This document shows positions 1 through 64,000 of a stretch of DNA of 64,000 nt, piece after piece. Position 1 is the stretch's first letter; every line of letters starts with the position of its first letter. Origin of the DNA: an uncultured Tateyamaria sp. (GTDB taxonomy: Bacteria; Pseudomonadota; Alphaproteobacteria; Rhodobacterales; Rhodobacteraceae); NCBI RefSeq assembly GCF_947503385.1, contig NZ_CANNDO010000002.1, positions 558,001-622,000 on the forward strand, in the 5' to 3' direction. The notes beneath the pieces were generated by a model that saw only the letters and a list, made by a program, of their open reading frames with translations, was not told where the DNA came from and did no database searches. Made by a program: the position numbers and the translations under genes.

Positions 1-101
1 TCCTGCCCATGCAGCCCGTCATGGGCTTGCGCGAACCCCACCCACAGGCTGAGCGCCGCAGCGGTCAACAAGACGACCAAGCGGGTCGCGATCTGTTTCA
101 T
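1..101 (-). CDS. Exported protein, N-terminus only (runs off window)
   Basis: Only the first 33 or so residues lie in the window. They read as a clean Sec signal peptide: MKQIATR, then a hydrophobic core (LVVLLTAAALSLWVGF) and an AQA cleavage site, followed by HDGLHG. I chose the ATG at 101 over one at 110, because a GGGG purine run sits 9 nt upstream of 101 but would touch the 110 codon. The mature protein is outside the window, so no family can be named. It is transcribed away from tRNA-Gly. Confidence 0.6.
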   Translation of the reverse strand, partial: MKQIATRLVVLLTAAALSLWVGFAQAHDGLHGQ

Positions 102-228
102 CCGTGCCATCCCCATTCAACGCGGCGCATGTCGCTTTCCGTCGCGTGAGCGCGCTATTTTTTGACTGCCCCCATTTTTCCTCTTGCAGCCAGCCCGCGA
201 GATAAGTATCTGACCCCCACCCAAGGAA

Positions 229-303
229 GCGGGCGTAGCTCAGGGGTAGAGCATAACCTTGCCAAGGTTAGGGTCGGGCGTTCGAATCGCCTCGCCCGCT
301 CCA
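229..303 (+). tRNA. tRNA-Gly (anticodon GCC)
   Basis: A complete cloverleaf can be folded. The acceptor stem GCGGGCG pairs with CGCCCGC (293-299). The D arm starts GCTCAGGGGTAGAGC. The anticodon stem AACC/GGTT encloses loop TTGCCAA with anticodon GCC. The T loop is TTCGAAT, the discriminator is U at 300, and CCA is encoded at 301-303. It reads GGC and GGT glycine codons. It stands alone between a minus-strand gene and hisB. Confidence 0.96.
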
Positions 304-482
304 ATTTCTCCTCTTCGGAGAAGGACTGACAGGGTCGCCAACGGGCGGCCCTTCGTCGTTTCGGGGACCATGTGTGCCCACTGTGCTGCAAAACCACGCT
401 TTGCGCTTCACGCTGCACTGGCCCTTGGCCCACAGGCCCCTGCCCCCTATAGAAGCGCGGAACGATTGCAGGAGCCTGCCCC

Positions 483-1070
483 ATGCGCAGCCACACCATC
501 ACGCGCACCACCGCCGAGACGGACATATCGGTCGAACTGAACCTCGACGGGACCGGACGCTATGACAACCAGACCGGTGTCGGTTTTTTTGACCACATGC
601 TGGACCAGTTGGCGCGTCATGCCCTTATCGACATGACGGTGCGGTGCGCGGGTGATCTGCACATTGACGACCATCACACGGTCGAGGATGTGGGCATTGC
701 CATTGGTCAGGCATTGACTGCCGCGATGGGCGACAAGACGGGCATCCGCCGCTATGGATCGTGCCTGCTGCCGATGGATGACGCGCTGGTGCGTGCGGCA
801 CTCGATCTGTCGGGCCGACCCTTCCTTGTGTGGAACGTGGACATGCCGACGCACAAGATCGGAACCTTTGACACGGAACTGGTGCGCGAATTCTTTCAGG
901 CGCTCAGCACCCATGGTGGCATCACGTTGCACGTGGACATGCTCCACGGGTTGAATGCGCACCACATAGCCGAGGCCGCCTTCAAGGCGGTGGCACGCGC
1001 CCTGCGCGACGCGCTGGAGGTGGACCCGCGACGCGCCGATGCGATCCCGTCGACCAAGGGCGCTCTATGA
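483..1070 (+). CDS. hisB: Imidazoleglycerol-phosphate dehydratase HisB
   Basis: Catalyses dehydration of imidazoleglycerol phosphate to imidazoleacetol phosphate in histidine synthesis, in the cytoplasm. The 195 residues match the monofunctional enzyme length; no phosphatase domain is fused. The two metal-binding HHxxE-type motifs are visible as DDHHTVED (about 62-69) and NAHHIAEA (about 158-165), with [13 protein letters not shown] near 35-47. The stop overlaps the hisH start by 4 nt (ATGA at 1067-1070), so the pair is translationally coupled. Confidence 0.97.
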
Positions 1071-1708
1071 GCCTCACGGTCCTGATCGACTACGAAAGCG
1101 GCAATCTGCATTCGGCCCAGAAGGCGTTTGAACGCATGGCTTTGGACGCGGATGCGGGCGACGTGGTTGTCACTGCGGACGCCGATCTGGTGGCGCGGGC
1201 TGACCGGATCGTGTTGCCGGGCGACGGGGCCTTTCCGGCCTGCGCGGCAGCGCTGCGCGGGGCGGGCGGCATCTATGACGCGCTGCGCGAGGCCGTCGAG
1301 CAGCGCGGGCGGCCTTTCCTTGGTATCTGCGTCGGGATGCAGTTGATGGCCACGTGGGGGCGAGAATACGAGGACACGGCGGGTCTTGGCTGGATCGATG
1401 GTGACGTGGTGCGCATCACGCCCCAAGACCCTGCGCTGAAGGTCCCGCATATGGGCTGGAACGATCTGGTGATTGAAACACCGCATCCGGTGTTTGAGGG
1501 CGTGGCATCAGGCGACCACACCTATTTCGTCCACTCCTACCAGTTCCACGTGACCAACCCGGCAGAGCGTTTGGCCCATGTCGATTACGCGGGCGATGTC
1601 ACCGCCATTGTCGGGCGCGACACCATGCTGGGGATGCAGTTTCACCCGGAAAAGAGCCAGGACGTCGGCCTGCGCATGATCCGCAATTTCCTGACTTGGG
1701 CACCCTAA
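1067..1708 (+). CDS. hisH: Imidazole glycerol phosphate synthase, glutamine amidotransferase subunit HisH
   Basis: Class I glutaminase that releases ammonia for the cyclase HisF. It partners with the minus-strand HisF encoded at 2353-3114. The catalytic triad is visible: Cys88 in [11 protein letters not shown], and His193 with Glu195 in GMQFHPEKS. The oxyanion region reads PGDGAF, where many HisH have PGVGAF. Length is 213 residues, normal for the family. It overlaps hisB by 4 nt. No histidine gene follows on this strand, so the cluster is split into two opposed blocks. Confidence 0.96.
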
Positions 1709-2047
1709 GCGGCATTGCGCCCCGTGCACACCACACCCGGCCCATGGGACTGCGCGGCAACGCCCACGCAAACCGGGGTTGCGACGGCACCCTGCGACGT
1801 ATGACATAAGGCGCCGCCAAAATTTCGTCTGGCGGTGCTCTCGATCCCAATGCGTGCGCGCAATGGCCTCTTTTGTGGATCAGGCGTCAATAATCGGTGC
1901 ATCCGGCAGGGCAAGCGTGACAGGTGGGCCCTGCCATAACACCATGACCCTGCACAGCGGCAAAATGGCCCTCTTTGTGCGACATCAGTGCGGCGCGCTT
2001 TGCATCCGCGCGCGACTGGACCTCGAAACCGTGCAAACCGACAATAT
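1709..2047. other. Gap between hisH and hisE with no convincing gene
   Basis: Both flanking genes end here (convergent hisH and hisE). Six-frame reading gives only short ORFs with poor composition. The longest minus-strand frame (1705-2073) is rich in Arg and Cys and lacks a credible ribosome site or family motif. Two minus-strand frames around 1890-2030 read plausibly for about 20-30 residues before stops (one ends LALPDAPIIDA), so this may be a decayed gene, but I cannot identify it. No clear terminator hairpin was seen. Confidence 0.5.
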
Positions 2048-2356
2048 TCAGCCGCGCGCGTTCTTTTCCGCAATGCCAGAGGTGCCCTGCCGCCGCGCCA
2101 GTTCAGTCAGAACATCGTCCAGGGGCACGTCCCGTGCAGCAAGCATCACCAGCAGGTGATAAAGAACGTCTGCGGCCTCCGATGTGAGGGCGACCTTGTC
2201 ATCCCGGACGGCTTCTATGATCGCCTCGACCGCTTCTTCGCCAAACTTCTCGGCGCATTTTTCCGGGCCCTTGGCCAGCAATTTGGCGGTCCATGAACTG
2301 TCGGGGTCCGCCCCTTTGCGGGCAAGGATCGTGGCGTATAGGTCGTTGAGGGTCAT
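2048..2356 (-). CDS. hisE: Phosphoribosyl-ATP pyrophosphatase HisE
   Basis: Hydrolyses phosphoribosyl-ATP to phosphoribosyl-AMP, the second step of histidine synthesis. The 102 residues form the all-alpha MazG-like fold. The metal-binding signature is visible as [14 protein letters not shown] (about 36-49), followed by [14 protein letters not shown] (about 60-73). HisE is separate from HisI, as is usual in alphaproteobacteria; hisI is not in the window. Its start overlaps the hisF stop by 4 nt, so it is translated from the hisF message. Confidence 0.96.
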
Positions 2357-3114
2357 GTCAGCCTCATCGGGATGCCCGCAGCGGCCATATGCGCCTTGGC
2401 CTCGGCGATGGTGAAATCACCAAAGTGAAAAATCGAAGCAGCCAGCACCGCTGATGCGCCGCCTTTGGTCACGCCATCGACGAGGTGATCCAGCGTGCCG
2501 ACGCCACCCGATGCAATCACCGGAATGGGCACTGCGTCCGAAATGGCGCGCGTCAGTGGCAGGTTGAACCCCGCACGCGTGCCGTCGCGGTCCATGGAGG
2601 TCAGCAGGATCTCGCCCGCGCCTTTGGCGGCTGCGGTGCGCGCAAAGTCAACCGCGTCGATGCCCGTTGGCTTGCGCCCGCCATGCGTGAAAATCTCCCA
2701 ACGGCCCGGCGCAACGGTCTTGGCGTCGATGGCGCAGACGATGCACTGACTGCCAAACTGATCCGCCGCGCGCGTCAACACATCAGGGTCTGCGACAGCG
2801 GCGGAGTTGAACGACACCTTGTCGGCTCCTGCCAAAAGCAGCGCGCGCACATCAGCAACCGTGCGCACACCGCCACCCACGGTCAGCGGGATAAAGCACT
2901 GCTCGGCTGTACGCTGCACCAGATCGAACATCGTGCCGCGGTTTTCATGGGTCGCATGAATGTCGAGAAAACACAGCTCGTCCGCGCCCGCGGCGTCATA
3001 GGCGCGCGCCGCCTCGACCGGATCGCCGGCGTCGATCAGATCAACAAAGTTGACGCCCTTGACCACGCGCCCATCGGCCACGTCGAGACAAGGGATGATA
3101 CGGGTTTTCAACAT
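2353..3114 (-). CDS. hisF: Imidazole glycerol phosphate synthase, cyclase subunit HisF
   Basis: A (beta/alpha)8-barrel cyclase that uses ammonia from HisH to make imidazoleglycerol phosphate and AICAR. The start is set at 3114 ([12 protein letters not shown]). The upstream in-frame extension is basic, low in complexity and crosses an intergenic repeat. Catalytic Asp11 lies in IPCLDV and the second acid in VCAIDAK (about 130). Phosphate-binding glycines are seen in GGGVRT and ASGGVGT. Length is 253 residues, typical. It overlaps hisE by 4 nt. Confidence 0.97.
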
Positions 3115-3141
3115 GGGGGTGGGTGTAGTGCGCTTTGCACG

Positions 3142-3204
3142 CCGGGGAAAGGGGCTCTGCCCCTCGGCCTGCGGCCTCACCCCGGGATTTTTCGGGACAG
3201 AGAC
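3142..3204. repeat. Roseobacter-type intergenic repeat, copy 1
   Basis: A non-coding element with two small hairpins (GGGGCTCTGCCCC at 3151-3163, then GGCCTGCGGCC) and the end CCCGGGATTTTTCGGGACAG followed by AGAC. The GATTTTT...GGGACAGAGAC end recurs in inverse orientation at 39171-39212 and 42511-42550. It lies upstream of hisF and in front of the DUF302 gene. Confidence 0.6.
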
Positions 3205-3295
3205 ATGGGAGGACCGCCGCCTATCACGCAAAGGTGTGTGGGCCTTGGACCGGGCTCATGCAAAGTCGAACAGGTTACAAGACGGAGGACAGGAT

Positions 3296-3748
3296 ATGCG
3301 AATTGTATTTGGGTGGATTTTGATGATGGCAATGGCAGGCGCGGCGATGGCGGGTGACAACGGGATCATCCGCAAGCAGGCAGCCGGTGGCGTGGCCGAA
3401 ACCGTGGACGCGCTGGCAAGCGCCATGGAAGGCGCCGGCATCACCGTCTTTGCGCGGGTGGATCATGGCGCTGGCGCGCAGTCCATCGGCGAAGATATCG
3501 GTGCCTCGCAGCTCTTGATCTTTGGCAACCCCAAGGTCGGCACGCCCGCCATGAAAGACGACCCGGTGGCGGGTCTGTTCCTGCCGCTCAAAGTGCTGGT
3601 GTTCGAAGATGGCACCGGCAAGACGATGATTGCCTACGAAGACCCCAAGGCAATGCTGGAGAAACTGGGCGGCGTGTCCGAAGACGCGGCCTATCTGAAC
3701 GTGATGACGGGTGCGCTGGCCAAGTTCACGGACGGCGTGGCGCAGTAG
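3296..3748 (+). CDS. DUF302 family exported protein
   Basis: A 150-residue protein with an N-terminal signal peptide (MRIVFGWILMMAMAGAAMA, cleaved near residue 19). It continues as a DUF302 domain: TVDALASAMEGAGITVFARVDH, GEDIGASQLLIFGNPKVGTPAM, and KVLVFEDGTGKTMIAYEDP. The family has a small alpha/beta fold of unknown function, often periplasmic or heme/iron linked. The start has GGAGGA about 6 nt upstream. It lies head-to-head with hisF and tail-to-tail with hisA, so it interrupts the minus-strand histidine block. Confidence 0.85.
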   Translation: MRIVFGWILMMAMAGAAMAGDNGIIRKQAAGGVAETVDALASAMEGAGITVFARVDHGAGAQSIGEDIGASQLLIFGNPKVGTPAMKDDPVAGLFLPLKVLVFEDGTGKTMIAYEDPKAMLEKLGGVSEDAAYLNVMTGALAKFTDGVAQ

Positions 3749-3752
3749 CGGC

Positions 3753-3771
3753 GACGGGGTTTCACCCCGTC
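3753..3771. terminator. Hairpin between convergent DUF302 gene and hisA
   Basis: A perfect 7-bp stem, GACGGGG / CCCCGTC, with a 5-nt loop (TTTCA), sits in the 28-nt gap between the two converging stop codons. No U-tract follows on either strand, so it is at best a weak bidirectional terminator. Confidence 0.45.
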
Positions 3772-3776
3772 ACCCC

Positions 3777-4496
3777 CTACCCTTTCAGAGCGGCCAGTGC
3801 CGCCGACAGATCAATGGCGCCATCATAAAGGGCACGGCCCGAGATCGCGCCCGCGATCACGCCTGTGGCCTTGAGGTTCGTCAGATCGTCCAACGACGAT
3901 ACACCACCGGATGCAATGACGGGGATGTCCACCGCGCGCGCCAGCGCCTCGGTGGCGGCCACGTTTGGCCCCCCCATAGCGCCGTCGCGGTTGATGTCGG
4001 TGTAAATGATGGCCGCCACGCCCGCATCCTCGAATGACTTGGCAAGATCGGTTGCGTCCACATCCGTCTCTTCGGCCCAGCCCTTGGTGGCCACGCGGCC
4101 CCCACGGGCATCAATGCCCACCGCCACATGTCCCGGGAAAGCCCGCGCCGCGTCGCGCACGAGGTCGGGGTTTTCAACCGCCACCGTGCCCAGGATCACA
4201 CGGGCAAGGCCCTTGTCCAACCACGCCTCGATTGTGGCCATATCGCGGATACCACCCCCCAGTTGCGCAGGCACATCGCAAGCCGCAAGAATAGCCTCCA
4301 CCGGAGCAGCGTTCACCGGCGTTCCGGCAAAGGCCCCGTTGAGATCGACCAGATGCAACCATTCGCATCCCGCCTCCACAAAGCTGCGCGCCTGCGCGGC
4401 GGGGTCGTCGTTGAACACCGTGGCGCTGTCCATCTCGCCATGGACAAGCCGCACGGCTGCACCGTCTTTGAGGTCGATGGCGGGATAGAGGATCAT
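3777..4496 (-). CDS. hisA: ProFAR isomerase HisA
   Basis: Isomerises the aminoaldose ProFAR to the aminoketose PRFAR, the substrate of HisF/HisH. The start is set at 4496 ([12 protein letters not shown]), because the 13-residue upstream extension ([13 protein letters not shown]) is not family-like. Catalytic Asp8 lies in YPAIDL and the second Asp in [10 protein letters not shown]. The phosphate-binding loops QLGGGIRD and IASGGVSS are present. Length is 239 residues, normal. It is transcribed toward hisF but separated from it by the opposing DUF302 gene. Confidence 0.96.
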
Positions 4497-4634
4497 GGGC
4501 ACGCGCCTTGTCAGGAATTGTCTCGGGCGGCACATGCCAGTCCGTCACGTCATTTGCAACGCGACCCAAGGTCATTCTTGCCATAACAGCCCGCCTTGCC
4601 CCAAGGTTTTGGCCATCATGCGGAGGAGACATAC

Positions 4635-5021
4635 ATGAAAACGCTTTTTGCAGCCACGGCGCTGGTACTTGCAGGCGCAGGTGCCGCCCTGGCCGCCGAC
4701 CCCGTCGAGGGCGTCTGGAAAACCGAAGTCGACGATGGCGCGTACGCGCATATTGCGATGAAGACGTGCGGATCGGATATCTGCGGCACAATTGCAAAGG
4801 CATTTGATGCGTCAGGCCCCATCGCATCGGACAATGTCGGCAAGCGGATCGTTTGGGACATGACACCCGAAGGCAATGGCAAATACGGTTCAGGCAAAAT
4901 CTGGCGTCCGTCCAATGACAAGGTCTATCGCTCAAAAATGACCATGAACGGCAATTCGCTCAAAGTGTCCGGCTGCATCGGCCCGATCTGCCTTGGTCAG
5001 ACCTGGACCAAGGTCAAGTAA
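4635..5021 (+). CDS. DUF2147 family exported protein (copy A)
   Basis: A 128-residue secreted protein. The signal peptide is MKTLFAATALVLAGAGAALA. The DUF2147 core follows: EGVWKTEVDDGAYAHI, a conserved CGSDICG cysteine pair, VGKRIVWDM, then KMTMNGNSLKVSGCIG ending in QTWTKV. The family is predicted to be a small periplasmic beta-barrel; its function is unknown. GGAGGAG lies 7 nt upstream of the ATG, which rules out the longer ORF start. A second copy follows at 5189. Confidence 0.88.
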   Translation: MKTLFAATALVLAGAGAALAADPVEGVWKTEVDDGAYAHIAMKTCGSDICGTIAKAFDASGPIASDNVGKRIVWDMTPEGNGKYGSGKIWRPSNDKVYRSKMTMNGNSLKVSGCIGPICLGQTWTKVK

Positions 5022-5188
5022 TCAAGCCTGAGCGCTTTTCCGCGCAAGACCGGGCCCCTTTTGGTCATGGTCTTGCGCACGCATCTTGTTCTGCGCCGAA
5101 CGGATGCAATATATCGTCCAGTCGTGCCAAGCTGGAACCGATTGTCGTCGGTTCGCGTTAGGCCCAGACACGACATGGGACGAGACTC

Positions 5189-5584
5189 ATGAAACTTCAT
5201 CACACACTTGCCGCACTGCTTGCCGGTGCACTGTCACTTGGAACATCTGCCGCTCTGGCGGCGGGTCCCGAAGGGATCTGGCGCACCGAGCCCGACCGAA
5301 AGGGTCAGGTGGCGCATGTCAAATCCACCCGGTGTGGATCAGGCTATTGCGGTACAATCGTCGAGGTGTTTGGCCCCTCCGGCGCGCCCGTCGCTGCGCC
5401 AACTGTGGGCAAGCGGGTGTTCTGGGATATGACCGGTTCAGGTTCTGTCTACGAAGGGCAGGCTTTTGTGCCCGCACACAACCGTACCTATGCGGGCAAA
5501 ATGCAGGTGCAGGGCAACCGGATGAAAGTGTCGGGCTGCCTTGGCCCCGTCTGTCAAAGCCAGACGTGGAAGCGCGTCCGCTAG
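5189..5584 (+). CDS. DUF2147 family exported protein (copy B)
   Basis: A paralogue of the gene at 4635, aligned over its whole 131 residues: signal peptide MKLHHTLAALLAGALSLGTSAALA, EGIWRTEPD, RCGSGYCGTIVEVFG, VGKRVFWDM, RMKVSGCLGPVCQSQTWKRV. All four mature cysteines are kept. The central region differs from copy A (GSVYEGQAFVPAHNRTY). It arose by tandem duplication; 167 nt separate the copies, so each may have its own promoter. Its TAG stop shares 4 bp with the stop of the converging gene. Confidence 0.88.
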   Translation: MKLHHTLAALLAGALSLGTSAALAAGPEGIWRTEPDRKGQVAHVKSTRCGSGYCGTIVEVFGPSGAPVAAPTVGKRVFWDMTGSGSVYEGQAFVPAHNRTYAGKMQVQGNRMKVSGCLGPVCQSQTWKRVR

Positions 5585-6054
5585 GGCAGCTTGGACGAGA
5601 TCACGCCGGTTGCGAAACCGCCCATGCGCAATTCGCCAAACAGGCGCTGATATTCGATCTTGGGACAGCGGTTCTGAATGACCGTGACACCCGCCGCTTC
5701 GGCCTTGGCCGTGGCGGCGGCATGTTCCACCCCGATCTGCATCCAGATCGTTCTGAGCGCGGGCAACACTGCCAGTGCTTCGTCCACAATTTCCGGCACG
5801 GCATCGGACCGGCGAAAGATGTCGACCATGTCGACCTTTGCCGTGATATCCCCCAACCCGGCCACGATTTCGCGGCCCAGCAGGGTTTGTCCTGCGTAGA
5901 CGGGGTTGACCGGATGGACTTCGAACCCTTTGAGCGACAGATAGCGCGCCACAAAATAGCTGGGCCGCACAGGGTTTGTGGACACACCCACCACCGCCAC
6001 GGACTTTGTCCGCTTTAGAACATCACGCAAATGGGCATCGGAATATTGGGTCAT
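5581..6054 (-). CDS. CoA-binding domain protein (YccU-like)
   Basis: A 157-residue single-domain Rossmann protein of the CoA_binding_2 type. The nucleotide loop is SVAVVGVSTNPVRPSYFVARYL (about 17-38), followed by VHPVNPVYAG and the late motif VIQNRCPKIEY (about 125-135). Relatives bind CoA, but no enzyme activity is established. It ends by overlapping the stop of the DUF2147 gene (CTAG at 5581-5584). Downstream of its start lies the rlmB block, on the same strand. Confidence 0.88.
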   Translation of the reverse strand: MTQYSDAHLRDVLKRTKSVAVVGVSTNPVRPSYFVARYLSLKGFEVHPVNPVYAGQTLLGREIVAGLGDITAKVDMVDIFRRSDAVPEIVDEALAVLPALRTIWMQIGVEHAAATAKAEAAGVTVIQNRCPKIEYQRLFGELRMGGFATGVISSKLP

Positions 6055-6082
6055 GCGCCACCGCTACCGCAAAGCGCCGCCA

Positions 6083-6115
6083 GAAAAAAGCGCCCCGACC
6101 ATCAAGGCGGGGCGC
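6083..6115 (-). terminator. Rho-independent terminator of the rlmB/zinc-ribbon operon
   Basis: On the minus strand, GCGCCCCG pairs with CGGGGCGC (6108-6115 with 6090-6097) around a 10-nt loop and is followed by a T run (TTTTTT, 6084-6089). It lies 137 nt past the stop of the zinc-ribbon gene. Confidence 0.75.
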
Positions 6116-6251
6116 AAGGTACGGAACGAGGGACAGTGAATGTATCTGCGGGGGTTCCAGACCCGCAGCTCATGAAAGACAGATAAGCATGTCTGCCGCT
6201 CAATAAAGACCGTCTCGCAAATCTGTGAACGCAAGGTTAAGGCGCAGGCGA

Positions 6252-6575
6252 TCAGTCGAGGATATCTTCGATGATGTCGAAGGCATCTTCGAAGATGTCG
6301 GCAAAGCGGCGCATCCTGTTTTTGCGCTTTTTGGGCTTTGGCCCCGATTTGACGCGGCCGCGCACAGCCGATGGGCGCACCAGTTCGCGGTCGCCCTGTT
6401 TCTTTTTGGGCAGCATCTTGAGGTCGTGCAGCGGAGCGCCACAGCTGGAACAGGCCAGTTCGTGCCGATCCCGCCCGGTCAAAACCAGTGCGGCGCGGGT
6501 CCCGCAATAACAGCAGGTGGCGATTTTGGTCGGATGCGCGATGTCAGCCTCCTTGGGGTCGTCTTGTGGTGGCAT
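6252..6575 (-). CDS. Small zinc-ribbon protein with basic and acidic tails
   Basis: A 107-residue conserved hypothetical. A four-cysteine zinc ribbon, CCYCG near residues 22-26 and CSSCG near 43-47, is followed by a highly basic stretch (GPKPKKRKNRMRR) and a strikingly acidic end (FADIFEDAFDIIEDILD). Such small Zn ribbons bind nucleic acid or act as protein adaptors; the exact role is unknown. The start at 6575 overlaps the end of rlmB by 32 nt in another frame. An alternative start further in cannot be excluded. Confidence 0.7.
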   Translation of the reverse strand: MPPQDDPKEADIAHPTKIATCCYCGTRAALVLTGRDRHELACSSCGAPLHDLKMLPKKKQGDRELVRPSAVRGRVKSGPKPKKRKNRMRRFADIFEDAFDIIEDILD

Positions 6576-7335
6576 ATAGGGCGACCGCCGCCGCATTTGA
6601 AACGTTGAGCGAGCCAAATCCGCCCGCTGCGTCGATGCGTACCAGCATATCGCAGGTCGCCTTGGTCTTGTCCCGCAGACCAGGGCCTTCGGCCCCCAGC
6701 ACCAGCGCCACGGGGGCATCGCGCCGCCCGTCAAGCGCATCTTCCACACTGACCTCCGCCGTGCCGTCCAGCCCAAGGACCAGATACCCCATCCCTTGCA
6801 GAGCCACGATGGCATCTGCCAGATTGCGCACCCGCAAATAGGGTTGCCGTTCCAGCGCGCCCGACGCCGTTTTGGCCAGCGCGCCGGTCTCCGGGGCGGA
6901 ATGGTGCCGAGTGCCGATCACGGCGGATGCCCCAAACACTTCGGCCGAGCGCAGGATCGCGCCCACATTGTGCGGGTCCGTCACCCGGTCGAGCAGGATC
7001 AGGCGCGGCACCTGCGCACCGATGGCCACATCGTCGAGGCTGCCCCAATCCAGCGGCCTCACCTCCAGCGCAGCACCCTGATGCACTGATCCCGGATCCA
7101 GCGGCGCAGGAAAGCGGCGCGGGTCAGCCATTTCCGGCTCCATCCCCGAGTGCGCCACCGCCTCTTCCAGCTTGCCCAACGCATTCAACGTCACAATCAG
7201 CCGCAATTTTTCGCGCTTGGGATTCATCAGCGCATCACGCACAGCGTGCAGACCAAAAAGCCAAACGGTCGTGGCCGCTTCGGCCTTTTTGGCCTGCTCT
7301 TTTGCGACCACCCATTTCGGCTTTTTCGTTGCCAT
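6544..7335 (-). CDS. rlmB: SPOUT-family 23S rRNA (guanosine-2'-O)-methyltransferase RlmB/TrmH type
   Basis: Transfers methyl from SAM to a ribose 2'-OH, most likely G2251 of 23S rRNA. After a basic leader (MATKKPKWVVAKEQAKKAEA) comes the substrate-binding domain (WLFGLHAVRDALMNP). The SPOUT knot motifs are NVGAILRSAEVFGASAVI, LVLGAEGPGL and GFGSLNVSNAAAVALY. The start was moved to 7335, past an atypical MGRAGQHG extension. The gene is 263 residues. It sits upstream of tRNA-Tyr on the opposite strand and overlaps the zinc-ribbon gene. Confidence 0.92.
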   Translation of the reverse strand: MATKKPKWVVAKEQAKKAEAATTVWLFGLHAVRDALMNPKREKLRLIVTLNALGKLEEAVAHSGMEPEMADPRRFPAPLDPGSVHQGAALEVRPLDWGSLDDVAIGAQVPRLILLDRVTDPHNVGAILRSAEVFGASAVIGTRHHSAPETGALAKTASGALERQPYLRVRNLADAIVALQGMGYLVLGLDGTAEVSVEDALDGRRDAPVALVLGAEGPGLRDKTKATCDMLVRIDAAGGFGSLNVSNAAAVALYATTRRPQGG

Positions 7336-7367
7336 GCCGTGCTGCCCCGCCCTGCCCATTTTCGCCC

Positions 7368-7396
7368 TTGACCCCTTGGGGGCCGCCCGGTAATCA
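7368..7396 (+). promoter_or_regulatory. Sigma-70-type promoter for tRNA-Tyr
   Basis: TTGACC (7368-7373) and TAATCA (7391-7396) are separated by 17 nt, on the strand of tRNA-Tyr and about 40 nt upstream of the mature 5' end. The match to consensus is partial, and the call rests on position and spacing. Confidence 0.45.
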
Positions 7397-7437
7397 CGCG
7401 CTCACGCCAAACCGGGGTTTGCCCTTATTGGCGCAGT

Positions 7438-7521
7438 GGGCGACAGGCCGCAAGGTGTGGCAGGGGACTGTAACTCCCTCGCGGAGACGCACGCCTGGTT
7501 CGATTCCAGGGTCGCCCACCA
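7438..7521 (+). tRNA. tRNA-Tyr (anticodon GTA)
   Basis: A class II tRNA with a long variable arm. Acceptor GGGCGAC (7438-7444) pairs with GTCGCCC (7511-7517). The discriminator is A and CCA is encoded (7519-7521). The anticodon loop is CTGTAAC, the variable arm contains GCG...CGC, and the T arm is CCTGG-TTCGATT-CCAGG. In this alignment the base after the acceptor stem, normally U8, is A. Confidence 0.92.
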
Positions 7522-7681
7522 CTTCTTCCGCATAAACCTGGTTCTGCACCGCAGTTTCAATCGGCGTCGGCCATCGGTGTGTCCCGTCCGTGCGACCATT
7601 GGCATACCCGATTCTGGTCTCTTGCGTATGGACACGCGGCAACCGATGCTGCGCCCCACCCGCAAAGGCACCTGGCACAAC

Positions 7682-8305
7682 ATGAAGATTTTCAACCTCA
7701 GCCTTCCCAAGACCGGAACCACCTCATTCGGCGCGATGATGCGTGGGCTTGGACATCGGGTCTGTGATGGCAATTGGAAGGATCACAAGACCAACTTTCT
7801 GATGCTGGCGGCGCACAAGCAGGATTTCGACCTGATTGATCGTGTTGCGCATGGGTTCGACGTGTTCAGCGACGCACCATTTGGCGGGACGCAGTATTAC
7901 CGTCAGGCGGCGCAAACCTTTCCCGACGCCCGATTCTTGTTGATCAAGCGCGATCCAGAGGCGTGGTGGACCTCCTTTTCAGGTATGCTGGACGCCGCTG
8001 CTGACCAGAACAACGCGCCAAAAGACGTTGAAAGCAAACTGAATATTGCCTTTGACAGTGGCAGGTACGGCTATCCACTTGTCGCCATGGACCTGTGCGC
8101 GGGCGACGCCACCAAAGCGGGCTTTTTGCGCGCAAAGGCAGCCTATGAGGCCGGGGTGGAGGCATTCTTTGCCGACAGTGACCGGTTTTGCGCGGGCACG
8201 ATGGACGCGTTTTCCAGCGGTGCATTCAATGGATTTCTGGGCATGGACGATGCGGTGGATGTCCCGCGCCTCAACAGGGCAAAGCGCCCTGCGCAGAACC
8301 AGTGA
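7682..8305 (+). CDS. Sulfotransferase-family protein
   Basis: A 207-residue protein with the P-loop-like 5'-phosphosulfate motif at the very N-terminus (LSLPKTGTTSFGAMM, about 5-19). The putative 3'-phosphate motif is FLLIKRDPEAWWTSFSGML (about 84-102). Families of this shape transfer sulfate from PAPS to carbohydrates or small molecules in the cytoplasm. The chosen start puts the P-loop in its usual place; the reading frame extends upstream through tRNA-Tyr, which cannot be coding. No strong ribosome site is visible. Substrate unknown. Confidence 0.8.
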   Translation: MKIFNLSLPKTGTTSFGAMMRGLGHRVCDGNWKDHKTNFLMLAAHKQDFDLIDRVAHGFDVFSDAPFGGTQYYRQAAQTFPDARFLLIKRDPEAWWTSFSGMLDAAADQNNAPKDVESKLNIAFDSGRYGYPLVAMDLCAGDATKAGFLRAKAAYEAGVEAFFADSDRFCAGTMDAFSSGAFNGFLGMDDAVDVPRLNRAKRPAQNQ

Positions 8306-8504
8306 CCTGATCGCGGCCACGAACGCGTCGCGCGCGACAAACGCCGGTAAAATCTCAAGAGGTCAAAGCGTTAGCCAAAGCCTGCATTCTGAAACTGCCG
8401 CATTTGGCGGACGGAAACATGCGGAAAGCTGCACCGCTTGGGCCTGAATTTGCTGCGCAATAGTGCACAATCGGCAAGCGTAAAGGAAAATTTACATTTG
8501 CAAT

Positions 8505-8522
8505 TGTACACTTTTCCTGACA
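8505..8522. promoter_or_regulatory. PpsR/CrtJ-type operator in the puc promoter region
   Basis: A perfect TGT-N12-ACA (TGTACACTTTTCCTGACA) lies 94 nt before pucB, within the 310-nt gap 8306-8615. The consensus is that of PpsR, the aerobic/light repressor of photosynthesis genes. A nearby ACA-N8-TGT at 8494-8507 (ACATTTGCAATTGT) overlaps it. The rest of the gap shows no gene. I could not place the -35/-10 boxes with confidence. Confidence 0.6.
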
Positions 8523-8615
8523 CCCTTGCGGGAACAGTGTGCGTCAAATTTCCATCGGACCCAGACGAGACGGCAATATTCGTCCTTGGTCCACGCCTAT
8601 TACGGAGGATTCGAC

Positions 8616-8771
8616 GTGGCGGATAATGAAGACAAGGTGTGGCCCACAGGGTTGACGCTTGAAGAAGCAGAAGAGGTGCACAGCTACCTCATCGACGGCA
8701 CACGTGTGTTTGGCGCCATTGCGCTGCTGGCACATATTCTGGTGGCCGTTTCCACCCCCTGGCTCGGATAA
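8616..8771 (+). CDS. pucB: LH2 light-harvesting complex beta subunit PucB
   Basis: A 51-residue integral inner-membrane antenna polypeptide that binds bacteriochlorophyll a and carotenoid. The N-terminal extrinsic helix contains [19 protein letters not shown] with His22. The single membrane helix (about 27-47) carries His40, the B850 Mg ligand, and the chain ends TPWLG as in other PucB. It starts with GTG at 8616, preceded by GGAGG at 8604. It is 12 nt upstream of pucA, forming the usual beta-alpha pair. Confidence 0.94.
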
Positions 8772-8783
8772 AGGAGGCACGTC

Positions 8784-9125
8784 ATGAACAATGCAAAGAT
8801 GTGGCTCGTCGTGAAGCCGACCGTGGGTGTTCCACTGTTCCTGAGCGCTGTGGCCGTTGGGTCCTTTGCCGTCCACGTGGCTGTTCTGACAAACACGTCG
8901 TGGGTGTCGGACTTCCTCTCCGGACAGGAGCTGGGTGCCGGTGACGCCGAAGAGGCGGCGCTGCGCATGGAGCAGAAAAACCAGACCGCCAAGGCGGGGT
9001 ATGTGATGCCCGGCACCAATGAGGTGACGATCATCATGTCCGACGGAACGCCGGTCAAGGCGATCCTCGCACCGCCAGAACAGCACGCCAGCGCCGAAAC
9101 CGGTGCGGCGCTGATCACGCGCTAA
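8784..9125 (+). CDS. pucA: LH2 light-harvesting alpha subunit PucA with long C-terminal extension
   Basis: The first ~45 residues are a normal LH2 alpha chain: MNNAKMWLVVKPTVGVPLFL, then the membrane helix with His31 (B850 ligand) and aromatic Trp40. Standard PucA is about 50-60 residues. This one is 113, because it continues with about 65 hydrophilic residues on the periplasmic side (SGQELGAGDAEEAALRMEQ, then TNEVTIIMSDGTPVKAIL). AAGGAGG precedes the ATG. The extension is in frame, with no sign of frameshift. Its function is unknown. Confidence 0.92.
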   Translation: MNNAKMWLVVKPTVGVPLFLSAVAVGSFAVHVAVLTNTSWVSDFLSGQELGAGDAEEAALRMEQKNQTAKAGYVMPGTNEVTIIMSDGTPVKAILAPPEQHASAETGAALITR

Positions 9126-9131
9126 ATCATG

Positions 9132-9168
9132 ACGGCCCGCAGGCATCCCCTGCGGGCCGTTTGCCTTT
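9132..9168 (+). terminator. Stem-loop after pucA (attenuator / mRNA stabiliser)
   Basis: A perfect 12-bp stem (9132-9143 with 9149-9160, ACGGCCCGCAGG / CCTGCGGGCCGT) has a 5-nt loop and is followed by TTTGCCTTT. In puc operons such a hairpin gives an abundant short pucBA message and a rarer readthrough into pucC. The same role is inferred here. Confidence 0.85.
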
Positions 9169-9217
9169 GGCAGCGGCTGCACGCCGCTCTCCCCCCTGCG
9201 AGCCTGCGACATTCACC

Positions 9218-10681
9218 ATGACGGACTATCGCACCTTTGCCACACGCAAACTGGCGGCGCTGGCGCCGAAATACCTGCCTTTTGCCGATGTCGCCTCGGA
9301 CGATGTGCCGCTGAGCCGCCTGATGCGGCTGTCGCTGTTTCAGGTGACCGTGGGCATGGCACTTGTGCTGCTGGCAGGCACATTGAACCGCGTGATGATC
9401 GTTGAATTGTCTGTCCCCGCCAGCCTCGTGGCCGGGATGCTGGCGCTGCCGCTGCTGTTTGCGCCCCTGCGCGCGCTGATCGGGTTCAAATCCGACACGC
9501 ATGTGTCCGCGCTGGGATTGCGGCGCGCGCCCTACATCTGGAAGGGCACTCTGTATCAATTCGGCGGCTTTGCCATTATGCCTTTTGCGCTGCTGGTCCT
9601 GTCAGGCTACGGCGAGGCGATCGATGCGCCGCGCTGGATTGGCTATTCCTCCGCCGCGCTGTCATTCCTGCTGGTGGGTGCCGGGGTGCATATGGTGCAG
9701 ACCGTTGGCCTTGCGCTGGCCACCGACCTTGTCGACGACGCCGACCAGCCAAAAGTGGTTGGCCTGATGTACGTGATGCTGCTGGTGGGCATGGTTGTCA
9801 GCGCGCTGGTGTTCGGCGCGCTTTTGACCCATTACACGCCCGGGCGGCTGATCCAGGTGATCCAGGGGGCCGCCGTCGTCACCGTGGCCCTGAACCTGAC
9901 CGCGATGTGGAAACAAGAGGCGCGCAGCCGCGCCCGCGCCGCGCAGATGAAGGTCCAGACCAAGGAACAGTTTGCCGTCGCGTGGCAGGCGCTGATACGC
10001 ATTCCGGGCACCAAGCGGCTGCTCGCCGTGATCGCTCTGGGCACCTTTGGGTTTGGCATGGCCGATGTCCTGCTGGAGCCCTATGGCGGGCAAGTGCTGG
10101 GCCTGACGGTCGCCAGCACGACCAAGCTGACGGCGCTGCTGGCTGCGGGCACGCTTGTGGGGTTTGGCATCGCCTCGCGGTGGCTGGGTCAGGGCGCGGA
10201 CGCCGCCCGGTTTGCACGGCTGGGCGCGGTCGTTGGCCTGCCGGGCTTTGCCGCCATCATTCTGTCCGCACAGATGATCGGCAGCAGCACCGGCACGGCG
10301 CTGTTCCTGTTGGGCACGCTGGCCACGGGCCTTGGGGCGGGCCTGTTTGGCCACGCTACACTCACGGCTGTTATTCGCACCGCCCCCAAGAACCGCATTG
10401 GCATGGCACTGGGGGCATGGGGTGCCGTGCAGGCCACCGCCGCAGGCATCGGTATCGCGGCCGCCGGTATCCTGCGCGACGTGATCCTTGCCGCCACCGA
10501 CAGCGCGACCACCGCCCCTGCCCTGCCCTATGTGGCGGTGTTTGCCGTCGAAATCACCATGCTGGCCCTTGCATGTCTTGTGCTGGGTCCGCTTGTCCGG
10601 GGTCGCCTGCGCGCGCGCGCTCCTGCTTCGACAGAGCCAGAGGCTCATACGACATATCCCAACCCGGTGGAGGTACCATGA
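9218..10681 (+). CDS. pucC: LH2 assembly protein PucC (BCD family, MFS-like)
   Basis: A 487-residue polytopic membrane protein with about 12 hydrophobic segments. It belongs to the bacteriochlorophyll-delivery branch of the major facilitator fold (PucC/LhaA/Bch2). Typical features are the N-terminal PFADVASDDVPLSRLMRLSLFQ segment, ALIGFKSDTH after TM2 and LRRAPYIWKGTLYQFGGFA. It is required for LH2 assembly in relatives. The start at 9218 (MTDYRTFATRK) follows the pucA hairpin; the upstream extension lies inside the hairpin. It overlaps the next gene by 4 nt. Confidence 0.93.
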   Translation: MTDYRTFATRKLAALAPKYLPFADVASDDVPLSRLMRLSLFQVTVGMALVLLAGTLNRVMIVELSVPASLVAGMLALPLLFAPLRALIGFKSDTHVSALGLRRAPYIWKGTLYQFGGFAIMPFALLVLSGYGEAIDAPRWIGYSSAALSFLLVGAGVHMVQTVGLALATDLVDDADQPKVVGLMYVMLLVGMVVSALVFGALLTHYTPGRLIQVIQGAAVVTVALNLTAMWKQEARSRARAAQMKVQTKEQFAVAWQALIRIPGTKRLLAVIALGTFGFGMADVLLEPYGGQVLGLTVASTTKLTALLAAGTLVGFGIASRWLGQGADAARFARLGAVVGLPGFAAIILSAQMIGSSTGTALFLLGTLATGLGAGLFGHATLTAVIRTAPKNRIGMALGAWGAVQATAAGIGIAAAGILRDVILAATDSATTAPALPYVAVFAVEITMLALACLVLGPLVRGRLRARAPASTEPEAHTTYPNPVEVP

Positions 10682-11361
10682 CCACGATTATCACCCGTCT
10701 CTTTGACGCGCACGCAGCAGCATCGCACGCCCGCGAGCGCATCATCTTTTGCGGCGTGCCCAGCCGTGCCGTCACCGTCATCGGCCCAGCCGAAGGCAAT
10801 GACGCCCGCCCCCTGATGGAGGCGGCCCACGTGCACCCGGATGCGATGGACACCTACGCCACCGCCATCACATCCGGAAAATCCCTGCTGGTTGTGCGCA
10901 CCACCTATCGCCCGCTCACCGCCGCAACCATGGTGCGCGACATGCTGGCCAAGATGGACACCGTGGACACCGGTGACGTGGTGGACGACTATTATATGAC
11001 CGACACGCCGGAAAAGGCACCCAGCATCCTCGACGAACACCCCTTGTTCCTGACCCTGCGCCTCGACACTTCCGGCTATGACGGCGGGCGGCTTTCGGAC
11101 GCGCTGGCCATGCGCATGGTGAGCCCGCGCAAGGAACGCAATTCGGCCAAGGGTCGGTCCGGCAAACGGTCCTCTGGGTTCTGGCCGATGCCGCTGGTGT
11201 CGCGCAAGGACCGCGGATCCTCCGTCATGCCGGGCGGACGCCATATGTCAGGCGGTTTCTGGCCGATGGGCCTGCTGTCCCGCGGCAACCGGTCAAACTC
11301 GTCCATTCGCGGCGGGGACAAGCCGTTTTCGCGGGCACTTGGCTGGCCAACCACCAGCTGA
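10678..11361 (+). CDS. puc-operon accessory protein with FWPM repeats
   Basis: A soluble protein of 227 residues, coupled to pucC by ATGA. The N-terminal ~150 residues look like a folded alpha/beta region (ITRLFDAHAAASHARERIIF, TYATAITSGKSLLVVRTTYR). It ends in a basic, serine- and glycine-rich tail. Two repeats near residues 167-190 and 192-212 follow the pattern SG(G)FWPMxLxSRxxRxxS. The position matches pucD/pucE of other puc operons, but I see no decisive similarity. It may interact with LH2 or membranes through the aromatic repeats; this is inference only. Confidence 0.75.
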   Translation: MTTIITRLFDAHAAASHARERIIFCGVPSRAVTVIGPAEGNDARPLMEAAHVHPDAMDTYATAITSGKSLLVVRTTYRPLTAATMVRDMLAKMDTVDTGDVVDDYYMTDTPEKAPSILDEHPLFLTLRLDTSGYDGGRLSDALAMRMVSPRKERNSAKGRSGKRSSGFWPMPLVSRKDRGSSVMPGGRHMSGGFWPMGLLSRGNRSNSSIRGGDKPFSRALGWPTTS

Positions 11362-11388
11362 TACGGCCCCAACCGATCACAATTTGCC

Positions 11389-11412
11389 AAACCGGCCCCC
11401 GTGGGCCGGTTT
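11389..11412 (+). terminator. Hairpin ending the puc operon
   Basis: A 10-bp perfect stem, AAACCGGCCC / GGGCCGGTTT, with a 4-nt loop lies 27 nt past the last puc-operon stop. The stem itself ends in TTT, followed by GTGACTTTG, so termination may be partial. Confidence 0.6.
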
Positions 11413-11483
11413 GTGACTTTGCGCCGGGCGGAACGCTTGTTACGGTCCGCGCGTAAAGACGTGGAAAGACAAAGAGGTGCCGC

Positions 11484-11855
11484 ATGGACATCGCTCAGGC
11501 CATCGTTCTGGCCTTGCAAGTTTGGGGCATCATCGGCGCATTGGTTGCCGTCGCCTTTCTGACGGTTGGCATTGACCGGATCGACGAAGATGCGCAGGGG
11601 GCCTATGTCTTTCGCCCGCTGCTGATCCCCGGCATTCTGATGATCTGGCCGCTGGTGCTGTGGCGCTGGTGGCAGATCGAGGCGGAGGCCGCCCCATGGG
11701 CAGCCCGCTACCGCCCGGTGCGGTCCGCGCACGGGTTGGCGGCCATCGCGATGAGTGTTGCAATCGTTGCAATCGTCATCGCCGGTCTGTCCGTGCGGCA
11801 AACATGGCCCGCAGATGCAGCCCCCGTGCAACTGAGCGAGGGCAGCGGTCAATGA
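11484..11855 (+). CDS. Small membrane protein, first gene of the Rieske operon
   Basis: A 123-residue protein with three hydrophobic helices: about 5-27 (IVLALQVWGIIGALVAVAFL), about 45-62 (LLIPGILMIWPLVLWRWW) and about 85-105. A conserved-looking loop GIDRIDEDAQGAYVFRPLL lies between the first two. I recognise no named family. Its stop overlaps the start of the ferric-reductase/Rieske gene by 4 nt, so it probably belongs to the same membrane complex. AAAGAGG precedes the start. Confidence 0.8.
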   Translation: MDIAQAIVLALQVWGIIGALVAVAFLTVGIDRIDEDAQGAYVFRPLLIPGILMIWPLVLWRWWQIEAEAAPWAARYRPVRSAHGLAAIAMSVAIVAIVIAGLSVRQTWPADAAPVQLSEGSGQ

Positions 11856-12913
11856 GTGTCAAATACATCCCCGTTCAGTGGAACCCGAACAAATGGGTCT
11901 ATGACGCCATCATGCTTGCGGGTGTGGCCGCGTTCCTGTGGCTGTTCCTATACCGGACGCCCGAGACGCTGGGATATGACCCGGCCATCAACCCGCAAAT
12001 CCACAACGCCCGCGCCTTTGGCGCCTGCGCCTTTGTCATGCTGACCGTGATCCTCTGCATCGGGCCGCTGGCGCGGCTGGACCGGCGATTTCTGCCGTTG
12101 CTCTACAACCGGCGGCATTTCGGGGTGATGACCGCCTTTGTGGCGCTGACGCACGCGGGCTACATCCTCAACTGGTATTTTGCCTTTTCCAGTTCGGACA
12201 AATTCGTGGGCCTGCTCTATGCCAATTCCAGCTTTGGGCAGGTGGCCGGATTTCCGTTCGAGGTGTTTGGCATCTTTGCCCTGCTCTGCCTGTTGATCCT
12301 CGCGGCCACAAGCCACGATTTCTGGCTTAAGTTCCTGACGCCCCCCGTCTGGAAACGGCTGCACTACCTGATTTACGCCGCCTATTTCTCGGTCGCGGCC
12401 CATGTCAGCCTTGGCATTCTTCAGGACCAGCAGAACCACCTGTTCACTGCGCTGTTCCTCATGGGGGCTGGCGCGGTTGTGGTGCTGCATCTCGCTGCGT
12501 GGCGCGCCGAAAGCGGTGCCAAAGCTGCTGCACATGACGGCAACTGGGTCCACGTGGCCGACGCGTCCGCCTTTCGCGAAGGGTTCGCCAAGATCACGCG
12601 CCTGCCCAATGGCGACCGGGTCGCAGTTTTCCTGATGGAGGGGCAATTGTCGGCCATCGCCAATGCCTGTGCGCACCAGAACGGCCCACTGGGCGAGGGC
12701 AAGATTATCGACTGCCTTGTCACCTGCCCGTGGCACGGGTTCCAATATGACGTGCGCACGGGCCGTTCGCCCGCGCCGTTCACTGAAAAAGTGCCGACCT
12801 ACAACCTCCGCCTTGTGGGCAACACGGTCGAGGTCAACGCCGACGCCAATCCGCCGGGCACCTATGTCGAACCCGTGGCCTTGCCGCAAACAGGATCGGA
12901 GGTTCCGGCATGA
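11852..12913 (+). CDS. Ferric-reductase-like membrane domain fused to a Rieske [2Fe-2S] domain
   Basis: A 353-residue protein. Residues about 20-230 form a multi-helix ferric-reductase-like transmembrane region (cytochrome b-like fold, with histidines in helices such as TAFVALTHAGYILNW and LHYLIYAAYFSVAAHVS). Residues about 245-340 are a Rieske ferredoxin with the cluster ligands CAHQNG (about 273) and CPWHGFQYD (about 292), spaced CxH-x16-CxxH. The fusion suggests electron transfer from the 2Fe-2S centre to membrane heme. The acceptor is unknown. Overlaps of 4 nt on both sides indicate a tight operon. Confidence 0.88.
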   Translation: MSVKYIPVQWNPNKWVYDAIMLAGVAAFLWLFLYRTPETLGYDPAINPQIHNARAFGACAFVMLTVILCIGPLARLDRRFLPLLYNRRHFGVMTAFVALTHAGYILNWYFAFSSSDKFVGLLYANSSFGQVAGFPFEVFGIFALLCLLILAATSHDFWLKFLTPPVWKRLHYLIYAAYFSVAAHVSLGILQDQQNHLFTALFLMGAGAVVVLHLAAWRAESGAKAAAHDGNWVHVADASAFREGFAKITRLPNGDRVAVFLMEGQLSAIANACAHQNGPLGEGKIIDCLVTCPWHGFQYDVRTGRSPAPFTEKVPTYNLRLVGNTVEVNADANPPGTYVEPVALPQTGSEVPA

Positions 12914-13677
12914 GCGACAAACCGTTTTTCGTGGGCTACCTGCCCGCCCCCGGACCGCTGCGCGGGTTCCTGATCGCCGTGGCTGTGCTGTTGATCGGCG
13001 CAATGGCGGGCGCAGGCTATCTTATGGGGGCCGCACAGGACGATCCCGGCCCCGGTGCGTTCCGGTTTGACTATGGGCGTCAGACGGTGACGGGCGTGGT
13101 GGACATGGTCCCCTACCCGATCCTGCATGTGACCCAAGGCAACGACCGCATTGCCGTTGGCGACAGCTTTATGATGACCGCGGGCGGCAAATCGGGCGTG
13201 GATGGACGCGCCATGCCGCTCAACGGCCAGTTGGCGCAGGTGTCGGGCATCGTGCTGGAACGCGGCGACCTCTACATGATGCAGCTGCGCGGCGGGCGGA
13301 ACGGGTTGCAGGCCACCGATGGCGAGGTGCCCGACATCCCCATAGAGCCGCAGGGGCGCTGGCAACTGACGGGTGAAATCTGCGACGGCAAATGTCTGGC
13401 CGGGGCGATGCGTCCGGGCCGCGGTCTAGCGCACAAGGCCTGCGCCAACCTGTGCCTGCTGGGCGACGTGCCTCCCATCTTTGTCTCGACCCAGCCAGTG
13501 ATGGGCGAAGAATTCCTGCTGGTCACCGGCCCCGATGGCACCCGCCTGCCGCGCGACGCCTATGACTGGGTCGCGCAATTTGTCACCGCCGCCGGAAACA
13601 TCACCCGGCGCGGCGATATCCTCGTCTGGGAGATCGAGCCCGACACCATCCGCCTTGCCGGGGAGGACGCAGAATGA
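12910..13677 (+). CDS. Membrane-anchored periplasmic protein of the Rieske operon
   Basis: A 255-residue protein. One N-terminal membrane anchor (about 19-42, GFLIAVAVLLIGAMAGAGYL) is followed by a soluble domain. The domain holds VVDMVPYPILHV, GRAMPLNGQLAQVSGIVLERGDLYMMQL and a cysteine group: GEICDGKCLAGAM and KACANLCLLGDVPPIFV. The CxxxC...CxxxC pattern could bind metal or form disulfides. The second half also resembles repeated small beta units (GEEFLLVTGPDG). No family is recognised. It overlaps both neighbours by 4 nt. Confidence 0.75.
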   Translation: MSDKPFFVGYLPAPGPLRGFLIAVAVLLIGAMAGAGYLMGAAQDDPGPGAFRFDYGRQTVTGVVDMVPYPILHVTQGNDRIAVGDSFMMTAGGKSGVDGRAMPLNGQLAQVSGIVLERGDLYMMQLRGGRNGLQATDGEVPDIPIEPQGRWQLTGEICDGKCLAGAMRPGRGLAHKACANLCLLGDVPPIFVSTQPVMGEEFLLVTGPDGTRLPRDAYDWVAQFVTAAGNITRRGDILVWEIEPDTIRLAGEDAE

Positions 13678-13937
13678 AACGCATCCTGTGGCTTCTGATT
13701 GCGGCGCTGACCACGGCTGTCCTTTACTACGTGTCGCGGTTCTGGACGTTCCGCCTGTGGCCCCGCGACGGGCTTTTCGGGATCGAGGCGCTGCGCCCGC
13801 AGGGCGGGCTGGTGGCCCAGTGGTTGCGCGGCACCGATCTTGCCCCGTTTGAACTTCTGATCTGGGCCATTGGGGCATTCCTGCTGCTCACAGCGCTACA
13901 AAAGCTCTATGATCTGCTGAACAAACCACCCGAATAA
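13674..13937 (+). CDS. Small two-helix membrane protein, last gene of the Rieske operon
   Basis: An 87-residue protein with membrane helices at about 4-24 (ILWLLIAALTTAVLYYVSRF) and about 60-80 (FELLIWAIGAFLLLTALQKL). A loop between them contains LWPRDGLFGIEALRPQGGLVA. It overlaps the previous gene by 4 nt. It is probably a structural subunit of the complex formed by the preceding three proteins; function unknown. Confidence 0.75.
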   Translation: MKRILWLLIAALTTAVLYYVSRFWTFRLWPRDGLFGIEALRPQGGLVAQWLRGTDLAPFELLIWAIGAFLLLTALQKLYDLLNKPPE

Positions 13938-14025
13938 GTGGTATTGACCGGGTTTGCCCCCTTTTGCGAAAGCGTACCTGTGCGTATACTGCCCGCAATC
14001 AAGAGCAGAAAACCCCGAGCAAATC

Positions 14026-15033
14026 ATGCCACGCAAAGCCGCCAAAACCACGGCGCCCTTCAATATCGCCATTGTCGGCCAAAGGGGCCGCCTGTCCTTT
14101 GAGGCGATCCTGTTTGCCGCCTCACTGCGCGCCAAAAGCCCCGGATTTCAAGGCCACCTGTTGGTCGCCGAACCACAGCCGGGACCCAATTGGGAGGGCG
14201 ATCCGCGCATCGCCCAAGAGGATGTGCGCCAGACGCTCACCGATCTGGGCGCGGAAATCGTGCCCTTTGAGACCCCGCATTTCGGCGCACATTACCCTTA
14301 TGGCAACAAGATCGAGATGCTGGCCGCCCTGCCCAAGGGCGAGCCGTTCGTGTTCTTTGACACCGACACGCTGATCCTCGACGAAATCAGTACCCTGCCC
14401 TTTGATTTCAACACCCCATCCGCCTCAATGCGGCGCACCGGAACGTGGCCCGAGATCGAGCTTTATGGCCCCGGCTATACCGAGATATGGTCGTCGCTCT
14501 ATGACAAGTTCGGCCTCGATTTTGCCAGCAGCATCGACCCCAACGAACCGGATGAATACTGGGGCCGATATCTCTATTTCAACGCGGGCTACTTCTTTGG
14601 CGCGTGCCCGCAGAAGTTCGGCAAACTGTTCACCGAATACGCGTTGGCCATCCGCGACGACCCGCCCCGCGCGCTGGTGTGCCAGTCTCTGGACCCATGG
14701 CTGGATCAGGTGGCGCTGCCACTGGTCATTCATGCGCTGGGGGGCAGCCGCAAAAGCGCCGTGCACGGGATGCTCGACGGTACGCATAGCTGCCATTACC
14801 GCATGTTCCCGCTGCTTTATGCCCGCGAAAGCGAGGCGGTGATTGCCACGCTCGAAGAGATCGCAGCCCCCAACAAGATCAAGAAGGTGCTGAAATCCTA
14901 CGACCCGATCAAGCGGATGGTCTATCAGGGCCGCGGCGACAAGGTGCGCGCGCTGTTTGACCAAAATGACATGCCGCGCAAAGAACAGGCGATCCGCAAT
15001 CGCATCAAATCCAACGGCTTTTGGATGCGCTGA
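14026..15033 (+). CDS. Glycosyltransferase-like protein (GT-A type, DxD motif)
   Basis: A cytoplasmic protein of 335 residues. The DxD nucleotide-sugar/metal motif is seen as FVFFDTDTLIL (Asp112, Asp114), after GNKIEMLAALPKGEPF; this is the layout of GT8-like enzymes. Further conserved-looking segments are YLYFNAGYFFGACPQKFG and LDPWLDQVALPLVIHALGG. The start at 14026 was chosen because the longer frame (MPPFAKAYLCVYCP) lacks a ribosome site. It stands alone, so no sugar pathway can be assigned. Confidence 0.75.
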   Translation: MPRKAAKTTAPFNIAIVGQRGRLSFEAILFAASLRAKSPGFQGHLLVAEPQPGPNWEGDPRIAQEDVRQTLTDLGAEIVPFETPHFGAHYPYGNKIEMLAALPKGEPFVFFDTDTLILDEISTLPFDFNTPSASMRRTGTWPEIELYGPGYTEIWSSLYDKFGLDFASSIDPNEPDEYWGRYLYFNAGYFFGACPQKFGKLFTEYALAIRDDPPRALVCQSLDPWLDQVALPLVIHALGGSRKSAVHGMLDGTHSCHYRMFPLLYARESEAVIATLEEIAAPNKIKKVLKSYDPIKRMVYQGRGDKVRALFDQNDMPRKEQAIRNRIKSNGFWMR

Positions 15034-15096
15034 CGGGGCGACGCCACGTCACTTTGGGACGCGGGGCGATTCCGGCGCAAAACGGGTCGATTACAG

Positions 15097-15114
15097 ACTT
15101 TGCGCGCGCAAAGT
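15097..15114. promoter_or_regulatory. 18-bp perfect palindrome upstream of the NTF2-like gene
   Basis: ACTTTGCGCGCGCAAAGT is perfectly self-complementary and lies 55 nt before the ATG at 15170. It sits where an operator for a dimeric regulator would be expected. It could also form a hairpin, but no T run follows. Confidence 0.5.
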
Positions 15115-15169
15115 TCGTACTTACATAACACGTACACCACCCAAACATTGTCATCGTATGGAGGCAGAG

Positions 15170-15598
15170 ATGTCACGCTCCATTACCACTGTTTTGTCGT
15201 GCCTTGCCGACGCCCTCATCGACGGTCGGCTGGATCACATCACGCGCTACTTCGCCTATCCCCTTCCGCTATATTGCAATGGTGAACTGATCGTGTTCGG
15301 CAGCCCCGACACGTTGAAAGAAGCCCTGTCGATGTACCGCGACGCCATTCTCGCCATCGGCACGGTCAAAATGCGTCCGCGCCTGGTGGCACAAGGCTTG
15401 CCCGTGCGCGGCTATTCCAGCGTTTGGATCGAATGGGACCATCTGGATGCCGCGGGCACGTGCCTGCGCACCAACCAAGTCCGCTATGCAACCTATCAGG
15501 GCGCGATGGATCTGCATCCGCGCATCGAAATCGTCGACTATACCGTGACGGCCTTTCCCGAGCTTTACGAATCCCTGCCCGCCGTTCGCACCGCCTGA
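15170..15598 (+). CDS. Small NTF2/SnoaL-like protein of unknown function
   Basis: A 142-residue cytoplasmic protein with the composition of a cone-shaped NTF2-like fold: helix LADALIDGRLDHITRYFAYPLPLYC, then LIVFGSPDTLKEALSMYRDAI and paired strands ending VRYATYQGAMDLHPRIEIVDYT. Such folds serve as small-molecule isomerases or as binding proteins, and no catalytic residue stands out. A GGAGGC ribosome site precedes the ATG. An 18-bp palindrome upstream suggests regulated expression. Confidence 0.7.
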   Translation: MSRSITTVLSCLADALIDGRLDHITRYFAYPLPLYCNGELIVFGSPDTLKEALSMYRDAILAIGTVKMRPRLVAQGLPVRGYSSVWIEWDHLDAAGTCLRTNQVRYATYQGAMDLHPRIEIVDYTVTAFPELYESLPAVRTA

Positions 15599-15686
15599 GC
15601 AAAGCGCGCCCACGCTCTTGCCGCCCCCGTCGCCTTTGCCGTAGGTGTACGCCAACGCGTATTTCTGCACTGCAAAGGACATCTCC

Positions 15687-16979
15687 ATGACCGACGGCCC
15701 CACCTACGGCTTTGACACGCTGCAAATCCACGCCGGCGCACGGCCCGACCCCGCCACGGGCGCGCGCCAAACGCCGATCTACCAATCCACCGCCTTTGTG
15801 TTCCGCGATGCCGAACACGCCGCCGCCCTCTTTAACCTGCAAGAGGTCGGCTACATCTACTCGCGCCTGACCAACCCCACCGTGGCCGTTCTGCAGGAAC
15901 GTATCGCCACACTCGAAGGGGGCGTGGGCGCGGTCTGCTGTTCGTCCGGGCACGCGGCCCAGCTCATGGCGCTGTTCCCGCTGATGGCGCCGGGCCTGAA
16001 CGTGGTGGTGTCCACCCGCCTTTATGGCGGCACGGTCACGCAGTTCAGCCAGACGATCAAACGGTTTGGTTGGGAGGCGACCTTTGTCGACTTTGACGAC
16101 CTTGATGCCGTCAAGGCGGCCATCGACGACAACACCCGCGCGATCTTCTGCGAGGCGATTGCCAACCCCGGCGGCTATATCACCGACCTCGACGCGATTT
16201 CGGCCATTGCGGACGCCGCCGAAATCCCGCTGATCGTCGACAACACGTCGGCCACGCCCTACCTCTGCCGTCCCATCGAACACGGGGCCACGCTGGTGGT
16301 GCACTCGACGACCAAATACCTGACCGGCAACGGCACCGTCACCGGCGGCTGCGTCGTGGATTCCGGCAAATTCGACTGGTCCGCCAATGACAAGTTCCCG
16401 TCGCTCAGCGCGCCCGAACCGGCCTATCACGGGCTCAAGTTCCACGAGACCTTTGGACCGCTCGCCTTTACCTTCCACGGCATCGCCATCGGCCTGCGTG
16501 ATCTGGGCATGACCATGAACCCACAGGCGGCCCATTACACGCTGATGGGCACCGAAACCCTGTCATTGCGCATGGACCGGCACGTGGAAAACGCGGTTAA
16601 AATCGCCCAGTGGCTCGAAAAGGACGACCGCGTCGATTACGTCACCTATGCGGGCCTCAAATCGTCGCCCTATTTCGACCGGGTCAAGACGATCTGCCCG
16701 CGCGGCGCGGGGGGCCTGTTCACCTTTGCGGTCAAAGGCGGTTATGACGCCTGCGTCAAGCTGGTGAACGCGCTTGAAATCTTTTCCCATGTGGCGAACC
16801 TGGGCGATGCGCGCTCGCTCATCATTCACTCGGCGTCGACCACGCACCGGCAGTTGACGGCAGAACAACAACGCGCAGCAGGTGCCGCACCAGAAGTCGT
16901 GCGCGTGTCCATCGGTATCGAAGACGCCGACGACCTGATTGCCGATCTCGATCAGGCCTTGTCCAAGGCGGTCAGCTAA
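15687..16979 (+). CDS. metY: O-acetylhomoserine sulfhydrylase (PLP enzyme, MetY type)
   Basis: A 430-residue cytoplasmic enzyme that makes homocysteine from O-acetylhomoserine and sulfide. It shows the Cys/Met-metabolism PLP fold: TPIYQSTAFVF, YSRLTNPTVAVLQERIATLEGG and the PLP lysine in VHSTTKYLTGNGTVTGG (Lys210). The long insert between YHGLKFHETFGP and the C-terminal domain is typical of MetY rather than MetB. The start at 15687 (MTDGPTYGFDTLQIHAG) fits the family. It is a single-gene unit, followed by a GC-rich hairpin. Confidence 0.93.
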   Translation: MTDGPTYGFDTLQIHAGARPDPATGARQTPIYQSTAFVFRDAEHAAALFNLQEVGYIYSRLTNPTVAVLQERIATLEGGVGAVCCSSGHAAQLMALFPLMAPGLNVVVSTRLYGGTVTQFSQTIKRFGWEATFVDFDDLDAVKAAIDDNTRAIFCEAIANPGGYITDLDAISAIADAAEIPLIVDNTSATPYLCRPIEHGATLVVHSTTKYLTGNGTVTGGCVVDSGKFDWSANDKFPSLSAPEPAYHGLKFHETFGPLAFTFHGIAIGLRDLGMTMNPQAAHYTLMGTETLSLRMDRHVENAVKIAQWLEKDDRVDYVTYAGLKSSPYFDRVKTICPRGAGGLFTFAVKGGYDACVKLVNALEIFSHVANLGDARSLIIHSASTTHRQLTAEQQRAAGAAPEVVRVSIGIEDADDLIADLDQALSKAVS

Positions 16980-16988
16980 ACGATCGGA

Positions 16989-17013
16989 CGGGCGCGCCGG
17001 ACTGGCGCGCCCG
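16989..17013 (+). terminator. GC-rich hairpin after metY
   Basis: A 10-bp perfect stem CGGGCGCGCC / GGCGCGCCCG with a 5-nt loop begins 9 nt after the metY stop. No T run follows, so it may act as a processing or pause hairpin rather than a strong terminator. Confidence 0.5.
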
Positions 17014-17134
17014 ATCCCACGACCGGTCCTTGCCGACGCTTGGCCTTTTACTTTTCTTAACGCCCGGACTGGACTATCTTGTGCCCAGGCAACACGCCGT
17101 ACTGTGGTTAAAGAGAAGCTGACAAACCCCGGTC

Positions 17135-19552
17135 ATGAAACCGAATTTTGCGCTTTCGCTGTCCTTCGAAGGGATCCGGCTGTTGCACCGTGCGGCAGGC
17201 GGCTGGCGCCGTGTGGGCGAAGTGCCGGTGACCAGCGCCGATCTCAACGGCGATCTGGAAGCGCTGCGCAAAGCTGCGGCCAAGCTGGACAGCGCTCCGC
17301 TGCGCACCAAGCTCATCATTCCCGACGACCAGATCAAATATCTGAGCATCGACACCGGCGAGGTCGACGCAGAGGCGCGGCGCGATGCGGCCCGTGCCGC
17401 GCTGGACGGGGCCACACCCTATTCCGTGGACACGCTTGTTTTTGACATCTGCGAAGAAGGCGGCACAACCCATGTGGCCGCTGTCGCCCGCGAAACTCTT
17501 GCCGAGGCCGAAGCCTTTGCCAGCGAACACCACTTCCACCCGGTCAGCTTTGTCGCCGCGCCCATGGATCAGGGGTTTCTGGGCGAGCCGTGGTTCGGAA
17601 CGGCGGCACATGCGCGCGCGATCCTGCCCGCTGGCGACCCGGTTGTGGCCGATGGGGTGCGGGTCGTGGTCATCGGCGATGTCGAAGACGCGGCAGATGC
17701 TGCAGATGAGGCGGCAGACGACCCAGATGCCGATACGGACCAGCCCGAAGACGATACCCTGCCCGACGTTGCGTTGGCCGATGCCGACGATGCCACCCCC
17801 GGTCCCGCCCTGCGGTTCGAACCGGTGGACAGCGATCTGAACGACGACGATCTGGGCGATGAAGACGACGCAGAAGAGGCGACAACCCCGCCCACGCTCG
17901 GCTTTGCCAGCCGTCGCAACACGCCTGTTGCGCCCGCGCCGCTGGGCGGTGTGACACGCGACGCCTCGGACCTGACCACACCACCGGCGCGGGTGGCGCA
18001 CTCCCCCGGCAAGGCACCGCTTGCACCGCCCGCCTCTTTCGCCGAAAGCCTGACCACCACGCCCGAATTTGCCGCGCGGACCGAAGAACCAGCGCCACCC
18101 CCACGCAGCGGCGGCGGGTTCCTGTCACGCCGCAGCGCCCCGGCGCAGGTGGCTGTCGCAGGTGCCCCCGGCGCGCAGGCCGAAGCGCAGCGCATGACGA
18201 TTTTTGGCGCGCGTGACGGCAGCCAGACAGGTGGCAAGCCGCGGTTCTTGGGCCTGATCCTGACGGCGATCCTGATCCTGTTCCTTGCGGGGGTCGCTGC
18301 GCTCGCATCGGTCTACCTTGACGACCGTATCGCCGGTCTGTTCCAGCGCGACCGCACCCTCGCCTCGACCCTGCCCGACGATGCCGAGGCCACGCTGGCC
18401 GAAGATGTCGGCGCCACCACCCATGTCGAACCCGAGACCGACACCGCCGAAGGCATCGCGGTGGCGTCCTTGAACGAGGACCTCGCCGATGGTCTGTCCG
18501 AAGAGGATGCCGCGGTGCTTGATGCGCTGCGCGATCCGCTGCCCGCGCCGCAAGCGCCCGAAGAACTGGACGCCGCAGCACTTGAGGCGCGCTATGCTGT
18601 GACCGGTATCTGGCCCAAGGCACCGCAGGTGCCCGACGCCCCGCCGCTCATCCCGCTTGAGGATTTCTACCTGACGGGCATCGACCCGGTCAGCCCGGCG
18701 CTGGACGCGGTGGCCCTGCCCCGCGCCGACACGTTGCAGACCGACGCGGCATTGCCGGAGGTGTCCAACCCGGCCGCGCCCGGCACGAATTTTGCCCGCG
18801 ACGACAACGGGTTCATCATCCCCACACCCGGTGGCACGCTAAGCCCGGATGGCTATACCGTCGTCCTTGGACCGCCGCCGCTGAAGCCACCGCTGACCCC
18901 CACCCGCTTTGCCGAGGATCCGACCACAGCCGACCCGAACAGCCTGCTGGCCGGTGTACGGCCACAGGCACGCCCCGGCGATCTGGTCGAACAGAATGAA
19001 AGGGCGACGTTGGGGGGGCTGCTGCGCACCGAACTGGCCACATACCGGCCGCGCCTGCGCCCGCTTGCCCCGCAAGAGTTGCTGGAGACACCAACACCTC
19101 AGACCGTGCCGGACGAGGCCATCGAAGAGGCCTTGACCGCCGCCGTGCTGCCACCGGTCGATCCGGTGCTGCGCCCCACGGTGCGCCCGCGCAATTTCGA
19201 CCGGATCGTCACCCGCACACAGCGCCAGCAAAACCGCGGCTCGACCGTCAACACGGACACGCGCGTGGCCAGCGTCGCGCCGCGCACGGTCACACCGTCC
19301 ATCCCCTCTTCTGCCTCGGTCACGCGCGAGGCAACGGTGCGCGATGCCATCAACCTGCGGCGCGTCAACCTGATCGGCGTCTATGGCACGCCATCGGACC
19401 GGCGCGCCCTCGTCCGTCTGGGCAATGGTCGCTATCAAAAGGTGCAGGTGGGTGACCGCTTTGACGGCGGTCGTGTGTCCGCAATCGGGGACAGCGAACT
19501 GCGCTACCAGAAAGGTGGGCGCAACCTCGTGCTCAAAATGCCCAGCGGATAG
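17135..19552 (+). CDS. Large single-TM protein with PilM-like head and GspC/PilP-like tail
   Basis: An 805-residue protein. Residues about 1-170 look like an actin-fold/PilM-type domain (FALSLSFEGIRLLHRAAGGW, RTKLIIPDDQIKYLSIDTGE, THVAAVARETLAEAEAF). An acidic Asp/Ala-rich stretch (about 187-250) and a Pro-rich linker follow. One membrane helix lies near 370-392 (LILTAILILFLAGVAALASV). After a long periplasmic Pro/Ala-rich region, the last ~50 residues (RRALVRLGNGRYQKVQVGDR, GGRVSAIGDSELRYQKGGR) resemble the small beta domain of GspC/PilP inner-membrane clamp proteins. No other pilus or secretion genes are nearby. Confidence 0.75.
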   Translation: MKPNFALSLSFEGIRLLHRAAGGWRRVGEVPVTSADLNGDLEALRKAAAKLDSAPLRTKLIIPDDQIKYLSIDTGEVDAEARRDAARAALDGATPYSVDTLVFDICEEGGTTHVAAVARETLAEAEAFASEHHFHPVSFVAAPMDQGFLGEPWFGTAAHARAILPAGDPVVADGVRVVVIGDVEDAADAADEAADDPDADTDQPEDDTLPDVALADADDATPGPALRFEPVDSDLNDDDLGDEDDAEEATTPPTLGFASRRNTPVAPAPLGGVTRDASDLTTPPARVAHSPGKAPLAPPASFAESLTTTPEFAARTEEPAPPPRSGGGFLSRRSAPAQVAVAGAPGAQAEAQRMTIFGARDGSQTGGKPRFLGLILTAILILFLAGVAALASVYLDDRIAGLFQRDRTLASTLPDDAEATLAEDVGATTHVEPETDTAEGIAVASLNEDLADGLSEEDAAVLDALRDPLPAPQAPEELDAAALEARYAVTGIWPKAPQVPDAPPLIPLEDFYLTGIDPVSPALDAVALPRADTLQTDAALPEVSNPAAPGTNFARDDNGFIIPTPGGTLSPDGYTVVLGPPPLKPPLTPTRFAEDPTTADPNSLLAGVRPQARPGDLVEQNERATLGGLLRTELATYRPRLRPLAPQELLETPTPQTVPDEAIEEALTAAVLPPVDPVLRPTVRPRNFDRIVTRTQRQQNRGSTVNTDTRVASVAPRTVTPSIPSSASVTREATVRDAINLRRVNLIGVYGTPSDRRALVRLGNGRYQKVQVGDRFDGGRVSAIGDSELRYQKGGRNLVLKMPSG

Positions 19553-19563
19553 GCGGCGCCCGC

Positions 19564-20658
19564 CTATTCCGCCGCCAGTTCACCCGCGTTGATCTGCTCC
19601 TGCTCGATGCTCTCGAACAGCGCTTTGAAATTCCCCTCGCCAAAGCCGTCATCGCCCTTGCGCTGAATGAACTCAAAGAAGATCGGCCCGATCACGGTCT
19701 TTGAAAAGATCTGGAGCAGGATCTTGGTCTCGCCCCCGTCCACGACCCCTTCGCCGTCAATCAGGATGCCGTGCCGTTTCATCCGGTCCAGCGGCTCATC
19801 GTGGCCGGCAACGCGCGTTTTGGACAGGTCGTAATAGGTGTCGGGCGGGCCGGGCATGAATTTCAGCCCGTTTGCCGCAATCGCATCCGTGCTGTCATAG
19901 ATGTCGTCGGACCCCACGGCGATGTGCTGAATGCCCTCGCCGTTGTACTTTTTCAGATAGGCCACGATCTGGCCCGTCTCTCCACGGTCTTCGTTGATCG
20001 GAATACGGATGCGCCCGCAGGGCGATGTCAGCGCCCGGCTGAACAGCCCGGTAAACTTGCCCTCGATATCGAAAAACCGGATTTCCTTGAAGTTGAACAA
20101 GTCCCCGTAGAACCGGAACCACGTGTCCATGTTCCCCTTGTGGACGTTGTGAGTCAGGTGATCGAGGTAAAAGAACCCGACGCCGCGCGGCTTGGACTGT
20201 GCCAGCCACTCGTATTCGCCGTTATAGGGCGAGGTGTCGTGATACTGATCCACGAAATAGATGAGGCTGCCGCCGATGCCATAAATCGCAGGCACGTCCA
20301 GCACCTTGCCGTCGCCCTCATAGGGCGTCGCCCCCAGCGCCACGGCACGTTCGAACGCGTGCTGCGCATCCGCGACGCGCCAGCCCATCGAGGGCGCACA
20401 GGGCCCATGATCTTCGACAAAGCGGGCGGCAAAACTGTCTGGATCGGCGTTCAGCACATAGGTGATATCGCCCTGCTGCCACAGTTCGATCTGCATCTGC
20501 TTGTGCCGTGCCACCAGCGCGTAGCCCATGCGCCGGAACACGGTCCGCAATTCTTCGGGATCGGGGCTGGCAAATTCGACAAACTCGAACCCGTCGGTTC
20601 CCGCCGGGTTGTCCGCGGTGATCTGCGATTTTGGTGCGTTGTGCGGAAACGGGCCCAT
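19564..20658 (-). CDS. hpd: 4-hydroxyphenylpyruvate dioxygenase
   Basis: Converts 4-hydroxyphenylpyruvate to homogentisate in tyrosine breakdown; non-heme Fe(II), cytoplasmic. The 364 residues form two VOC modules. The three iron ligands are visible: His167 (LDHLTHNV), His245 (GIQHIAVG) and Glu329 (FFEFIQRKG). The start is set at 20658 (MGPFPHNAPKSQ), with AGGAGA upstream; the longer frame runs through the intergenic promoter. An Lrp/AsnC gene is transcribed divergently and is its probable regulator. Confidence 0.96.
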   Translation of the reverse strand: MGPFPHNAPKSQITADNPAGTDGFEFVEFASPDPEELRTVFRRMGYALVARHKQMQIELWQQGDITYVLNADPDSFAARFVEDHGPCAPSMGWRVADAQHAFERAVALGATPYEGDGKVLDVPAIYGIGGSLIYFVDQYHDTSPYNGEYEWLAQSKPRGVGFFYLDHLTHNVHKGNMDTWFRFYGDLFNFKEIRFFDIEGKFTGLFSRALTSPCGRIRIPINEDRGETGQIVAYLKKYNGEGIQHIAVGSDDIYDSTDAIAANGLKFMPGPPDTYYDLSKTRVAGHDEPLDRMKRHGILIDGEGVVDGGETKILLQIFSKTVIGPIFFEFIQRKGDDGFGEGNFKALFESIEQEQINAGELAAE

Positions 20659-20696
20659 CTGGTTTCTCCTTGTGCCTAAGCTTTGCGCATATATGC

Positions 20697-20706
20697 ACCG
20701 CCGCAC
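20697..20706. promoter_or_regulatory. Candidate Lrp-type operator between hpd and its regulator
   Basis: The 137-nt divergent gap contains the palindrome GCATATATGC, flanked by TTTGC on one side. The segment TTTGCGCA recurs at about 20752 beside the regulator start. Lrp/AsnC proteins bind such short AT-centred palindromes in arrays. This assignment comes from position only. Confidence 0.4.
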
Positions 20707-20795
20707 GCGCAATGTCCGCGCAAACACTTGACGCACCCGCCTGTAGCGCGCGACCTTTGCGCACGAAATGGCGAAACCACGCGAAAAGGACGCAC

Positions 20796-21251
20796 ATGCT
20801 TGATTCCACCGACGCGCGCCTGCTTGCCGCCCTCCAGACCAACGCCCAAGCCACCGCACAAGAGCTTAGCGACCAGTTGCACCTGTCGGCCAGTCAGGTG
20901 GGTCGCCGCCGTCAGCGCCTTGAGGCCGAAGGCTACATCCAAGGCTACCGTGCCCGGCTCGATGCCGCGCGGCTGGGCCTCAGCGTGCAGGGTTTTGTGC
21001 AGGTGCAACTGGGCGTCCATGGCACGGAACACGCCGCCAGCTTTGCCAAACTGGTGCACACAACGCCCCAAATCACCAGCGCGTGGACGATGACGGGCGA
21101 TGCGGACTATCTGCTGCGCGTGTACTGTGCGGACTTGCCCGCACTCAACGTCCTGATACATGATGTGTTGTTGACGCATCCTGCGGTTGCGAAAGTGCAC
21201 AGCCAGATCGTCATGGACCAGCTCAAGCAGGATGGTCCCCTGCCCACCTGA
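20796..21251 (+). CDS. Lrp/AsnC-family transcriptional regulator
   Basis: A 151-residue protein. The N-terminal winged helix-turn-helix (DARLLAALQTNAQATAQELS, SASQVGRRRQRLEAEGYIQGY, about 5-52) is followed by the RAM/AsnC effector domain (GFVQVQLGVHG to KVHSQIVMDQLK). It starts with ATG at 20796 behind AAAAGGA. It is divergent from hpd with a shared promoter region, so control of tyrosine or phenylalanine catabolism is likely. This is the pattern of Lrp-type regulators beside hpd in other proteobacteria. Confidence 0.92.
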   Translation: MLDSTDARLLAALQTNAQATAQELSDQLHLSASQVGRRRQRLEAEGYIQGYRARLDAARLGLSVQGFVQVQLGVHGTEHAASFAKLVHTTPQITSAWTMTGDADYLLRVYCADLPALNVLIHDVLLTHPAVAKVHSQIVMDQLKQDGPLPT

Positions 21252-21268
21252 CCCTCCGGGAGACACCC

Positions 21269-23155
21269 ATGGAAGGCTTTCTCTACCAAGCCTCGATCTA
21301 CCTTGCCGCCGCCGTCATCGCGGTGCCGATTGCCGCGCGGTTGGGATTGGGGTCTGTGTTGGGTTACCTCGCGGCGGGTATCATCATCGGCCCCGCATTG
21401 GGGCTTGTCGGGTCCGAGACAGAGGACTTGCAGCACTTTGCCGAATTTGGCGTGGTGATGATGCTGTTCCTGATCGGGCTCGAGCTTGAGCCGCGCGCAC
21501 TTTGGGACATGCGGCACAAGTTGCTGGGGCTGGGCGGGTTGCAGATCGTGCTGTCGGCGCTGGCGCTCATGGGCATCGCAATGGCGTATAACCAACCATG
21601 GAGCGTGGCATTGGCCATTGGCCTCACGCTGGCGCTGTCTTCGACCGCGATCGTGCTGCAAACCCTGTCGGAAAAGGGGTTGATGCAGACAAGCGGCGGG
21701 CGATCGGTGTTTTCTGTTTTGCTGACGCAGGACATCGCGGTGATCCCGATCCTTGCGCTTTTGCCGCTGCTCGCCGTGTCTCTGCCCGTACAGATCAGCC
21801 CCGACGGCTCCATCGCGCGGGACAGCGATGCGCACGGTGATGGTCATGGCGGCGGGCACGGCATGGATATGAGCCTCGTAGACGGGCTGCCCGCATGGGG
21901 TGTGACCCTTGTCACCATCGCTGCTGTGGCGGCTGTGGTTCTTGCGGGCATCTTTCTGACGCGACCTGTGTTCCGGTTCATCCATGCCGCGCGCCTGCGC
22001 GAGATGTATACCGCGCTGGCGCTGTTGATCGTTGTGTCAATCTCGTTCCTGATGATGCTTGTGGGGCTGTCGCCCGCGCTTGGCGCTTTTATCGCCGGGG
22101 TGGTGCTGGCCAGTTCCGAATTCCGGCACGAACTGGAATCGGACCTTGAGCCGTTCAAGGGGCTGCTCTTGGGGCTGTTCTTCATCACCGTGGGGGCGGG
22201 CATCAACTTTGTCCGCCTGTTCGAAGACTGGCCCGCGCTGCTGTCCATGGCCATCCTCGTGATCGTGGTCAAAGGTCTGGTGCTGTATGGGCTTGCCGTC
22301 ACCTTCAAGATCCGGGGCCGTGACCGGTGGCTCTTCACGCTGGGTCTGGCGCAGGCGGGCGAGTTCGGCTTTGTCCTTGTTGCCTTTTCCGTGGGTCAGG
22401 ACGTGATCCCGCAGCGCATTGGTGAGACGCTGCTGCTGGTTGTCGCGCTGACCATGCTGATCACGCCGCTGCTCTTTATCCTGTACGAGGTGATCAACCG
22501 CCGCATGGGCGACATCATCCCCGAACAGGAAGCGGACGAGATCGACGAACAGGGCCCCGTCATCATCGCGGGGATCGGACGTTTTGGGCAGATCGTGAAC
22601 AGGCTCGTGCAGGCGTCAGGCTTCAACACCGTTGTGCTCGACCACAATATGGAAACCATCGCGCTGATGCGCCGGTTTGGCTTCAAGGGGTTTCTGGGCG
22701 ATCCCACCCGCCCCGATATTCTGCACGCCGCAGGCCTCGACAGCGCCTCGATCCTCGTGGTTGCACTGGACGACCCGGCGGCGGCCACGCGGCTCGTGGC
22801 CTATGCCCGCGCCGCACGGCCCGACCTACATATCATCGCGCGTGCCTATGACCGAACCCACGTCTACCGCCTGTACCAAGCAGGCGCAGACGACATCATC
22901 CGCGAGATGTTCGACAGTTCCCTGCGGGCAGGGCGCTACGCGCTCGAACATCTGGGGCTCAGCGATTACGAGGCGGCGGAAGCCGAAAAACTGTTCTATC
23001 ACCACGACCGCGACGCCGTGCGGCAGCTTGCCGAACTGTGGGACCCGGATATCCCCGCCTACAAAAACGAAGCCTACGTGGCGCGCGCCAAGGCGCTGGA
23101 GAAAGAGCTGGAGTTCAACCTCGCCGCCCGCGCCGAAGAGCCAAAGCGCGCCTGA
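21269..23155 (+). CDS. Monovalent cation:proton antiporter-2 (KefB/KefC-like)
   Basis: A 628-residue inner-membrane antiporter. The N-terminal ~400 residues form the CPA2 exchanger domain, with GSVLGYLAAGIIIGP, FLIGLELEP and LSSTAIVLQTL in the transport core. A histidine-rich loop (DAHGDGHGGGHG, near 190) sits between helices. Residues about 428-545 are a TrkA-N Rossmann domain (VIIAGIGRFGQIVNRLVQ) that binds NAD or glutathione-type regulators. It is K+/H+ or Na+/H+ exchange by family. No KefF/KefG ancillary gene is adjacent. It begins 17 nt after the Lrp gene. Confidence 0.9.
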   Translation: MEGFLYQASIYLAAAVIAVPIAARLGLGSVLGYLAAGIIIGPALGLVGSETEDLQHFAEFGVVMMLFLIGLELEPRALWDMRHKLLGLGGLQIVLSALALMGIAMAYNQPWSVALAIGLTLALSSTAIVLQTLSEKGLMQTSGGRSVFSVLLTQDIAVIPILALLPLLAVSLPVQISPDGSIARDSDAHGDGHGGGHGMDMSLVDGLPAWGVTLVTIAAVAAVVLAGIFLTRPVFRFIHAARLREMYTALALLIVVSISFLMMLVGLSPALGAFIAGVVLASSEFRHELESDLEPFKGLLLGLFFITVGAGINFVRLFEDWPALLSMAILVIVVKGLVLYGLAVTFKIRGRDRWLFTLGLAQAGEFGFVLVAFSVGQDVIPQRIGETLLLVVALTMLITPLLFILYEVINRRMGDIIPEQEADEIDEQGPVIIAGIGRFGQIVNRLVQASGFNTVVLDHNMETIALMRRFGFKGFLGDPTRPDILHAAGLDSASILVVALDDPAAATRLVAYARAARPDLHIIARAYDRTHVYRLYQAGADDIIREMFDSSLRAGRYALEHLGLSDYEAAEAEKLFYHHDRDAVRQLAELWDPDIPAYKNEAYVARAKALEKELEFNLAARAEEPKRA

Positions 23156-23158
23156 TCC

Positions 23159-24166
23159 TCAACCGTCCGCCACACCCGCTTCGGCAAAGGTTGCCATGCC
23201 CGAATGACAGGCGATGGCGCCCTTGAGGACGCCAATGGCCAGCGCCGCGCCCGACCCTTCGCCCAGCCGCAGGCCCAGTGACAGCAGCGGCGCCTTGCCC
23301 AACGCGTCCAGCATCCGGCCATGCGCGCCCTCGGCACTCAGGTGGCCCGCGACGCAGTGATCCAGCGCGGCGGCCTCCGTTTTGGCCAGCGTGGCGGCTG
23401 CGGCGGTGCAGATGAACCCGTCCAGAATGACCGGGATGCGCAGCGACCGCGCCCGCGCAATGGCACCCGCCATCCCCGCCAACTCGCGCCCGCCAAGGCG
23501 GCGCAGCACATCCAGCCCGTCACCCGCATCCGCGTGGCGCGACAGCCCTGCGTCCACAATCGCTGTCTTCTGCGCCAGCGCATCGCCGACAACGCCGGTG
23601 CCCGCGCCCGTCCAATCCGCCGCCGCACCGCCAAACAGGCGCGCCGCAATGGCAGAGGCCGACGTCGTGTTGCCGATCCCCATCTCCCCCACCACAAGCA
23701 GATCAGACCCGGCATCCACCGCGTCCCACCCTGCCCGCAATGCCGCGACCACATCCGCGTCGGTCATCGCCGGACCTGCGGTGAAATCCGCCGTCGGGCG
23801 GTCAAGCTCCAGCGGGACAACGTCCATGCGCGCGCCAAAGGCCCCCGCCAACTGATTGATCGCAGCGCCACCAGCGGCAAAATTCGCGACCATCTGCACC
23901 GTCACCTCGGGCGGAAAGGCCGACACACCGCGCGCCGCAACCCCGTGATTGCCCGCGAACACGATCACCTGCGGTGCCTCTATCGCGGGGCGCGGCGTGC
24001 CGCGCCACCCGGCATACCACTGGGCCAGATCCTCCAGCCGACCCAGCGCGCCGGGGGGTTTGGTCAGCTGGCCATTGCGCTCTGCCGCGCCGGTCTGTGC
24101 TGCCGTGTCGGGGCCGGGCATGGCGGCTAGAAGGGCGCGCAATTCATCAAGCGTTTCAAAGGACAT
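23159..24166 (-). CDS. cobT: Nicotinate-nucleotide:dimethylbenzimidazole phosphoribosyltransferase CobT
   Basis: Makes alpha-ribazole phosphate for the lower ligand of cobalamin. The 335 residues match the family. Visible motifs are [15 protein letters not shown] (about 34-48), [31 protein letters not shown] and the catalytic-region [14 protein letters not shown] near 296-309, which holds the base Glu. It is divergent from cobS, 75 nt apart, so both are probably driven from the same gap. I saw no cobalamin riboswitch there. Its stop is 3 nt from the end of the antiporter gene. Confidence 0.95.
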
Positions 24167-24241
24167 GGATCAGAACCTTCTTGCCTCAGGGTCCCCCGCT
24201 CATTACCCAAAGCGGACCGGCCCGCAAGACGGTTAAGGGAC

Positions 24242-24985
24242 ATGAGCGACAACAAATCCGACATCTTCTGGGATCTGCCTGCAGCCTTTGTGCTGCTCAC
24301 CCGTCTGCCCCTGCCCGCCTTGCCCGATGCGGCCTTTGCCGGGGCCGCCCGCGCGGTCTGGGCCTATCCGGTGGTGGGGCTGGTGCTGGGCGGGGTCGCC
24401 GCCGCTTTGGGGGCCGGGCTGACCGCATTGGGCCTGCCCCCGCTGCTGGTCGCCGGAGGTGTGCTGGTGGCGCTGGTGATGCTGACCGGGGCCATGCACG
24501 AGGACGGGCTGGCCGACACCGCCGATGGGCTTTGGGGCGGCCTGACCCCCGCACGGCGGCTCGACATAATGAAAGACAGCCGCATCGGCACCTACGGCGT
24601 GTTGGCGCTGGTGCTGGCCATGGGCCTGCGCTGGCAGGGCTACGCGCTGGTCAGTTGGGCCGAACTGATCTGCGCGCTGGTGCTGTCACGGGCGGCAATG
24701 CCGCCCTTGATGCTCGCCCTGCCCCATGCGCGCGCGGACGGGCTGTCCAAAAGGGTTGGCAAGCCGGGGATGCCGCCTGTCGCGGCGGCGGGTGCCATTG
24801 CCGTGGTCGTGGCGCTGGTTCTGACGGGCGGCAGCGGCCTTGTTGCGCTGGCGCTTGCCGCGGGGACGGCCACCGGGATGGCGGCACTGGCCCGGCGCAA
24901 GATCGGCGGACAAACCGGCGATATCCTCGGGGCCACGCAGATGGTGGTCGAGATTGCGGTTCTGCTGACCTTCGTGGCGCTCTGA
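24242..24985 (+). CDS. cobS: Adenosylcobinamide-GDP ribazoletransferase CobS
   Basis: The inner-membrane cobalamin synthase, joining adenosylcobinamide-GDP and alpha-ribazole. The 247 residues carry about six hydrophobic segments and the family motifs FVLLTRLPLP (about 16-25) and MHEDGLADTADGLWGG (about 84-99), whose acidic residues bind Mg. KDSRIGTYGVLALVLAMGLR follows, then the late RKIGGQTGDILGATQM. It is divergent from cobT. A minus-strand terminator for carD lies just past its stop. Confidence 0.94.
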   Translation: MSDNKSDIFWDLPAAFVLLTRLPLPALPDAAFAGAARAVWAYPVVGLVLGGVAAALGAGLTALGLPPLLVAGGVLVALVMLTGAMHEDGLADTADGLWGGLTPARRLDIMKDSRIGTYGVLALVLAMGLRWQGYALVSWAELICALVLSRAAMPPLMLALPHARADGLSKRVGKPGMPPVAAAGAIAVVVALVLTGGSGLVALALAAGTATGMAALARRKIGGQTGDILGATQMVVEIAVLLTFVAL

Positions 24986-24990
24986 GCACG

Positions 24991-25020
24991 AAAAAGCCGC
25001 GCCCGAAGACCGGACGCGGC
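24991..25020 (-). terminator. Terminator of carD (minus strand)
   Basis: Read on the minus strand, GCCGCGTCC pairs with GGGCGCGGC (one internal mismatch) around a short loop, followed directly by five T residues. It lies 24 nt past the carD stop and faces the cobS end. Confidence 0.8.
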
Positions 25021-25044
25021 ACCAAAATTTTCAGGCCCTTGCGC

Positions 25045-25560
25045 TTAGGCTGCGGCGGCGCGGCTCATCAGAACACCGCCGATTTCCTGCGCTGCGGCAC
25101 CTTCGTCGCCACCGGATACGGCAGCCACTTCGCGTGTCAGACGCTCAAGGGCGGCTTCATAAAGCTGCCGCTCGGAATAGCTCTGCTCGCGCTGGTCGTC
25201 GGTGCGGTGCAGGTCGCGCACGACCTCCGCAATCGCGATCAGGTCGCCTGAGTTGATCTTTTGCTCGTATTCCTGCGCCCGGCGCGACCACATGGCCCGC
25301 TTGACCTTGGCCTTGCCCTTGAGCGTCTTCATCGCGTGGGCAATGACATCCGGGCTCGACAATGCGCGCATTCCGATCTCGGTTGCCTTGTTGGTGGGCA
25401 CGCGCAGCGTCATCTTGTCCTTCTCGAACGAGATAACGAACAGCTCAAGCGAGATGCCGGCCACTTCCTGGCTTTCGATCGACACGATCTGGCCCACGCC
25501 ATGGGCGGGGTAGACCACAAATTCGTTAGGGCGGAAGTCGAGCTTTTTCGTTTTTGTCAT
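25045..25560 (-). CDS. CarD-family RNA polymerase-binding regulator
   Basis: A 171-residue protein. The N-terminal Tudor-like RNA-polymerase interaction domain (NEFVVYPAHGVGQIVSIESQ, about 12-31, to ISFEKDKMTLRVP) is followed by a helical DNA-binding part (MWSRRAQEYEQKINSGDL, about 92-109). CarD proteins stabilise open promoter complexes and tune rRNA and housekeeping transcription. It lies downstream of fdxA on the same strand after a 309-nt non-coding gap, so it probably has its own promoter. Confidence 0.92.
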   Translation of the reverse strand: MTKTKKLDFRPNEFVVYPAHGVGQIVSIESQEVAGISLELFVISFEKDKMTLRVPTNKATEIGMRALSSPDVIAHAMKTLKGKAKVKRAMWSRRAQEYEQKINSGDLIAIAEVVRDLHRTDDQREQSYSERQLYEAALERLTREVAAVSGGDEGAAAQEIGGVLMSRAAAA

Positions 25561-25869
25561 TCTTGATCCTCTTGCATGACGTCCGGAACGGGGTGCCTCT
25601 TGTGACAGTCAAAACCGCATCGGGCGGGGCAAGCATTGCCTCGTCTCGGTGCGGTTCGGGGTCATTTCGATACGCAAAAGGCGCTGGGGAGGCCTTTTGA
25701 CAAGCAGTGTCCATATGTCAGTTATGAGACATACCATATCATAAAATCGGCCCCGCCGAAAGTTGACGCAGGGGAAGATTTTGAATTAGCAGGCGTTTTT
25801 AGGCCCTTAGAGCGGGTTTTTCGCGTCCCAAGTCGCTGCAACGCACCCCAGAGCGATTCGATTCGCGGC
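25561..25869. other. Non-coding gap between carD and fdxA
   Basis: No open frame here has coding character; the frames that cross it are shadows of fdxA. The region is more AT-rich than its neighbours around 25690-25800. A TTGACA at 25697 on the plus strand has a weak AGTTAT 17 nt later, but no plus-strand gene follows. A carD promoter is expected in this gap on the minus strand; I could not place it. Confidence 0.5.
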
Positions 25870-26205
25870 CTAGCCGCCTTCGCCGGGGGCCTCGGAAAAC
25901 AGGTCCATCTTGCCCTCTTTGCCATCCATTTCGTCGGCGGTGGGCAGCGGGTCCTTCTTGGTGATGATGACCGGCCACATCTCGGAATACTTGCGGTTGA
26001 ACTCGACCCATTTTTCCATGTCCGGTTCGGTGTCGGGGCGGATCGCGTCGGCAGGGCATTCGGGTTCACACACACCGCAGTCGATGCATTCATCAGGGTG
26101 GATCACCAGCATGTTCTCGCCTTCGTAAAAGCAATCCACCGGGCACACTTCGACGCAGTCGGTGTACTTGCAGGCGATGCAGCTGTCGTTGACGATATAG
26201 GTCAT
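25870..26205 (-). CDS. fdxA: Seven-iron ferredoxin FdxA
   Basis: A 111-residue cytoplasmic electron carrier with one 3Fe-4S and one 4Fe-4S cluster. The cysteines sit as in the FdxA family: Cys9, Cys12, Cys17, Cys21 in [17 protein letters not shown], and Cys40, Cys43, Cys46, Cys50 in [13 protein letters not shown]. The long C-terminal tail ([19 protein letters not shown]-like) is typical of alphaproteobacterial FdxA. It is part of the conserved helicase - S4 - fdxA - carD neighbourhood. Confidence 0.95.
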
Positions 26206-26256
26206 TCGGGCGGGATCCTCGGATATGTCAGAAGGTAGCTAGACCAGCGCGCGCGG

Positions 26257-26643
26257 TCATTCAAGATGGCGGGACCGGGAAAGGTCAGCCTGCCGCCGGT
26301 CCTTTTTGGTGGGGCGCCCTTTTCCCTCGTAGCCGGGGTTTTGCGGAACGGGCGTTTCGCGCGGCGGCGGTGGCGCGGAATGATCGGTATAGAGGGTCTG
26401 CGCCTCGGGCGCGGGGCCGCGCCGTGTGCCAAGCGCCGCAACCTCGATCACGCGGACATGTTCCCCAATGGCAAAGGTCAGCATGTCGCCCGGTGCGATG
26501 GTCGAGGACCGCTTGGTCACGCGGGTGCCGTTCACCCGCACGTCACCGGCCGCCACACGGGCTGCGGCCAAGGTGCGCGTCTTGAAGAACCGGGCGAACC
26601 ACAGCCATTTGTCCAGCCGCAATTTCCCGGCGTCCTCAGACAC
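26257..26643 (-). CDS. S4-domain RNA-binding protein (HslR-like)
   Basis: A 128-residue protein. The S4 fold is at residues 8-70 (LRLDKWLWFARFFKTRTLAA, GDVRVNGTRVTKRSSTIAPGD). A basic, proline-rich tail (GRPTKKDRRQADLSRSRH) follows. Relatives (HslR/Hsp15) recognise stalled 50S subunits carrying nascent chains. It starts with GTG at 26643, immediately after the TAA of the helicase, so the two are translationally linked. Confidence 0.9.
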   Translation of the reverse strand: MSEDAGKLRLDKWLWFARFFKTRTLAAARVAAGDVRVNGTRVTKRSSTIAPGDMLTFAIGEHVRVIEVAALGTRRGPAPEAQTLYTDHSAPPPPRETPVPQNPGYEGKGRPTKKDRRQADLSRSRHLE

Positions 26644-29526
<2,883 letters not shown>

Positions 29527-29547
29527 CGGCGCGTTCCTCTTTGGCGA

Positions 29548-30105
29548 TCAGAGCTCGCGGCCAATCCCGCGCCGCTTGAGCTGGTCCAGCGCAGTGGTGG
29601 CGTTTTCGTGATGCGGATGCAAGTCCAGCACATGGCGAAACGCTTCTTCGGCGCGCGCATAATCTCCGAACTCCTGAAACATGACGCCCAGCCCGAACAT
29701 GGCGTTGTAATTGTCGGGGTTCAGCGTCAGCGCTTTTTCCAGATCGGACAGGGCCGGACCATAGAGGTCTTTCATGTAATAGGCGGTGGCGCGTGCGTGC
29801 CAGCCTTCGGCAAAGTCCGGCGCATGGTCCGTGACAGCCGTCAGATGCGCGATGGCCGCATCCAGATCCTCGTCCTCCATCGCCTCGCGCCCCCGGCGCA
29901 ACAGCAAATCGACAGTGGTCGAACCTGACAATTCCCACAAACGCTCTATCTCGCGCGTCAGACGGGTAGCCTCTGCCGGTTCCGCCGACTGCAAGGCCTG
30001 CAACATCTCGTCAAGCGATGATTGCGCAACCGCAGGTAAGGAATTCCCGACTGTGAGTAAAACTGCCGTGACGACAGGGTAGAGTTTGGAAAATCTGATG
30101 CCCAT
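29548..30105 (-). CDS. Exported TPR-repeat protein
   Basis: A 185-residue protein with a signal peptide (MGIRFSKLYPVVTAVLLTVG, cleaved near AVA|QSS). Three to four tetratricopeptide repeats follow: LLLRRGREAMEDEDLDAAIA, GWHARATAYYMKDLYGPALS, AMFGLGVMFQEFGDYARAEE. It is periplasmic and probably a protein-interaction scaffold. The start is set at 30105, because the longer frame runs through the divergent promoter region of the SCP2 gene. It is 21 nt upstream of the helicase. Confidence 0.85.
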   Translation of the reverse strand: MGIRFSKLYPVVTAVLLTVGNSLPAVAQSSLDEMLQALQSAEPAEATRLTREIERLWELSGSTTVDLLLRRGREAMEDEDLDAAIAHLTAVTDHAPDFAEGWHARATAYYMKDLYGPALSDLEKALTLNPDNYNAMFGLGVMFQEFGDYARAEEAFRHVLDLHPHHENATTALDQLKRRGIGREL

Positions 30106-30179
30106 AAAGAGAAATGTAACAGGCCGGCTGGCAAATTCCACACGCCATTGGCCCCCAACCCGCAAAAAGGGCATCAAAG

Positions 30180-30470
30180 ATGAGTGACACAGTGACCGAG
30201 GCCGTGGCCGTCCTGAACCAAAAGCTGGCAGATGCCAACTTTTCCGGCACCGCCAAGTTCGACATAGAAGGCGAGGGCGCAATCATGATGGACGCCAATG
30301 GCGCACGCGCAGGCGACGAACCCGCCGACGTCACGCTAAGCGCGGATGCAGACACGTTCCGGTCGATCCTCGAAGGCGACACCAACCCCACATCCGCCTT
30401 TATGACCGGCAAGCTGAAGGTCGACGGCGATATGGGCATGGCGATGAGCCTCGCGTCGGTCCTTGCTTGA
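30180..30470 (+). CDS. SCP2 sterol-binding-domain protein
   Basis: A 96-residue single-domain lipid-binding protein. It has the SCP2 pattern GTAKFDIEGEGAIMMDANG, DVTLSADADTFRSILEGDTNPTS and the terminal AFMTGKLKVDGDMGMAMSLA. In bacteria such proteins carry fatty-acyl or other hydrophobic ligands. It is divergent from the TPR gene and ends next to a lysophospholipase-type hydrolase, which fits a lipid role. Confidence 0.92.
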   Translation: MSDTVTEAVAVLNQKLADANFSGTAKFDIEGEGAIMMDANGARAGDEPADVTLSADADTFRSILEGDTNPTSAFMTGKLKVDGDMGMAMSLASVLA

Positions 30471-30474
30471 TCAT

Positions 30475-31416
30475 ATGACATTAAAGGCCGCCCCTCTTTT
30501 TACCGATTTCGGTGCGGGGCCCGCGGATGGGGCGGCTTACTGGCTTAAAACGTCAGACGGGGTGCGGATTCGCATCGGCGTCTGGCCTGCGTCCAAGGCT
30601 GTGGGCACGGTGCTGCTGTTCTGTGGCCGGACCGAATATGTCGAGAAATACGGCATCGCGGCGCATGAACTGGTGCAGCGCGGCTATACGACGGTGGTGG
30701 TGGACTGGCGCGGACAGGGGCTGGCCGACCGGCTCTTGGGCAATACCAGCATCGGCCATGTCGAGGATTTCGGCGATTATCAGAAAGATGTGGCGGCTGT
30801 CCTGAATGCGACGCGCACGCTGGACCTGCCCGAACCGCTGTATCTGCTGGGCCATTCCATGGGCGGCAGCATTGGCCTGCGCGCCCTGTACGAAGGGTTG
30901 CCCGTCGCGGCCGCAGCCTTCACCGGACCGATGTGGGGCATTGCGATGGCCGCGTATCTGCGTCCGGTCGCATGGAGCCTTGGCCGTGCCATGCCCGCCG
31001 CCGGGCTGGGCAACGTGCTGGCGCCGGGCACCAGCATGACCCATTACGTGCTCGCCTCCCCGTTCGAGGATAACACGCTGACCCGCGACCGGGAGATGTG
31101 GCAGATGATGCAGGACCAACTGCGCGCCCACCCGGAACTGGCCCTAGGCGGCCCCAGTGTGACGTGGCTGCGCAAGGCGCTTGACGACACCAACGCCCTG
31201 TCCCTACGGCCCTCGCCCGACCTGCCATGCGTCACCTTCATGGGCGACAATGAACGCATCGTCGATGTGGGCCGCGTCCACGCCCGCATGGCGCAATGGC
31301 CCAAGGGCACCCTGCACGTGATGCAAGACGCCGAACACGAGGTCATCATGGAAGACGCGGCCACCCGCACGTGGCTCTTTGACACCATGGTGCAGACCTT
31401 CGCAGAGGCTGGCTAA
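30475..31416 (+). CDS. Alpha/beta hydrolase, lysophospholipase (PldB) type
   Basis: A 313-residue serine hydrolase. The nucleophile elbow is GHSMGGSIG (about 126-134) and the oxyanion region FCGRTEYVEKYGIAAHELVQ. The acid and base lie in MGDNERIVDVGRV and DAEHEVIMED. The family cleaves monoacylglycerol or lysophospholipid. ATG at 30475 is used; a TTG at 30463 inside the SCP2 stop region is an alternative. Closely linked to SCP2, it suggests a two-gene lipid unit. Confidence 0.86.
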   Translation: MTLKAAPLFTDFGAGPADGAAYWLKTSDGVRIRIGVWPASKAVGTVLLFCGRTEYVEKYGIAAHELVQRGYTTVVVDWRGQGLADRLLGNTSIGHVEDFGDYQKDVAAVLNATRTLDLPEPLYLLGHSMGGSIGLRALYEGLPVAAAAFTGPMWGIAMAAYLRPVAWSLGRAMPAAGLGNVLAPGTSMTHYVLASPFEDNTLTRDREMWQMMQDQLRAHPELALGGPSVTWLRKALDDTNALSLRPSPDLPCVTFMGDNERIVDVGRVHARMAQWPKGTLHVMQDAEHEVIMEDAATRTWLFDTMVQTFAEAG

Positions 31417-31444
31417 GCCCGCGCCCCATGCTACGTTAGGCGTC

Positions 31445-32440
31445 ATGGGCGCGCTCACCTTCACCCCCTCCGGCATCTACTGCGCCGCGGGCGATTTCTA
31501 TATCGACCCGTGGCGCCCCGTGGACCGCGCCCTGATCACCCATGGCCACGCCGATCACGCCCGGTCCGGCATGGGGTCCTACCTTGCCACGGACATCGCC
31601 GCCCCGGTCATGCGCCACCGCCTCGGCGACATCCCCATCGACGCCGTGCGCTATGGCGAGACCCGCCAGATCGGCGGCGCCACCGTGTCTTTTCACCCCG
31701 CAGGCCACGTGCCCGGCTCCGCCCAGATCCGGGTCGAGGTCGCAGGCGAGGTCTGGGTGGCCTCCGGCGACTACAAGGTGGTCGATGACGGCCTCTCCAC
31801 CCCGTTTGAGCCGGTGCCTTGCCACCATTTCATCACCGAAAGCACCTTTGGCCTGCCCGTGTTCCGCTGGCAGCCACAGGACGTCATCGCGCGCGAGCTG
31901 AATGGCTGGTGGGCCGCCTGTGCCGCCGCGGGCAAAACCGCCTTTCTTGGCTGCTATGCCTTGGGCAAGGCCCAGCGCCTGCTCACACTCCTGAACCCCG
32001 ATCAGGGGCCGATCCTCACCCACACCGCCATCGAGAACACCAACGCCGTGCTGCGCGGCCAAGGCCTCCGCTTGCCCGACACCGTGCCCGCAGGCCCGGA
32101 CCTCACGCCCAAGGACCATCCGGGCGCCATCGTGCTTTGCCCTCCGTCGGCCATCGGTTCTGCATGGGCGCGCAAGTTCGGGGCACAGGAAACCGGCTTT
32201 GCCTCCGGCTGGATGGCCCTGCGCGGCATCCGCCGCCGCCGCGCGGGCGACCGCGGCTTTGTCATCTCGGACCATGCGGACTGGCCCGGCCTGCTGGACG
32301 CGATCAAGGCCACACAGGCTGAAAATATATACGTCACACATGGTTACACGGATATCTTCAGCCGTTACCTCAATGAAAACGGCTGGGCCGCCCAAGTGAT
32401 CCCCACCGAATTCGGCAGCGAAGAGGAAGACGCGGCATGA
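31445..32440 (+). CDS. Ligase-associated DNA exonuclease (metallo-beta-lactamase/beta-CASP-like)
   Basis: A 331-residue metal-dependent nuclease related to mRNA 3'-processing factors. The signature zinc motif is LITHGHADHARSGM (His33, His35, Asp37, His38). Further ligands are in FHPAGHVPGSAQ, ASGDYKV and VISDHADW. Family members are encoded next to an ATP-dependent ligase and take part in DNA end processing. Its stop overlaps the ligase start by 4 nt, so the two are made together. Confidence 0.92.
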   Translation: MGALTFTPSGIYCAAGDFYIDPWRPVDRALITHGHADHARSGMGSYLATDIAAPVMRHRLGDIPIDAVRYGETRQIGGATVSFHPAGHVPGSAQIRVEVAGEVWVASGDYKVVDDGLSTPFEPVPCHHFITESTFGLPVFRWQPQDVIARELNGWWAACAAAGKTAFLGCYALGKAQRLLTLLNPDQGPILTHTAIENTNAVLRGQGLRLPDTVPAGPDLTPKDHPGAIVLCPPSAIGSAWARKFGAQETGFASGWMALRGIRRRRAGDRGFVISDHADWPGLLDAIKATQAENIYVTHGYTDIFSRYLNENGWAAQVIPTEFGSEEEDAA

Positions 32441-34029
32441 ACCGCTTTGCTACGCTGTTCAACGCCATCGACCAATCCACCAAAACCACGGTCAAGGTCG
32501 CCGCCCTCGCCGACTATTTCCGCGATGCACCGCAGGACGACCGCATCTGGACCATCGCCATCTTTTCTGGCCGCCGCCCCAAACGCGCCGTCACCACGAC
32601 CAAACTGCGCGCATGGGCGGCAGAGCGTGCAGGCATCCCCCTGTGGCTGTTCGAAGAGGCCTACCCGATTGTCGGCGACCTCGCCGAAACCATCGCGCTG
32701 GTTCTGCCCGCGCCCGCCCAGAGCAGCGACCACAGCCTGTCATATTGGATCAACGCCCTGCGCGCCCTCACCGACAGCGACGAGGACGCCAAAAAGGCGT
32801 TTGTGCTTGACGCCTGGGACCAACTGCCACCGACCCAGCGTTTTCTCTTCAACAAGCTGCTCACAGGCGGCTTTCGTGTCGGCATCAGTCAAAAGCTGAT
32901 GACCCGCGCGCTGGCCCGTGCCACCGACCGGGACGAGGCGGAGCTGGCCCACCGCCTGATGGGCGACTGGGACCCGGCCAGCATCACATGGGCCGCCCTG
33001 ATCGAAGAGGACGACCCCGCCGACAACGCCTCGCGCCCCTACCCGTTCTACCTCGCCTACGCGCTCGAAGACGCGCCCGAAGCGCTTGGCGCGCCCAGTG
33101 ATTGGCAAGCCGAATGGAAATGGGACGGCATCCGGGGCCAGCTTATCCTGCGCGGCGGCGCCCATTTTGTCTGGTCGCGCGGCGAGGAACTGATGACCCA
33201 CCGGTTCCCCGAATTTGCCCGCGCGGTGGATTTTGTGCCCGACGGCACCGTGCTCGACGGCGAGATCCTCGCATGGGGACAGGACCAGCCGCAAAGCTTC
33301 AACGCCCTTCAGCCCCGCATCGGACGCAAAACCGTGCCGAAAAAGCTGCTGCAAGAGGCGCCGGTGATCCTGTACGCCTATGACCTGCTGGAATGGCAGG
33401 GGCAGGACCTGCGCGGCCAGCCTCTGTCGAACCGCCGCGCCCGGCTTGAAACGCTCTGTGCCGATCTGCCCCCGGATGCCCCGATCAAGCTGGCCCCCCT
33501 CGTCCCCTTCGACAGCTGGGACAAGCTGGCTAAGGTCCGCCAAACCGCCCGCGACGCGATGGCCGAAGGGTTGATGGTCAAACGCCGAGACAGCCTCTAT
33601 GGCACAGGCCGCAAAAAGGGCGACTGGTGGAAATGGAAACTCGACCCGCTCACCATCGACGCGGTGATGATCTATGCGCAATCGGGCCATGGCCGCCGCG
33701 CCAACCTGTTTACCGATTTCACCTTCGCGGTGTGGAAGGGCAATGACCTCGTCCCCTTCACCAAGGCCTATTCCGGCCTCACGGACGATGAGTTTCGCAA
33801 GATCACCGCTTGGGTAAAAAAGAACACACTGCAACGCTTTGGCCCGGTGCGCTCCGTCACACCGCATCACGTGTTCGAAATCGCCTTTGAGGGCATTCAG
33901 GCCTCACCCCGGCACAAATCCGGCGTTGCCCTGCGCTTTCCCCGGATGAGCCGCTGGCGCCACGACAAACCGGTTCAGGAGGCCAACACCATGGACGACC
34001 TCAACGAGATGCTGCGCACCTATGGATAA
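32437..34029 (+). CDS. ATP-dependent DNA ligase
   Basis: A 530-residue ligase with three domains: an N-terminal helical DNA-binding domain (about 1-200), the nucleotidyltransferase core with the adenylated lysine Lys228 in EWKWDGIRGQL, and an OB domain. Motifs III-V are seen as DGTVLDGEILAW, EGLMVKRRDSLYG and WWKWKLDPLTIDAVM. It seals nicks with ATP, unlike the essential NAD ligase. It is coupled to the exonuclease gene. The Lhr helicase and phosphoesterase that often complete this repair cassette are absent from the neighbourhood. Confidence 0.93.
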   Translation: MNRFATLFNAIDQSTKTTVKVAALADYFRDAPQDDRIWTIAIFSGRRPKRAVTTTKLRAWAAERAGIPLWLFEEAYPIVGDLAETIALVLPAPAQSSDHSLSYWINALRALTDSDEDAKKAFVLDAWDQLPPTQRFLFNKLLTGGFRVGISQKLMTRALARATDRDEAELAHRLMGDWDPASITWAALIEEDDPADNASRPYPFYLAYALEDAPEALGAPSDWQAEWKWDGIRGQLILRGGAHFVWSRGEELMTHRFPEFARAVDFVPDGTVLDGEILAWGQDQPQSFNALQPRIGRKTVPKKLLQEAPVILYAYDLLEWQGQDLRGQPLSNRRARLETLCADLPPDAPIKLAPLVPFDSWDKLAKVRQTARDAMAEGLMVKRRDSLYGTGRKKGDWWKWKLDPLTIDAVMIYAQSGHGRRANLFTDFTFAVWKGNDLVPFTKAYSGLTDDEFRKITAWVKKNTLQRFGPVRSVTPHHVFEIAFEGIQASPRHKSGVALRFPRMSRWRHDKPVQEANTMDDLNEMLRTYG

Positions 34030-34885
34030 CGCAGCCGCACCTTTTGCACCCACACGCCCCCGAACGCCGCTGCCAACGGGGGCTTGGGATGCCCATGTCC
34101 ACCTGCTGGGCGGCCCCGAACACCCGCTGTCGCCCACGCGGGCCGAAAACCCGCCGCCGGACATTGGCTTTGACGGCTGGATTGCGCTGTACCGCGACCA
34201 TCTGGCGGCACTGGGCTGCACACATGGCCTGATTGTCCACTCGATCCTCTACGGCACCGACAACAGCGTGACGCTGGCAGCCCTCAAGGCGATGGGCACC
34301 GGGTTCCGGGGGGTGGGCCTGTTGCCGGACGGCGCCGCTGCCGCCGATGTCGCACGGTTTGCCGACGCAGGCATTGTCGCCATCCGCCTGAACTACGTGC
34401 ATGGCGGCGTGCTCAGCTGGGCCGGTGCCAAGGCGCTGGCGCCCGTGCTCGCCCGGCACGACATGCATATCCAGATGCTGTTGCACGCGGACATACATAT
34501 CGCCGAACTGGCGGACGATATCCGCGCCCTGCCGGTCCCACTTGTCATCGACCATTGCGGCTGGCCCACGTCGCTCAATCCGAACATTCCGGCAATCGAC
34601 ACGCTCTGCGCCCTGCTGGCCGAGGGTCACATCTATGTAAAACTGTCGGCCTCTTACCGCCTCACCCGCGACATCGCGCAAACCCAGCCGCTCATGCGCA
34701 AGCTCATCTCCGCCAACCCCGATCACATTCTCTGGGGGTCCGACTGGCCACATATCATGCTGAACAACGCCCATATGCCGCACGCAGCCCAACTCGCCGA
34801 TATCGTCACCGAAATTGCCACCGACGCAGAACGGCAAAACATCTTCGTGACCAATCCCCAAAGGCTTTTCACTTCTTCTCTTTGA
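34022..34885 (+). CDS. Amidohydrolase-2 family protein (pyrone-dicarboxylate lactonase-like)
   Basis: A 287-residue metal-dependent TIM-barrel hydrolase. It shows the N-terminal DAHVHLLG metal motif (about 23-30), LPVPLVIDHCGWP in the middle and the late HILWGSDWPHIM. This set matches the 2-pyrone-4,6-dicarboxylate lactonase group of the amidohydrolase superfamily. The true substrate is not clear. It overlaps the ligase by 8 nt in another frame. The last residues (TSSL) and stop are encoded inside an intergenic repeat element. Confidence 0.85.
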   Translation: MDNAAAPFAPTRPRTPLPTGAWDAHVHLLGGPEHPLSPTRAENPPPDIGFDGWIALYRDHLAALGCTHGLIVHSILYGTDNSVTLAALKAMGTGFRGVGLLPDGAAAADVARFADAGIVAIRLNYVHGGVLSWAGAKALAPVLARHDMHIQMLLHADIHIAELADDIRALPVPLVIDHCGWPTSLNPNIPAIDTLCALLAEGHIYVKLSASYRLTRDIAQTQPLMRKLISANPDHILWGSDWPHIMLNNAHMPHAAQLADIVTEIATDAERQNIFVTNPQRLFTSSL

Positions 34886-34943
34886 AAAATACTCCGGGGT
34901 CTGGGGCAGCGCCCCAGCCGGTCGCCGCATCCACATGCGGCGA
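34875..34943. repeat. Intergenic hairpin repeat downstream of the amidohydrolase
   Basis: The element has the roseobacter-type core TTTGAAAAATACTCCGGGG, followed by hairpin CTGGGGC-AGC-GCCCCAG (34901-34917) and a second 9-bp hairpin (34922-34930 with 34935-34943). It supplies the stop codon of the upstream gene and may act as a terminator before pepF. Confidence 0.6.
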
Positions 34944-35008
34944 AACCCTTGCCCCCACCGACGCCGCCCCATACCTATGCCCAAATGCGAAACCAAAGGT
35001 GCCCTCAC

Positions 35009-36829
35009 ATGTTCCAGCTCCCCTTCCCCGTCCGCGATGCCAATACCAGCGCCGGAGGAGAGCCGCTGGGCAACCTGCCCGAATGGAACCTTGATGACCT
35101 CTACACCGGGCAGGACGCGCCCGAACTGAAACGCGATCTCGACTGGCTCGAAACCGCCTGCCAGTCCTTCGCCACCGATTACGAGGGCAAGCTCGATACG
35201 CTGGACGCAGGCGGCCTGCTCACCTGCATCGAACGGCAGGAGCGCATCAACCAGATCGCAGGCCGCGTCATGTCCTATGCGGGCCTGCGCTATTACCAGC
35301 AGACCACCGACGCGGACCGGGCCAAATTCATGTCCGACGCGCAGGAAAAGATCACCAACTACACCACCCCGCTGGTCTTCTTCACCCTCGAACTCAACCG
35401 GCTCGAGGATGACCACCTCGACGGCCTGCTGGCCCAAAACGCCGATCTGGCCCGGTACAAGCCGATCTTTGACAAAATCCGCGCCATGAAACCCTACCAA
35501 TTGTCGGACGAGCTGGAAAAATTCCTGCACGATCTGGGCGTGGTGGGGGACGCGTGGGAACGGCTCTTTGACGAGACCATCGCCGGCCTCACCTTCGACA
35601 TCGAAGGCGACACTTTGGGCATCGAAGGCACGCTCAATTTCCTCACCGACCCCGACCGCGCCAAACGCGAAACCGCCGCCCGCGAACTGGCGCAGGTCTT
35701 TGGCGACAACGTCAAAACCTTTGCCCGCGTCCACAACACCCAAGCCAAGGAAAAGGAAATTCTCGACCGCTGGCGCGGGATGCCCACCGCCCAGACAGGC
35801 CGCCACCTGTCGAACCAAGTGGAACCGGAGGTGGTCGAGGCGCTGCGCAATGCCGTGGTCGCCGCCTACCCCAAGCTCAGCCACCGCTATTACGAGCTGA
35901 AACGCAAATGGCTCGGCCTCGACGTGATGCAGGTCTGGGACCGCAACGCGCCGCTCCCGCTCGAAGATCCGCGCATCGTGAACTGGGACGAGGCGCAAAA
36001 AACCGTCATGGACGCCTACACCGCCTTTGATGCGCGCATGGGCGAACTGGCCCACCCCTTCTTCACCAAGGGCTGGATTGATGCGGGCGTCAAGCCGGGC
36101 AAGGCCCCCGGCGCCTTTGCCCACCCCACGGTGACGGACGTGCACCCTTACGTCATGCTCAACTATCTGGGCAAACCGCGCGACGTGATGACGCTGGCGC
36201 ATGAACTGGGCCATGGCGTGCACCAAGTGCTGGCCGCCGGTCAGGGCGAGATGCTGTCTTCCACCCCCCTGACCCTCGCCGAAACCGCCAGTGTATTTGG
36301 CGAAATGCTCACCTTCCGCAAAATGCTCGACGGGGCCGAAACACAAGATCAGCGCAAGGTCCTGCTCGCCGGCAAGGTCGAGGATATGATCAACACCGTC
36401 GTCCGCCAGATCGCCTTCTATGACTTTGAATGCAAACTGCACGAGGCCCGGCGCGGCGGTGAACTCACCCCCGAGGACATCAACGCCCTGTGGATGTCCG
36501 TGCAGGCGGAATCCCTCGGCCCCGCCTTCGCATTCATGGACGGGTACGAAACGTTCTGGGCCTACATCCCCCACTTTGTCCACTCGCCCTTCTACGTCTA
36601 CGCCTACGCCTTTGGCGACGGGCTGGTGAACGCGCTCTACTCGGTCTATGCCGAAGGGGCCGACGGGTTCGAGGACAAGTATTTCGACATGCTCAAGGCT
36701 GGCGGCTCCAAACACCACAAGGAACTGCTCGCCCCCTTTGGCCTCGACGCCTCCGACCCCAAATTCTGGGACAAGGGCCTCAGCATGATCTCGGGCTTCA
36801 TCGACGAACTTGAAGCGATGGAAGGCTGA
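35009..36829 (+). CDS. pepF: Oligoendopeptidase F (M3 metallopeptidase)
   Basis: A 606-residue cytoplasmic zinc peptidase degrading short peptides. The catalytic HExxH is in MTLAHELGHGVHQVL (His398, Glu399, His402), with the third ligand Glu in TLAETASVFGEM downstream. The N-terminal helical half (LPEWNLDDLYTGQDAPELKR) and the C-terminal HFVHSPFYVYAYAFGDGLV complete the M3B pattern. The start at 35009 (MFQLPFPVRDAN) replaces an upstream proline-rich extension. A strong terminator follows. Confidence 0.94.
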   Translation: MFQLPFPVRDANTSAGGEPLGNLPEWNLDDLYTGQDAPELKRDLDWLETACQSFATDYEGKLDTLDAGGLLTCIERQERINQIAGRVMSYAGLRYYQQTTDADRAKFMSDAQEKITNYTTPLVFFTLELNRLEDDHLDGLLAQNADLARYKPIFDKIRAMKPYQLSDELEKFLHDLGVVGDAWERLFDETIAGLTFDIEGDTLGIEGTLNFLTDPDRAKRETAARELAQVFGDNVKTFARVHNTQAKEKEILDRWRGMPTAQTGRHLSNQVEPEVVEALRNAVVAAYPKLSHRYYELKRKWLGLDVMQVWDRNAPLPLEDPRIVNWDEAQKTVMDAYTAFDARMGELAHPFFTKGWIDAGVKPGKAPGAFAHPTVTDVHPYVMLNYLGKPRDVMTLAHELGHGVHQVLAAGQGEMLSSTPLTLAETASVFGEMLTFRKMLDGAETQDQRKVLLAGKVEDMINTVVRQIAFYDFECKLHEARRGGELTPEDINALWMSVQAESLGPAFAFMDGYETFWAYIPHFVHSPFYVYAYAFGDGLVNALYSVYAEGADGFEDKYFDMLKAGGSKHHKELLAPFGLDASDPKFWDKGLSMISGFIDELEAMEG

Positions 36830-36846
36830 CACCCCGATCCGCCGCC

Positions 36847-36883
36847 AAAGACGCGCCGATTTCAGAAATCGGCGCGTCTTTTT
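36847..36883 (+). terminator. Rho-independent terminator of pepF
   Basis: A perfect 15-bp stem, AAGACGCGCCGATTT / AAATCGGCGCGTCTT, has a tiny loop and is followed by a T run, 18 nt after the pepF stop. A T run also flanks it on the minus strand (AAA before the stem), so it could work both ways. Confidence 0.92.
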
Positions 36884-36927
36884 GCAAAAATCGGTGCGCG
36901 TTGCAGGTGTCGGACGGTTAGGGTGTC

Positions 36928-38031
36928 ATGGACCCCACCGCGATCAAGAGGGCCGCGATGCAAATGATCTATCTCGACCTTGCGCTGCGCGGCGGCGGCA
37001 TCACATTGCTTGTGCTGCTTGCAACCCTGCTCTGGTGGGCCCCGATCGGGTGGGAGGGACGGCTGTCCATCACCGCCGTTGCCGCCACCAAATCCGCCTT
37101 TCTGATCACCACGGCGGCGCTGCCTCTGGACCTGCACCCGCTGGTGCTGGCCAACCTCACTTTGCTGACCAGCTTTACGCCCGCCGCGATCACGTGGCTG
37201 ATCATTTCGATCTTTCTCGATCCCCCGTGGCGGCGCTGGCCGTGGATTGTGGCCGCGCTGGCCACCTCCGTGGTTTTTTACGCCAGCCAAGCACGCCCCG
37301 ACACCTACCTGCTTTGCCTGCCCTTTGCCGTGGTGCTCTATGGTGCGCTGCTGGGGCTTGCGCTGTGGTCGGCGCGTGGCGATCTGGTGGAATGCCGCTG
37401 CCGGGCGCGGCCCGGATTTGCCGCCGCCATTGCCGGGCTGGCCCTGTTCCTGACCAGCGCGCAGATGACCGGGCTGATCGACGAGGGCTCCGTGCTGCTG
37501 GCTCTGCTCCAGTCGCTGTCGACCTTGGGCGTGACATTGGCCTTTGCCGCATGGCTGTTGCGCCCGGACGCAAACCGCTGGCCCGGCGAGACCGAGGCAC
37601 CGGCCCTGTCCGCCCTGCCCCTGCCAGAGGACGTTCAGGACCCTGCCCTGATGACCCGCATTCAGTCTGCGATGGCCGCCGGGATCTGGCGCGAAGAGGG
37701 TCTGACCATCGGCGCATTGGCCAGCACACTGGCGGTGCCCGAACACCGCCTGCGCCGTGCAATCAACCGAGGGCTTGGGCACCGCAACTTCTCCAGCTTC
37801 ATCAACCGCGCCCGGATCGAGGCGGCCTGCGCCACGCTTTCCGACCCCGCCCGCATGAATATGACCGTGCTTGAGATTGCCTATGATGTGGGCTTTGCCT
37901 CGGTCGGGCCGTTCAACCGGGCGTTCCGCGCCGAGATCGGGCACAGCCCCACCGAATATCGCCGCATCGCCCTGTCGGGCGACATCGCCGATTCCGCGAA
38001 AGTATCGCCGATCCCTGCAAACCTGCACTGA
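36928..38031 (+). CDS. Membrane-bound AraC-family regulator
   Basis: A 367-residue protein. About seven hydrophobic helices (residues about 20-215) are followed by an AraC/XylS DNA-binding domain at about 250-350. The domain has GALASTLAVPEHRLRRAINR, NFSSFINRARIEAACATL and the second helix-turn-helix VLEIAYDVGFASVGPFNRAF. A membrane sensor with C-terminal AraC output implies sensing at the membrane. An in-frame ATG at 36958 behind AGAGGG is an alternative start. It is followed by a small exported-protein gene. Confidence 0.9.
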   Translation: MDPTAIKRAAMQMIYLDLALRGGGITLLVLLATLLWWAPIGWEGRLSITAVAATKSAFLITTAALPLDLHPLVLANLTLLTSFTPAAITWLIISIFLDPPWRRWPWIVAALATSVVFYASQARPDTYLLCLPFAVVLYGALLGLALWSARGDLVECRCRARPGFAAAIAGLALFLTSAQMTGLIDEGSVLLALLQSLSTLGVTLAFAAWLLRPDANRWPGETEAPALSALPLPEDVQDPALMTRIQSAMAAGIWREEGLTIGALASTLAVPEHRLRRAINRGLGHRNFSSFINRARIEAACATLSDPARMNMTVLEIAYDVGFASVGPFNRAFRAEIGHSPTEYRRIALSGDIADSAKVSPIPANLH

Positions 38032-38109
38032 TTTTCGAAACCGACGCGCATCGGGCGCTGAAACCGCTCAGATGACAGGCATCCCCGCCACGCCAAAGGA
38101 GATGCCAAA

Positions 38110-38295
38110 ATGCGTGACCTTGCTCTTGCCCTTCTGATTGCCATTGCCAGCTACACCCCTGTGGCGGCGCAATCCATGCCAACCCTGCCCCCGGTGGTTT
38201 TTCCAACTGCGGGCACCTTTTGCGGCGTGATGACCCTGTGCCAGCCCAAGGCCACCGCGCCCAAGCCCGAACGGACCGTCACCATCCGCGACTAG
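38110..38295 (+). CDS. Small exported protein (61 residues)
   Basis: A short ORF with a convincing signal peptide (MRDLALALLIAIASYTPVAA|QS) and an AAAGGAG ribosome site 7 nt before the ATG. The mature part is only about 40 residues and proline-rich, with two cysteines (TFCGVMTLCQP) that could form a disulfide. No family is recognised. It sits 78 nt after the AraC regulator gene on the same strand, so it may be its target or cotranscribed. Confidence 0.6.
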   Translation: MRDLALALLIAIASYTPVAAQSMPTLPPVVFPTAGTFCGVMTLCQPKATAPKPERTVTIRD

Positions 38296-38313
38296 GGACC
38301 ATGGCACAGCGGC

Positions 38314-38332
38314 GGCGCGCATCACGCGCGCC
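38314..38332. terminator. Hairpin between convergent small-protein and tape-measure-domain genes
   Basis: GGCGCGC (38314-38320) pairs with GCGCGCC (38326-38332) around a 5-nt loop, directly before the minus-strand stop at 38334 and 19 nt after the plus-strand stop. There is no T run on either side. Confidence 0.4.
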
Positions 38333-38333
38333 G

Positions 38334-38867
38334 TCAGGCGCCGCGCCAATCGACGTGCAGGGGCCGGTCCATCCACGGCAGCGCAACAGTGGCAAGGCTC
38401 CACGGCAATTGCTGCAACAGCATGTCATAGGGGCCGCGGGCGACGCGCAAGGTAGCCGTGCCGGTCGTTGGCGCGTCCAGCAGCCACCCGTCCCTCCGGA
38501 CAAAGCTTTGGCGCAACCCGTCCGCGCTGACATGTTCCATAGGTGGCCACGCCCGACAGACCTGTCGCAGCACTTCGTCACACAGCGCCGCTGCGTCCCG
38601 GCTCACCGGGATGGCGTCCGCTGCGGTGCGCAGCGGCACCCCGCACAAGGTGTTTTCCAACTCCATGACGCCCGATTTTGGGCTGCACCCTCCCAAGGCG
38701 ATATGGTGCAGCAGGCTTGCACCGCGCAGCGCCGCCGCCGGGTTCTGAAAATCGCCGCTGCCGCGCAACAGGCCTGACCTCTGGAACAGCCGTGTCAGAA
38801 AAGGCCAGAACAGAACAAGCCCCGCCACATCGGTCACGCCGTTCTGTTGCAGGTCCTCACCGCGCAT
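38334..38867 (-). CDS. Stand-alone contractile-injection-system tape-measure C-terminal domain protein
   Basis: A 177-residue protein carrying the hallmark blocks of the CIS tape-measure family C-terminus (Afp14/Pvc14 type), in order. They are AGLVLFWPFLTRLFQRSGLL (15-34), ENTLCGVPL (71-79), GLRQSFVRRDGWLL (117-130), DMLLQQLPW (148-156) and PWMDRPLHVDW (164-174). Family members are normally several hundred to over a thousand residues, so this is a lone domain or remnant. No sheath, tube or baseplate genes are nearby. AGGAAAG precedes the ATG. It lies 21 nt after a YbiI-like gene. Confidence 0.72.
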   Translation of the reverse strand: MRGEDLQQNGVTDVAGLVLFWPFLTRLFQRSGLLRGSGDFQNPAAALRGASLLHHIALGGCSPKSGVMELENTLCGVPLRTAADAIPVSRDAAALCDEVLRQVCRAWPPMEHVSADGLRQSFVRRDGWLLDAPTTGTATLRVARGPYDMLLQQLPWSLATVALPWMDRPLHVDWRGA

Positions 38868-38888
38868 CGCTGGCCACTTTCCTGCCGC

Positions 38889-39158
38889 TCACTTCAACTG
38901 ACTGTCTTTCGATCCGCGCCGGTTGATCCCGCCCCGCACCTTATACGCCGCGTCGCGTTCGGCCACGCAATCGACGCACAGTTTCACCCCCGGAACGGCC
39001 TGCCGTCGGGCCTCGGGGATCGGTTCTTCGCATTCCGCACAATGGGTCAGGCTCTCGCCCTGCGGCTGACGTCGCGCCTTCATCCGCGCCAACTCATCCG
39101 CGACCGACGCTTCGATCTGTTCGCTCACCGCCCCGTCTTTCGCCCATCCGCCAGCCAT
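38889..39158 (-). CDS. DksA/TraR-type zinc-finger protein, YbiI-like
   Basis: An 89-residue protein with the YbiI layout: GGWAKDGAVSEQIEA at the N-terminus, a C4 zinc finger Cys40/Cys43/Cys61/Cys64 (THCAECEEPIPEARR, GVKLCVDC), and the terminal NRRGSKDSQLK. Such proteins are related to DksA but lack the long coiled coil; phages often carry them. The start is set at 39158, because the longer frame crosses a repeat element. It is likely cotranscribed with the tape-measure-domain gene. Confidence 0.9.
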   Translation of the reverse strand: MAGGWAKDGAVSEQIEASVADELARMKARRQPQGESLTHCAECEEPIPEARRQAVPGVKLCVDCVAERDAAYKVRGGINRRGSKDSQLK

Positions 39159-39170
39159 GATGCCTCTTTC

Positions 39171-39212
39171 GTCTCTGTCCCTAAAAAATCCCCCCCGGAG
39201 GGCCGGTTTGCC
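39171..39212. repeat. Roseobacter-type intergenic repeat, copy 2
   Basis: GTCTCTGTCCCTAAAAAATC, then a C run, GGAGGGCCGGTTTGCC. It matches 42511-42550 almost base for base, and its TCTCTGTCCC...AATC end matches the inverse of 3186-3204. It lies immediately upstream of the YbiI-like gene. Confidence 0.7.
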
Positions 39213-39298
39213 AAGGTGCAAACCTTAAGGAATTGTAAATTCGTCTCTGTAACCCATTGTTTTTTGGTGCCCGCCCCCCTGTCCCAGCGTGGGACAGC

Positions 39299-40264
39299 TC
39301 AGCGGCCCACCTCCAGAACCCGGTCGATCATTTCCTGCGTGCCGCGCGAAAATTCCAGCGAACAGGGATAGTCTACCCCCTCCCGCACCGACCTGCAAAA
39401 TGCCTCCACCTGCAACTCATAATGCCGCGCGGCGGGAAAGCGGATCGTCTCCACCGCCAGCCCACCCCGATGCCATTCAATCCGCGCCTCCCCAAAGACC
39501 TGCGCATTGAACGGGGCCGTCAGGCGGATCACCCCCTCCTCCCCGTGAAAGCACATCTCCTGATAGGGATGCATCCGGATCGATACATAGGCGGAATAGG
39601 TCACGTCTCCAAACCGGGCCTGCACATCCGCAAAGGTGTCGTATCCGTCCTCCAGCATTACCCGCGCCGAGATGTCCGAGGCCTCCGTCCCCAGCACGTA
39701 GCGGGCCGAGCCGAACACATAGACCCCGATGTCCCGCAGCCCTCCACCCCCCGTTTCGGCGCGGTTGCGGATATTGCCCACATCCGCCCGGTTGTCGAAG
39801 GAAAAGGCTCCCGTCACGTGCCGCACCCGCCCGATGGCCCCGTCCGCCACCATCTGCCGCGCCTGCTGCCATTGCGGGTGATGGACGATCATGTAGGCTT
39901 CCGCCGCCAGCTTGCCTGATGCGTCCCGCGCCGCGATCAGTTGGTCGAATTCCTGCGCCTGCATCGTGATCGGCTTTTCGCACAGCACGTGCTTGCCTGC
40001 GGCCAGCGCTTTCACTGTCCACTCCACATGCATGTGATTGGGCATTGGGATGTAGACCGCGTCGATACGCGGGTCGTCCAGCAGCGCGTCATAACTGTCA
40101 TGCACCGCAATCCCCGGACAGAACGCCGCAAAGGGGCCTGCCTTGGCCACGTCCCGCGTCGCAACCGCCGCCAGTTCCGCGCCGCGCGCCGCGTGGATTG
40201 CAGGCCCCATATGCTCGCGCGCAAATTTCGCCGCCCCCAAGATCCCCCATCTGACCGTTTCCAT
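39299..40264 (-). CDS. Gfo/Idh/MocA-family oxidoreductase
   Basis: A 321-residue NAD(P)-dependent dehydrogenase. The N-terminal Rossmann domain has WGILGAAKFAREH (about 6-18) and the cofactor/catalytic motif HVLCEKPITMQ (about 92-102). The C-terminal alpha/beta domain carries ETGGGGLRDIGVYVFGSARYVLG. The family oxidises sugars or inositols; the substrate is not predictable. The start at 40264 has GAAAGG upstream; the longer frame adds a Ser/Arg-rich non-family stretch. It is divergent from the dipeptidase gene. Confidence 0.92.
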   Translation of the reverse strand: METVRWGILGAAKFAREHMGPAIHAARGAELAAVATRDVAKAGPFAAFCPGIAVHDSYDALLDDPRIDAVYIPMPNHMHVEWTVKALAAGKHVLCEKPITMQAQEFDQLIAARDASGKLAAEAYMIVHHPQWQQARQMVADGAIGRVRHVTGAFSFDNRADVGNIRNRAETGGGGLRDIGVYVFGSARYVLGTEASDISARVMLEDGYDTFADVQARFGDVTYSAYVSIRMHPYQEMCFHGEEGVIRLTAPFNAQVFGEARIEWHRGGLAVETIRFPAARHYELQVEAFCRSVREGVDYPCSLEFSRGTQEMIDRVLEVGR

Positions 40265-40356
40265 GCCCGCACCTTTCCTCATGTCATGCCGTCTCGTCAG
40301 GGTGGCGCGGGTGCGGTGCGATTGTCTAGGGTGCATCCAACATCGGAGAGGGCGCG

Positions 40357-41532
40357 ATGCGGATTTTGAAACGTCTGGGGCTGGGTCTGCTGCTCCTTCT
40401 GATCGTCGGCACAATTGCCTTTCTTGCCATCGCGCCGGGATATGTCGAACGGTCGCGCAATGCGATCCTGCCCGGTGGCCCTTACCCCGTCTCTGACGCG
40501 TCCCAAGCGCTGCACGACACGCTGGTGGTGGGCGACTGGCACGCTGACAGCCTTTTGTGGCAGCGTAGCATCGCCAAACGCGGCGACCGGGGTCACGTGG
40601 ACGTGCCCCGCCTGATCGAGGGCGGCGTGGCGCTACAGGTCTTTGCCGCCGTGACCAAATCGCCCGCCGGGCAGAACATCACTGCCAATTCCGCCGACGC
40701 CTTCGACAACATCACCCCGCTTGCTATTGGCCAGCTCTGGCCGCCGCGCACATGGACCTCGCTTAGCGAACGCGCGATCTACCAGGCCGAGCGGCTGCAC
40801 CGCGTCGCGGCCCGCAGGCCGGATCATCTGACCGTGATCACGTCCCGCGCAGGCCTTGAGGCGCATGTTGAGGCGCGCGCGGCGGGCAGTGTTGCGGTGG
40901 GTGGGCTACTGGGGATCGAAGGGGCGCACGCGCTCGAAGGGGACATGGCCAATCTCGACCGGCTCGAAGCGGCGGGGCACCGCATCATCGGCCTGCACCA
41001 CTTTTTCGACAACGCATTGGGCGGGTCGCTGCATGGCCTGAGCAATGCTGGCCTCACAGAGTTTGGCCGCTCCGTCGTGCGTGAGGTCGAGGCGCGCGGC
41101 ATGGTCCTTGACCTTGCACATTCCAGCCCCGCCGTCGCCCGCGACGTGATCGCGATGACCGACATGCCCGTGATTGTCAGCCACACCGGCCTGCATGGGT
41201 TATGCCCGAACAAGCGTAATTACGAAGACGACCTGATGCGCGCCGTCGCCGCATCGGGCGGCGTGATTGGCATGGGGTTTTGGCGCACGGCACTGTACCG
41301 GGACACCACGCCGCAGACCATCGCCGCCACGATCCGGCAGGCGGTGGACACGGTTGGCGCCGATCACGTGTCGCTGGGGTCAGATTTTGACGGCTCCGTC
41401 GCCACCAGCTTTGACGCCACGGGCCTGCCTGCACTCACTCACGCGCTGCGCGATGCAGGGCTAGACGATGCGACTATTGCCAAGGTCATGGGCGCAAATA
41501 TGGTGCGCGTGTTGCGCGCGCGGCTGGACTAA
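40357..41532 (+). CDS. Membrane-anchored dipeptidase (M19, renal dipeptidase type)
   Basis: A 391-residue zinc dipeptidase. One N-terminal membrane anchor (about 7-27, LGLGLLLLLIVGTIAFLAI) places the enzyme outside the cytoplasm. Metal ligands appear as WHAD (His62, Asp64), the bridging Glu in GLLGIEGAHAL, and histidines in LDLAHSSPA and VSHTGL. The late DHVSLGSDFDG is also typical. Substrates are dipeptides. Its TAA overlaps the converging stop by 4 nt. Confidence 0.92.
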   Translation: MRILKRLGLGLLLLLIVGTIAFLAIAPGYVERSRNAILPGGPYPVSDASQALHDTLVVGDWHADSLLWQRSIAKRGDRGHVDVPRLIEGGVALQVFAAVTKSPAGQNITANSADAFDNITPLAIGQLWPPRTWTSLSERAIYQAERLHRVAARRPDHLTVITSRAGLEAHVEARAAGSVAVGGLLGIEGAHALEGDMANLDRLEAAGHRIIGLHHFFDNALGGSLHGLSNAGLTEFGRSVVREVEARGMVLDLAHSSPAVARDVIAMTDMPVIVSHTGLHGLCPNKRNYEDDLMRAVAASGGVIGMGFWRTALYRDTTPQTIAATIRQAVDTVGADHVSLGSDFDGSVATSFDATGLPALTHALRDAGLDDATIAKVMGANMVRVLRARLD

Positions 41533-42446
41533 AGCCCGGTGCGGGCGCAAAACCGATCCACCAGATCAGGCGCGCTCACATCAAGGCATTGATCGCCAAA
41601 ATACCACCACACGAACTTGTCATAGGCCCGCCGTTTCGGGGGGCGCTGCAATATGTTCCGCAAAGCGTCCGCGCTCTGCGCCACATCCGCCACATGGTGA
41701 AAATCAGCCCGCCCGCACAGGATCACCGGCTTGCGGTGCAAATAGGCTTCGACCCCCACAGCGGAGTTTATGGTGATCACCCGGTCCGCTGCTGCAATCA
41801 GATCGTGAATGTTTCCGTCGCTCACCTGCAGATGCGGAAAACGCGCCTGCATCTCGCGCAACCCTTCTGATGTTGCAGGATCACTGTCGCGCGGATGCGT
41901 TTTGACCATAACGGGGCCGTCCACCGCCGCACAGGTCGCAGACAGCATCTCCCACCGATCAAGGTAGCATGTCTCGCCCACCACCCGGTGCCCTTCGGAT
42001 TGCAGAAACACTGCGGCGCGCACCGTACCCGGGTCCGTCACAGCCTCGGGCTGGTCATAGCGCGATGTCCGGCGGCCCACGATCCGTTGCCGCACGCGGC
42101 GAAAGAACGGTCGCGCCACCTCCGGATCGACATCGTCCGGCACAAACCGCTTGTCCGCAATCGACGAAAACGCCCGAATGCCCTGCGGGTCGAAATTCCA
42201 AAACGGATAGATATAGGCGACATCAGCATTCCGCGCGCGCGGATGGGCAAACCGGCCATGGTGGATCACATGGATCGCATGGTCCGCCTCCACTGTCTCG
42301 GGCAATGTCTCTCGGTCGAGAATGGCAACTTCAAACGGGATACCGCGCGCTTCGAGCCCTTCGGTCACGCGCAGGTAAAATCGGTGCAGTCCCGCACCGC
42401 CCAAGCTCAGCCACGATCGTGGTACGTGAAAAACAACCTCATGCAT
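41529..42446 (-). CDS. Capsule-type polysaccharide biosynthesis protein / glycosyltransferase
   Basis: A 305-residue protein resembling KpsS/KpsC-like (capsule_synth) proteins. Its C-terminal half has VMVKTHPRDSDPAT, VSDGNIHDLIAAADRVITIN and AVGVEAYLHRKPVILCGRADFH. The S/T-x-x-G-x-E-A loop is the usual sugar-nucleotide-binding region of this GT-B family. The start is set at 42446 (MHEVVFHVPRSWLSLGG); the longer frame enters an intergenic repeat. No other capsule genes are adjacent. Confidence 0.75.
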   Translation of the reverse strand: MHEVVFHVPRSWLSLGGAGLHRFYLRVTEGLEARGIPFEVAILDRETLPETVEADHAIHVIHHGRFAHPRARNADVAYIYPFWNFDPQGIRAFSSIADKRFVPDDVDPEVARPFFRRVRQRIVGRRTSRYDQPEAVTDPGTVRAAVFLQSEGHRVVGETCYLDRWEMLSATCAAVDGPVMVKTHPRDSDPATSEGLREMQARFPHLQVSDGNIHDLIAAADRVITINSAVGVEAYLHRKPVILCGRADFHHVADVAQSADALRNILQRPPKRRAYDKFVWWYFGDQCLDVSAPDLVDRFCARTGL

Positions 42447-42510
42447 TCCGCGCACAGTACCTCCGCCCGCCACCGGACAAAAGCGTCCATCTGGCGCGCG
42501 ACCGTCCCTG

Positions 42511-42550
42511 TCTCTGTCCAAAAAAATCCCCCCCGGAGGGCCGATTTGCC
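42511..42550. repeat. Roseobacter-type intergenic repeat, copy 3
   Basis: TCTCTGTCCAAAAAAATCCC, then CCCCGGAGGGCCGATTTGCC: near-identical to the element at 39171-39212 and in the same orientation. It separates the capsule-type gene start from the rpoH end. Confidence 0.7.
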
Positions 42551-42623
42551 GTCAAGTCACCCCTGCAAATCAAAAGAGGCCCCGCCCGAAGGCAGAGCCC
42601 CTGTCATGTCGCATCGCCGGAGG

Positions 42624-43520
42624 TCACGCGGGGGCCAGCAACCCCTTGGCCTTGGCGATTTCACGCATCTTCTTTTGCAGCTTTTCGAACGCGCGCACCT
42701 CAATCTGGCGAATACGTTCGCGGCTGACGCCATATTCTCCCGACAGGTCTTCGAGCGTCACCGGTTGATCCGACAGACGGCGCTGAGTCAGGATGTCCTT
42801 TTCGCGTTCGTTAAGCACATCCAGCGCTTCGGCCAGCATCTCGCGGCGCACTTCCAATTCGTCGCGCGCCTCGTAGTCGGCGGCCTGATCGGCGTCTTCG
42901 TCCTCGAGCCAGTCCTGCCATTGCATCGTGCCTTCGCCTTCGGAACCGACGGTCGCGTTCAGCGATGCGTCCCCTCCAGACAGGCGGCGATTCATCGAAA
43001 TAACCTCGGCCTCGGTCACGCCCAGATCGGTTGCGATCTGTTTGACGTTTTCGGGGCGCAGGTCACCCTCTTCCAACGCGCCGATCTTGGCCTTGGCCTT
43101 GCGCAGGTTGAAAAACAGCTTTTTCTGCGCCGACGTTGTGCCCAGCTTCACGAGACTCCAGGACCGCAGGATGTATTCCTGGATCGAGGCGCGAATCCAC
43201 CACATTGCATAGGTCGCCAGACGGAACCCCTTTTCGGGATCAAACCGTTTCACGGCCTGCATCAGACCCACATTCGCCTCCGAGATCACCTCGGCCTGCG
43301 GCAGGCCATAGCCCCGGTAACCCATCGCGATCTTGGCCGCGAGGCGCAGGTGCGACGTGACCATCTTGTGGGCCGCGCCTGTGTCTTCTTTCTCGACCCA
43401 GGCCTTGGCCAGCATGTATTCTTCTTCCGGTTCCAACAGCGGGAACTTGCGGATCTCCTGCATATAGCGGTTCAGACCACCTTCGGGGGTGGGCGCTGGC
43501 AGATTTGCGTAATTGGCCAT
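42624..43520 (-). CDS. rpoH: Heat-shock sigma factor RpoH (sigma-32)
   Basis: A 298-residue sigma-70-family factor. Region 2 is NVGLMQAVKRFDPEKGFRLATYAMWWIRASI (seen as two blocks, about 83-113). The diagnostic RpoH box QKKLFFNLRK is at 132-141. Region 4.2 ends with LEDLSGEYGVSRERIRQIEV and RAFEKLQKKM. It directs transcription of chaperones and proteases. The start at 43520 has AGGAGGG 7 nt upstream. Rhodobacterales often carry two rpoH copies; only this one is in the window. Confidence 0.96.
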   Translation of the reverse strand: MANYANLPAPTPEGGLNRYMQEIRKFPLLEPEEEYMLAKAWVEKEDTGAAHKMVTSHLRLAAKIAMGYRGYGLPQAEVISEANVGLMQAVKRFDPEKGFRLATYAMWWIRASIQEYILRSWSLVKLGTTSAQKKLFFNLRKAKAKIGALEEGDLRPENVKQIATDLGVTEAEVISMNRRLSGGDASLNATVGSEGEGTMQWQDWLEDEDADQAADYEARDELEVRREMLAEALDVLNEREKDILTQRRLSDQPVTLEDLSGEYGVSRERIRQIEVRAFEKLQKKMREIAKAKGLLAPA

Positions 43521-43694
43521 GATATCCCTCCTGGACTGCCCAATGTTTACGGGCTTAACATGCATATGGTGTCGGCAACGCCTCCCGACAAGAGGCAATG
43601 ACCTGTTGCAGCCACATTACCAAACCGTTCGGTTCAGTTGCAGGGGCAATACTGTGTGCTCACGCGCATGTGCTGTGATGTTGCAAGAGGGTGA

Positions 43695-43732
43695 AATTTT
43701 CCTTTGGAACCGGTTGGTTCCGAAGGAAAATT
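43695..43732 (-). terminator. Long hairpin between rluD and rpoH
   Basis: Two 17-nt arms, 43695-43711 and 43716-43732, are complementary apart from one T/G position, which would be a U-G wobble in the plus-strand transcript. The loop is GGTT. It lies 27 nt past the rluD stop, in the 238-nt gap before rpoH. No clear T run follows on the minus strand, so it could end rluD transcripts or fold in the rpoH leader. Confidence 0.6.
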
Positions 43733-43758
43733 GCCACAAAATGTTACAAAACCGGGCC

Positions 43759-44787
43759 TCAGCCCTGATCCAACGCCGCCAAAAGCTGTTGAAAATCATC
43801 CGGGAGTGCCGCTTCGAAGCGTAGTTTTTCGCCGCTTACCGGATGATCAAATCCAAGCACAGCCGCGTGCAGGGCCTGTCGCCGAAATCCTGCAACCGCG
43901 GTTAAGGCCGCGTCCGACAGGCAACCGCGCGCCAGTTTGCGCCGCCCGCCATAGACCGGGTCTCCGACTAGCCCATGTCCCGCATGGGCCATATGGACGC
44001 GGATCTGATGTGTGCGCCCCGTCTCCAGCCGGCATTCCACCTGCGCCAGCACCGGCGGCGTACCGTAGGACGCCAGCACACGGGCGCGGGTTACGGCGTG
44101 ACGCCCACCCTCGAACAGCACGGCCTGTCGCTGACGGTCGGTCTTGTGGCGGGCGAGTTGGGTGGTGATCTTGAGCACATTGCCCGGCTCGAATGAGGTC
44201 CCCCGCACGCCACGCAGACGCGGATCACCCGCGTCCGGCACGCCATAGACCAGCGCGCGATAAGCGCGTTCTGCCGTATGTGCCGCGAATTGCGCGGCAA
44301 GCCCCTGATGGGCGGCGTCCGTCTTGGCCACAACCAGCAGACCGCTGGTGTCCTTGTCGATGCGGTGCACGATGCCGGGACGTTTCATACCGCCCACGCC
44401 GGACAGTGCATCGCCGAAATGGAACATCAGCGCGTTCACCAGCGTGCCCGACGGCGTGCCGGGGGCCGGATGCACCACCATACCCGCCGGTTTGTCGATC
44501 ACGATCAGGTCGGCATCCTCGTGCACAACGACCAGCGGGATATCCTCGGGCTCCAGATGGCTGTCCTGCGCCTCGGCCACCGTGACCTCGATTACCGCCC
44601 CTTCGGCCACACGCGCCTTGGGGTTGGTCACAACCGTCCGGTCCACCTGCACGGCACCGTCCTCGATCAGCCGGGCCAACCGGGTCCGCGACAGCGTTGC
44701 CGCCTCTGGCACGTCGCGGGCAATGGCCTTATCAAGACGTGCAGGCGGTGCGGCGCCAATGACAAAGGATATGCGGTTGGACGACAT
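43759..44787 (-). CDS. rluD: Ribosomal large-subunit pseudouridine synthase RluD-type
   Basis: A 342-residue enzyme making pseudouridines in helix 69 of 23S rRNA. The N-terminal S4 domain (about 15-75; SRTRLARLIEDGAVQVDRTV) is followed by the catalytic domain. The catalytic Asp144 is in GIVHRIDKDTSGLLVVAK, and ETGRTHQIRVHMAHAGHGLVGDPVYG lies near the end. The start is set at 44787. Its 5' end overlaps the 5' end of the divergent DUF6476 gene by 17 nt. Confidence 0.93.
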   Translation of the reverse strand: MSSNRISFVIGAAPPARLDKAIARDVPEAATLSRTRLARLIEDGAVQVDRTVVTNPKARVAEGAVIEVTVAEAQDSHLEPEDIPLVVVHEDADLIVIDKPAGMVVHPAPGTPSGTLVNALMFHFGDALSGVGGMKRPGIVHRIDKDTSGLLVVAKTDAAHQGLAAQFAAHTAERAYRALVYGVPDAGDPRLRGVRGTSFEPGNVLKITTQLARHKTDRQRQAVLFEGGRHAVTRARVLASYGTPPVLAQVECRLETGRTHQIRVHMAHAGHGLVGDPVYGGRRKLARGCLSDAALTAVAGFRRQALHAAVLGFDHPVSGEKLRFEAALPDDFQQLLAALDQG

Positions 44788-45085
44788 TGAGACCCCTCCG
44801 GAACCGGCGAATCTGCGGTTCCTGCGCCGTTTGGTGACGGTTCTGACCGCCATCATGATTTGCGGCGTTGTAACGGTGGTGGGTTTGCTTGTCATCCGCC
44901 TGAATGCCGACCCTGCCCGCCTGCCCCTGCCTGACCGGATCACGCTGCCCGATGGCGTTGTGGCAACCGCGTTCACGGTGGGCCCGGACTGGTACGCGAT
45001 CGTCACCCAAGACGACCAAATCCTGATCTACGATCAAGTGACCGGCACATTGCGCCAGACCATAATGATCGGCGACGAGCCATAG
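44771..45085 (+). CDS. DUF6476-family small membrane protein
   Basis: A 104-residue protein with one membrane helix (about 21-44, LVTVLTAIMICGVVTVVGLLVI). The short outer domain has PARLPLPDRITLPDGVVATAF, TVGPDWYAIVTQDDQILIYD and GTLRQTI. The family is found in Rhodobacteraceae, and its function is unknown. ATG at 44771 is preceded by AAAGGAT. The first 17 nt lie inside the rluD 5' end on the other strand, so its ribosome site and leader are within the rluD coding region. Confidence 0.82.
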   Translation: MRLDDIETPPEPANLRFLRRLVTVLTAIMICGVVTVVGLLVIRLNADPARLPLPDRITLPDGVVATAFTVGPDWYAIVTQDDQILIYDQVTGTLRQTIMIGDEP

Positions 45086-45208
45086 GCTCTGGCGTGCCGG
45101 ACGAGGGTGATTGAGGATCAGCGTGCGAGCGTGGTCAGCACCGTTGGCGGACCGTTCTGGCGCACGGGCGGGTGCTGAAACAGGGCAACAGAAGGTTATT
45201 GTGAGGGG

Positions 45209-45285
45209 TGGTACCACCGCCCCGGCTCGAACGGGGGACCTCCTGATCCACAATCAGGCGCTCTAACCAACTGAGCTACGGCGGC
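45209..45285 (-). tRNA. tRNA-His (anticodon GTG), alphaproteobacterial form lacking G-1
   Basis: Full cloverleaf: acceptor GCCGCCG / CGGTGGT, D arm GCTCAGTTGGTTAGAGC, anticodon loop TTGTGGA, T arm CCCCG-TTCGAGC-CGGGG, discriminator A73, encoded CCA (45209-45211). Position -1 in the gene is T, not G, and 1:72 is G:U. Most bacteria need G-1:C73 for histidyl-tRNA synthetase. Many alphaproteobacteria use this alternative identity set. Confidence 0.95.
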
Positions 45286-45329
45286 ACTGCGAGGTGAAAT
45301 ACTGCCACCCCGCACTGAATGCAAGAGGG

Positions 45330-45812
45330 TCAAAAGCGGTAAACCCAGGTCTGTTCCACCAAATCCTGCCCAAACGAATGCACCGGTTTCGACCCCACCA
45401 TCTCCCAGCCGAACTTGGCATAAAGCGCGCAGGCCGCCGTGTGGCTTTGATGGGTCCAAAGCTGCATATTGCTGTAACCGGTGTCACGGGCAAACCCCAT
45501 ACACTGATGCAGCAGGCGCTGCCCAAGGCCTCGGCCCCGCGCCTCTGGCAGCAGAAGAAACAACCGCAGCTTGGCCGTGGTGTCATTCAGCCGGACGCAA
45601 AAGATGGAACCGAGGCGCGCACCGTCTGCTTCGGCGATCCAACCGCGTTCGCGTTCCGCATCGTGGCCTGCCACAAAATCCTCAAGAATGGTCCGTACCA
45701 GCGGTCCAAAGCTGTCATCGAAACCGTCATTCTGCGCGTAAAGCGTTGCATGTTGGTCCACCAACCAGTCGGTGTCGTCCGCCGTGAAGGGTCTAAGCGT
45801 GATCTCTTCCAT
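45330..45812 (-). CDS. GNAT-family N-acetyltransferase
   Basis: A 160-residue acetyltransferase. The acetyl-CoA binding motif A is KLRLFLLLPEARGRGLGQRLLHQC (read as LLLPEARGRGLGQRLL, about 89-104). The substrate side begins ITLRPFTADDTDWLVDQH. It closes with ALYAKFGWEMVGSKPVHSFG, the usual motif B. The acceptor is unknown. The start is set at 45812; the longer ORF overlaps the divergent gene at 45895. It is located next to tRNA-His. Confidence 0.85.
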   Translation of the reverse strand: MEEITLRPFTADDTDWLVDQHATLYAQNDGFDDSFGPLVRTILEDFVAGHDAERERGWIAEADGARLGSIFCVRLNDTTAKLRLFLLLPEARGRGLGQRLLHQCMGFARDTGYSNMQLWTHQSHTAACALYAKFGWEMVGSKPVHSFGQDLVEQTWVYRF

Positions 45813-45894
45813 ACGCCCAACATGGCGGCCGCAACCTTGCCAAGCAAGCGCGCAACGGCTAGCACGCGGGCGCGACCAGACAGGGGACGGCACC

Positions 45895-46083
45895 ATGGGC
45901 ATCAACAACGAACGCGACATCGAGGCCAATCTTCAGATCGGGCCGACCGACAAGGGCATGGTGCGCATTTACATTGAGGCCAACGGTGCCGAAATCCCAA
46001 TGGATTTCGATCCTGAGGAGGCTGATGAGATCGCGGACGAGATAAAAGCGGCGGCCAAGGCCGCACGCGCCGTCAGCGGCTAA
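45895..46083 (+). CDS. DUF6324-family small acidic protein
   Basis: A 62-residue soluble protein, strongly acidic: MGINNERDIEANLQIGPTDK, GMVRIYIEANGAEIPMDFD, then a helix PEEADEIADEIKAAAKAAR. It is conserved in Rhodobacteraceae, and no function is known. It is divergent from the GNAT gene. Its TAA overlaps the stop of the converging hydrolase by 4 nt. A ribosome site (GGGACGG) is weak but well placed. Confidence 0.8.
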   Translation: MGINNERDIEANLQIGPTDKGMVRIYIEANGAEIPMDFDPEEADEIADEIKAAAKAARAVSG

Positions 46084-46790
46084 CGCAGGATCAGGGGCTG
46101 GCGCAGCCAGTCACGCAGGGCCTGCGTGGTTTCGTCCGGGGCCTCAAGCGTTGGCAAATGGCCCGCTGTTTCGATCACTTTCAACTCCGCACCGTGGATC
46201 AGTTCGGCCATAAAGGTATGCCGTTTGACCGGGCACAGCGCGTCATGCGCGCCGCACATGATGAGTGTTGGCACCTTGCATTTGCGCAAGGTGCCCTGCT
46301 GATCGCGGCGCCGTTGCAAGGCGCGGGACTGGCGAATGAACACCTCCGGCCCCAACGCGTGGGCCATGTCCATCACCAGATCGAGGATTTCATTCCGAAA
46401 CGGTCCGGGCGCGAGGTAGTTGGGCTTCATCTCGTCGCGCATCACGTCTTCCATGCGCCCGGCACGCACCTTGACAATCTGCGGCTCGCGATCGGCGGCG
46501 ACCTGCGGCGTTTCGGCCAGCGGATTGGTGTCCATAAGAGCCAGCCGTGAAATCCGGTCAGGCGCGCGGCGCAACAGTTCCATCGCGACAATGCCGCCCA
46601 TGCTGAGCCCTGCCAGCGCAAACCGCCCCGGCAATTCGTCCAGCAGACCGCTGGCGATCTCTTCGATCCGCTCTCCGCGGGTAACCGGTGCGACCATAAT
46701 GGCATGATCCGCCGACAATTCGGCAATTTGCGGTCCAAACAGCCGCGCGTCACACATCATACCTGGTAGAAAAACGACGGGCTCAGCCAT
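46080..46790 (-). CDS. Alpha/beta hydrolase
   Basis: A 236-residue serine hydrolase of the esterase/3-oxoadipate-enol-lactonase type. It starts VVFLPGMMCDARLFGPQIAE (oxyanion loop). The nucleophile Ser is in ALAGLSMGGIVAMELL (about 78-86). The acid is in MCGAHDALCPVKRH and the base in ETAGHLPTLEAPDE. Substrate unknown. It is convergent with DUF6324 and separated by 119 nt from the upstream operon, which ends in a hairpin. Confidence 0.85.
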   Translation of the reverse strand: MAEPVVFLPGMMCDARLFGPQIAELSADHAIMVAPVTRGERIEEIASGLLDELPGRFALAGLSMGGIVAMELLRRAPDRISRLALMDTNPLAETPQVAADREPQIVKVRAGRMEDVMRDEMKPNYLAPGPFRNEILDLVMDMAHALGPEVFIRQSRALQRRRDQQGTLRKCKVPTLIMCGAHDALCPVKRHTFMAELIHGAELKVIETAGHLPTLEAPDETTQALRDWLRQPLILR

Positions 46791-46863
46791 GCTGTGCCTC
46801 TGGCCCCCGCCTCGTGCTTGCGCCCATTGCCTTGCCTGCTGTTTGATCCCCTCATGCTAGAAT

Positions 46864-46893
46864 GGCCCCTCTGGCATCTGCCTGCAAGGGGCC
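46864..46893 (-). terminator. Hairpin after the hydrolase/VOC/M15-like operon
   Basis: GGCCCCT (46864-46870) pairs with AGGGGCC (46887-46893) across a 16-nt loop, 16 nt past the stop at 46910. On the minus strand ATTCT follows. The stem is short and the T tract is poor. Confidence 0.4.
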
Positions 46894-46909
46894 GCAGTGC
46901 AATTGCGGT

Positions 46910-47542
46910 TTATGGGTATGCGATACCGCGCAGGGGTGGGAAATCGGCGTAGCGGCGACGGCGCTGCGCCAGCGGCTCGTCCGGCGCATCTCCGCGCCGC
47001 AACAGCAGTCCTTTGGGAGCGATGTAGCTGCCGATCATACGCTGAGGCTCGGGCCGCCAATCCAGGTTGAAAGCGCAGAGTTTGGGAAAGAACCACATCC
47101 CCGAATAAGGCAGATGGTCATGTACCCACCACGCCAGATCGCGCCAGTCGCGCCCCTGTTCATATTGGTCGGTAAACCAAGGAATGGCCAGCGACGTGCC
47201 CGCAACCGCAGTCTCTCCGGTGCCCCAATCCCAGATATGACATTCGATCGGGTTGTCGTTGCGCGCGCAGTTCAACCTGTTTTCGTTGCCATACTGGTTC
47301 AATTCGGGCGAGCGGTAGCCGGAGCGGATGGCAAGGCGGCCAAAAGTCTCTTCCAGCGGGTCCAGAAGCTCTGAACACAGCATTTGACCGTTTGCGATGG
47401 CCAGATCAGGGTCGCGCGGCAGGTTTTGGACGCGGTGAAAATTCCCGATCTCCGAATACAGAAAATCGCGCATGTAGAAGTGTTTTGACAGCCGCACGCG
47501 GCCCAGGGTCTCAAGGCTCCACATGCTGCCGGGACGGCGCAT
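46910..47542 (-). CDS. Peptidase M15-like conserved protein
   Basis: A 210-residue protein. Motifs such as LSKHFYMRDFLYSEIGNFH, LDPLEETFGRLAIRSGYRSPE (the SGYRSP segment is typical of D-Ala-D-Ala carboxypeptidase/M15 folds) and NPIECHIWDWG suggest a murein-peptidase-like fold. However, the usual HxxxxxxD/ExxH zinc set is not clear, so activity is uncertain. The ATG at 47542 overlaps the TAA of the preceding VOC gene by 1 nt (TAATG), which decides the start. It is last in a four-gene operon. Confidence 0.6.
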   Translation of the reverse strand: MRRPGSMWSLETLGRVRLSKHFYMRDFLYSEIGNFHRVQNLPRDPDLAIANGQMLCSELLDPLEETFGRLAIRSGYRSPELNQYGNENRLNCARNDNPIECHIWDWGTGETAVAGTSLAIPWFTDQYEQGRDWRDLAWWVHDHLPYSGMWFFPKLCAFNLDWRPEPQRMIGSYIAPKGLLLRRGDAPDEPLAQRRRRYADFPPLRGIAYP

Positions 47543-47973
47543 TACGCGGCCCCGTTCCATTGAAAGGCCCCGTCCGTGCCCAATGGCGAAAACGGGTTCC
47601 ATGCGATTTCCCAGATATGTCCCTCTGGATCGGCAAAATATCCGTGATACCCGCCCCAAAACACATCTGCCGCGGGCTTGAGTATGCGCGCGCCCGCAGC
47701 TTTGGCACGGGCCAACAGCCCATCCACCTCTGCCTTGGACGGAACATTGTGGCCCAGCGTCATCGCGCCGCGCCCAAGGTCATCCACAGTCAGGCCAATA
47801 TCATCTGCGAGGGCCGCAATCGGATAGAGACCAAGCGTCTGCCCCAGCAAATCAAAAGCGATCACCCCGTCAGGAGTGTCCACGCGCTGCCACCCCAGCG
47901 CCTCGTAGAACGTGGCCTGCGCATCCATGTCCTGCGTGCCCAATGTGATGAGCGAAACGCGTTGTTCCATCAT
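47542..47973 (-). CDS. VOC-family (glyoxalase-like) protein
   Basis: A 143-residue protein of the vicinal-oxygen-chelate fold: VSLITLGTQDMDAQATFYEA, LGWQRVDTPDGVIAFDLLGQ and ILKPAADVFWGGYHGYFADP, ending GHIWEIAWNP with the C-terminal metal Glu. The first metal ligand, usually an N-terminal His, appears to be absent (Thr in ITLGTQD), so it may be a binding protein. Tandem ATG codons (47973/47970) overlap the stop of the upstream hydrolase. Confidence 0.85.
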   Translation of the reverse strand: MMEQRVSLITLGTQDMDAQATFYEALGWQRVDTPDGVIAFDLLGQTLGLYPIAALADDIGLTVDDLGRGAMTLGHNVPSKAEVDGLLARAKAAGARILKPAADVFWGGYHGYFADPEGHIWEIAWNPFSPLGTDGAFQWNGAA

Positions 47974-48947
47974 TCAAGCCCTTTGATCCAGTCAACCATT
48001 CCCACCACTGCCGCGTCGGTTTGGCCGGGTGACAGGACATTGCCCGCGATCACATGCGATTGGTCGTCGTCCCCGGGGCCCATAACCGGATTCACCACCG
48101 TGCTTGGCCCACCCCACGCCGCGGCAATCTCTGCGGTTCGGCCGGGTTGCACAACTTCGTCCGCGGTGGCGAACCAAAACAGGGCAGGCAACGATTGTTC
48201 GGTGTGGTCCATGGCGTTCACCGCGTCGATCAGAGCCACCATCGGCATGACCGCCACGCTGTCATATTCGGTGGTCCAGTACGTCGCATGACCTTCGTTG
48301 CGCGGCTCGAAACTGCGCCGCGCACCGGCAAGCGGGGGCAGCCAGTGGCGCGCAGCGGGCCAGCTGAGCAGCGGCGCCAGCGGATTGTTCAGCCCATAAT
48401 TCGGTGACACGAGGATCAGCCCGGCCACACCGTCCATCACCGCGCTGTCTGGTGCCAGCGCGGTTACCAACGTCCCGCCCGTCGACGTGGCCATGACTAT
48501 TACCCTGTCGCCGGTGGCGCGGGCGGCATCCATACCTTCGGCCAGGTCGTTGACCCACCCCTGCACCGTGCCGTCGGCCAATGCATCGGGGCCGCGCCCG
48601 TGCCCCTGCAAACGGGTGAAGATGAGGTTGGCCCCAAGGGCCTCGGCCACGCGGTCCGGCACCGGGCGGATCTCCTCGGACGAGGCCGAGAACCCGTGTA
48701 CGTACAGCACAGACCATTCGGTCCGCGCGCCGGTCTCATCCGCCCATACGATCCGCTTTTGCGTGCCGGGCACGATGTCATCAAACTGCGCCTCGCTCTG
48801 CGCAAAATGGGCATCGATGTCGGCACCAACAGCGTCGTGCGTGGGTGTGAGCGGCGCCGGCTCGTAGGGGCCAAACAGCCACAATCCGAGCCCCAGCACG
48901 ATCAACACCAGCAGCGCACGACCCAGAAATTTGCCAAATGCCTTCAT
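47970..48947 (-). CDS. Membrane-anchored alpha/beta hydrolase
   Basis: A 325-residue hydrolase with an N-terminal membrane anchor (about 7-26, FLGRALLVLIVLGLGLWLFG), so the catalytic part faces the periplasm. The elbow is MATSTGGTLVTAL: Ser is followed by Thr-Gly-Gly, an unusual GxSxG variant (A-T-S-T-G). The oxyanion region is YVHGFSASSEE, the acid is near WFATADEVVQPGR, and the base His is in DDDQSHVIAGN. It overlaps both neighbours by 4 nt. Confidence 0.82.
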   Translation of the reverse strand: MKAFGKFLGRALLVLIVLGLGLWLFGPYEPAPLTPTHDAVGADIDAHFAQSEAQFDDIVPGTQKRIVWADETGARTEWSVLYVHGFSASSEEIRPVPDRVAEALGANLIFTRLQGHGRGPDALADGTVQGWVNDLAEGMDAARATGDRVIVMATSTGGTLVTALAPDSAVMDGVAGLILVSPNYGLNNPLAPLLSWPAARHWLPPLAGARRSFEPRNEGHATYWTTEYDSVAVMPMVALIDAVNAMDHTEQSLPALFWFATADEVVQPGRTAEIAAAWGGPSTVVNPVMGPGDDDQSHVIAGNVLSPGQTDAAVVGMVDWIKGLE

Positions 48948-49696
48948 GTGGCGGCCTCCATCACGTCTTGAATTGCGTCCTCGATCACCCCAAGGCAGGG
49001 ACCATCGGAAAACCGGTGATCGGCATCCTTGACCAAGGTCAGGCGCATGTCGGGGCTGTCGGCATGTTCCAGCAGGCGCACCGCCGTTTCCGTGCTGACC
49101 GCCGTGTCCGATGTGCCTTGCAAGCACCGCACCGGAAAGGGCAGCGGCAACGGCGTGCGCAGGACCAGTTGGTTGCGGCCATCTTCTATCAGGCGTTGCG
49201 AGATGATGTAGGGTTCCATGTAGTCAGACGGCATTTCGACCTGCCCGTCCCGCTTTAGCGCGGCTTTCTGGGCGTCGGTGAAATTGGCCCAATACCCATC
49301 CTCCGTAAAGTCGGGAGCCGCGGCGATAGTGACCAGACCGGCCACCCGCTCGGAATGTGCGCGGGCATATAGCAACGCCTGCCACCCGCCCATAGAACTG
49401 CCCACCACAATCAGCTTTCCTTCGGTCAAAGTCGCCAAGGCGGCCACCGTATCCTCGGCCCAGTCGCCGATGCACCCGTCCTCGAACCTGCCGGAGCTTT
49501 GGCCGTGGCCGGAATAATCAAAGCGCAAAAACGCCTGCCCGCGCGCGCGGCACCACGCCTCCAGATGGATCGCCTTTGTACCCTCCATGTCGGATTTGAG
49601 CCCGCCAAGGAACACAACACACGGACCGCTGCCCGCGCTTTGGTGATAGGCAAGCCGCCTGCCCTGCGCTGTGTCCAGATAGCTTGGCCCGCTCAT
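48944..49696 (-). CDS. Alpha/beta hydrolase (ABHD10-like)
   Basis: A 250-residue cytoplasmic serine hydrolase. The motifs are VVFLGGLKSDMEGTKAIHLE, RFDYSGHGQSSGRF, the elbow VVGSSMGGWQALL, and DADHRFSDGP near the end. This set matches the ABHD10/acyl-protein thioesterase-like group. ATG at 49696 has GGGGGAG upstream. It is the first gene of the four-gene operon 49696-46910. It is divergent from an ArsR-type regulator, which may control the operon. Confidence 0.85.
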   Translation of the reverse strand: MSGPSYLDTAQGRRLAYHQSAGSGPCVVFLGGLKSDMEGTKAIHLEAWCRARGQAFLRFDYSGHGQSSGRFEDGCIGDWAEDTVAALATLTEGKLIVVGSSMGGWQALLYARAHSERVAGLVTIAAAPDFTEDGYWANFTDAQKAALKRDGQVEMPSDYMEPYIISQRLIEDGRNQLVLRTPLPLPFPVRCLQGTSDTAVSTETAVRLLEHADSPDMRLTLVKDADHRFSDGPCLGVIEDAIQDVMEAAT

Positions 49697-49770
49697 GCCG
49701 TTCTCCCCCGTTTGGTTGGCGAGATCATTCACCGGGCGCGCAGCGCTGTCCATCCTGACGCGGGGTGATT

Positions 49771-49814
49771 TTATAAGTGACCATCTTGTCACGTGACTAA
49801 ATAATCACCTATAA
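49771..49814. promoter_or_regulatory. Nested inverted repeats in the ArsR/hydrolase divergent promoter
   Basis: The outer arms TTATAAGTGA (49771-49780) and TCACCTATAA (49805-49814) are inverted copies with one mismatch. They enclose the perfect palindrome GTCACGTGAC (49788-49797). The array covers the gap just before the ArsR-SRPBCC ATG at 49821, the expected place for an autoregulatory ArsR operator. Confidence 0.55.
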
Positions 49815-49820
49815 GATCCT

Positions 49821-50585
49821 ATGGATTCGGTTTTCAAAGCCCTCGCAGATCCCACGCGCCGCACGCTGCTTGACCGTTTGCGCGACACGGACGGCCAGAC
49901 CTTGCAACAATTGCAAGGTCAGCTCGACATGACGCGCTTTGGCGTGATGAAGCACCTTGGCGTGTTGGAAGAGGCGGGCCTTGTGACCACCAAAAAGGTG
50001 GGGCGCTTCAAGCATCACTACCTCAACGCCGTGCCCTTGCAGCAGGCGATCGACCGCTGGATCGAGCCTTTGCTCGTCAAACCGGCGGCCCGGGCAGTGC
50101 TTGATCTCAAATCTCAACTCGAAGGAGAGACCCGGATGTCAAAACCAGATTTTGTGATGGAAACCTATATCAAGACGACCCAGGACCGGTTGTGGGATGT
50201 GTTGATGGATGAAAAGGCGATTGCGCATTACCATTTCATCGCCAGCCACGGCACACGGAACGGCGATGCCGTGACCATGCATTTTGCCGACGGCGCGCCG
50301 ATGTTGACCAACACATTGCTGTCTTCCGACCCAAAGAGCCGCATGGAATGGACGTTCGAGCCGCATTGGGACGGCGGCGCAAGCCCGACCAGCCGCGTTG
50401 TTTACCTGATGCGCCCGGAAAACGAATTTGTGCGGCTGACCATCGAACATTACGATCTTGGCGGCCCCGCCGTGCCGGGTGAAGGGGTGGCCGATGGCTG
50501 GGTCCGCTGGGCGTCTGGCCTCAAATCGTGGCTTGAGACGGGCGAAGACGCGCATATCGGTCCGATGGACCAGCAGGAGGGGTGA
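49821..50585 (+). CDS. ArsR-type regulator fused to an SRPBCC (AHA1-like) domain
   Basis: A 254-residue fusion. Residues 1-95 form an ArsR winged helix (DSVFKALADPTRRTLLDRLR, GVMKHLGVLEEAGLVTTKKV). Residues about 105-235 form an AHA1/START-type ligand pocket (FVMETYIKTTQDRLWDVLMD, SRMEWTFEPHWDGG). No arsenic-type cysteine pair is visible in the HTH. The pocket may sense a hydrophobic ligand and control DNA binding. In most bacteria the two domains are separate adjacent genes; an internal ATG at the junction (MSKPDF) recalls that origin. Confidence 0.88.
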   Translation: MDSVFKALADPTRRTLLDRLRDTDGQTLQQLQGQLDMTRFGVMKHLGVLEEAGLVTTKKVGRFKHHYLNAVPLQQAIDRWIEPLLVKPAARAVLDLKSQLEGETRMSKPDFVMETYIKTTQDRLWDVLMDEKAIAHYHFIASHGTRNGDAVTMHFADGAPMLTNTLLSSDPKSRMEWTFEPHWDGGASPTSRVVYLMRPENEFVRLTIEHYDLGGPAVPGEGVADGWVRWASGLKSWLETGEDAHIGPMDQQEG

Positions 50586-50588
50586 GTG

Positions 50589-51005
50589 ATGCCTGCTGAA
50601 CTGACCATCTTGGGCATCCTCGCCCTGTTTGCGGCGTCCTTGTGGATTCCCTACATCGTCGGGGTCAACACTGCCCCCAAAGGGTCCATTTCCCCGGACG
50701 CGCCCGATGGATTTGTCCGTCCCCCCGACCCCGGTTTCCAACGGGAATGGGTGCACCGGGCCTACCGCGCACATCTGAACCTGCTTGAGCAGTCGGTGCC
50801 CTTTGCCATTCTGGTTCTGTTGGTCGATCGGGTAGATGGGTTCACGGCATTGACGTTGTGGACGTCCATGGCCTTCTTGCTGCTGCGCGTGGCGCACGCC
50901 GTCGGCTACATCACCGGCACCGCTGGGTTTCCGGCGCGCCCGCTGATCTTTACGGCTGGTTGGGTGTGTTGCATTTTGATGGGCTTTGCCTTCTTCGCCG
51001 CCTGA
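50589..51005 (+). CDS. MAPEG-family membrane protein
   Basis: A 138-residue protein with four membrane helices. The family motif appears as REWVHRAYRAHLNLLEQSVPFAILV (read about 51-75: RAYRAHLNLLEQ), where Arg/Asn/Glu line the glutathione site in MAPEG enzymes. It starts with ATG at 50589 (a GTG 3 nt earlier is possible), 4 nt after the ArsR-SRPBCC stop. The two probably form one transcript. Substrate unknown. Confidence 0.88.
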   Translation: MPAELTILGILALFAASLWIPYIVGVNTAPKGSISPDAPDGFVRPPDPGFQREWVHRAYRAHLNLLEQSVPFAILVLLVDRVDGFTALTLWTSMAFLLLRVAHAVGYITGTAGFPARPLIFTAGWVCCILMGFAFFAA

Positions 51006-51211
51006 GCGGGTGCGCGCGGGGTTGACCGCGCGCGCCTCTTCGGCCCATGGTCAAAGCATGACACGGCACACGGAATACACCTTTTATTGGTTTAGCGCGC
51101 AATCCTCGCGTGCTTTTGGTGTGTCCGGGTCCCAGCCCATCTAACCACATCAAGGCCGCGCTCCGAGCGGCCTCTCCTTGTTCCCCTCGGTTTGCGCGGG
51201 TGTTCAGGAGA

Positions 51212-51682
51212 ATGACAATGACCCCAAAAATCCGACAAATGGCGCCGCGCGACACAGGCGCCGTGCTAGAGATGATCAGCGCGCTTGCCGCCTTCCATGA
51301 AGACGTGGCCCAGATTGACGAAGCGACGCTGACAATGATGACATTCGGCCCGCTCCCCTGCCTCAAGGTGCTGGTGGCCGAGGGTGAGGCGGGCCTTGTC
51401 GGCTATGCTGCGCTTATGCCGACGGCGCGGTTGCATTTCGGCAAATTCGGGTTGGAGATGCATCACCTGTTCGTCAAACCGCGCGTGCGCGGTTCGGGCG
51501 TCGGGCGTGCCTTGGTGGCAGCCTGCAAGGCCGAAGGTCTGCGGCGCGGCTGTCACTACATCAGCGTGGGCGCGCATCCCGACAACACGGCAGCGGGTGC
51601 GTTCTATGAAAAACGGGGGTTCGAACGGCACATGATGACGGCGCCGCGCTTTCGTATGGGCCTTGATCAGCCGCTGACGTAG
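51212..51682 (+). CDS. GNAT-family N-acetyltransferase
   Basis: A 156-residue acetyltransferase. It begins IRQMAPRDTGAVLEMISALA. Motif A is MHHLFVKPRVRGSGVGRALV (about 82-101) and motif B is VGAHPDNTAAGAFYEKRGFE. The pattern resembles diamine/aminoalkyl acetyltransferases, but the acceptor is not certain. AGGAGA lies just before the ATG at 51212. Its end overlaps the converging small gene by 16 nt. Confidence 0.87.
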   Translation: MTMTPKIRQMAPRDTGAVLEMISALAAFHEDVAQIDEATLTMMTFGPLPCLKVLVAEGEAGLVGYAALMPTARLHFGKFGLEMHHLFVKPRVRGSGVGRALVAACKAEGLRRGCHYISVGAHPDNTAAGAFYEKRGFERHMMTAPRFRMGLDQPLT

Positions 51683-51879
51683 GGCCCTTTGGCGGGACGG
51701 TAGAACGTCTTTTGATTGTGAAGCCGCCCTAGCAAATCGTGGATGTCACGGACCTTTTCTGTGGCGGGGCCCGCCTTGGCATCCGCCTGCGCCTTGGCAA
51801 GCTTTGACGCGCGCAGAGCTTCTTCGATCAGGTCGAGGTCTTCCACACTCAGTTCAAAGTTCTTGTTGTAGCCTGGCAC
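51667..51879 (-). CDS. Small conserved hypothetical protein
   Basis: A 70-residue soluble protein: ELSVEDLDLIEEALRASKLA (helix), then a charged Ala/Lys stretch and KVRDIHDLLGRLHNQKTFYR. It is probably two helices. No family name is known to me; the composition and start (GAAGGGGAAGCGCTGTGCC upstream) look genuine. It overlaps the end of the converging GNAT by 16 nt. Confidence 0.7.
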   Translation of the reverse strand: MPGYNKNFELSVEDLDLIEEALRASKLAKAQADAKAGPATEKVRDIHDLLGRLHNQKTFYRPAKGPYVSG

Positions 51880-52066
51880 AGCGCTTCCCCTTCAGGAACG
51901 AAAGTTTCCGATAGTGGATATCTACAACCCACATCACGCTTGTCCAGCCCGATTTGTCGATTTTTCACCCTCAGAAGTCGCTTTTTGCGTATGCAATGGT
52001 ATGCGGCTGATGGCGCACCACTGCATGTGGTGGCATTCTGCCGACAAAGCGCCAAGTGAGGTAGTT

Positions 52067-53086
52067 GTGGTCAAAAAGGTCGTTTTCGGTGCGTTGGGCG
52101 CAGTATTTGGCCTGATCCTGTTGGCCTTTGCGGGTTGGGCGGGGCTTGCAATCTGGTATCGCCTGCCAGCGCCTGACACGGTGCGCATCGCCTTCGGCGC
52201 GGTCATTGTCCTGCTGGCTCTGGTGGCCGCGTTGGGCTGGTTCACCGCCAAACGTCGGGCGACGTTGGGCGTCTACGCCGTTGCGATGGCGGGTGTTCTG
52301 GGCTGGTGGTTCACCCTGCAACCGGAATCGTCGGCCAACTGGTCGCCCAGCGTCGCCCGACAGGTGACCGGCACGATCGACGGCGACATATTGCATCTCA
52401 GGAATGTGCGGGCGTTCCGCTGGCGGGGCGACACCGATGCGGAAGAGATGTGGGAGGACCGCACCTATGACCTGAACCAGTTAGAGGGCGTGGATTTCCT
52501 CATGTCGCACTGGGGCAATCCGGCGATCGGGCATTTCATGCTCAGCTTTGGATTTGCCGACGGGCGGTACTTGATGTGGTCGGTCGAGGTGCGGCGCAAG
52601 GTGGGTGGGCAATTCTCGGCGGTGGCAGATTTCTTTCGGTCCAACACATTGGTGATCGTTGCGGGCGATGAGCGCGACATCGCGGGCCTGCGGTCGAATA
52701 TCTGGGAAAACGACGTTTACCTGTACCGCCTGCGCGCGCAGCCCGAGAACATCCGAAACCTGCTGAAAGCCTATGTCGAGGACGCCAACGCGCTGGCGAC
52801 CGAGCCGCGGTTCTACAACTCGCTCACCTCGAACTGTTTTACTGTCGTGCTCAAGTTGATGCGGGCGGTCAATGTGAACACGCCGCTGGACTGGCGCGTG
52901 CTGGCCAACGGATATCTGCTGGACTACGCCTATGCGCTGGGTGCCGTGGACACGTCCGTGCCATTGGAGGAACTGCGCGCGCGGGGCCGCATCAACGAAC
53001 GCGCGCTGGCCGATGGGCTGAGCCGCGATTTTTCGGCAGCCATCCGGGTGGGTGTGCCCATGCCACCACCCCTGCCCGCAAACTGA
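52067..53086 (+). CDS. DUF4105-domain membrane protein
   Basis: A 339-residue protein. Three N-terminal hydrophobic helices (about 4-26, 37-52, 60-75) precede a DUF4105 domain with LHLRNVRAFRWRGDTDAEEM, the strongly conserved SHWGNPAIGHFMLSFGF, and FYNSLTSNCFTVVLKL, whose Asn-Cys may be catalytic. The family is related to periplasmic or lumenal peptidase-like proteins of unknown role. GTG at 52067 with GAGG 6 nt upstream is preferred to the upstream ATG frame. Confidence 0.85.
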   Translation: MVKKVVFGALGAVFGLILLAFAGWAGLAIWYRLPAPDTVRIAFGAVIVLLALVAALGWFTAKRRATLGVYAVAMAGVLGWWFTLQPESSANWSPSVARQVTGTIDGDILHLRNVRAFRWRGDTDAEEMWEDRTYDLNQLEGVDFLMSHWGNPAIGHFMLSFGFADGRYLMWSVEVRRKVGGQFSAVADFFRSNTLVIVAGDERDIAGLRSNIWENDVYLYRLRAQPENIRNLLKAYVEDANALATEPRFYNSLTSNCFTVVLKLMRAVNVNTPLDWRVLANGYLLDYAYALGAVDTSVPLEELRARGRINERALADGLSRDFSAAIRVGVPMPPPLPAN

Positions 53087-53188
53087 ATCACGGCGTTGAC
53101 TTGGCCCCGCGTTGCCGCCAAGTAGCGCACAGACAACACAACCCGCAATCGGGCGTTCCGTGGGCGCCAAACTGACGAGGATGCCGAT

Positions 53189-55135
53189 ATGGCCCAGATC
53201 TCTCTCACCTTTCCTGACGGCAATGCACGCGACTATGACGCGGGCGTGACCCCTGCGGCTGTTGCGGAAAGCATCTCCAAATCCTTGGGCAAAAAGGCGA
53301 TCAGCGCGACCGTGGACGGCCAGCACTGGGACCTCGCATGGCCAATCGCGGCGGATGCCTCCATCGCCATCCACACCATGCAGGACGAAGAGCAGGCCAA
53401 CGAGTTGGTGCGCCACGACCTTGCGCACATCATGGCGCGCGCCGTGCAGGAAATCTGGCCCGACACCAAGGTCACCATCGGCCCGGTGATCGAGAATGGC
53501 TGGTATTACGACTTTGACCGGGCAGAGCCGTTCACCCCCGAAGACCTTGGCGTCATCGAAAAGAAGATGAAGGAGATCATCAACAAGCGTGATCCCGTCC
53601 GCACCGAGGTGTGGGACCGGGACGTGGCGATCAAGTATTACGAAGACCGGAACGAACCCTACAAGGTCGAGCTGATCAACAGCATCCCCGGCGACGAGCC
53701 GCTGCGGATGTACTGGCACGGCGACTGGCAAGACCTGTGCCGTGGTCCGCATCTGCAACATACCGGCCAAGTGCCGGGCGACGCGTTCAAACTGATGTCC
53801 ATCGCCGGGGCCTACTGGCGCGGCGACAGCAGCCGCGCGATGCTGCAACGCATCTACGGCGTGGCCTTCACCGGCAAAGAGAAACTGCGCGCGCATCTCA
53901 ACATGCTCGAAGAGGCGGCCAAACGCGACCACCGCAAGCTGGGCCGCGAGATGGACCTGTTCCACATGCAGGAAGAGGCCCCCGGTCAGGTGTTCTGGCA
54001 TCCCAACGGCTGGACCATCTACACCCAGTTGCAGGACTATATGCGGCGCAAGCAGCAGATGGGCGACTACGTAGAGGTAAACACTCCGCAGGTCGTGAAC
54101 CGGCATCTGTGGGAAAAGTCCGGCCACTGGGAAAAATATCAGGAGAATATGTTCATCGTCGAAGTGGACGAGGACAATGCCCGCGAAAAGGCGATCAACG
54201 CGCTCAAGCCGATGAACTGCCCCTGCCACGTTGAAATCTTCAAGCATGGGCTGAAATCCTATCGCGATCTGCCCATGCGCATGGCGGAATTCGGGTCCTG
54301 TGCGCGGTACGAGCCGTCGGGCGCGCTGCACGGCATCATGCGGGTGCGTGGATTTGCGCAGGATGACGGGCACATCTTTGCCGAGGAATTCCAGATCGAA
54401 AGCGAATGCGCGATCTTCATCAAGTTCCTCACTGACATCTATCAGGACTTGGGCTTTGACAGCTTCAAGGTCAAATTCTCGGATCGGCCCGACACCCGCG
54501 CCGGATCGGATGAGGTGTGGGATAAGGCAGAAGACGCTTTGCTTTATGCAACGCGCGCTGCTGGGATCGAACCCGAGATGAACCCCGGAGAAGGGGCGTT
54601 TTACGGCCCCAAGCTGGAGTTTGTGCTGACCGACGCCATTGGGCGGGACTGGCAATGTGGCACCTTTCAGGTGGATTTCGTGCTGCCTGAACGTCTGGAC
54701 GCCACGTATATTGGCCGCGACGGGGCCAAACACCGCCCCGTGATGCTGCACCGCGCGACGCTGGGATCGTTCGAGCGTTTTATCGGCATCCTGATCGAAG
54801 AACACGCAGGCAAGCTGCCGTTCTGGCTGGCCCCGCGGCAGGTGGTTGTCGCCTCCATCACGTCCGAGGCGGATCATTACGTGTCAGATGTGGTCGATGC
54901 GCTCAAGGCGGCGGGCGTGCGTGCCGAGGCCGACATGCGCAACGAAAAGATCAACTACAAGGTCCGCGAGCATTCGGTCGGCAAGGTCCCTGTCATCCTC
55001 GCCGTTGGTGGCCGTGAAGTCGAAGACCAGACAGTGTCGGTGCGGCGCTTGGGGGAAAAGCAGACGAGCGTGCAATCGTTGGCGGATGTTGTGGACGCGC
55101 TGCGCATTGAGGCGACCCCGCCCGATCTGCGCTGA
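53189..55135 (+). CDS. thrS: Threonyl-tRNA synthetase
   Basis: A 648-residue class II synthetase. The TGS domain is at 1-62 and the editing domain at 65-225, with the HxxxH zinc motif in [12 protein letters not shown]. The catalytic core has motif 2 in [22 protein letters not shown] and zinc ligands including Cys in [10 protein letters not shown]. The anticodon-binding domain is at 545-648. It lacks any T-box or visible leader. It begins 102 nt after the DUF4105 gene. A long palindrome follows the stop. Confidence 0.97.
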
Positions 55136-55173
55136 TCGCCGCAATTGCAACATTGCGCAGACCACGCTGCAAC

Positions 55174-55197
55174 AATTGAGGCCGATCGGCCTCAATT
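55174..55197 (+). terminator. 24-bp perfect palindrome after thrS
   Basis: AATTGAGGCC-GATC-GGCCTCAATT is a perfect palindrome, forming a 10-bp stem with a GATC loop, 38 nt past the thrS stop. TTTGCGC follows. It is the likely thrS terminator, and also separates thrS from the bufferin operon. Confidence 0.7.
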
Positions 55198-55327
55198 TGC
55201 GCGCTTTGACTGACATTGTATAACTTGGCCGTGAGGCGCTGCCGCAAGGGTGGTGTTTGCCGTAACAGATGCCCTATCTCACCATCACACAGGATTTGTA
55301 ACTGATATCGCAAAGGGACGATTGAAG

Positions 55328-55633
55328 ATGTCGAAGACCATGAAAACTGTCGCTATCGTTGGTGCCGTTGCAGCTGCCGTTACCGCACATAGCACGACAC
55401 CTGCCGAAGCCGCGTCCAAGGAGAAATGCTTTGGCATTTCGCTGGCGGGCGAAAACGACTGCGCCGCGGGCCCCGGCACCACCTGTGCAGGCACCTCGAC
55501 CGTGGACTATCAGGGGAATGCGTGGACGCTTGTGGATGCAGGCACCTGCACCGAGATCGACCTGCCCGCGCTGGCCGACGGTACCCCGCGCGAGGGGTCG
55601 CTGACCGAGCTTGACCGCGACCTGCCCGCCTAA
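55328..55633 (+). CDS. bufA: Bufferin precursor peptide BufA (DUF2282)
   Basis: A 101-residue RiPP precursor. The N-terminal signal peptide ([16 protein letters not shown]...AEA|AS) sends it to the periplasm. The core holds four cysteines in the BufA1 pattern: Cys34 ([15 protein letters not shown]), Cys45, Cys53 (TTCAGTST) and Cys74 (DAGTCTE). In bufferins the MNIO enzyme BufB converts core cysteines to thio-oxazole groups that bind copper. It is the first gene of bufABCD. ATG at 55328; a second ATG at 55340 would give a more normal signal peptide length. Confidence 0.9.
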
Positions 55634-55706
55634 GGCACAAAAGATCCCGACGCGCCGGATTCCTTCTTGGGTCCGGCGCATCCAATCCCAACCGGAGAGC
55701 CATGCC

Positions 55707-56567
55707 ATGCTGGACGCATCACACCGATCGCCAAGCCTGCCCAAGGCGCCGGGTGTGGGATACAAACCCCAGCATTTCGATGCGTTGCGCAGCGAGCCGG
55801 GTCCGGTGACGTGGCTGGAAATACACGCCGAGAATTACATGGGCGACGGTGGGCGACCACATGCACAGTTGCACGCGTTGCGTGCCGACTTTGCCATTTC
55901 GGTCCATGGCGTTGGGCTGTCGATTGGTGGCGAAGGCCGGTTGGACCCCGACCACCTCGCACGGTTGCAACGCCTTGTGGACTGGCTTGAACCCGCCAGC
56001 TTTTCCGAGCATCTGGCATGGTCCACCCATGGGGCCGAGTTTCTCGACGATCTGCTGCCCCTGCCCTATACCGATGCGACCCTGACGCGGGTGGCCGATC
56101 ACATCGACGAGGTGCAAGACCTGCTGGGCCGCCAGATGCTGCTGGAAAACCCATCAAGCTACCTCGCCTTTGCGGAAAGCACGTGGTCCGAGACGGAGTT
56201 TCTGTCTGAACTGACCCGCCGCACCGGCTGTGGTCTGTTGCTGGATGTGAACAATGTCTTTATCTCGGCCACCAATCTTGGCGACACAGCGACCGGGTAT
56301 CTGGATGCCTACCCGCTGCACGCAGTTGGCGAAATCCACGTCGGCGGACATGACGAAGACGCGGACGACCATGGTGCGCCGCTGCTGATCGACAGCCACG
56401 CGCACCCCGCGGCAGAGCCTGTGTGGACCCTGCTGGACTATGCCCTTCGGCGCACAGGGCCTGCGCCCGTGCTGGTCGAATGGGACAATGATGTGCCGGA
56501 ATGGCCCGCATTGCGGGCCGAGGCGGACAGGGCCGCCAGCGCACTTGCCACCATCCCTGCGCACTGA
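55707..56567 (+). CDS. bufB: MNIO-family bufferin-modifying oxidase BufB (DUF692)
   Basis: A 286-residue TIM-barrel, multinuclear non-heme iron oxidative enzyme. Metal-site motifs are in order: [11 protein letters not shown] (about 37-47), [52 protein letters not shown] and [12 protein letters not shown]. It modifies cysteines of BufA in the cytoplasm before export. CCGGAGAG precedes the ATG at 55707. It lies 73 nt after bufA and 3 nt before bufC. Confidence 0.93.
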
Positions 56568-56570
56568 ACC

Positions 56571-57329
56571 ATGGGCACCAGGCAATCACAGTTTCGGGCC
56601 GCCTTGCTGGATCCTGCCGCGCCCGTGCCGGACGGCCTCACTGATGGTGCCGGCGCCCCCACCGTCAAACGCTTTGACGTGTACCGCAACAATGTGACTG
56701 TCGCCCTGATCGACGCGCTGCGCACGGCATTCCCGGTTTTGCGCAAGCTGCTGGGGGACGCAAATTTTGACCCGCTTGCCCGGGTATACGCCCGGGCGCA
56801 TCCGCCACGGTCTCCGCTGATGATGCATTACGGTCAGGACATGCCTGCCTTTTTGGACGGGTTCGCGCCGCTGAAGCATCTGGGCTATTTGCCGGACGTC
56901 GCGCGGTTGGAACTGGCCTTGCGCCGGTCCTACCATGCGGCGGACAGCGCCGCACTGGACGCGCAGGTCCTCGCCGCCTGCCCGCCCGAGACGCTAATGG
57001 GTTCGTGTCTGCAATTGGCCCCGGCTGTGCAGTTGATCCCGTCGCCATGGCCGCTCTTTGACATCTGGCGCTACAACACCGTCGCGGGCGCGCCCAAGCC
57101 TCAAGCCACCGCACAATCAGTGCTGATCACCCGCGCCGGGTTCGACCCCGAACCGCACGCCCTGACCGCCGCGCAATACGCGTGGCTTCACGCCTGCCAA
57201 ACCGGTGCGAACCTCACAGAGGCGCAGGACAGCGCCAGCGCGACCGACCCCGCCTTTGACCTTGCCCCGCTGCTTGGCCTGCTGTTGCAGCACGGCGCGC
57301 TCACCACCCTCACCACGCCAAAGGACTGA
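56571..57329 (+). CDS. bufC: Bufferin partner protein BufC (DUF2063)
   Basis: A 252-residue protein. The N-terminal DUF2063 helical domain (QSQFRAALLDPAAPVPDGLT, FDVYRNNVTVALIDALRTAF) contains the conserved YRNN motif. It is followed by DMPAFLDGFAPLKHLGYLPDVARLE in blocks. BufC is the recognition partner that brings the precursor peptide to the MNIO enzyme. It starts 3 nt after bufB and ends 3 nt before bufD, so the three are one message. Confidence 0.9.
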   Translation: MGTRQSQFRAALLDPAAPVPDGLTDGAGAPTVKRFDVYRNNVTVALIDALRTAFPVLRKLLGDANFDPLARVYARAHPPRSPLMMHYGQDMPAFLDGFAPLKHLGYLPDVARLELALRRSYHAADSAALDAQVLAACPPETLMGSCLQLAPAVQLIPSPWPLFDIWRYNTVAGAPKPQATAQSVLITRAGFDPEPHALTAAQYAWLHACQTGANLTEAQDSASATDPAFDLAPLLGLLLQHGALTTLTTPKD

Positions 57330-57332
57330 CCC

Positions 57333-57854
57333 ATGACTGCCATTGCCCGCATTCGCTCCGCCCTGTTCGATCCCATGGACCGGGGCGACTGGCTGCTTCC
57401 GACCTTGGCACGCGTTACGTTCCTCGCTGTGTTTTTCTTTTACTTCCTCAATTCTGCCGGAACCAAAATCGACGGTGGTCTGTTCTCGCCCTCTGCCGGT
57501 GCCTTCGCCCAGATCTTTCCAAAAGCGGCCGAAGCTGTGCTCTATGATGTGACGCAACTGACCGGCTTTCAGCGGCTGGTGATCTTTGTCGGCACATTGG
57601 CGGAATATGTTCTGCCGGTTTTGATCGTCGTCGGACTGTTCACACGGCTGGCAGCGGCCGCCATGATTGGCTTTGTCATTGTGCAAACGGCGGTCGATGT
57701 CACCGGGCACGGGGTTGCTCTGGGCACATGGTTCAACAACGCGCCCGAGTTGATCGACCAGCGCACGCTCTGGGTCTTTCTGCTGCTCGTTCTGGTGATC
57801 AAGGGCGCAGGCCCGCTGGCGATCGACCGCGCCTTGGCGGCGAAAGCCGCCTAG
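57333..57854 (+). CDS. bufD: DoxX-family membrane protein BufD
   Basis: A 173-residue inner-membrane protein with four helices. DoxX features are the first helix (LLPTLARVTFLAVFFFYFLN), GTLAEYVLPVLIVVGLFTRL, then helix four (TLWVFLLLVLVIKGAGPLAI). DoxX genes end many bufferin operons, and their role there is undefined. Its TAG shares 4 bp with the stop of the converging ArsC-like gene (CTAG at 57851-57854). Confidence 0.88.
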   Translation: MTAIARIRSALFDPMDRGDWLLPTLARVTFLAVFFFYFLNSAGTKIDGGLFSPSAGAFAQIFPKAAEAVLYDVTQLTGFQRLVIFVGTLAEYVLPVLIVVGLFTRLAAAAMIGFVIVQTAVDVTGHGVALGTWFNNAPELIDQRTLWVFLLLVLVIKGAGPLAIDRALAAKAA

Positions 57855-58165
57855 ACGCCTAAGGCAGCCTGCACATCCTTGGTCCAGCCAAGGTGCATCT
57901 CTGTGCCCGCCACGATCAGCGGGCGCTTCATCAACGTGGGATGCGCCGCCAGCAGCGCCTCCGGCGTGCCAGCCCGCTCCGTCTCACTCAAGCCGCGCCA
58001 TGTGGTCGACCGTGTGTTGACAAGTGCATCGCCGAACCGAGCGCGCGCCGCCGCCATTACATCGTCTGGCACACCTTCGGCGCGCACATCCACAAACCGC
58101 GCCTCCGGCAGCGCCTTGATGGCCTTGCGGCACGTGTCACATGTCTTCAAACCATAGATTTCCAT
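57851..58165 (-). CDS. ArsC/Spx-family thioredoxin-fold protein
   Basis: A 104-residue protein. The N-terminal CxxC is in YGLKTCDTCRKAIKAL (Cys9, Cys12). Typical ArsC-family segments RSTTWRGLSETER and LLAAHPTLMKRPLIVAG (with the conserved KRPL) follow. These proteins are glutaredoxin-linked arsenate reductases or redox regulators. No arsenic genes are close, so it could be the YffB type. It is convergent with bufD. Confidence 0.88.
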   Translation of the reverse strand: MEIYGLKTCDTCRKAIKALPEARFVDVRAEGVPDDVMAAARARFGDALVNTRSTTWRGLSETERAGTPEALLAAHPTLMKRPLIVAGTEMHLGWTKDVQAALGV

Positions 58166-58352
58166 CGCACCCCTCCAATCGTGCCCAAATAATCATCTGA
58201 GCCCCCGATATAACAGCCTCGTACCTTGAAATTCGCCGCAAACGGGCAATCTGTTTGAGTAGCGGACGCCTGCTCTGCCTTTGGCGGGACATGCCGTGCG
58301 CATCCAAGTTCCCCGCGCGGGGAAGACTGAAAGGCAAAAGGAGGCACGGGTC

Positions 58353-58559
58353 ATGCCAACTGGCACCGTGAAGTGGTTCAACACCACAAAAGGCTATGGG
58401 TTCATTGCGCCGGAAGACGGCGGCAAAGACATTTTTGTACATATTTCCGCAGTGGAACGGTCAGGACTGACCGGGCTTGCGGACAACCAGAAAGTCAGCT
58501 TTGAACTGCTGGAAGGCCGCGATGGCCGGCAGATGGCTGGCGATCTGAAACTGCTGTAA
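58353..58559 (+). CDS. Cold-shock protein (CspA family)
   Basis: A 68-residue OB-fold nucleic-acid chaperone. It has RNP1 (KGYGFIAPEDG) and RNP2 (KDIFVHISAVE). It starts GTVKWFNTTKGYG, with AAAGGAGG upstream. A gap of about 190 nt before the ATG could hold the long leader common to cold-shock genes; I did not recognise a cold box. A 9-bp hairpin follows the stop. Confidence 0.96.
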   Translation: MPTGTVKWFNTTKGYGFIAPEDGGKDIFVHISAVERSGLTGLADNQKVSFELLEGRDGRQMAGDLKLL

Positions 58560-58565
58560 GCGTCA

Positions 58566-58591
58566 AGCGCGGCGTGTGGCGGCGCCGCGCT
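58566..58591. terminator. Hairpin after the cold-shock gene
   Basis: AGCGCGGCG (58566-58574) pairs with CGCCGCGCT (58583-58591) around an 8-nt loop, in the 43-nt gap between two convergent genes. No T run is present, so it is probably a weak bidirectional terminator. Confidence 0.5.
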
Positions 58592-58602
58592 CACCCTCAG
58601 GA

Positions 58603-58893
58603 TCAGTCGTAGCTGCACCCTTTGGTGCCAACAGGACAACTGTCCCGGCGCACAGCACGGATACGTTTGACGTGGCGCTTTTTCGCGACCCCGTGGGCCA
58701 TGACCTGCTGATAGGTGTGCGCCTGATTTGGCACGCCGCAGCAGATTGTCCCGTCCATCGTCACCGGCTGCATACCCGCAGGGCAGTAGTTGGCGTGGCT
58801 TTTGTAGGCGTAGATTTTGGGGCCGGAATGACCGTCCGCAAGGACCGGAGTGGCCATCAACAGGGCCAGAGCTGTTGCACTGATAAAACGCAT
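58603..58893 (-). CDS. Small exported cysteine-containing protein
   Basis: A 96-residue protein with a signal peptide (MRFISATALALLMATPVLA|DG). The mature part has five cysteines in three groups (ANYCPAGMQPV, DGTICCGVPN, RRDSCPVGTKGCSYD) and a very basic stretch KKRHVKRIRAVRR. This suggests a periplasmic disulfide-linked or metal-binding small protein. No family is recognised. The start at 58893 is chosen by the signal peptide; an 11-residue longer frame is possible. Confidence 0.7.
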   Translation of the reverse strand: MRFISATALALLMATPVLADGHSGPKIYAYKSHANYCPAGMQPVTMDGTICCGVPNQAHTYQQVMAHGVAKKRHVKRIRAVRRDSCPVGTKGCSYD

Positions 58894-59069
58894 ATTTTCC
58901 CTCGTTCGGTGGCTGGACCACGACATCTATGGTTGTGCGCCAAGTGTGCAGAGCCACGGGCGCTCTGTCCAGAAATTTTGTTAACCATGGCCTGCGGGCG
59001 CATCGTTAACCTTGTTCTGGCGGTTTTGTGTTTAGGCTGGAAACAGTTTTCGCCTTAATCTGGTGTCCC

Positions 59070-59306
59070 ATGACCGAACTGCTCCGCCTCTTGTCCCTGT
59101 TTTACGCCTGCGATGTCGCGGCGGAAACGCGGTTTCCCACGCCGTCCGAATGGCAGCGCTGCATGGGGCACTACCATGCGGTCAAAGCGCACTTTGCCGA
59201 GGATCTGAGCGGCCCCGCCGCGCAGATTGAAGGGTATCGGCGCTGGAAGGCGTGGGAAGATGCGAACGCCGAATTGGTGGCCGAGTTGCGCGCGCGGGTT
59301 CGTTAA
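59070..59306 (+). CDS. Small hypothetical protein
   Basis: A 78-residue soluble protein, helical and rich in Trp/Ala: LLRLLSLFYACDVAAETRFP, SEWQRCMGHYHAVKAHFAED, RRWKAWEDANAELVAELRAR. No signal peptide and no family are known to me. The start at 59070 is preferred over one at 59028, which would run through AT-rich promoter-like DNA. Its TAA overlaps the stop of the converging TraR/DksA gene by 4 nt (TTAA). Confidence 0.6.
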   Translation: MTELLRLLSLFYACDVAAETRFPTPSEWQRCMGHYHAVKAHFAEDLSGPAAQIEGYRRWKAWEDANAELVAELRARVR

Positions 59307-59623
59307 CCGCGCGTACAGTCCAGACAGCGCGGTATGGTGAGGTCAGCAGCAAGACGTTTGGCCTCCACCTGCTCTCCGCAATCGGTGCAATAGCCGTAAT
59401 TCCCATCATCCATGCGTTGGAGAGTGGCGTGAATACGCTCCCGTTCCGCCTGCCGTATCCGGGCCTGCGCCTGCGCCATCGCCTGATTTTGCAGCGCATC
59501 CATGCGAGACAGACGCCCGACGGCCTGTTGATCAAGCTCCACAGTCGCTTGCGCGTCCCGGCCCGCCGCGTCTTCGGCATCGAGGGCGGTCAGGCGGTCG
59601 AGGAGGGCTTGGCGGGGGTCCAT
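59303..59623 (-). CDS. TraR/DksA-family zinc-finger protein
   Basis: A 106-residue protein. An N-terminal helical region (RLTALDAEDAAGRDAQATVE, SRMDALQNQAMAQAQARIRQ) forms a short coiled coil. The C4 zinc finger at the end is YGYCTDCGEQVEAKRLAADL and RCLDCTRG. It resembles RNA-polymerase secondary-channel regulators, shorter than DksA. The start is set at 59623 (MDPRQALLDRL). This is the second DksA-type small protein in the window after the YbiI-like one at 38889. Confidence 0.88.
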   Translation of the reverse strand: MDPRQALLDRLTALDAEDAAGRDAQATVELDQQAVGRLSRMDALQNQAMAQAQARIRQAERERIHATLQRMDDGNYGYCTDCGEQVEAKRLAADLTIPRCLDCTRG

Positions 59624-59914
59624 GATTGGGCGAGGGTAGAAGGCGTCTTGGCTCTTGTGCAAGGCGCGCCTGTCACATGATTCATAGCCGCGACAGCGCC
59701 GGTTCACGGGCTGAGCCCCGGGGCATGTTTGAGCAGCGCGCGGAACTGTTCCAACAAACCGCTGCAACTTGAAGCAAAGGCTGCCAACGTTTCGGAAGCT
59801 ACGACTCTGATTTACCGAGGCCCTGGACGCGGCTGTTCAGTATCTGGCCCTCTACGAGTTGGTACGTTCGGAGAAGGCGGCGGTGGAGGCGGCTCTCTAT
59901 CACTGGAAGGCATT
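59624..59914. other. Gap with possible gene remnant
   Basis: No complete gene is seen. From about 59808 to 59914 and on into the next gene, a plus-strand frame reads a plausible helical segment (ALDAAVQYLALYELVRSEKA, then AVEAALYHWKAFYAD). It has a stop codon directly upstream and no start codon. It may be the tail of a decayed gene, or chance coding in GC-rich DNA. The part before 59760 shows nothing. Confidence 0.3.
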
Positions 59915-60415
59915 TTACGCTGACCCAATCAGGCTAATCCACGCAGGAATTTGGAACAGCCCCACAAAAAAGGCAAGCGTCAAGTAAACTGAGTTTCTTT
60001 TGATTACGGCTTCGTTTGTAGAAAAGTTGCATTTCAGCACTTCGGTCAACTCGTTTTCTATAATGGTAGTTAAATCATCTTCTTTTGACCGATGTTTCTG
60101 GGCATACAAAATGTAGTCGGCATTCAAATCAAATTGCACCTCGGATCGCCCAGATACAACAACCGCGGACAGAACAATAGATAGGGTCACAAAAAGAACG
60201 ACCACTATAGCCTCAGCTTTGAAACTAAACAGATAATTTGCATCTATCAAAACAGTTGAGTTTGCGCTTAAGGCAATCGAAGAGAAAAACGTGGCAACGA
60301 GTCCAGTTAATGTTGCGGCAAACGACGCCTGATTTCTTATTGCGCGTAGGTCCTCTTTTTGGCTGCGCACTTGATTATAAGATAGTTCGAACGCACGCTT
60401 TGATAATTCACTCAC
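59915..60415 (-). CDS. AT-rich three-helix membrane protein
   Basis: A 166-residue protein of unknown family. A charged N-terminal helix (KRAFELSYNQVRSQKEDLRAI) precedes TM1 (about 31-53, ASFAATLTGLVATFFSSIAL). TM2 is at about 68-89 and a third helix near 145-163 (YLTLAFFVGLFQIPAWISLI). Between TM2 and TM3 lies a soluble helical segment (ADYILYAQKHRSKEDDLTTI). Codon use is clearly AT-richer than the neighbours, implying recent acquisition. It starts with GTG 4 nt after the thyX stop. Confidence 0.75.
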   Translation of the reverse strand: MSELSKRAFELSYNQVRSQKEDLRAIRNQASFAATLTGLVATFFSSIALSANSTVLIDANYLFSFKAEAIVVVLFVTLSIVLSAVVVSGRSEVQFDLNADYILYAQKHRSKEDDLTTIIENELTEVLKCNFSTNEAVIKRNSVYLTLAFFVGLFQIPAWISLIGSA

Positions 60416-60419
60416 CCAA

Positions 60420-61325
60420 TCACTCCAAAACAGCCAAAAATTCCCGCCACTCCCCTTTACTCATCCCTGAGTTTTCCTGCGTGACTTTTTCACCTTTCAG
60501 CATCCGCTGGATGCACGTAATGGCTGTACCCGACAAATTGGCCCCGCCCATCCGGTAATCCTCGAACGCCTTATACGCCGCGGGGACCCAATCCTTGACC
60601 ACCTCACAGATCGCGTCCGCATAGACGCGTATCTCATACTGCGCGTGGGCGTCCGCGCGCAGGCGCAAAAAGTGGAACAGGTTGTGCAGGTCTACTTTCC
60701 AGTACCATTGGGTGTAGATGTTGGCGGGCAGGTTCATGCGGGCAAGCTCGCGCGCGAGGCCCTGTTGGCCGTCTTGGGAAATCATCTCTTCGTAATGGTC
60801 GTAGGACCGCATGGCGTCATCGCGCAGGTAGCGCAGGACGCGCTCGGCCTCTTCCCCACTCAGCGCCTCGCCGCGCCCCTGATTGTTGACCACGGACTGA
60901 GCCGCCAGTGCGTCGGGTTCGGGGATGTAGAATTCGCGGTCGAGGATCGAATAGCGGGCGGAGTATTCGTTGACGTTGGCGGTGCGGTGGCGGATCCATT
61001 GGCGGGCGACAAAGACGGGCAGTTTGACGTGCAGCTTGATCTCGCACATCTCGAACGGGGTCGAGTGCCAGTGCCGCATGAGGTAGCGGATCAGCCCTTC
61101 GTCATTCTGCACCGATTTGGTGCCCCGGCCATAGCTGACCCGCGCCGCCTGACAGATAGCGGAATCGTCTCCCATATAGTCGATGACCCGGACAAATCCG
61201 TGATCGAGCACATCCATAGCCTTGTAAAGATGCGCCTCTATCCCCGGCACGGTCGCGCGGAGTGTTTGGGTGGGCGCGCTGCGGAGCTCGTCCACTTCGG
61301 CTTGCTGGTCGGGGGAAAGCGGCAT
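60420..61325 (-). CDS. thyX: Flavin-dependent thymidylate synthase ThyX
   Basis: Makes dTMP from dUMP using FAD, NADPH and methylene-tetrahydrofolate. The 301 residues match the longer alphaproteobacterial form. The signature RHRx7S is [11 protein letters not shown] (112-122), followed by [15 protein letters not shown]. The dUMP/FAD regions [18 protein letters not shown] and [25 protein letters not shown] (in blocks) are present. It is used in place of ThyA. An exact DnaA box lies 13 nt upstream of the start. Confidence 0.95.
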
Positions 61326-61337
61326 GGCGCACCTCGT

Positions 61338-61346
61338 TTATCCACA
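61338..61346 (+). promoter_or_regulatory. Consensus DnaA box upstream of thyX
   Basis: TTATCCACA matches the high-affinity DnaA box exactly. It lies 13 nt before the thyX start codon (minus strand). No cluster of further boxes or AT-rich unwinding region is visible, so a replication origin is not indicated. Confidence 0.5.
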
Positions 61347-61522
61347 GAATCTGTCAGACCCTCACTGTATCTCGTGGCTGCGGCTATGAGAACCACTAGA
61401 TAGGGGGTGTTTTTTGGCAACGGGTGGGCGGTGCCAGCGCAGCGCTACGTTGACTTTTGCGTGTAAGTGACTGACTCTGCGACCAAAGAGGCAGAACATA
61501 GAACCGCAAAGGTTTGACAGGT

Positions 61523-62512
61523 ATGAAACGAATAGCAGCAGTTTGCGTGCTCGCCATCGGCGTTGCGTCATGTGGTGATGGCAATCCCTTTACAGATACG
61601 GACACAGGTACAGGTGGCGGAACGGGCACGCCCACGCCGGCATCTGGCGTGCCGGAGAACATCCTTGGCGATCTGGAATCGATTTCGTTCAACGCCGCAG
61701 ACAACACTTTGACGGTGACGGGACTGACGCAGGACGGCGTGCCGCTGGTCAACGATTACCGCGCGATTGCAACGACCTTTGCGCCGGGATTTGTGACCTT
61801 CACCGGGCAAAACGACCCGCTGGGGCGTCATGCGACGGCCTTTGTCGCCAGCCGCGATGGGCTGCAGGCGGGTGTCGTGATGACGGGACCGCAGTTCAAC
61901 AAGTTCTTTGGCGGCACGTTCTTTGAGCGGACGGGTGGCTATACCGCGCCAGTGGCGCCGGAATCGCGGTTTGACGTGACCTATGTGGGCAATTACGCGG
62001 CGGGGCTGAATGGTGCCGGGCCGCGGACCGACCTGTTTCCCGTGACCGGCGGTGTTGATCCGGATGTGAACGGACCGGAACAGACTGCATTCATCCGCGG
62101 GCTGATGTTCGTGAACGTCGACCTGAACGACATGTCCGTCGAAGGTGAGATTTACGACCGTACGGCTGTCTTGCAAAGCCCGACAAATCCGAACGCCGCA
62201 GTCTTTGGCGACCTGCCCGACCTTGTGCTGGTCGATGGCGCGTTGACAGGCGACGGCACGTTCAGTGGCAACATCGAGATCGACGCAACGGATGTCACCA
62301 ACCCCGGCACTCCGTCTGATCCGGTTGGCGTTGATATCGGCGACTTTGCCGGTGTGATCGGCGGCACGGACGGCGGGTCGATCGTGGGTGGCACACGGAT
62401 CGAGGAGTTTACCGACGAACTCGACAGCGAGATCGAATTTGGTGTCTTTGTTCTGGATATCTGTACCACCGCCAGCACTGACCCGATCTGTGTGAACGCA
62501 CTGCAACCCTGA
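61523..62512 (+). CDS. Surface lipoprotein, Slam-dependent TbpB-like cargo
   Basis: A 329-residue lipoprotein. The signal peptide ends in a lipobox VASC, acylated Cys17. A flexible Thr/Gly/Pro spacer (DTDTGTGGGTGTPTPASG) follows. Then comes a beta-rich region with repeated strands of TbpB-like barrel type: SRFDVTYVGNYAAGLNG, FVNVDLNDMSVEGEIYD, LVDGALTGDGTFSGNIEI, GVIGGTDGGSIVGGTRIEEF. The next gene encodes a Slam-type translocon, so this is its likely cargo exported to the cell surface. ATG at 61523. Confidence 0.82.
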   Translation: MKRIAAVCVLAIGVASCGDGNPFTDTDTGTGGGTGTPTPASGVPENILGDLESISFNAADNTLTVTGLTQDGVPLVNDYRAIATTFAPGFVTFTGQNDPLGRHATAFVASRDGLQAGVVMTGPQFNKFFGGTFFERTGGYTAPVAPESRFDVTYVGNYAAGLNGAGPRTDLFPVTGGVDPDVNGPEQTAFIRGLMFVNVDLNDMSVEGEIYDRTAVLQSPTNPNAAVFGDLPDLVLVDGALTGDGTFSGNIEIDATDVTNPGTPSDPVGVDIGDFAGVIGGTDGGSIVGGTRIEEFTDELDSEIEFGVFVLDICTTASTDPICVNALQP

Positions 62513-62532
62513 GCCTTGGGGCGGAGCGTGGC

Positions 62533-63969
62533 ATGAAACGCGCGCTGCGCGCAGCCCTACTGGTGCTTGGTGGCGGGTCTGTCGCTCTGGCGCAGGCTGC
62601 GGATGTCCCGTCGTCCCCACCACAGGCGGCACGCGCCGCCCCTGCGCAGACCCCTGAACAAGACAGCGGCACACTCACTCTGGACGAGGCGCGCCTGCTG
62701 GCGCGCCAAGCGCTTTATGCGGGCCGGTTCGAAGTGGCCCGACAACTTGCCATGGGCTTGCTCAAGGCTGATGCCGAAGACCCTTACGCCTATGGCGTAC
62801 TCGCCGCTGCGCACAGCCGGCTAAACGATCCCAAACTTGCACGCGCCGCCGCGCGCCTGTCCTACAAATACTCCGACACCCCCGCCCAGAAGTTCGGTGC
62901 CGCCCGCACAGCGGCCAGCGTGGCCTTGCAGCATGAACGCCCGACACTCAGTCAGGCGTGGTTGCGCATTGCCGCCACGCATACCGAAACGGACAAGCAG
63001 GAGGCAGAGCTAAAGCGTGACTATGCCCGCGCCCGCGCCGCCAACCCGCTGTCATTCAACATCAGCCTTGGTGTTGCCCCGTCCGATAACGTGAACTCCG
63101 GTACCGACAACGTGCTGGAGGTGATCAACGGCGTGCCGACCCTTGGACGCTTTGGCAGTGCGACCCGCGCGCTGTCGGGGGTCGTGACCACATTTGACAC
63201 AAGGCTGCGCTACAGGCTGCGCCGCGACGCCAACAGCGTCACCCACGCGAACGCGCGCCTCTATATTCGGCGCGTAGAGCTGTCCGAGAGCGCCGAGGCC
63301 GACGCACCAGGGGTCAATGGCAGCCTCTTTTCCTCTACCTTTGCCGAGGTGGGGGTGAACCACCGCTTTGCGCTGGGGGCCAAAGGCAACAGCGCTTCGG
63401 TGGGTTTTGCACTTGGGGCGAGTTGGTCCGGGGGCGAGCGGTCTTATGACTTCGCGAAACTGGAGTTGGGGCGCAGCCTGCGGTTGGGCGATGCCAACGG
63501 TCTGAGCTTTTCGGCGGTGGCCGAGACGCGCAAATCGGACATAAGCGCCACGCGCGACAGTGATGTCCTGACCCTGTCGGGCACCTTTCAACACAAACGC
63601 GGCAACGGTGACCGGGTGTCACTGGGTCTGACGGTGCAGGATGTGTCTGGCGCATTCGTCAATGCAGATTACCAGACCACCAGCGCGCGGCTGGCCTATA
63701 CGTTTGGCAAAGCGCTGGGACCGGCGACGGTCACCGCAGGCATGACGGTCGGTCTGACCGATTACGACACCTACACGCTCTACAGCCCGGTTGCGGGCGG
63801 GCGCGAGGATGTCTCTTACTACGGTGATGTGTCGCTCTTTTTCAAAGACTATGACTATGCCGGGTTTGCCCCCACGGTGCGGGTGCGCAGCGGGCGGCGC
63901 ACCTCCAACGTCAACCGGTTCGAGATCAGCGAAACGACCGTGACCCTTGGTTTGCAATCAAAGTTCTGA
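62533..63969 (+). CDS. Slam-type outer-membrane translocon (TPR + DUF560 barrel, type XI secretion)
   Basis: A 478-residue outer-membrane protein. It has a signal peptide (MKRALRAALLVLGGGSVALA|QA) and a TPR-like helical region at about 48-165 (EARLLARQALYAGRFEVARQ, YGVLAAAHSRLNDPKLARAA). From about 177 it forms a C-terminal beta-barrel beginning SFNISLGVAPSDNVNSGTDN and ending TVTLGLQSKF, with a final aromatic Phe. This two-part layout is that of surface lipoprotein assembly modulators. It follows its candidate cargo by 20 nt. Confidence 0.85.
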   Translation: MKRALRAALLVLGGGSVALAQAADVPSSPPQAARAAPAQTPEQDSGTLTLDEARLLARQALYAGRFEVARQLAMGLLKADAEDPYAYGVLAAAHSRLNDPKLARAAARLSYKYSDTPAQKFGAARTAASVALQHERPTLSQAWLRIAATHTETDKQEAELKRDYARARAANPLSFNISLGVAPSDNVNSGTDNVLEVINGVPTLGRFGSATRALSGVVTTFDTRLRYRLRRDANSVTHANARLYIRRVELSESAEADAPGVNGSLFSSTFAEVGVNHRFALGAKGNSASVGFALGASWSGGERSYDFAKLELGRSLRLGDANGLSFSAVAETRKSDISATRDSDVLTLSGTFQHKRGNGDRVSLGLTVQDVSGAFVNADYQTTSARLAYTFGKALGPATVTAGMTVGLTDYDTYTLYSPVAGGREDVSYYGDVSLFFKDYDYAGFAPTVRVRSGRRTSNVNRFEISETTVTLGLQSKF

Positions 63970-64000
63970 GAGCCGCGCGCACTCGGCGCTGGCCCTGCGC

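Follow-up and report, generated by a model that had tools for sequence, protein, structure and literature searches.

How a bufferin operon is controlled when it lies outside the known regulatory schemes is the question raised by a locus in a 64,000-nucleotide stretch of DNA from an uncultured Tateyamaria species (the window, meaning the whole stretch analysed). Exported and copper-binding, bufferins make up a very large peptide class, whose regulation is assigned, in the accessible portions of the literature, to sigma-F with NrsF or to RpoQ. The best overall explanation of the locus, which we hold at a probability of nearly nine in ten, is an intact Buf1 (captophorin) operon for a copper-binding thiooxazole peptide, free of sigma-F/NrsF control, with an mRNA ratio probably skewed by an RNA hairpin.

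There is good support for identifying the locus as a complete Buf1 operon. A sequence-only reading of the window had proposed a four-gene bufABCD set at 55328-57854; its coordinates are exact to the base, the four ORFs are intact, and the families were confirmed by Pfam and NCBIfam (Table 1). The bufA-bufB gap is 73 nt, as that reading gave it, and the bufB-bufC and bufC-bufD gaps are 3 nt each. According to the relevant passages of PMC12452194, a Buf1 operon is recognised by its bufABC order, by a DUF2282 precursor that bears a Sec signal, and by an MNIO together with a partner of PME type 1; some of the clusters also contain DoxX and sigma/NrsF genes. The order bufA-bufB-bufC in the window is that of Buf1 operons, and it recurs in the named relatives.

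Table 1. Features of the buf locus, in coordinates of the window.
Feature	Position	Strand	Description	Basis or remark
Half-degenerate tandem palindrome	55221-55249	+	TAAC 55221-55224 and CGTGA 55230-55234 kept	
Putative core promoter	55250-55280	+	GTGG 55250-55253 at the -35 place, TATCTC 55275-55280 at the -10 place	Position as in relatives
Shine-Dalgarno-like AAGGGA	55313-55318	+	Before bufA	AAGGGA or near variants at the same place in genus loci
bufA	55328-55633	+	DUF2282 (Buf1) precursor, 101 aa	PF10048, 85.1 bits (Pfam cut-off 22.4); ORF
Intergenic RNA hairpin	55652-55679	+	11-bp stem 55652-55662 / 55669-55679, 6-nt loop, no U run	
bufB	55707-56567	+	MNIO bufferin maturase, 286 aa	NF050167, PF05114, alignment with 3bww
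bufC	56571-57329	+	DUF2063 plus RRE partner (PME type 1), 252 aa	PF09836, structural model, fold matches
bufD	57333-57854	+	DoxX-like membrane protein, 173 aa	PF07681 match below cut-off; homologues in relatives' loci

BufA, which has no NCBIfam match, appears by inspection to begin with a signal-peptide-like N-terminus, consisting of a basic end, a hydrophobic stretch and an AEA-A junction before ASKEKC. Translation could also begin at 55340 (MKTVAIVG...), a start that most genus loci retain as well. The sequence-only reading had noted four core cysteines and spoken of modified cysteines in bufferins; four are indeed present, at positions 34, 45, 53 and 74, but modification in Buf1 is reported, in the portion of PMC12452194 that treats it, at the two central cysteines only, while the outer pair is linked by a disulphide.

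BufB passes the equivalog cut-off of the NCBIfam model MNIO_BufB (361.7 bits, cut-off 310) and matches the Pfam family MbnB_TglH_ChrH at 333.7 bits (cut-off 25). Its alignment with 3bww, a solved MNIO, covers the HGxxLSxGG, HL, EN, LDVNN, GHD and DxH motifs, so that the metal-site motifs common to the two in the alignment are intact; read by motif, the aspartate and histidine of DxH and the asparagine of VNN putatively correspond to D242, H244 and N175 of HvfB, as numbered in the accessible part of PMC13419390. The partner protein BufC scores 94.2 bits for DUF2063 (cut-off 27.2), its only NCBIfam match being HvfC at 41 bits against a cut-off of 142. A search with the BufC sequence alone found no relative in the PDB, and one with an alignment found only 8hci at E 0.13; the predicted structure (pLDDT 92) has as its best solved folds TglI (8hci, 8hi7) and NGO1945 (3dee), both partners of MNIOs. 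BufC thus joins a DUF2063 to an RRE-type domain within 252 aa, as type 1 partners do in about 250-260 aa. BufD falls just under the DoxX cut-off (23.1 against 23.6 bits), with HvfX its only NCBIfam match (22.6 bits, cut-off 80); it has several hydrophobic stretches, and a homologue is found in 79 of 80 loci from named relatives.

Close counterparts have been described elsewhere, at least in the excerpts available of the papers concerned. In Caulobacter, CC3254-CC3257 encode DUF2282, DUF692, DUF2063 and DoxX proteins in an order identical to that of the window (PMC3511200), and the four protein kinds are again those of gigPABT in Cupriavidus metallidurans, an operon induced by copper and gold that contributes to copper resistance (PMC10304878). 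The differences lie in control. Caulobacter has sigF and a negative regulator (CC3252-CC3253) adjoining its buf genes (PMC3511200), and gig is divergent from rpoQ-rsqA, whereas neither pair stands beside the operon of the window; nor does the window's genome have NrsF, or its buf operon the promoter GTAAC-N16..18-CG[AT]A. Oxazolin (Hvf) and fontiphorin clusters likewise pair an MNIO with a PME type 1 partner, and 5-thiooxazoles and copper binding are described for their products (PMC13097082, PMC13419390, in part); their precursors, however, carry EGKCG repeats, and the window proteins lie below the HvfB, HvfC and HvfX cut-offs.

The operon of the window is an ordinary, common Buf1 bufferin operon, which alone adds one more member to its class. 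DUF2282 was found in 211 of the 295 Rhodobacteraceae genomes sampled and in 19 of the 20 from the genus, as well as in 39 of 115 genomes drawn from the class and 31 of 150 drawn from the phylum. Two sets of loci were compared. One comprises 128 loci in which a start was assigned to bufA (19 from the genus and 109 others), the 110 loci outside the genus representing the better-scoring part of the 211 DUF2282-matching genomes (30 listed and 80 picked). The other consists of the 80 named loci, which share at least 11 with the first set and of which 76 were left for the hairpin and element counts once four, where the bufA pattern had no match, were dropped. Among named organisms, Tateyamaria omphalii strains have the proteins closest to BufB (86% identity in the best segment), and there and in other Rhodobacteraceae bufABCD also follows thrS.

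In the window, buf is preceded by thrS and followed by an ArsC-family gene, which is encoded on the opposite strand, and by a cold-shock-type gene; together they form a block (53189-58559) that is conserved in the named Rhodobacteraceae loci. Chance arrangement of these genes is unlikely, since thrS precedes buf in 77 of the 80 named loci and thrS-bufABCD are all in order in 76, and the ArsC-family gene is found on the opposite strand in 72. The thrS-buf locus is probably old and vertically kept in the family, and no rare find. Beyond this block, at 58603-58926 on the minus strand, is a small cysteine-containing, signal-peptide-like ORF with no Pfam match at E<=1e-5 and no NCBIfam match at E<=0.01, homologues of which occur near buf in 10 of the 80 named loci. 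At one buf locus of the family sample (L098, genome G007), bufA is duplicated in tandem.

By analogy with characterised members of the family, BufA would be made with a Sec signal peptide, and BufB with its partner BufC would turn Cys 45 and Cys 53, the central pair, into 5-thiooxazoles ahead of export. Once mature, the peptide would carry a disulphide between Cys 34 and Cys 74 and bind copper in the periplasm, with BufD presumably an accessory membrane protein. Such peptides are united under the name captophorins, with 5-thiooxazoles, in the relevant passages of PMC13097082, and related MNIO products are covered in part by PMC12538549 and PMC13419390. A role in copper protection is likely by family, from the work on Caulobacter and Cupriavidus: the portions consulted of PMC3511200, PMC8224329 and PMC10304878 tie sigma-F, copper and gold to such operons, and a table in a copper-stress paper lists the Caulobacter buf operons beside SigF and NrsF, all with positive values (PMC8224329, in part). 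Excerpts of two roseobacter papers mention DUF692 gene clusters without copper (PMC11278168, PMC11595833).

With regard to control, the sequence-only reading had remarked that no ECF sigma factor is encoded next to the operon, and a check of the neighbours bears this out, no sigma gene being among them. NrsF has no match anywhere in the window's genome or in any of the 20 genus genomes, and across the family only 40 of 295 genomes have a match above the cut-off, or 45 when E<=0.001 is allowed. Since NrsF is absent from the genome, the window operon is most likely not run by sigma-F and NrsF. Among the 128 loci, a sigma-F-type promoter resembling that of Caulobacter, GTAAC-N16..18-CG[AT]A, sought within 200 nt, was found in 17 of 23 NrsF-positive loci versus 1 of 105 NrsF-negative ones (Fisher p 2.8e-15, uncorrected for relatedness), the exceptions being the NrsF-negative locus L121, which has the motif, and the six NrsF-positive loci that do not. 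In the named set the motif occurs in none of the 76 loci.

One near match to the sigma-F promoter in the window, at 55298-55321 (GTAAC-N16-CGA, then T), was set aside as less likely, because NrsF occurs in no genus genome and the motif lies further upstream in NrsF-positive loci. Its end lies 6 nt short of the bufA ATG, so that it would leave bufA leaderless or shortened, and the window holds two such near matches versus 3.34 expected by chance. A comparable string, GTAACC-GATATCC-GAAAGGGA-CGTT, stands at this place in many genus loci, where it overlaps the Shine-Dalgarno region.

In place of the sigma-F promoter, the NrsF-negative loci share a different element upstream of bufA. CACG-N5-GTGA occurs in 54 of 88 such loci and GTGA-N11-GTGA in 43 of 88, and any such pair reaches at most six in each of five block-shuffled sets. 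The matrix built from this element, T-ACG-N4-CGTGA-NN-CACG-N4-CGTGA-N-TGG, corresponds to two 14-bp palindromes 15 bp apart. Scored on its own training loci, in 88 of which the seed was found, it exceeds the best reversed control (19.8) in 90 of 105 NrsF-negative loci, whereas 22 of 23 NrsF-positive loci do not rise above that value; the exception (L116) has a palindrome score of 24.9, and its NrsF is on another contig. Among the named loci, 74 of 76 score above 20, a level that no reversed sequence attains. Covariation within the palindromes (0.083 versus 0.085 in shuffles) does not go beyond that of shuffled alignments; an RNA reading of the upstream element was rejected on this ground, and the element is treated as a DNA site because the palindromes do not covary. 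Of the 79 aligned sites, 43 have TANNNT at 17 or 18 nt past the 36-nt site, and TGG-like letters precede this hexamer by about 17 nt, an arrangement suggestive of a sigma70-like promoter with the palindromes directly upstream. A site just upstream of a sigma70-type promoter is a common position for an activator.

The element is nearly confined to buf. A sequence model made from 50 sites was run over 30 genomes, scoring in each at most 150 first-look candidates; in 28 of them the region upstream of bufA gave the best match (E 1.7e-7 to 0.0012). Of the 30 genomes, 24 had contributed a site to the model, and among the other six buf was the best match in four but not in the window's genome or in G107. 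Only one non-buf site reached E<0.001 among the candidates scored, before an exported YHS-domain protein of one genome (G197). In 22 other genomes, 19 without DUF2282 and three with buf and NrsF, no site fell below 0.001 and one stood at 0.041, again among at most 150 candidates of each. This near confinement, together with the high scores across the named set, indicates that the element accompanies those buf operons whose genomes lack NrsF. From the element sites across the 30 genomes no candidate for its regulator was identified, and no description of the element was found in the open-access PMC literature, where the motif itself is not searchable.

The G197 site is a second copy of the element, at L354:2775-2805, about 100 nt before the YHS-domain gene at 2908-3354, whose product matches YHS_seleno_dom at 127.8 bits (cut-off 70); the arrangement hints at possible control of this protein, too, by the regulator of buf. 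A TetR-family gene with an AefR-like C-terminal domain follows the YHS gene; it was rejected as the regulator, position alone being no evidence.

The second control sequence is the hairpin in the bufA-bufB gap. Within the first 60 nt past the bufA stop, a stem of at least 7 bp is found in 121 of 128 gaps; control stretches have one in 32 of 128 cases just before bufA, in 27 of 129 at the bufA end and in 44 of 128 within bufB. Mean stem length is 10.25 bp in the gap versus 5.84, 5.64 and 6.1 bp in the three control stretches of the same loci, and z falls under -2 in 81 of 128 gaps versus 26, 7 and 6 controls. The named set, which overlaps the larger one, gives a stem in 70 of 76 gaps versus 8 of 76 controls. 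Within the genus, covariation over the 12 of 19 loci judged alignable is 0.371 versus 0.203 in shuffles, a value reached by none of 500, and five of the 11 pairs are changed on both sides. Most stems are no classic terminators, since four or more T within 8 nt on the 3' side follow only 32 of 122.

Conservation and covariation fit unequal expression of bufA and bufB, and lend indirect support to the suggestion of the sequence-only reading that the 73-nt gap could allow more precursor than enzyme. The hairpin would most likely protect the 3' end of the bufA message or act as a weak terminator, partly ending the transcript, either of which would leave more precursor mRNA than bufBCD mRNA; this proposal, like the promoter, is drawn from the anatomy of the locus. 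A second inverted repeat (for instance GGACC..GGTCC) was seen by eye in the bufA leader of L002-L009, L025, L027 and others, and 32 of 128 bufA leaders have a stem of at least 7 bp.

Several other explanations can be set against this account. That BufB belongs to another kind of MNIO, whether HvfB/oxazolin, methanobactin or other, has next to no probability: the HvfB model also matches it, at 211.8 bits, but the cut-off there is 360 and that for MbnB is 325 (54.3 obtained), the BufB cut-off is passed, and the precursor is a DUF2282 protein in which EGKCG repeats are absent. Improbable, to a lesser degree, is the notion that the same operon has a main task other than copper tolerance, such as dealing with gold or a further metal, or with the oxidative stress of a phototroph. 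Buf operons respond to gold as well (PMC5413113, PMC10304878) and, through sigma-F, to chromium (PMC3511200), and DoxX may point to other stresses (PMC12452194), all as stated in the accessible parts of these papers. In addition, the sequence-only reading called the genome phototrophic, which is true of the genome because two PF00124 (reaction-centre) matches lie on another contig. On the other hand, the Buf1 product characterised in PMC12452194 binds, according to the passages concerned, both Cu(I) and Cu(II). About equally doubtful is the view that the hairpin is a by-product of a GC-rich spacer with no role in expression. The window gap folded alone over 88 nt is unexceptional (z = -1.33, 18 of 200 shuffles being equally stable), although a 60-nt cut gives z = -3.0. 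Beyond the family, too, the stem is patchy, occurring in 16 of 25 loci of the wider draw that have an MNIO motif near, versus 5 of 25 control stretches, and the claim for the hairpin is confined to the family because of this patchy occurrence. Against the by-product view, the stems are longer than in all three control stretches, and they covary.

The more serious alternative, still unlikely but with a good deal more in its favour, is that the operon is drifting to constitutive or lost expression in the window species, two of its four half-sites being gone. CGCT (55237-55240) and CAAGG (55245-55249) stand in place of CACG and CGTGA, and the element scores 2.8, below the best reversed control, versus 15.6 to 45.5 in 17 of the 18 other genus loci (the last, L040, scoring -6.8); the two T. 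omphalii loci, at 45.2 and 40.9, keep the tandem palindrome. The genome-wide model search gave no buf site at E<=1 in the window's genome among at most 150 candidates, where the best non-buf match (E 0.039) is weak and lies between ORFs, with two more weak places at L356 and L357. Yet all four ORFs are intact, BufB exceeds its equivalog cut-off, and both the spacing of the core promoter, itself a putative one, and the hairpin are kept. Because the upstream element is half lost, regulated expression in the window species is uncertain, and for the same reason the new view of regulation, although strong at family level, is weak where the window sequence is concerned. An intact Buf1 operon outside sigma-F/NrsF control, with a hairpin behind its precursor gene, is the account that we prefer for the window.

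For the family as a whole, a broader proposal can be put forward tentatively, at somewhat less than even odds. In most Rhodobacteraceae, sigma-F/NrsF control of bufferin would have been replaced by an undescribed, nearly single-target activator that recognises a tandem pair of 14-bp palindromes (TNACG-N4-CGTGA, set 15 bp apart) immediately before a bufA promoter of the sigma70 type, while a covarying hairpin would set the ratio of precursor to enzyme; the window lineage would be losing the operator and keeping the operon and the hairpin. The apparent novelty lies in these control sequences, the hairpin and the tandem palindrome, which emerged from comparing relatives and are leads of moderate interest. 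The structured bufA-bufB spacer may set precursor against enzyme, and the comparison suggests that in most of a major marine and phototrophic family buf is controlled otherwise, through a defined DNA element.
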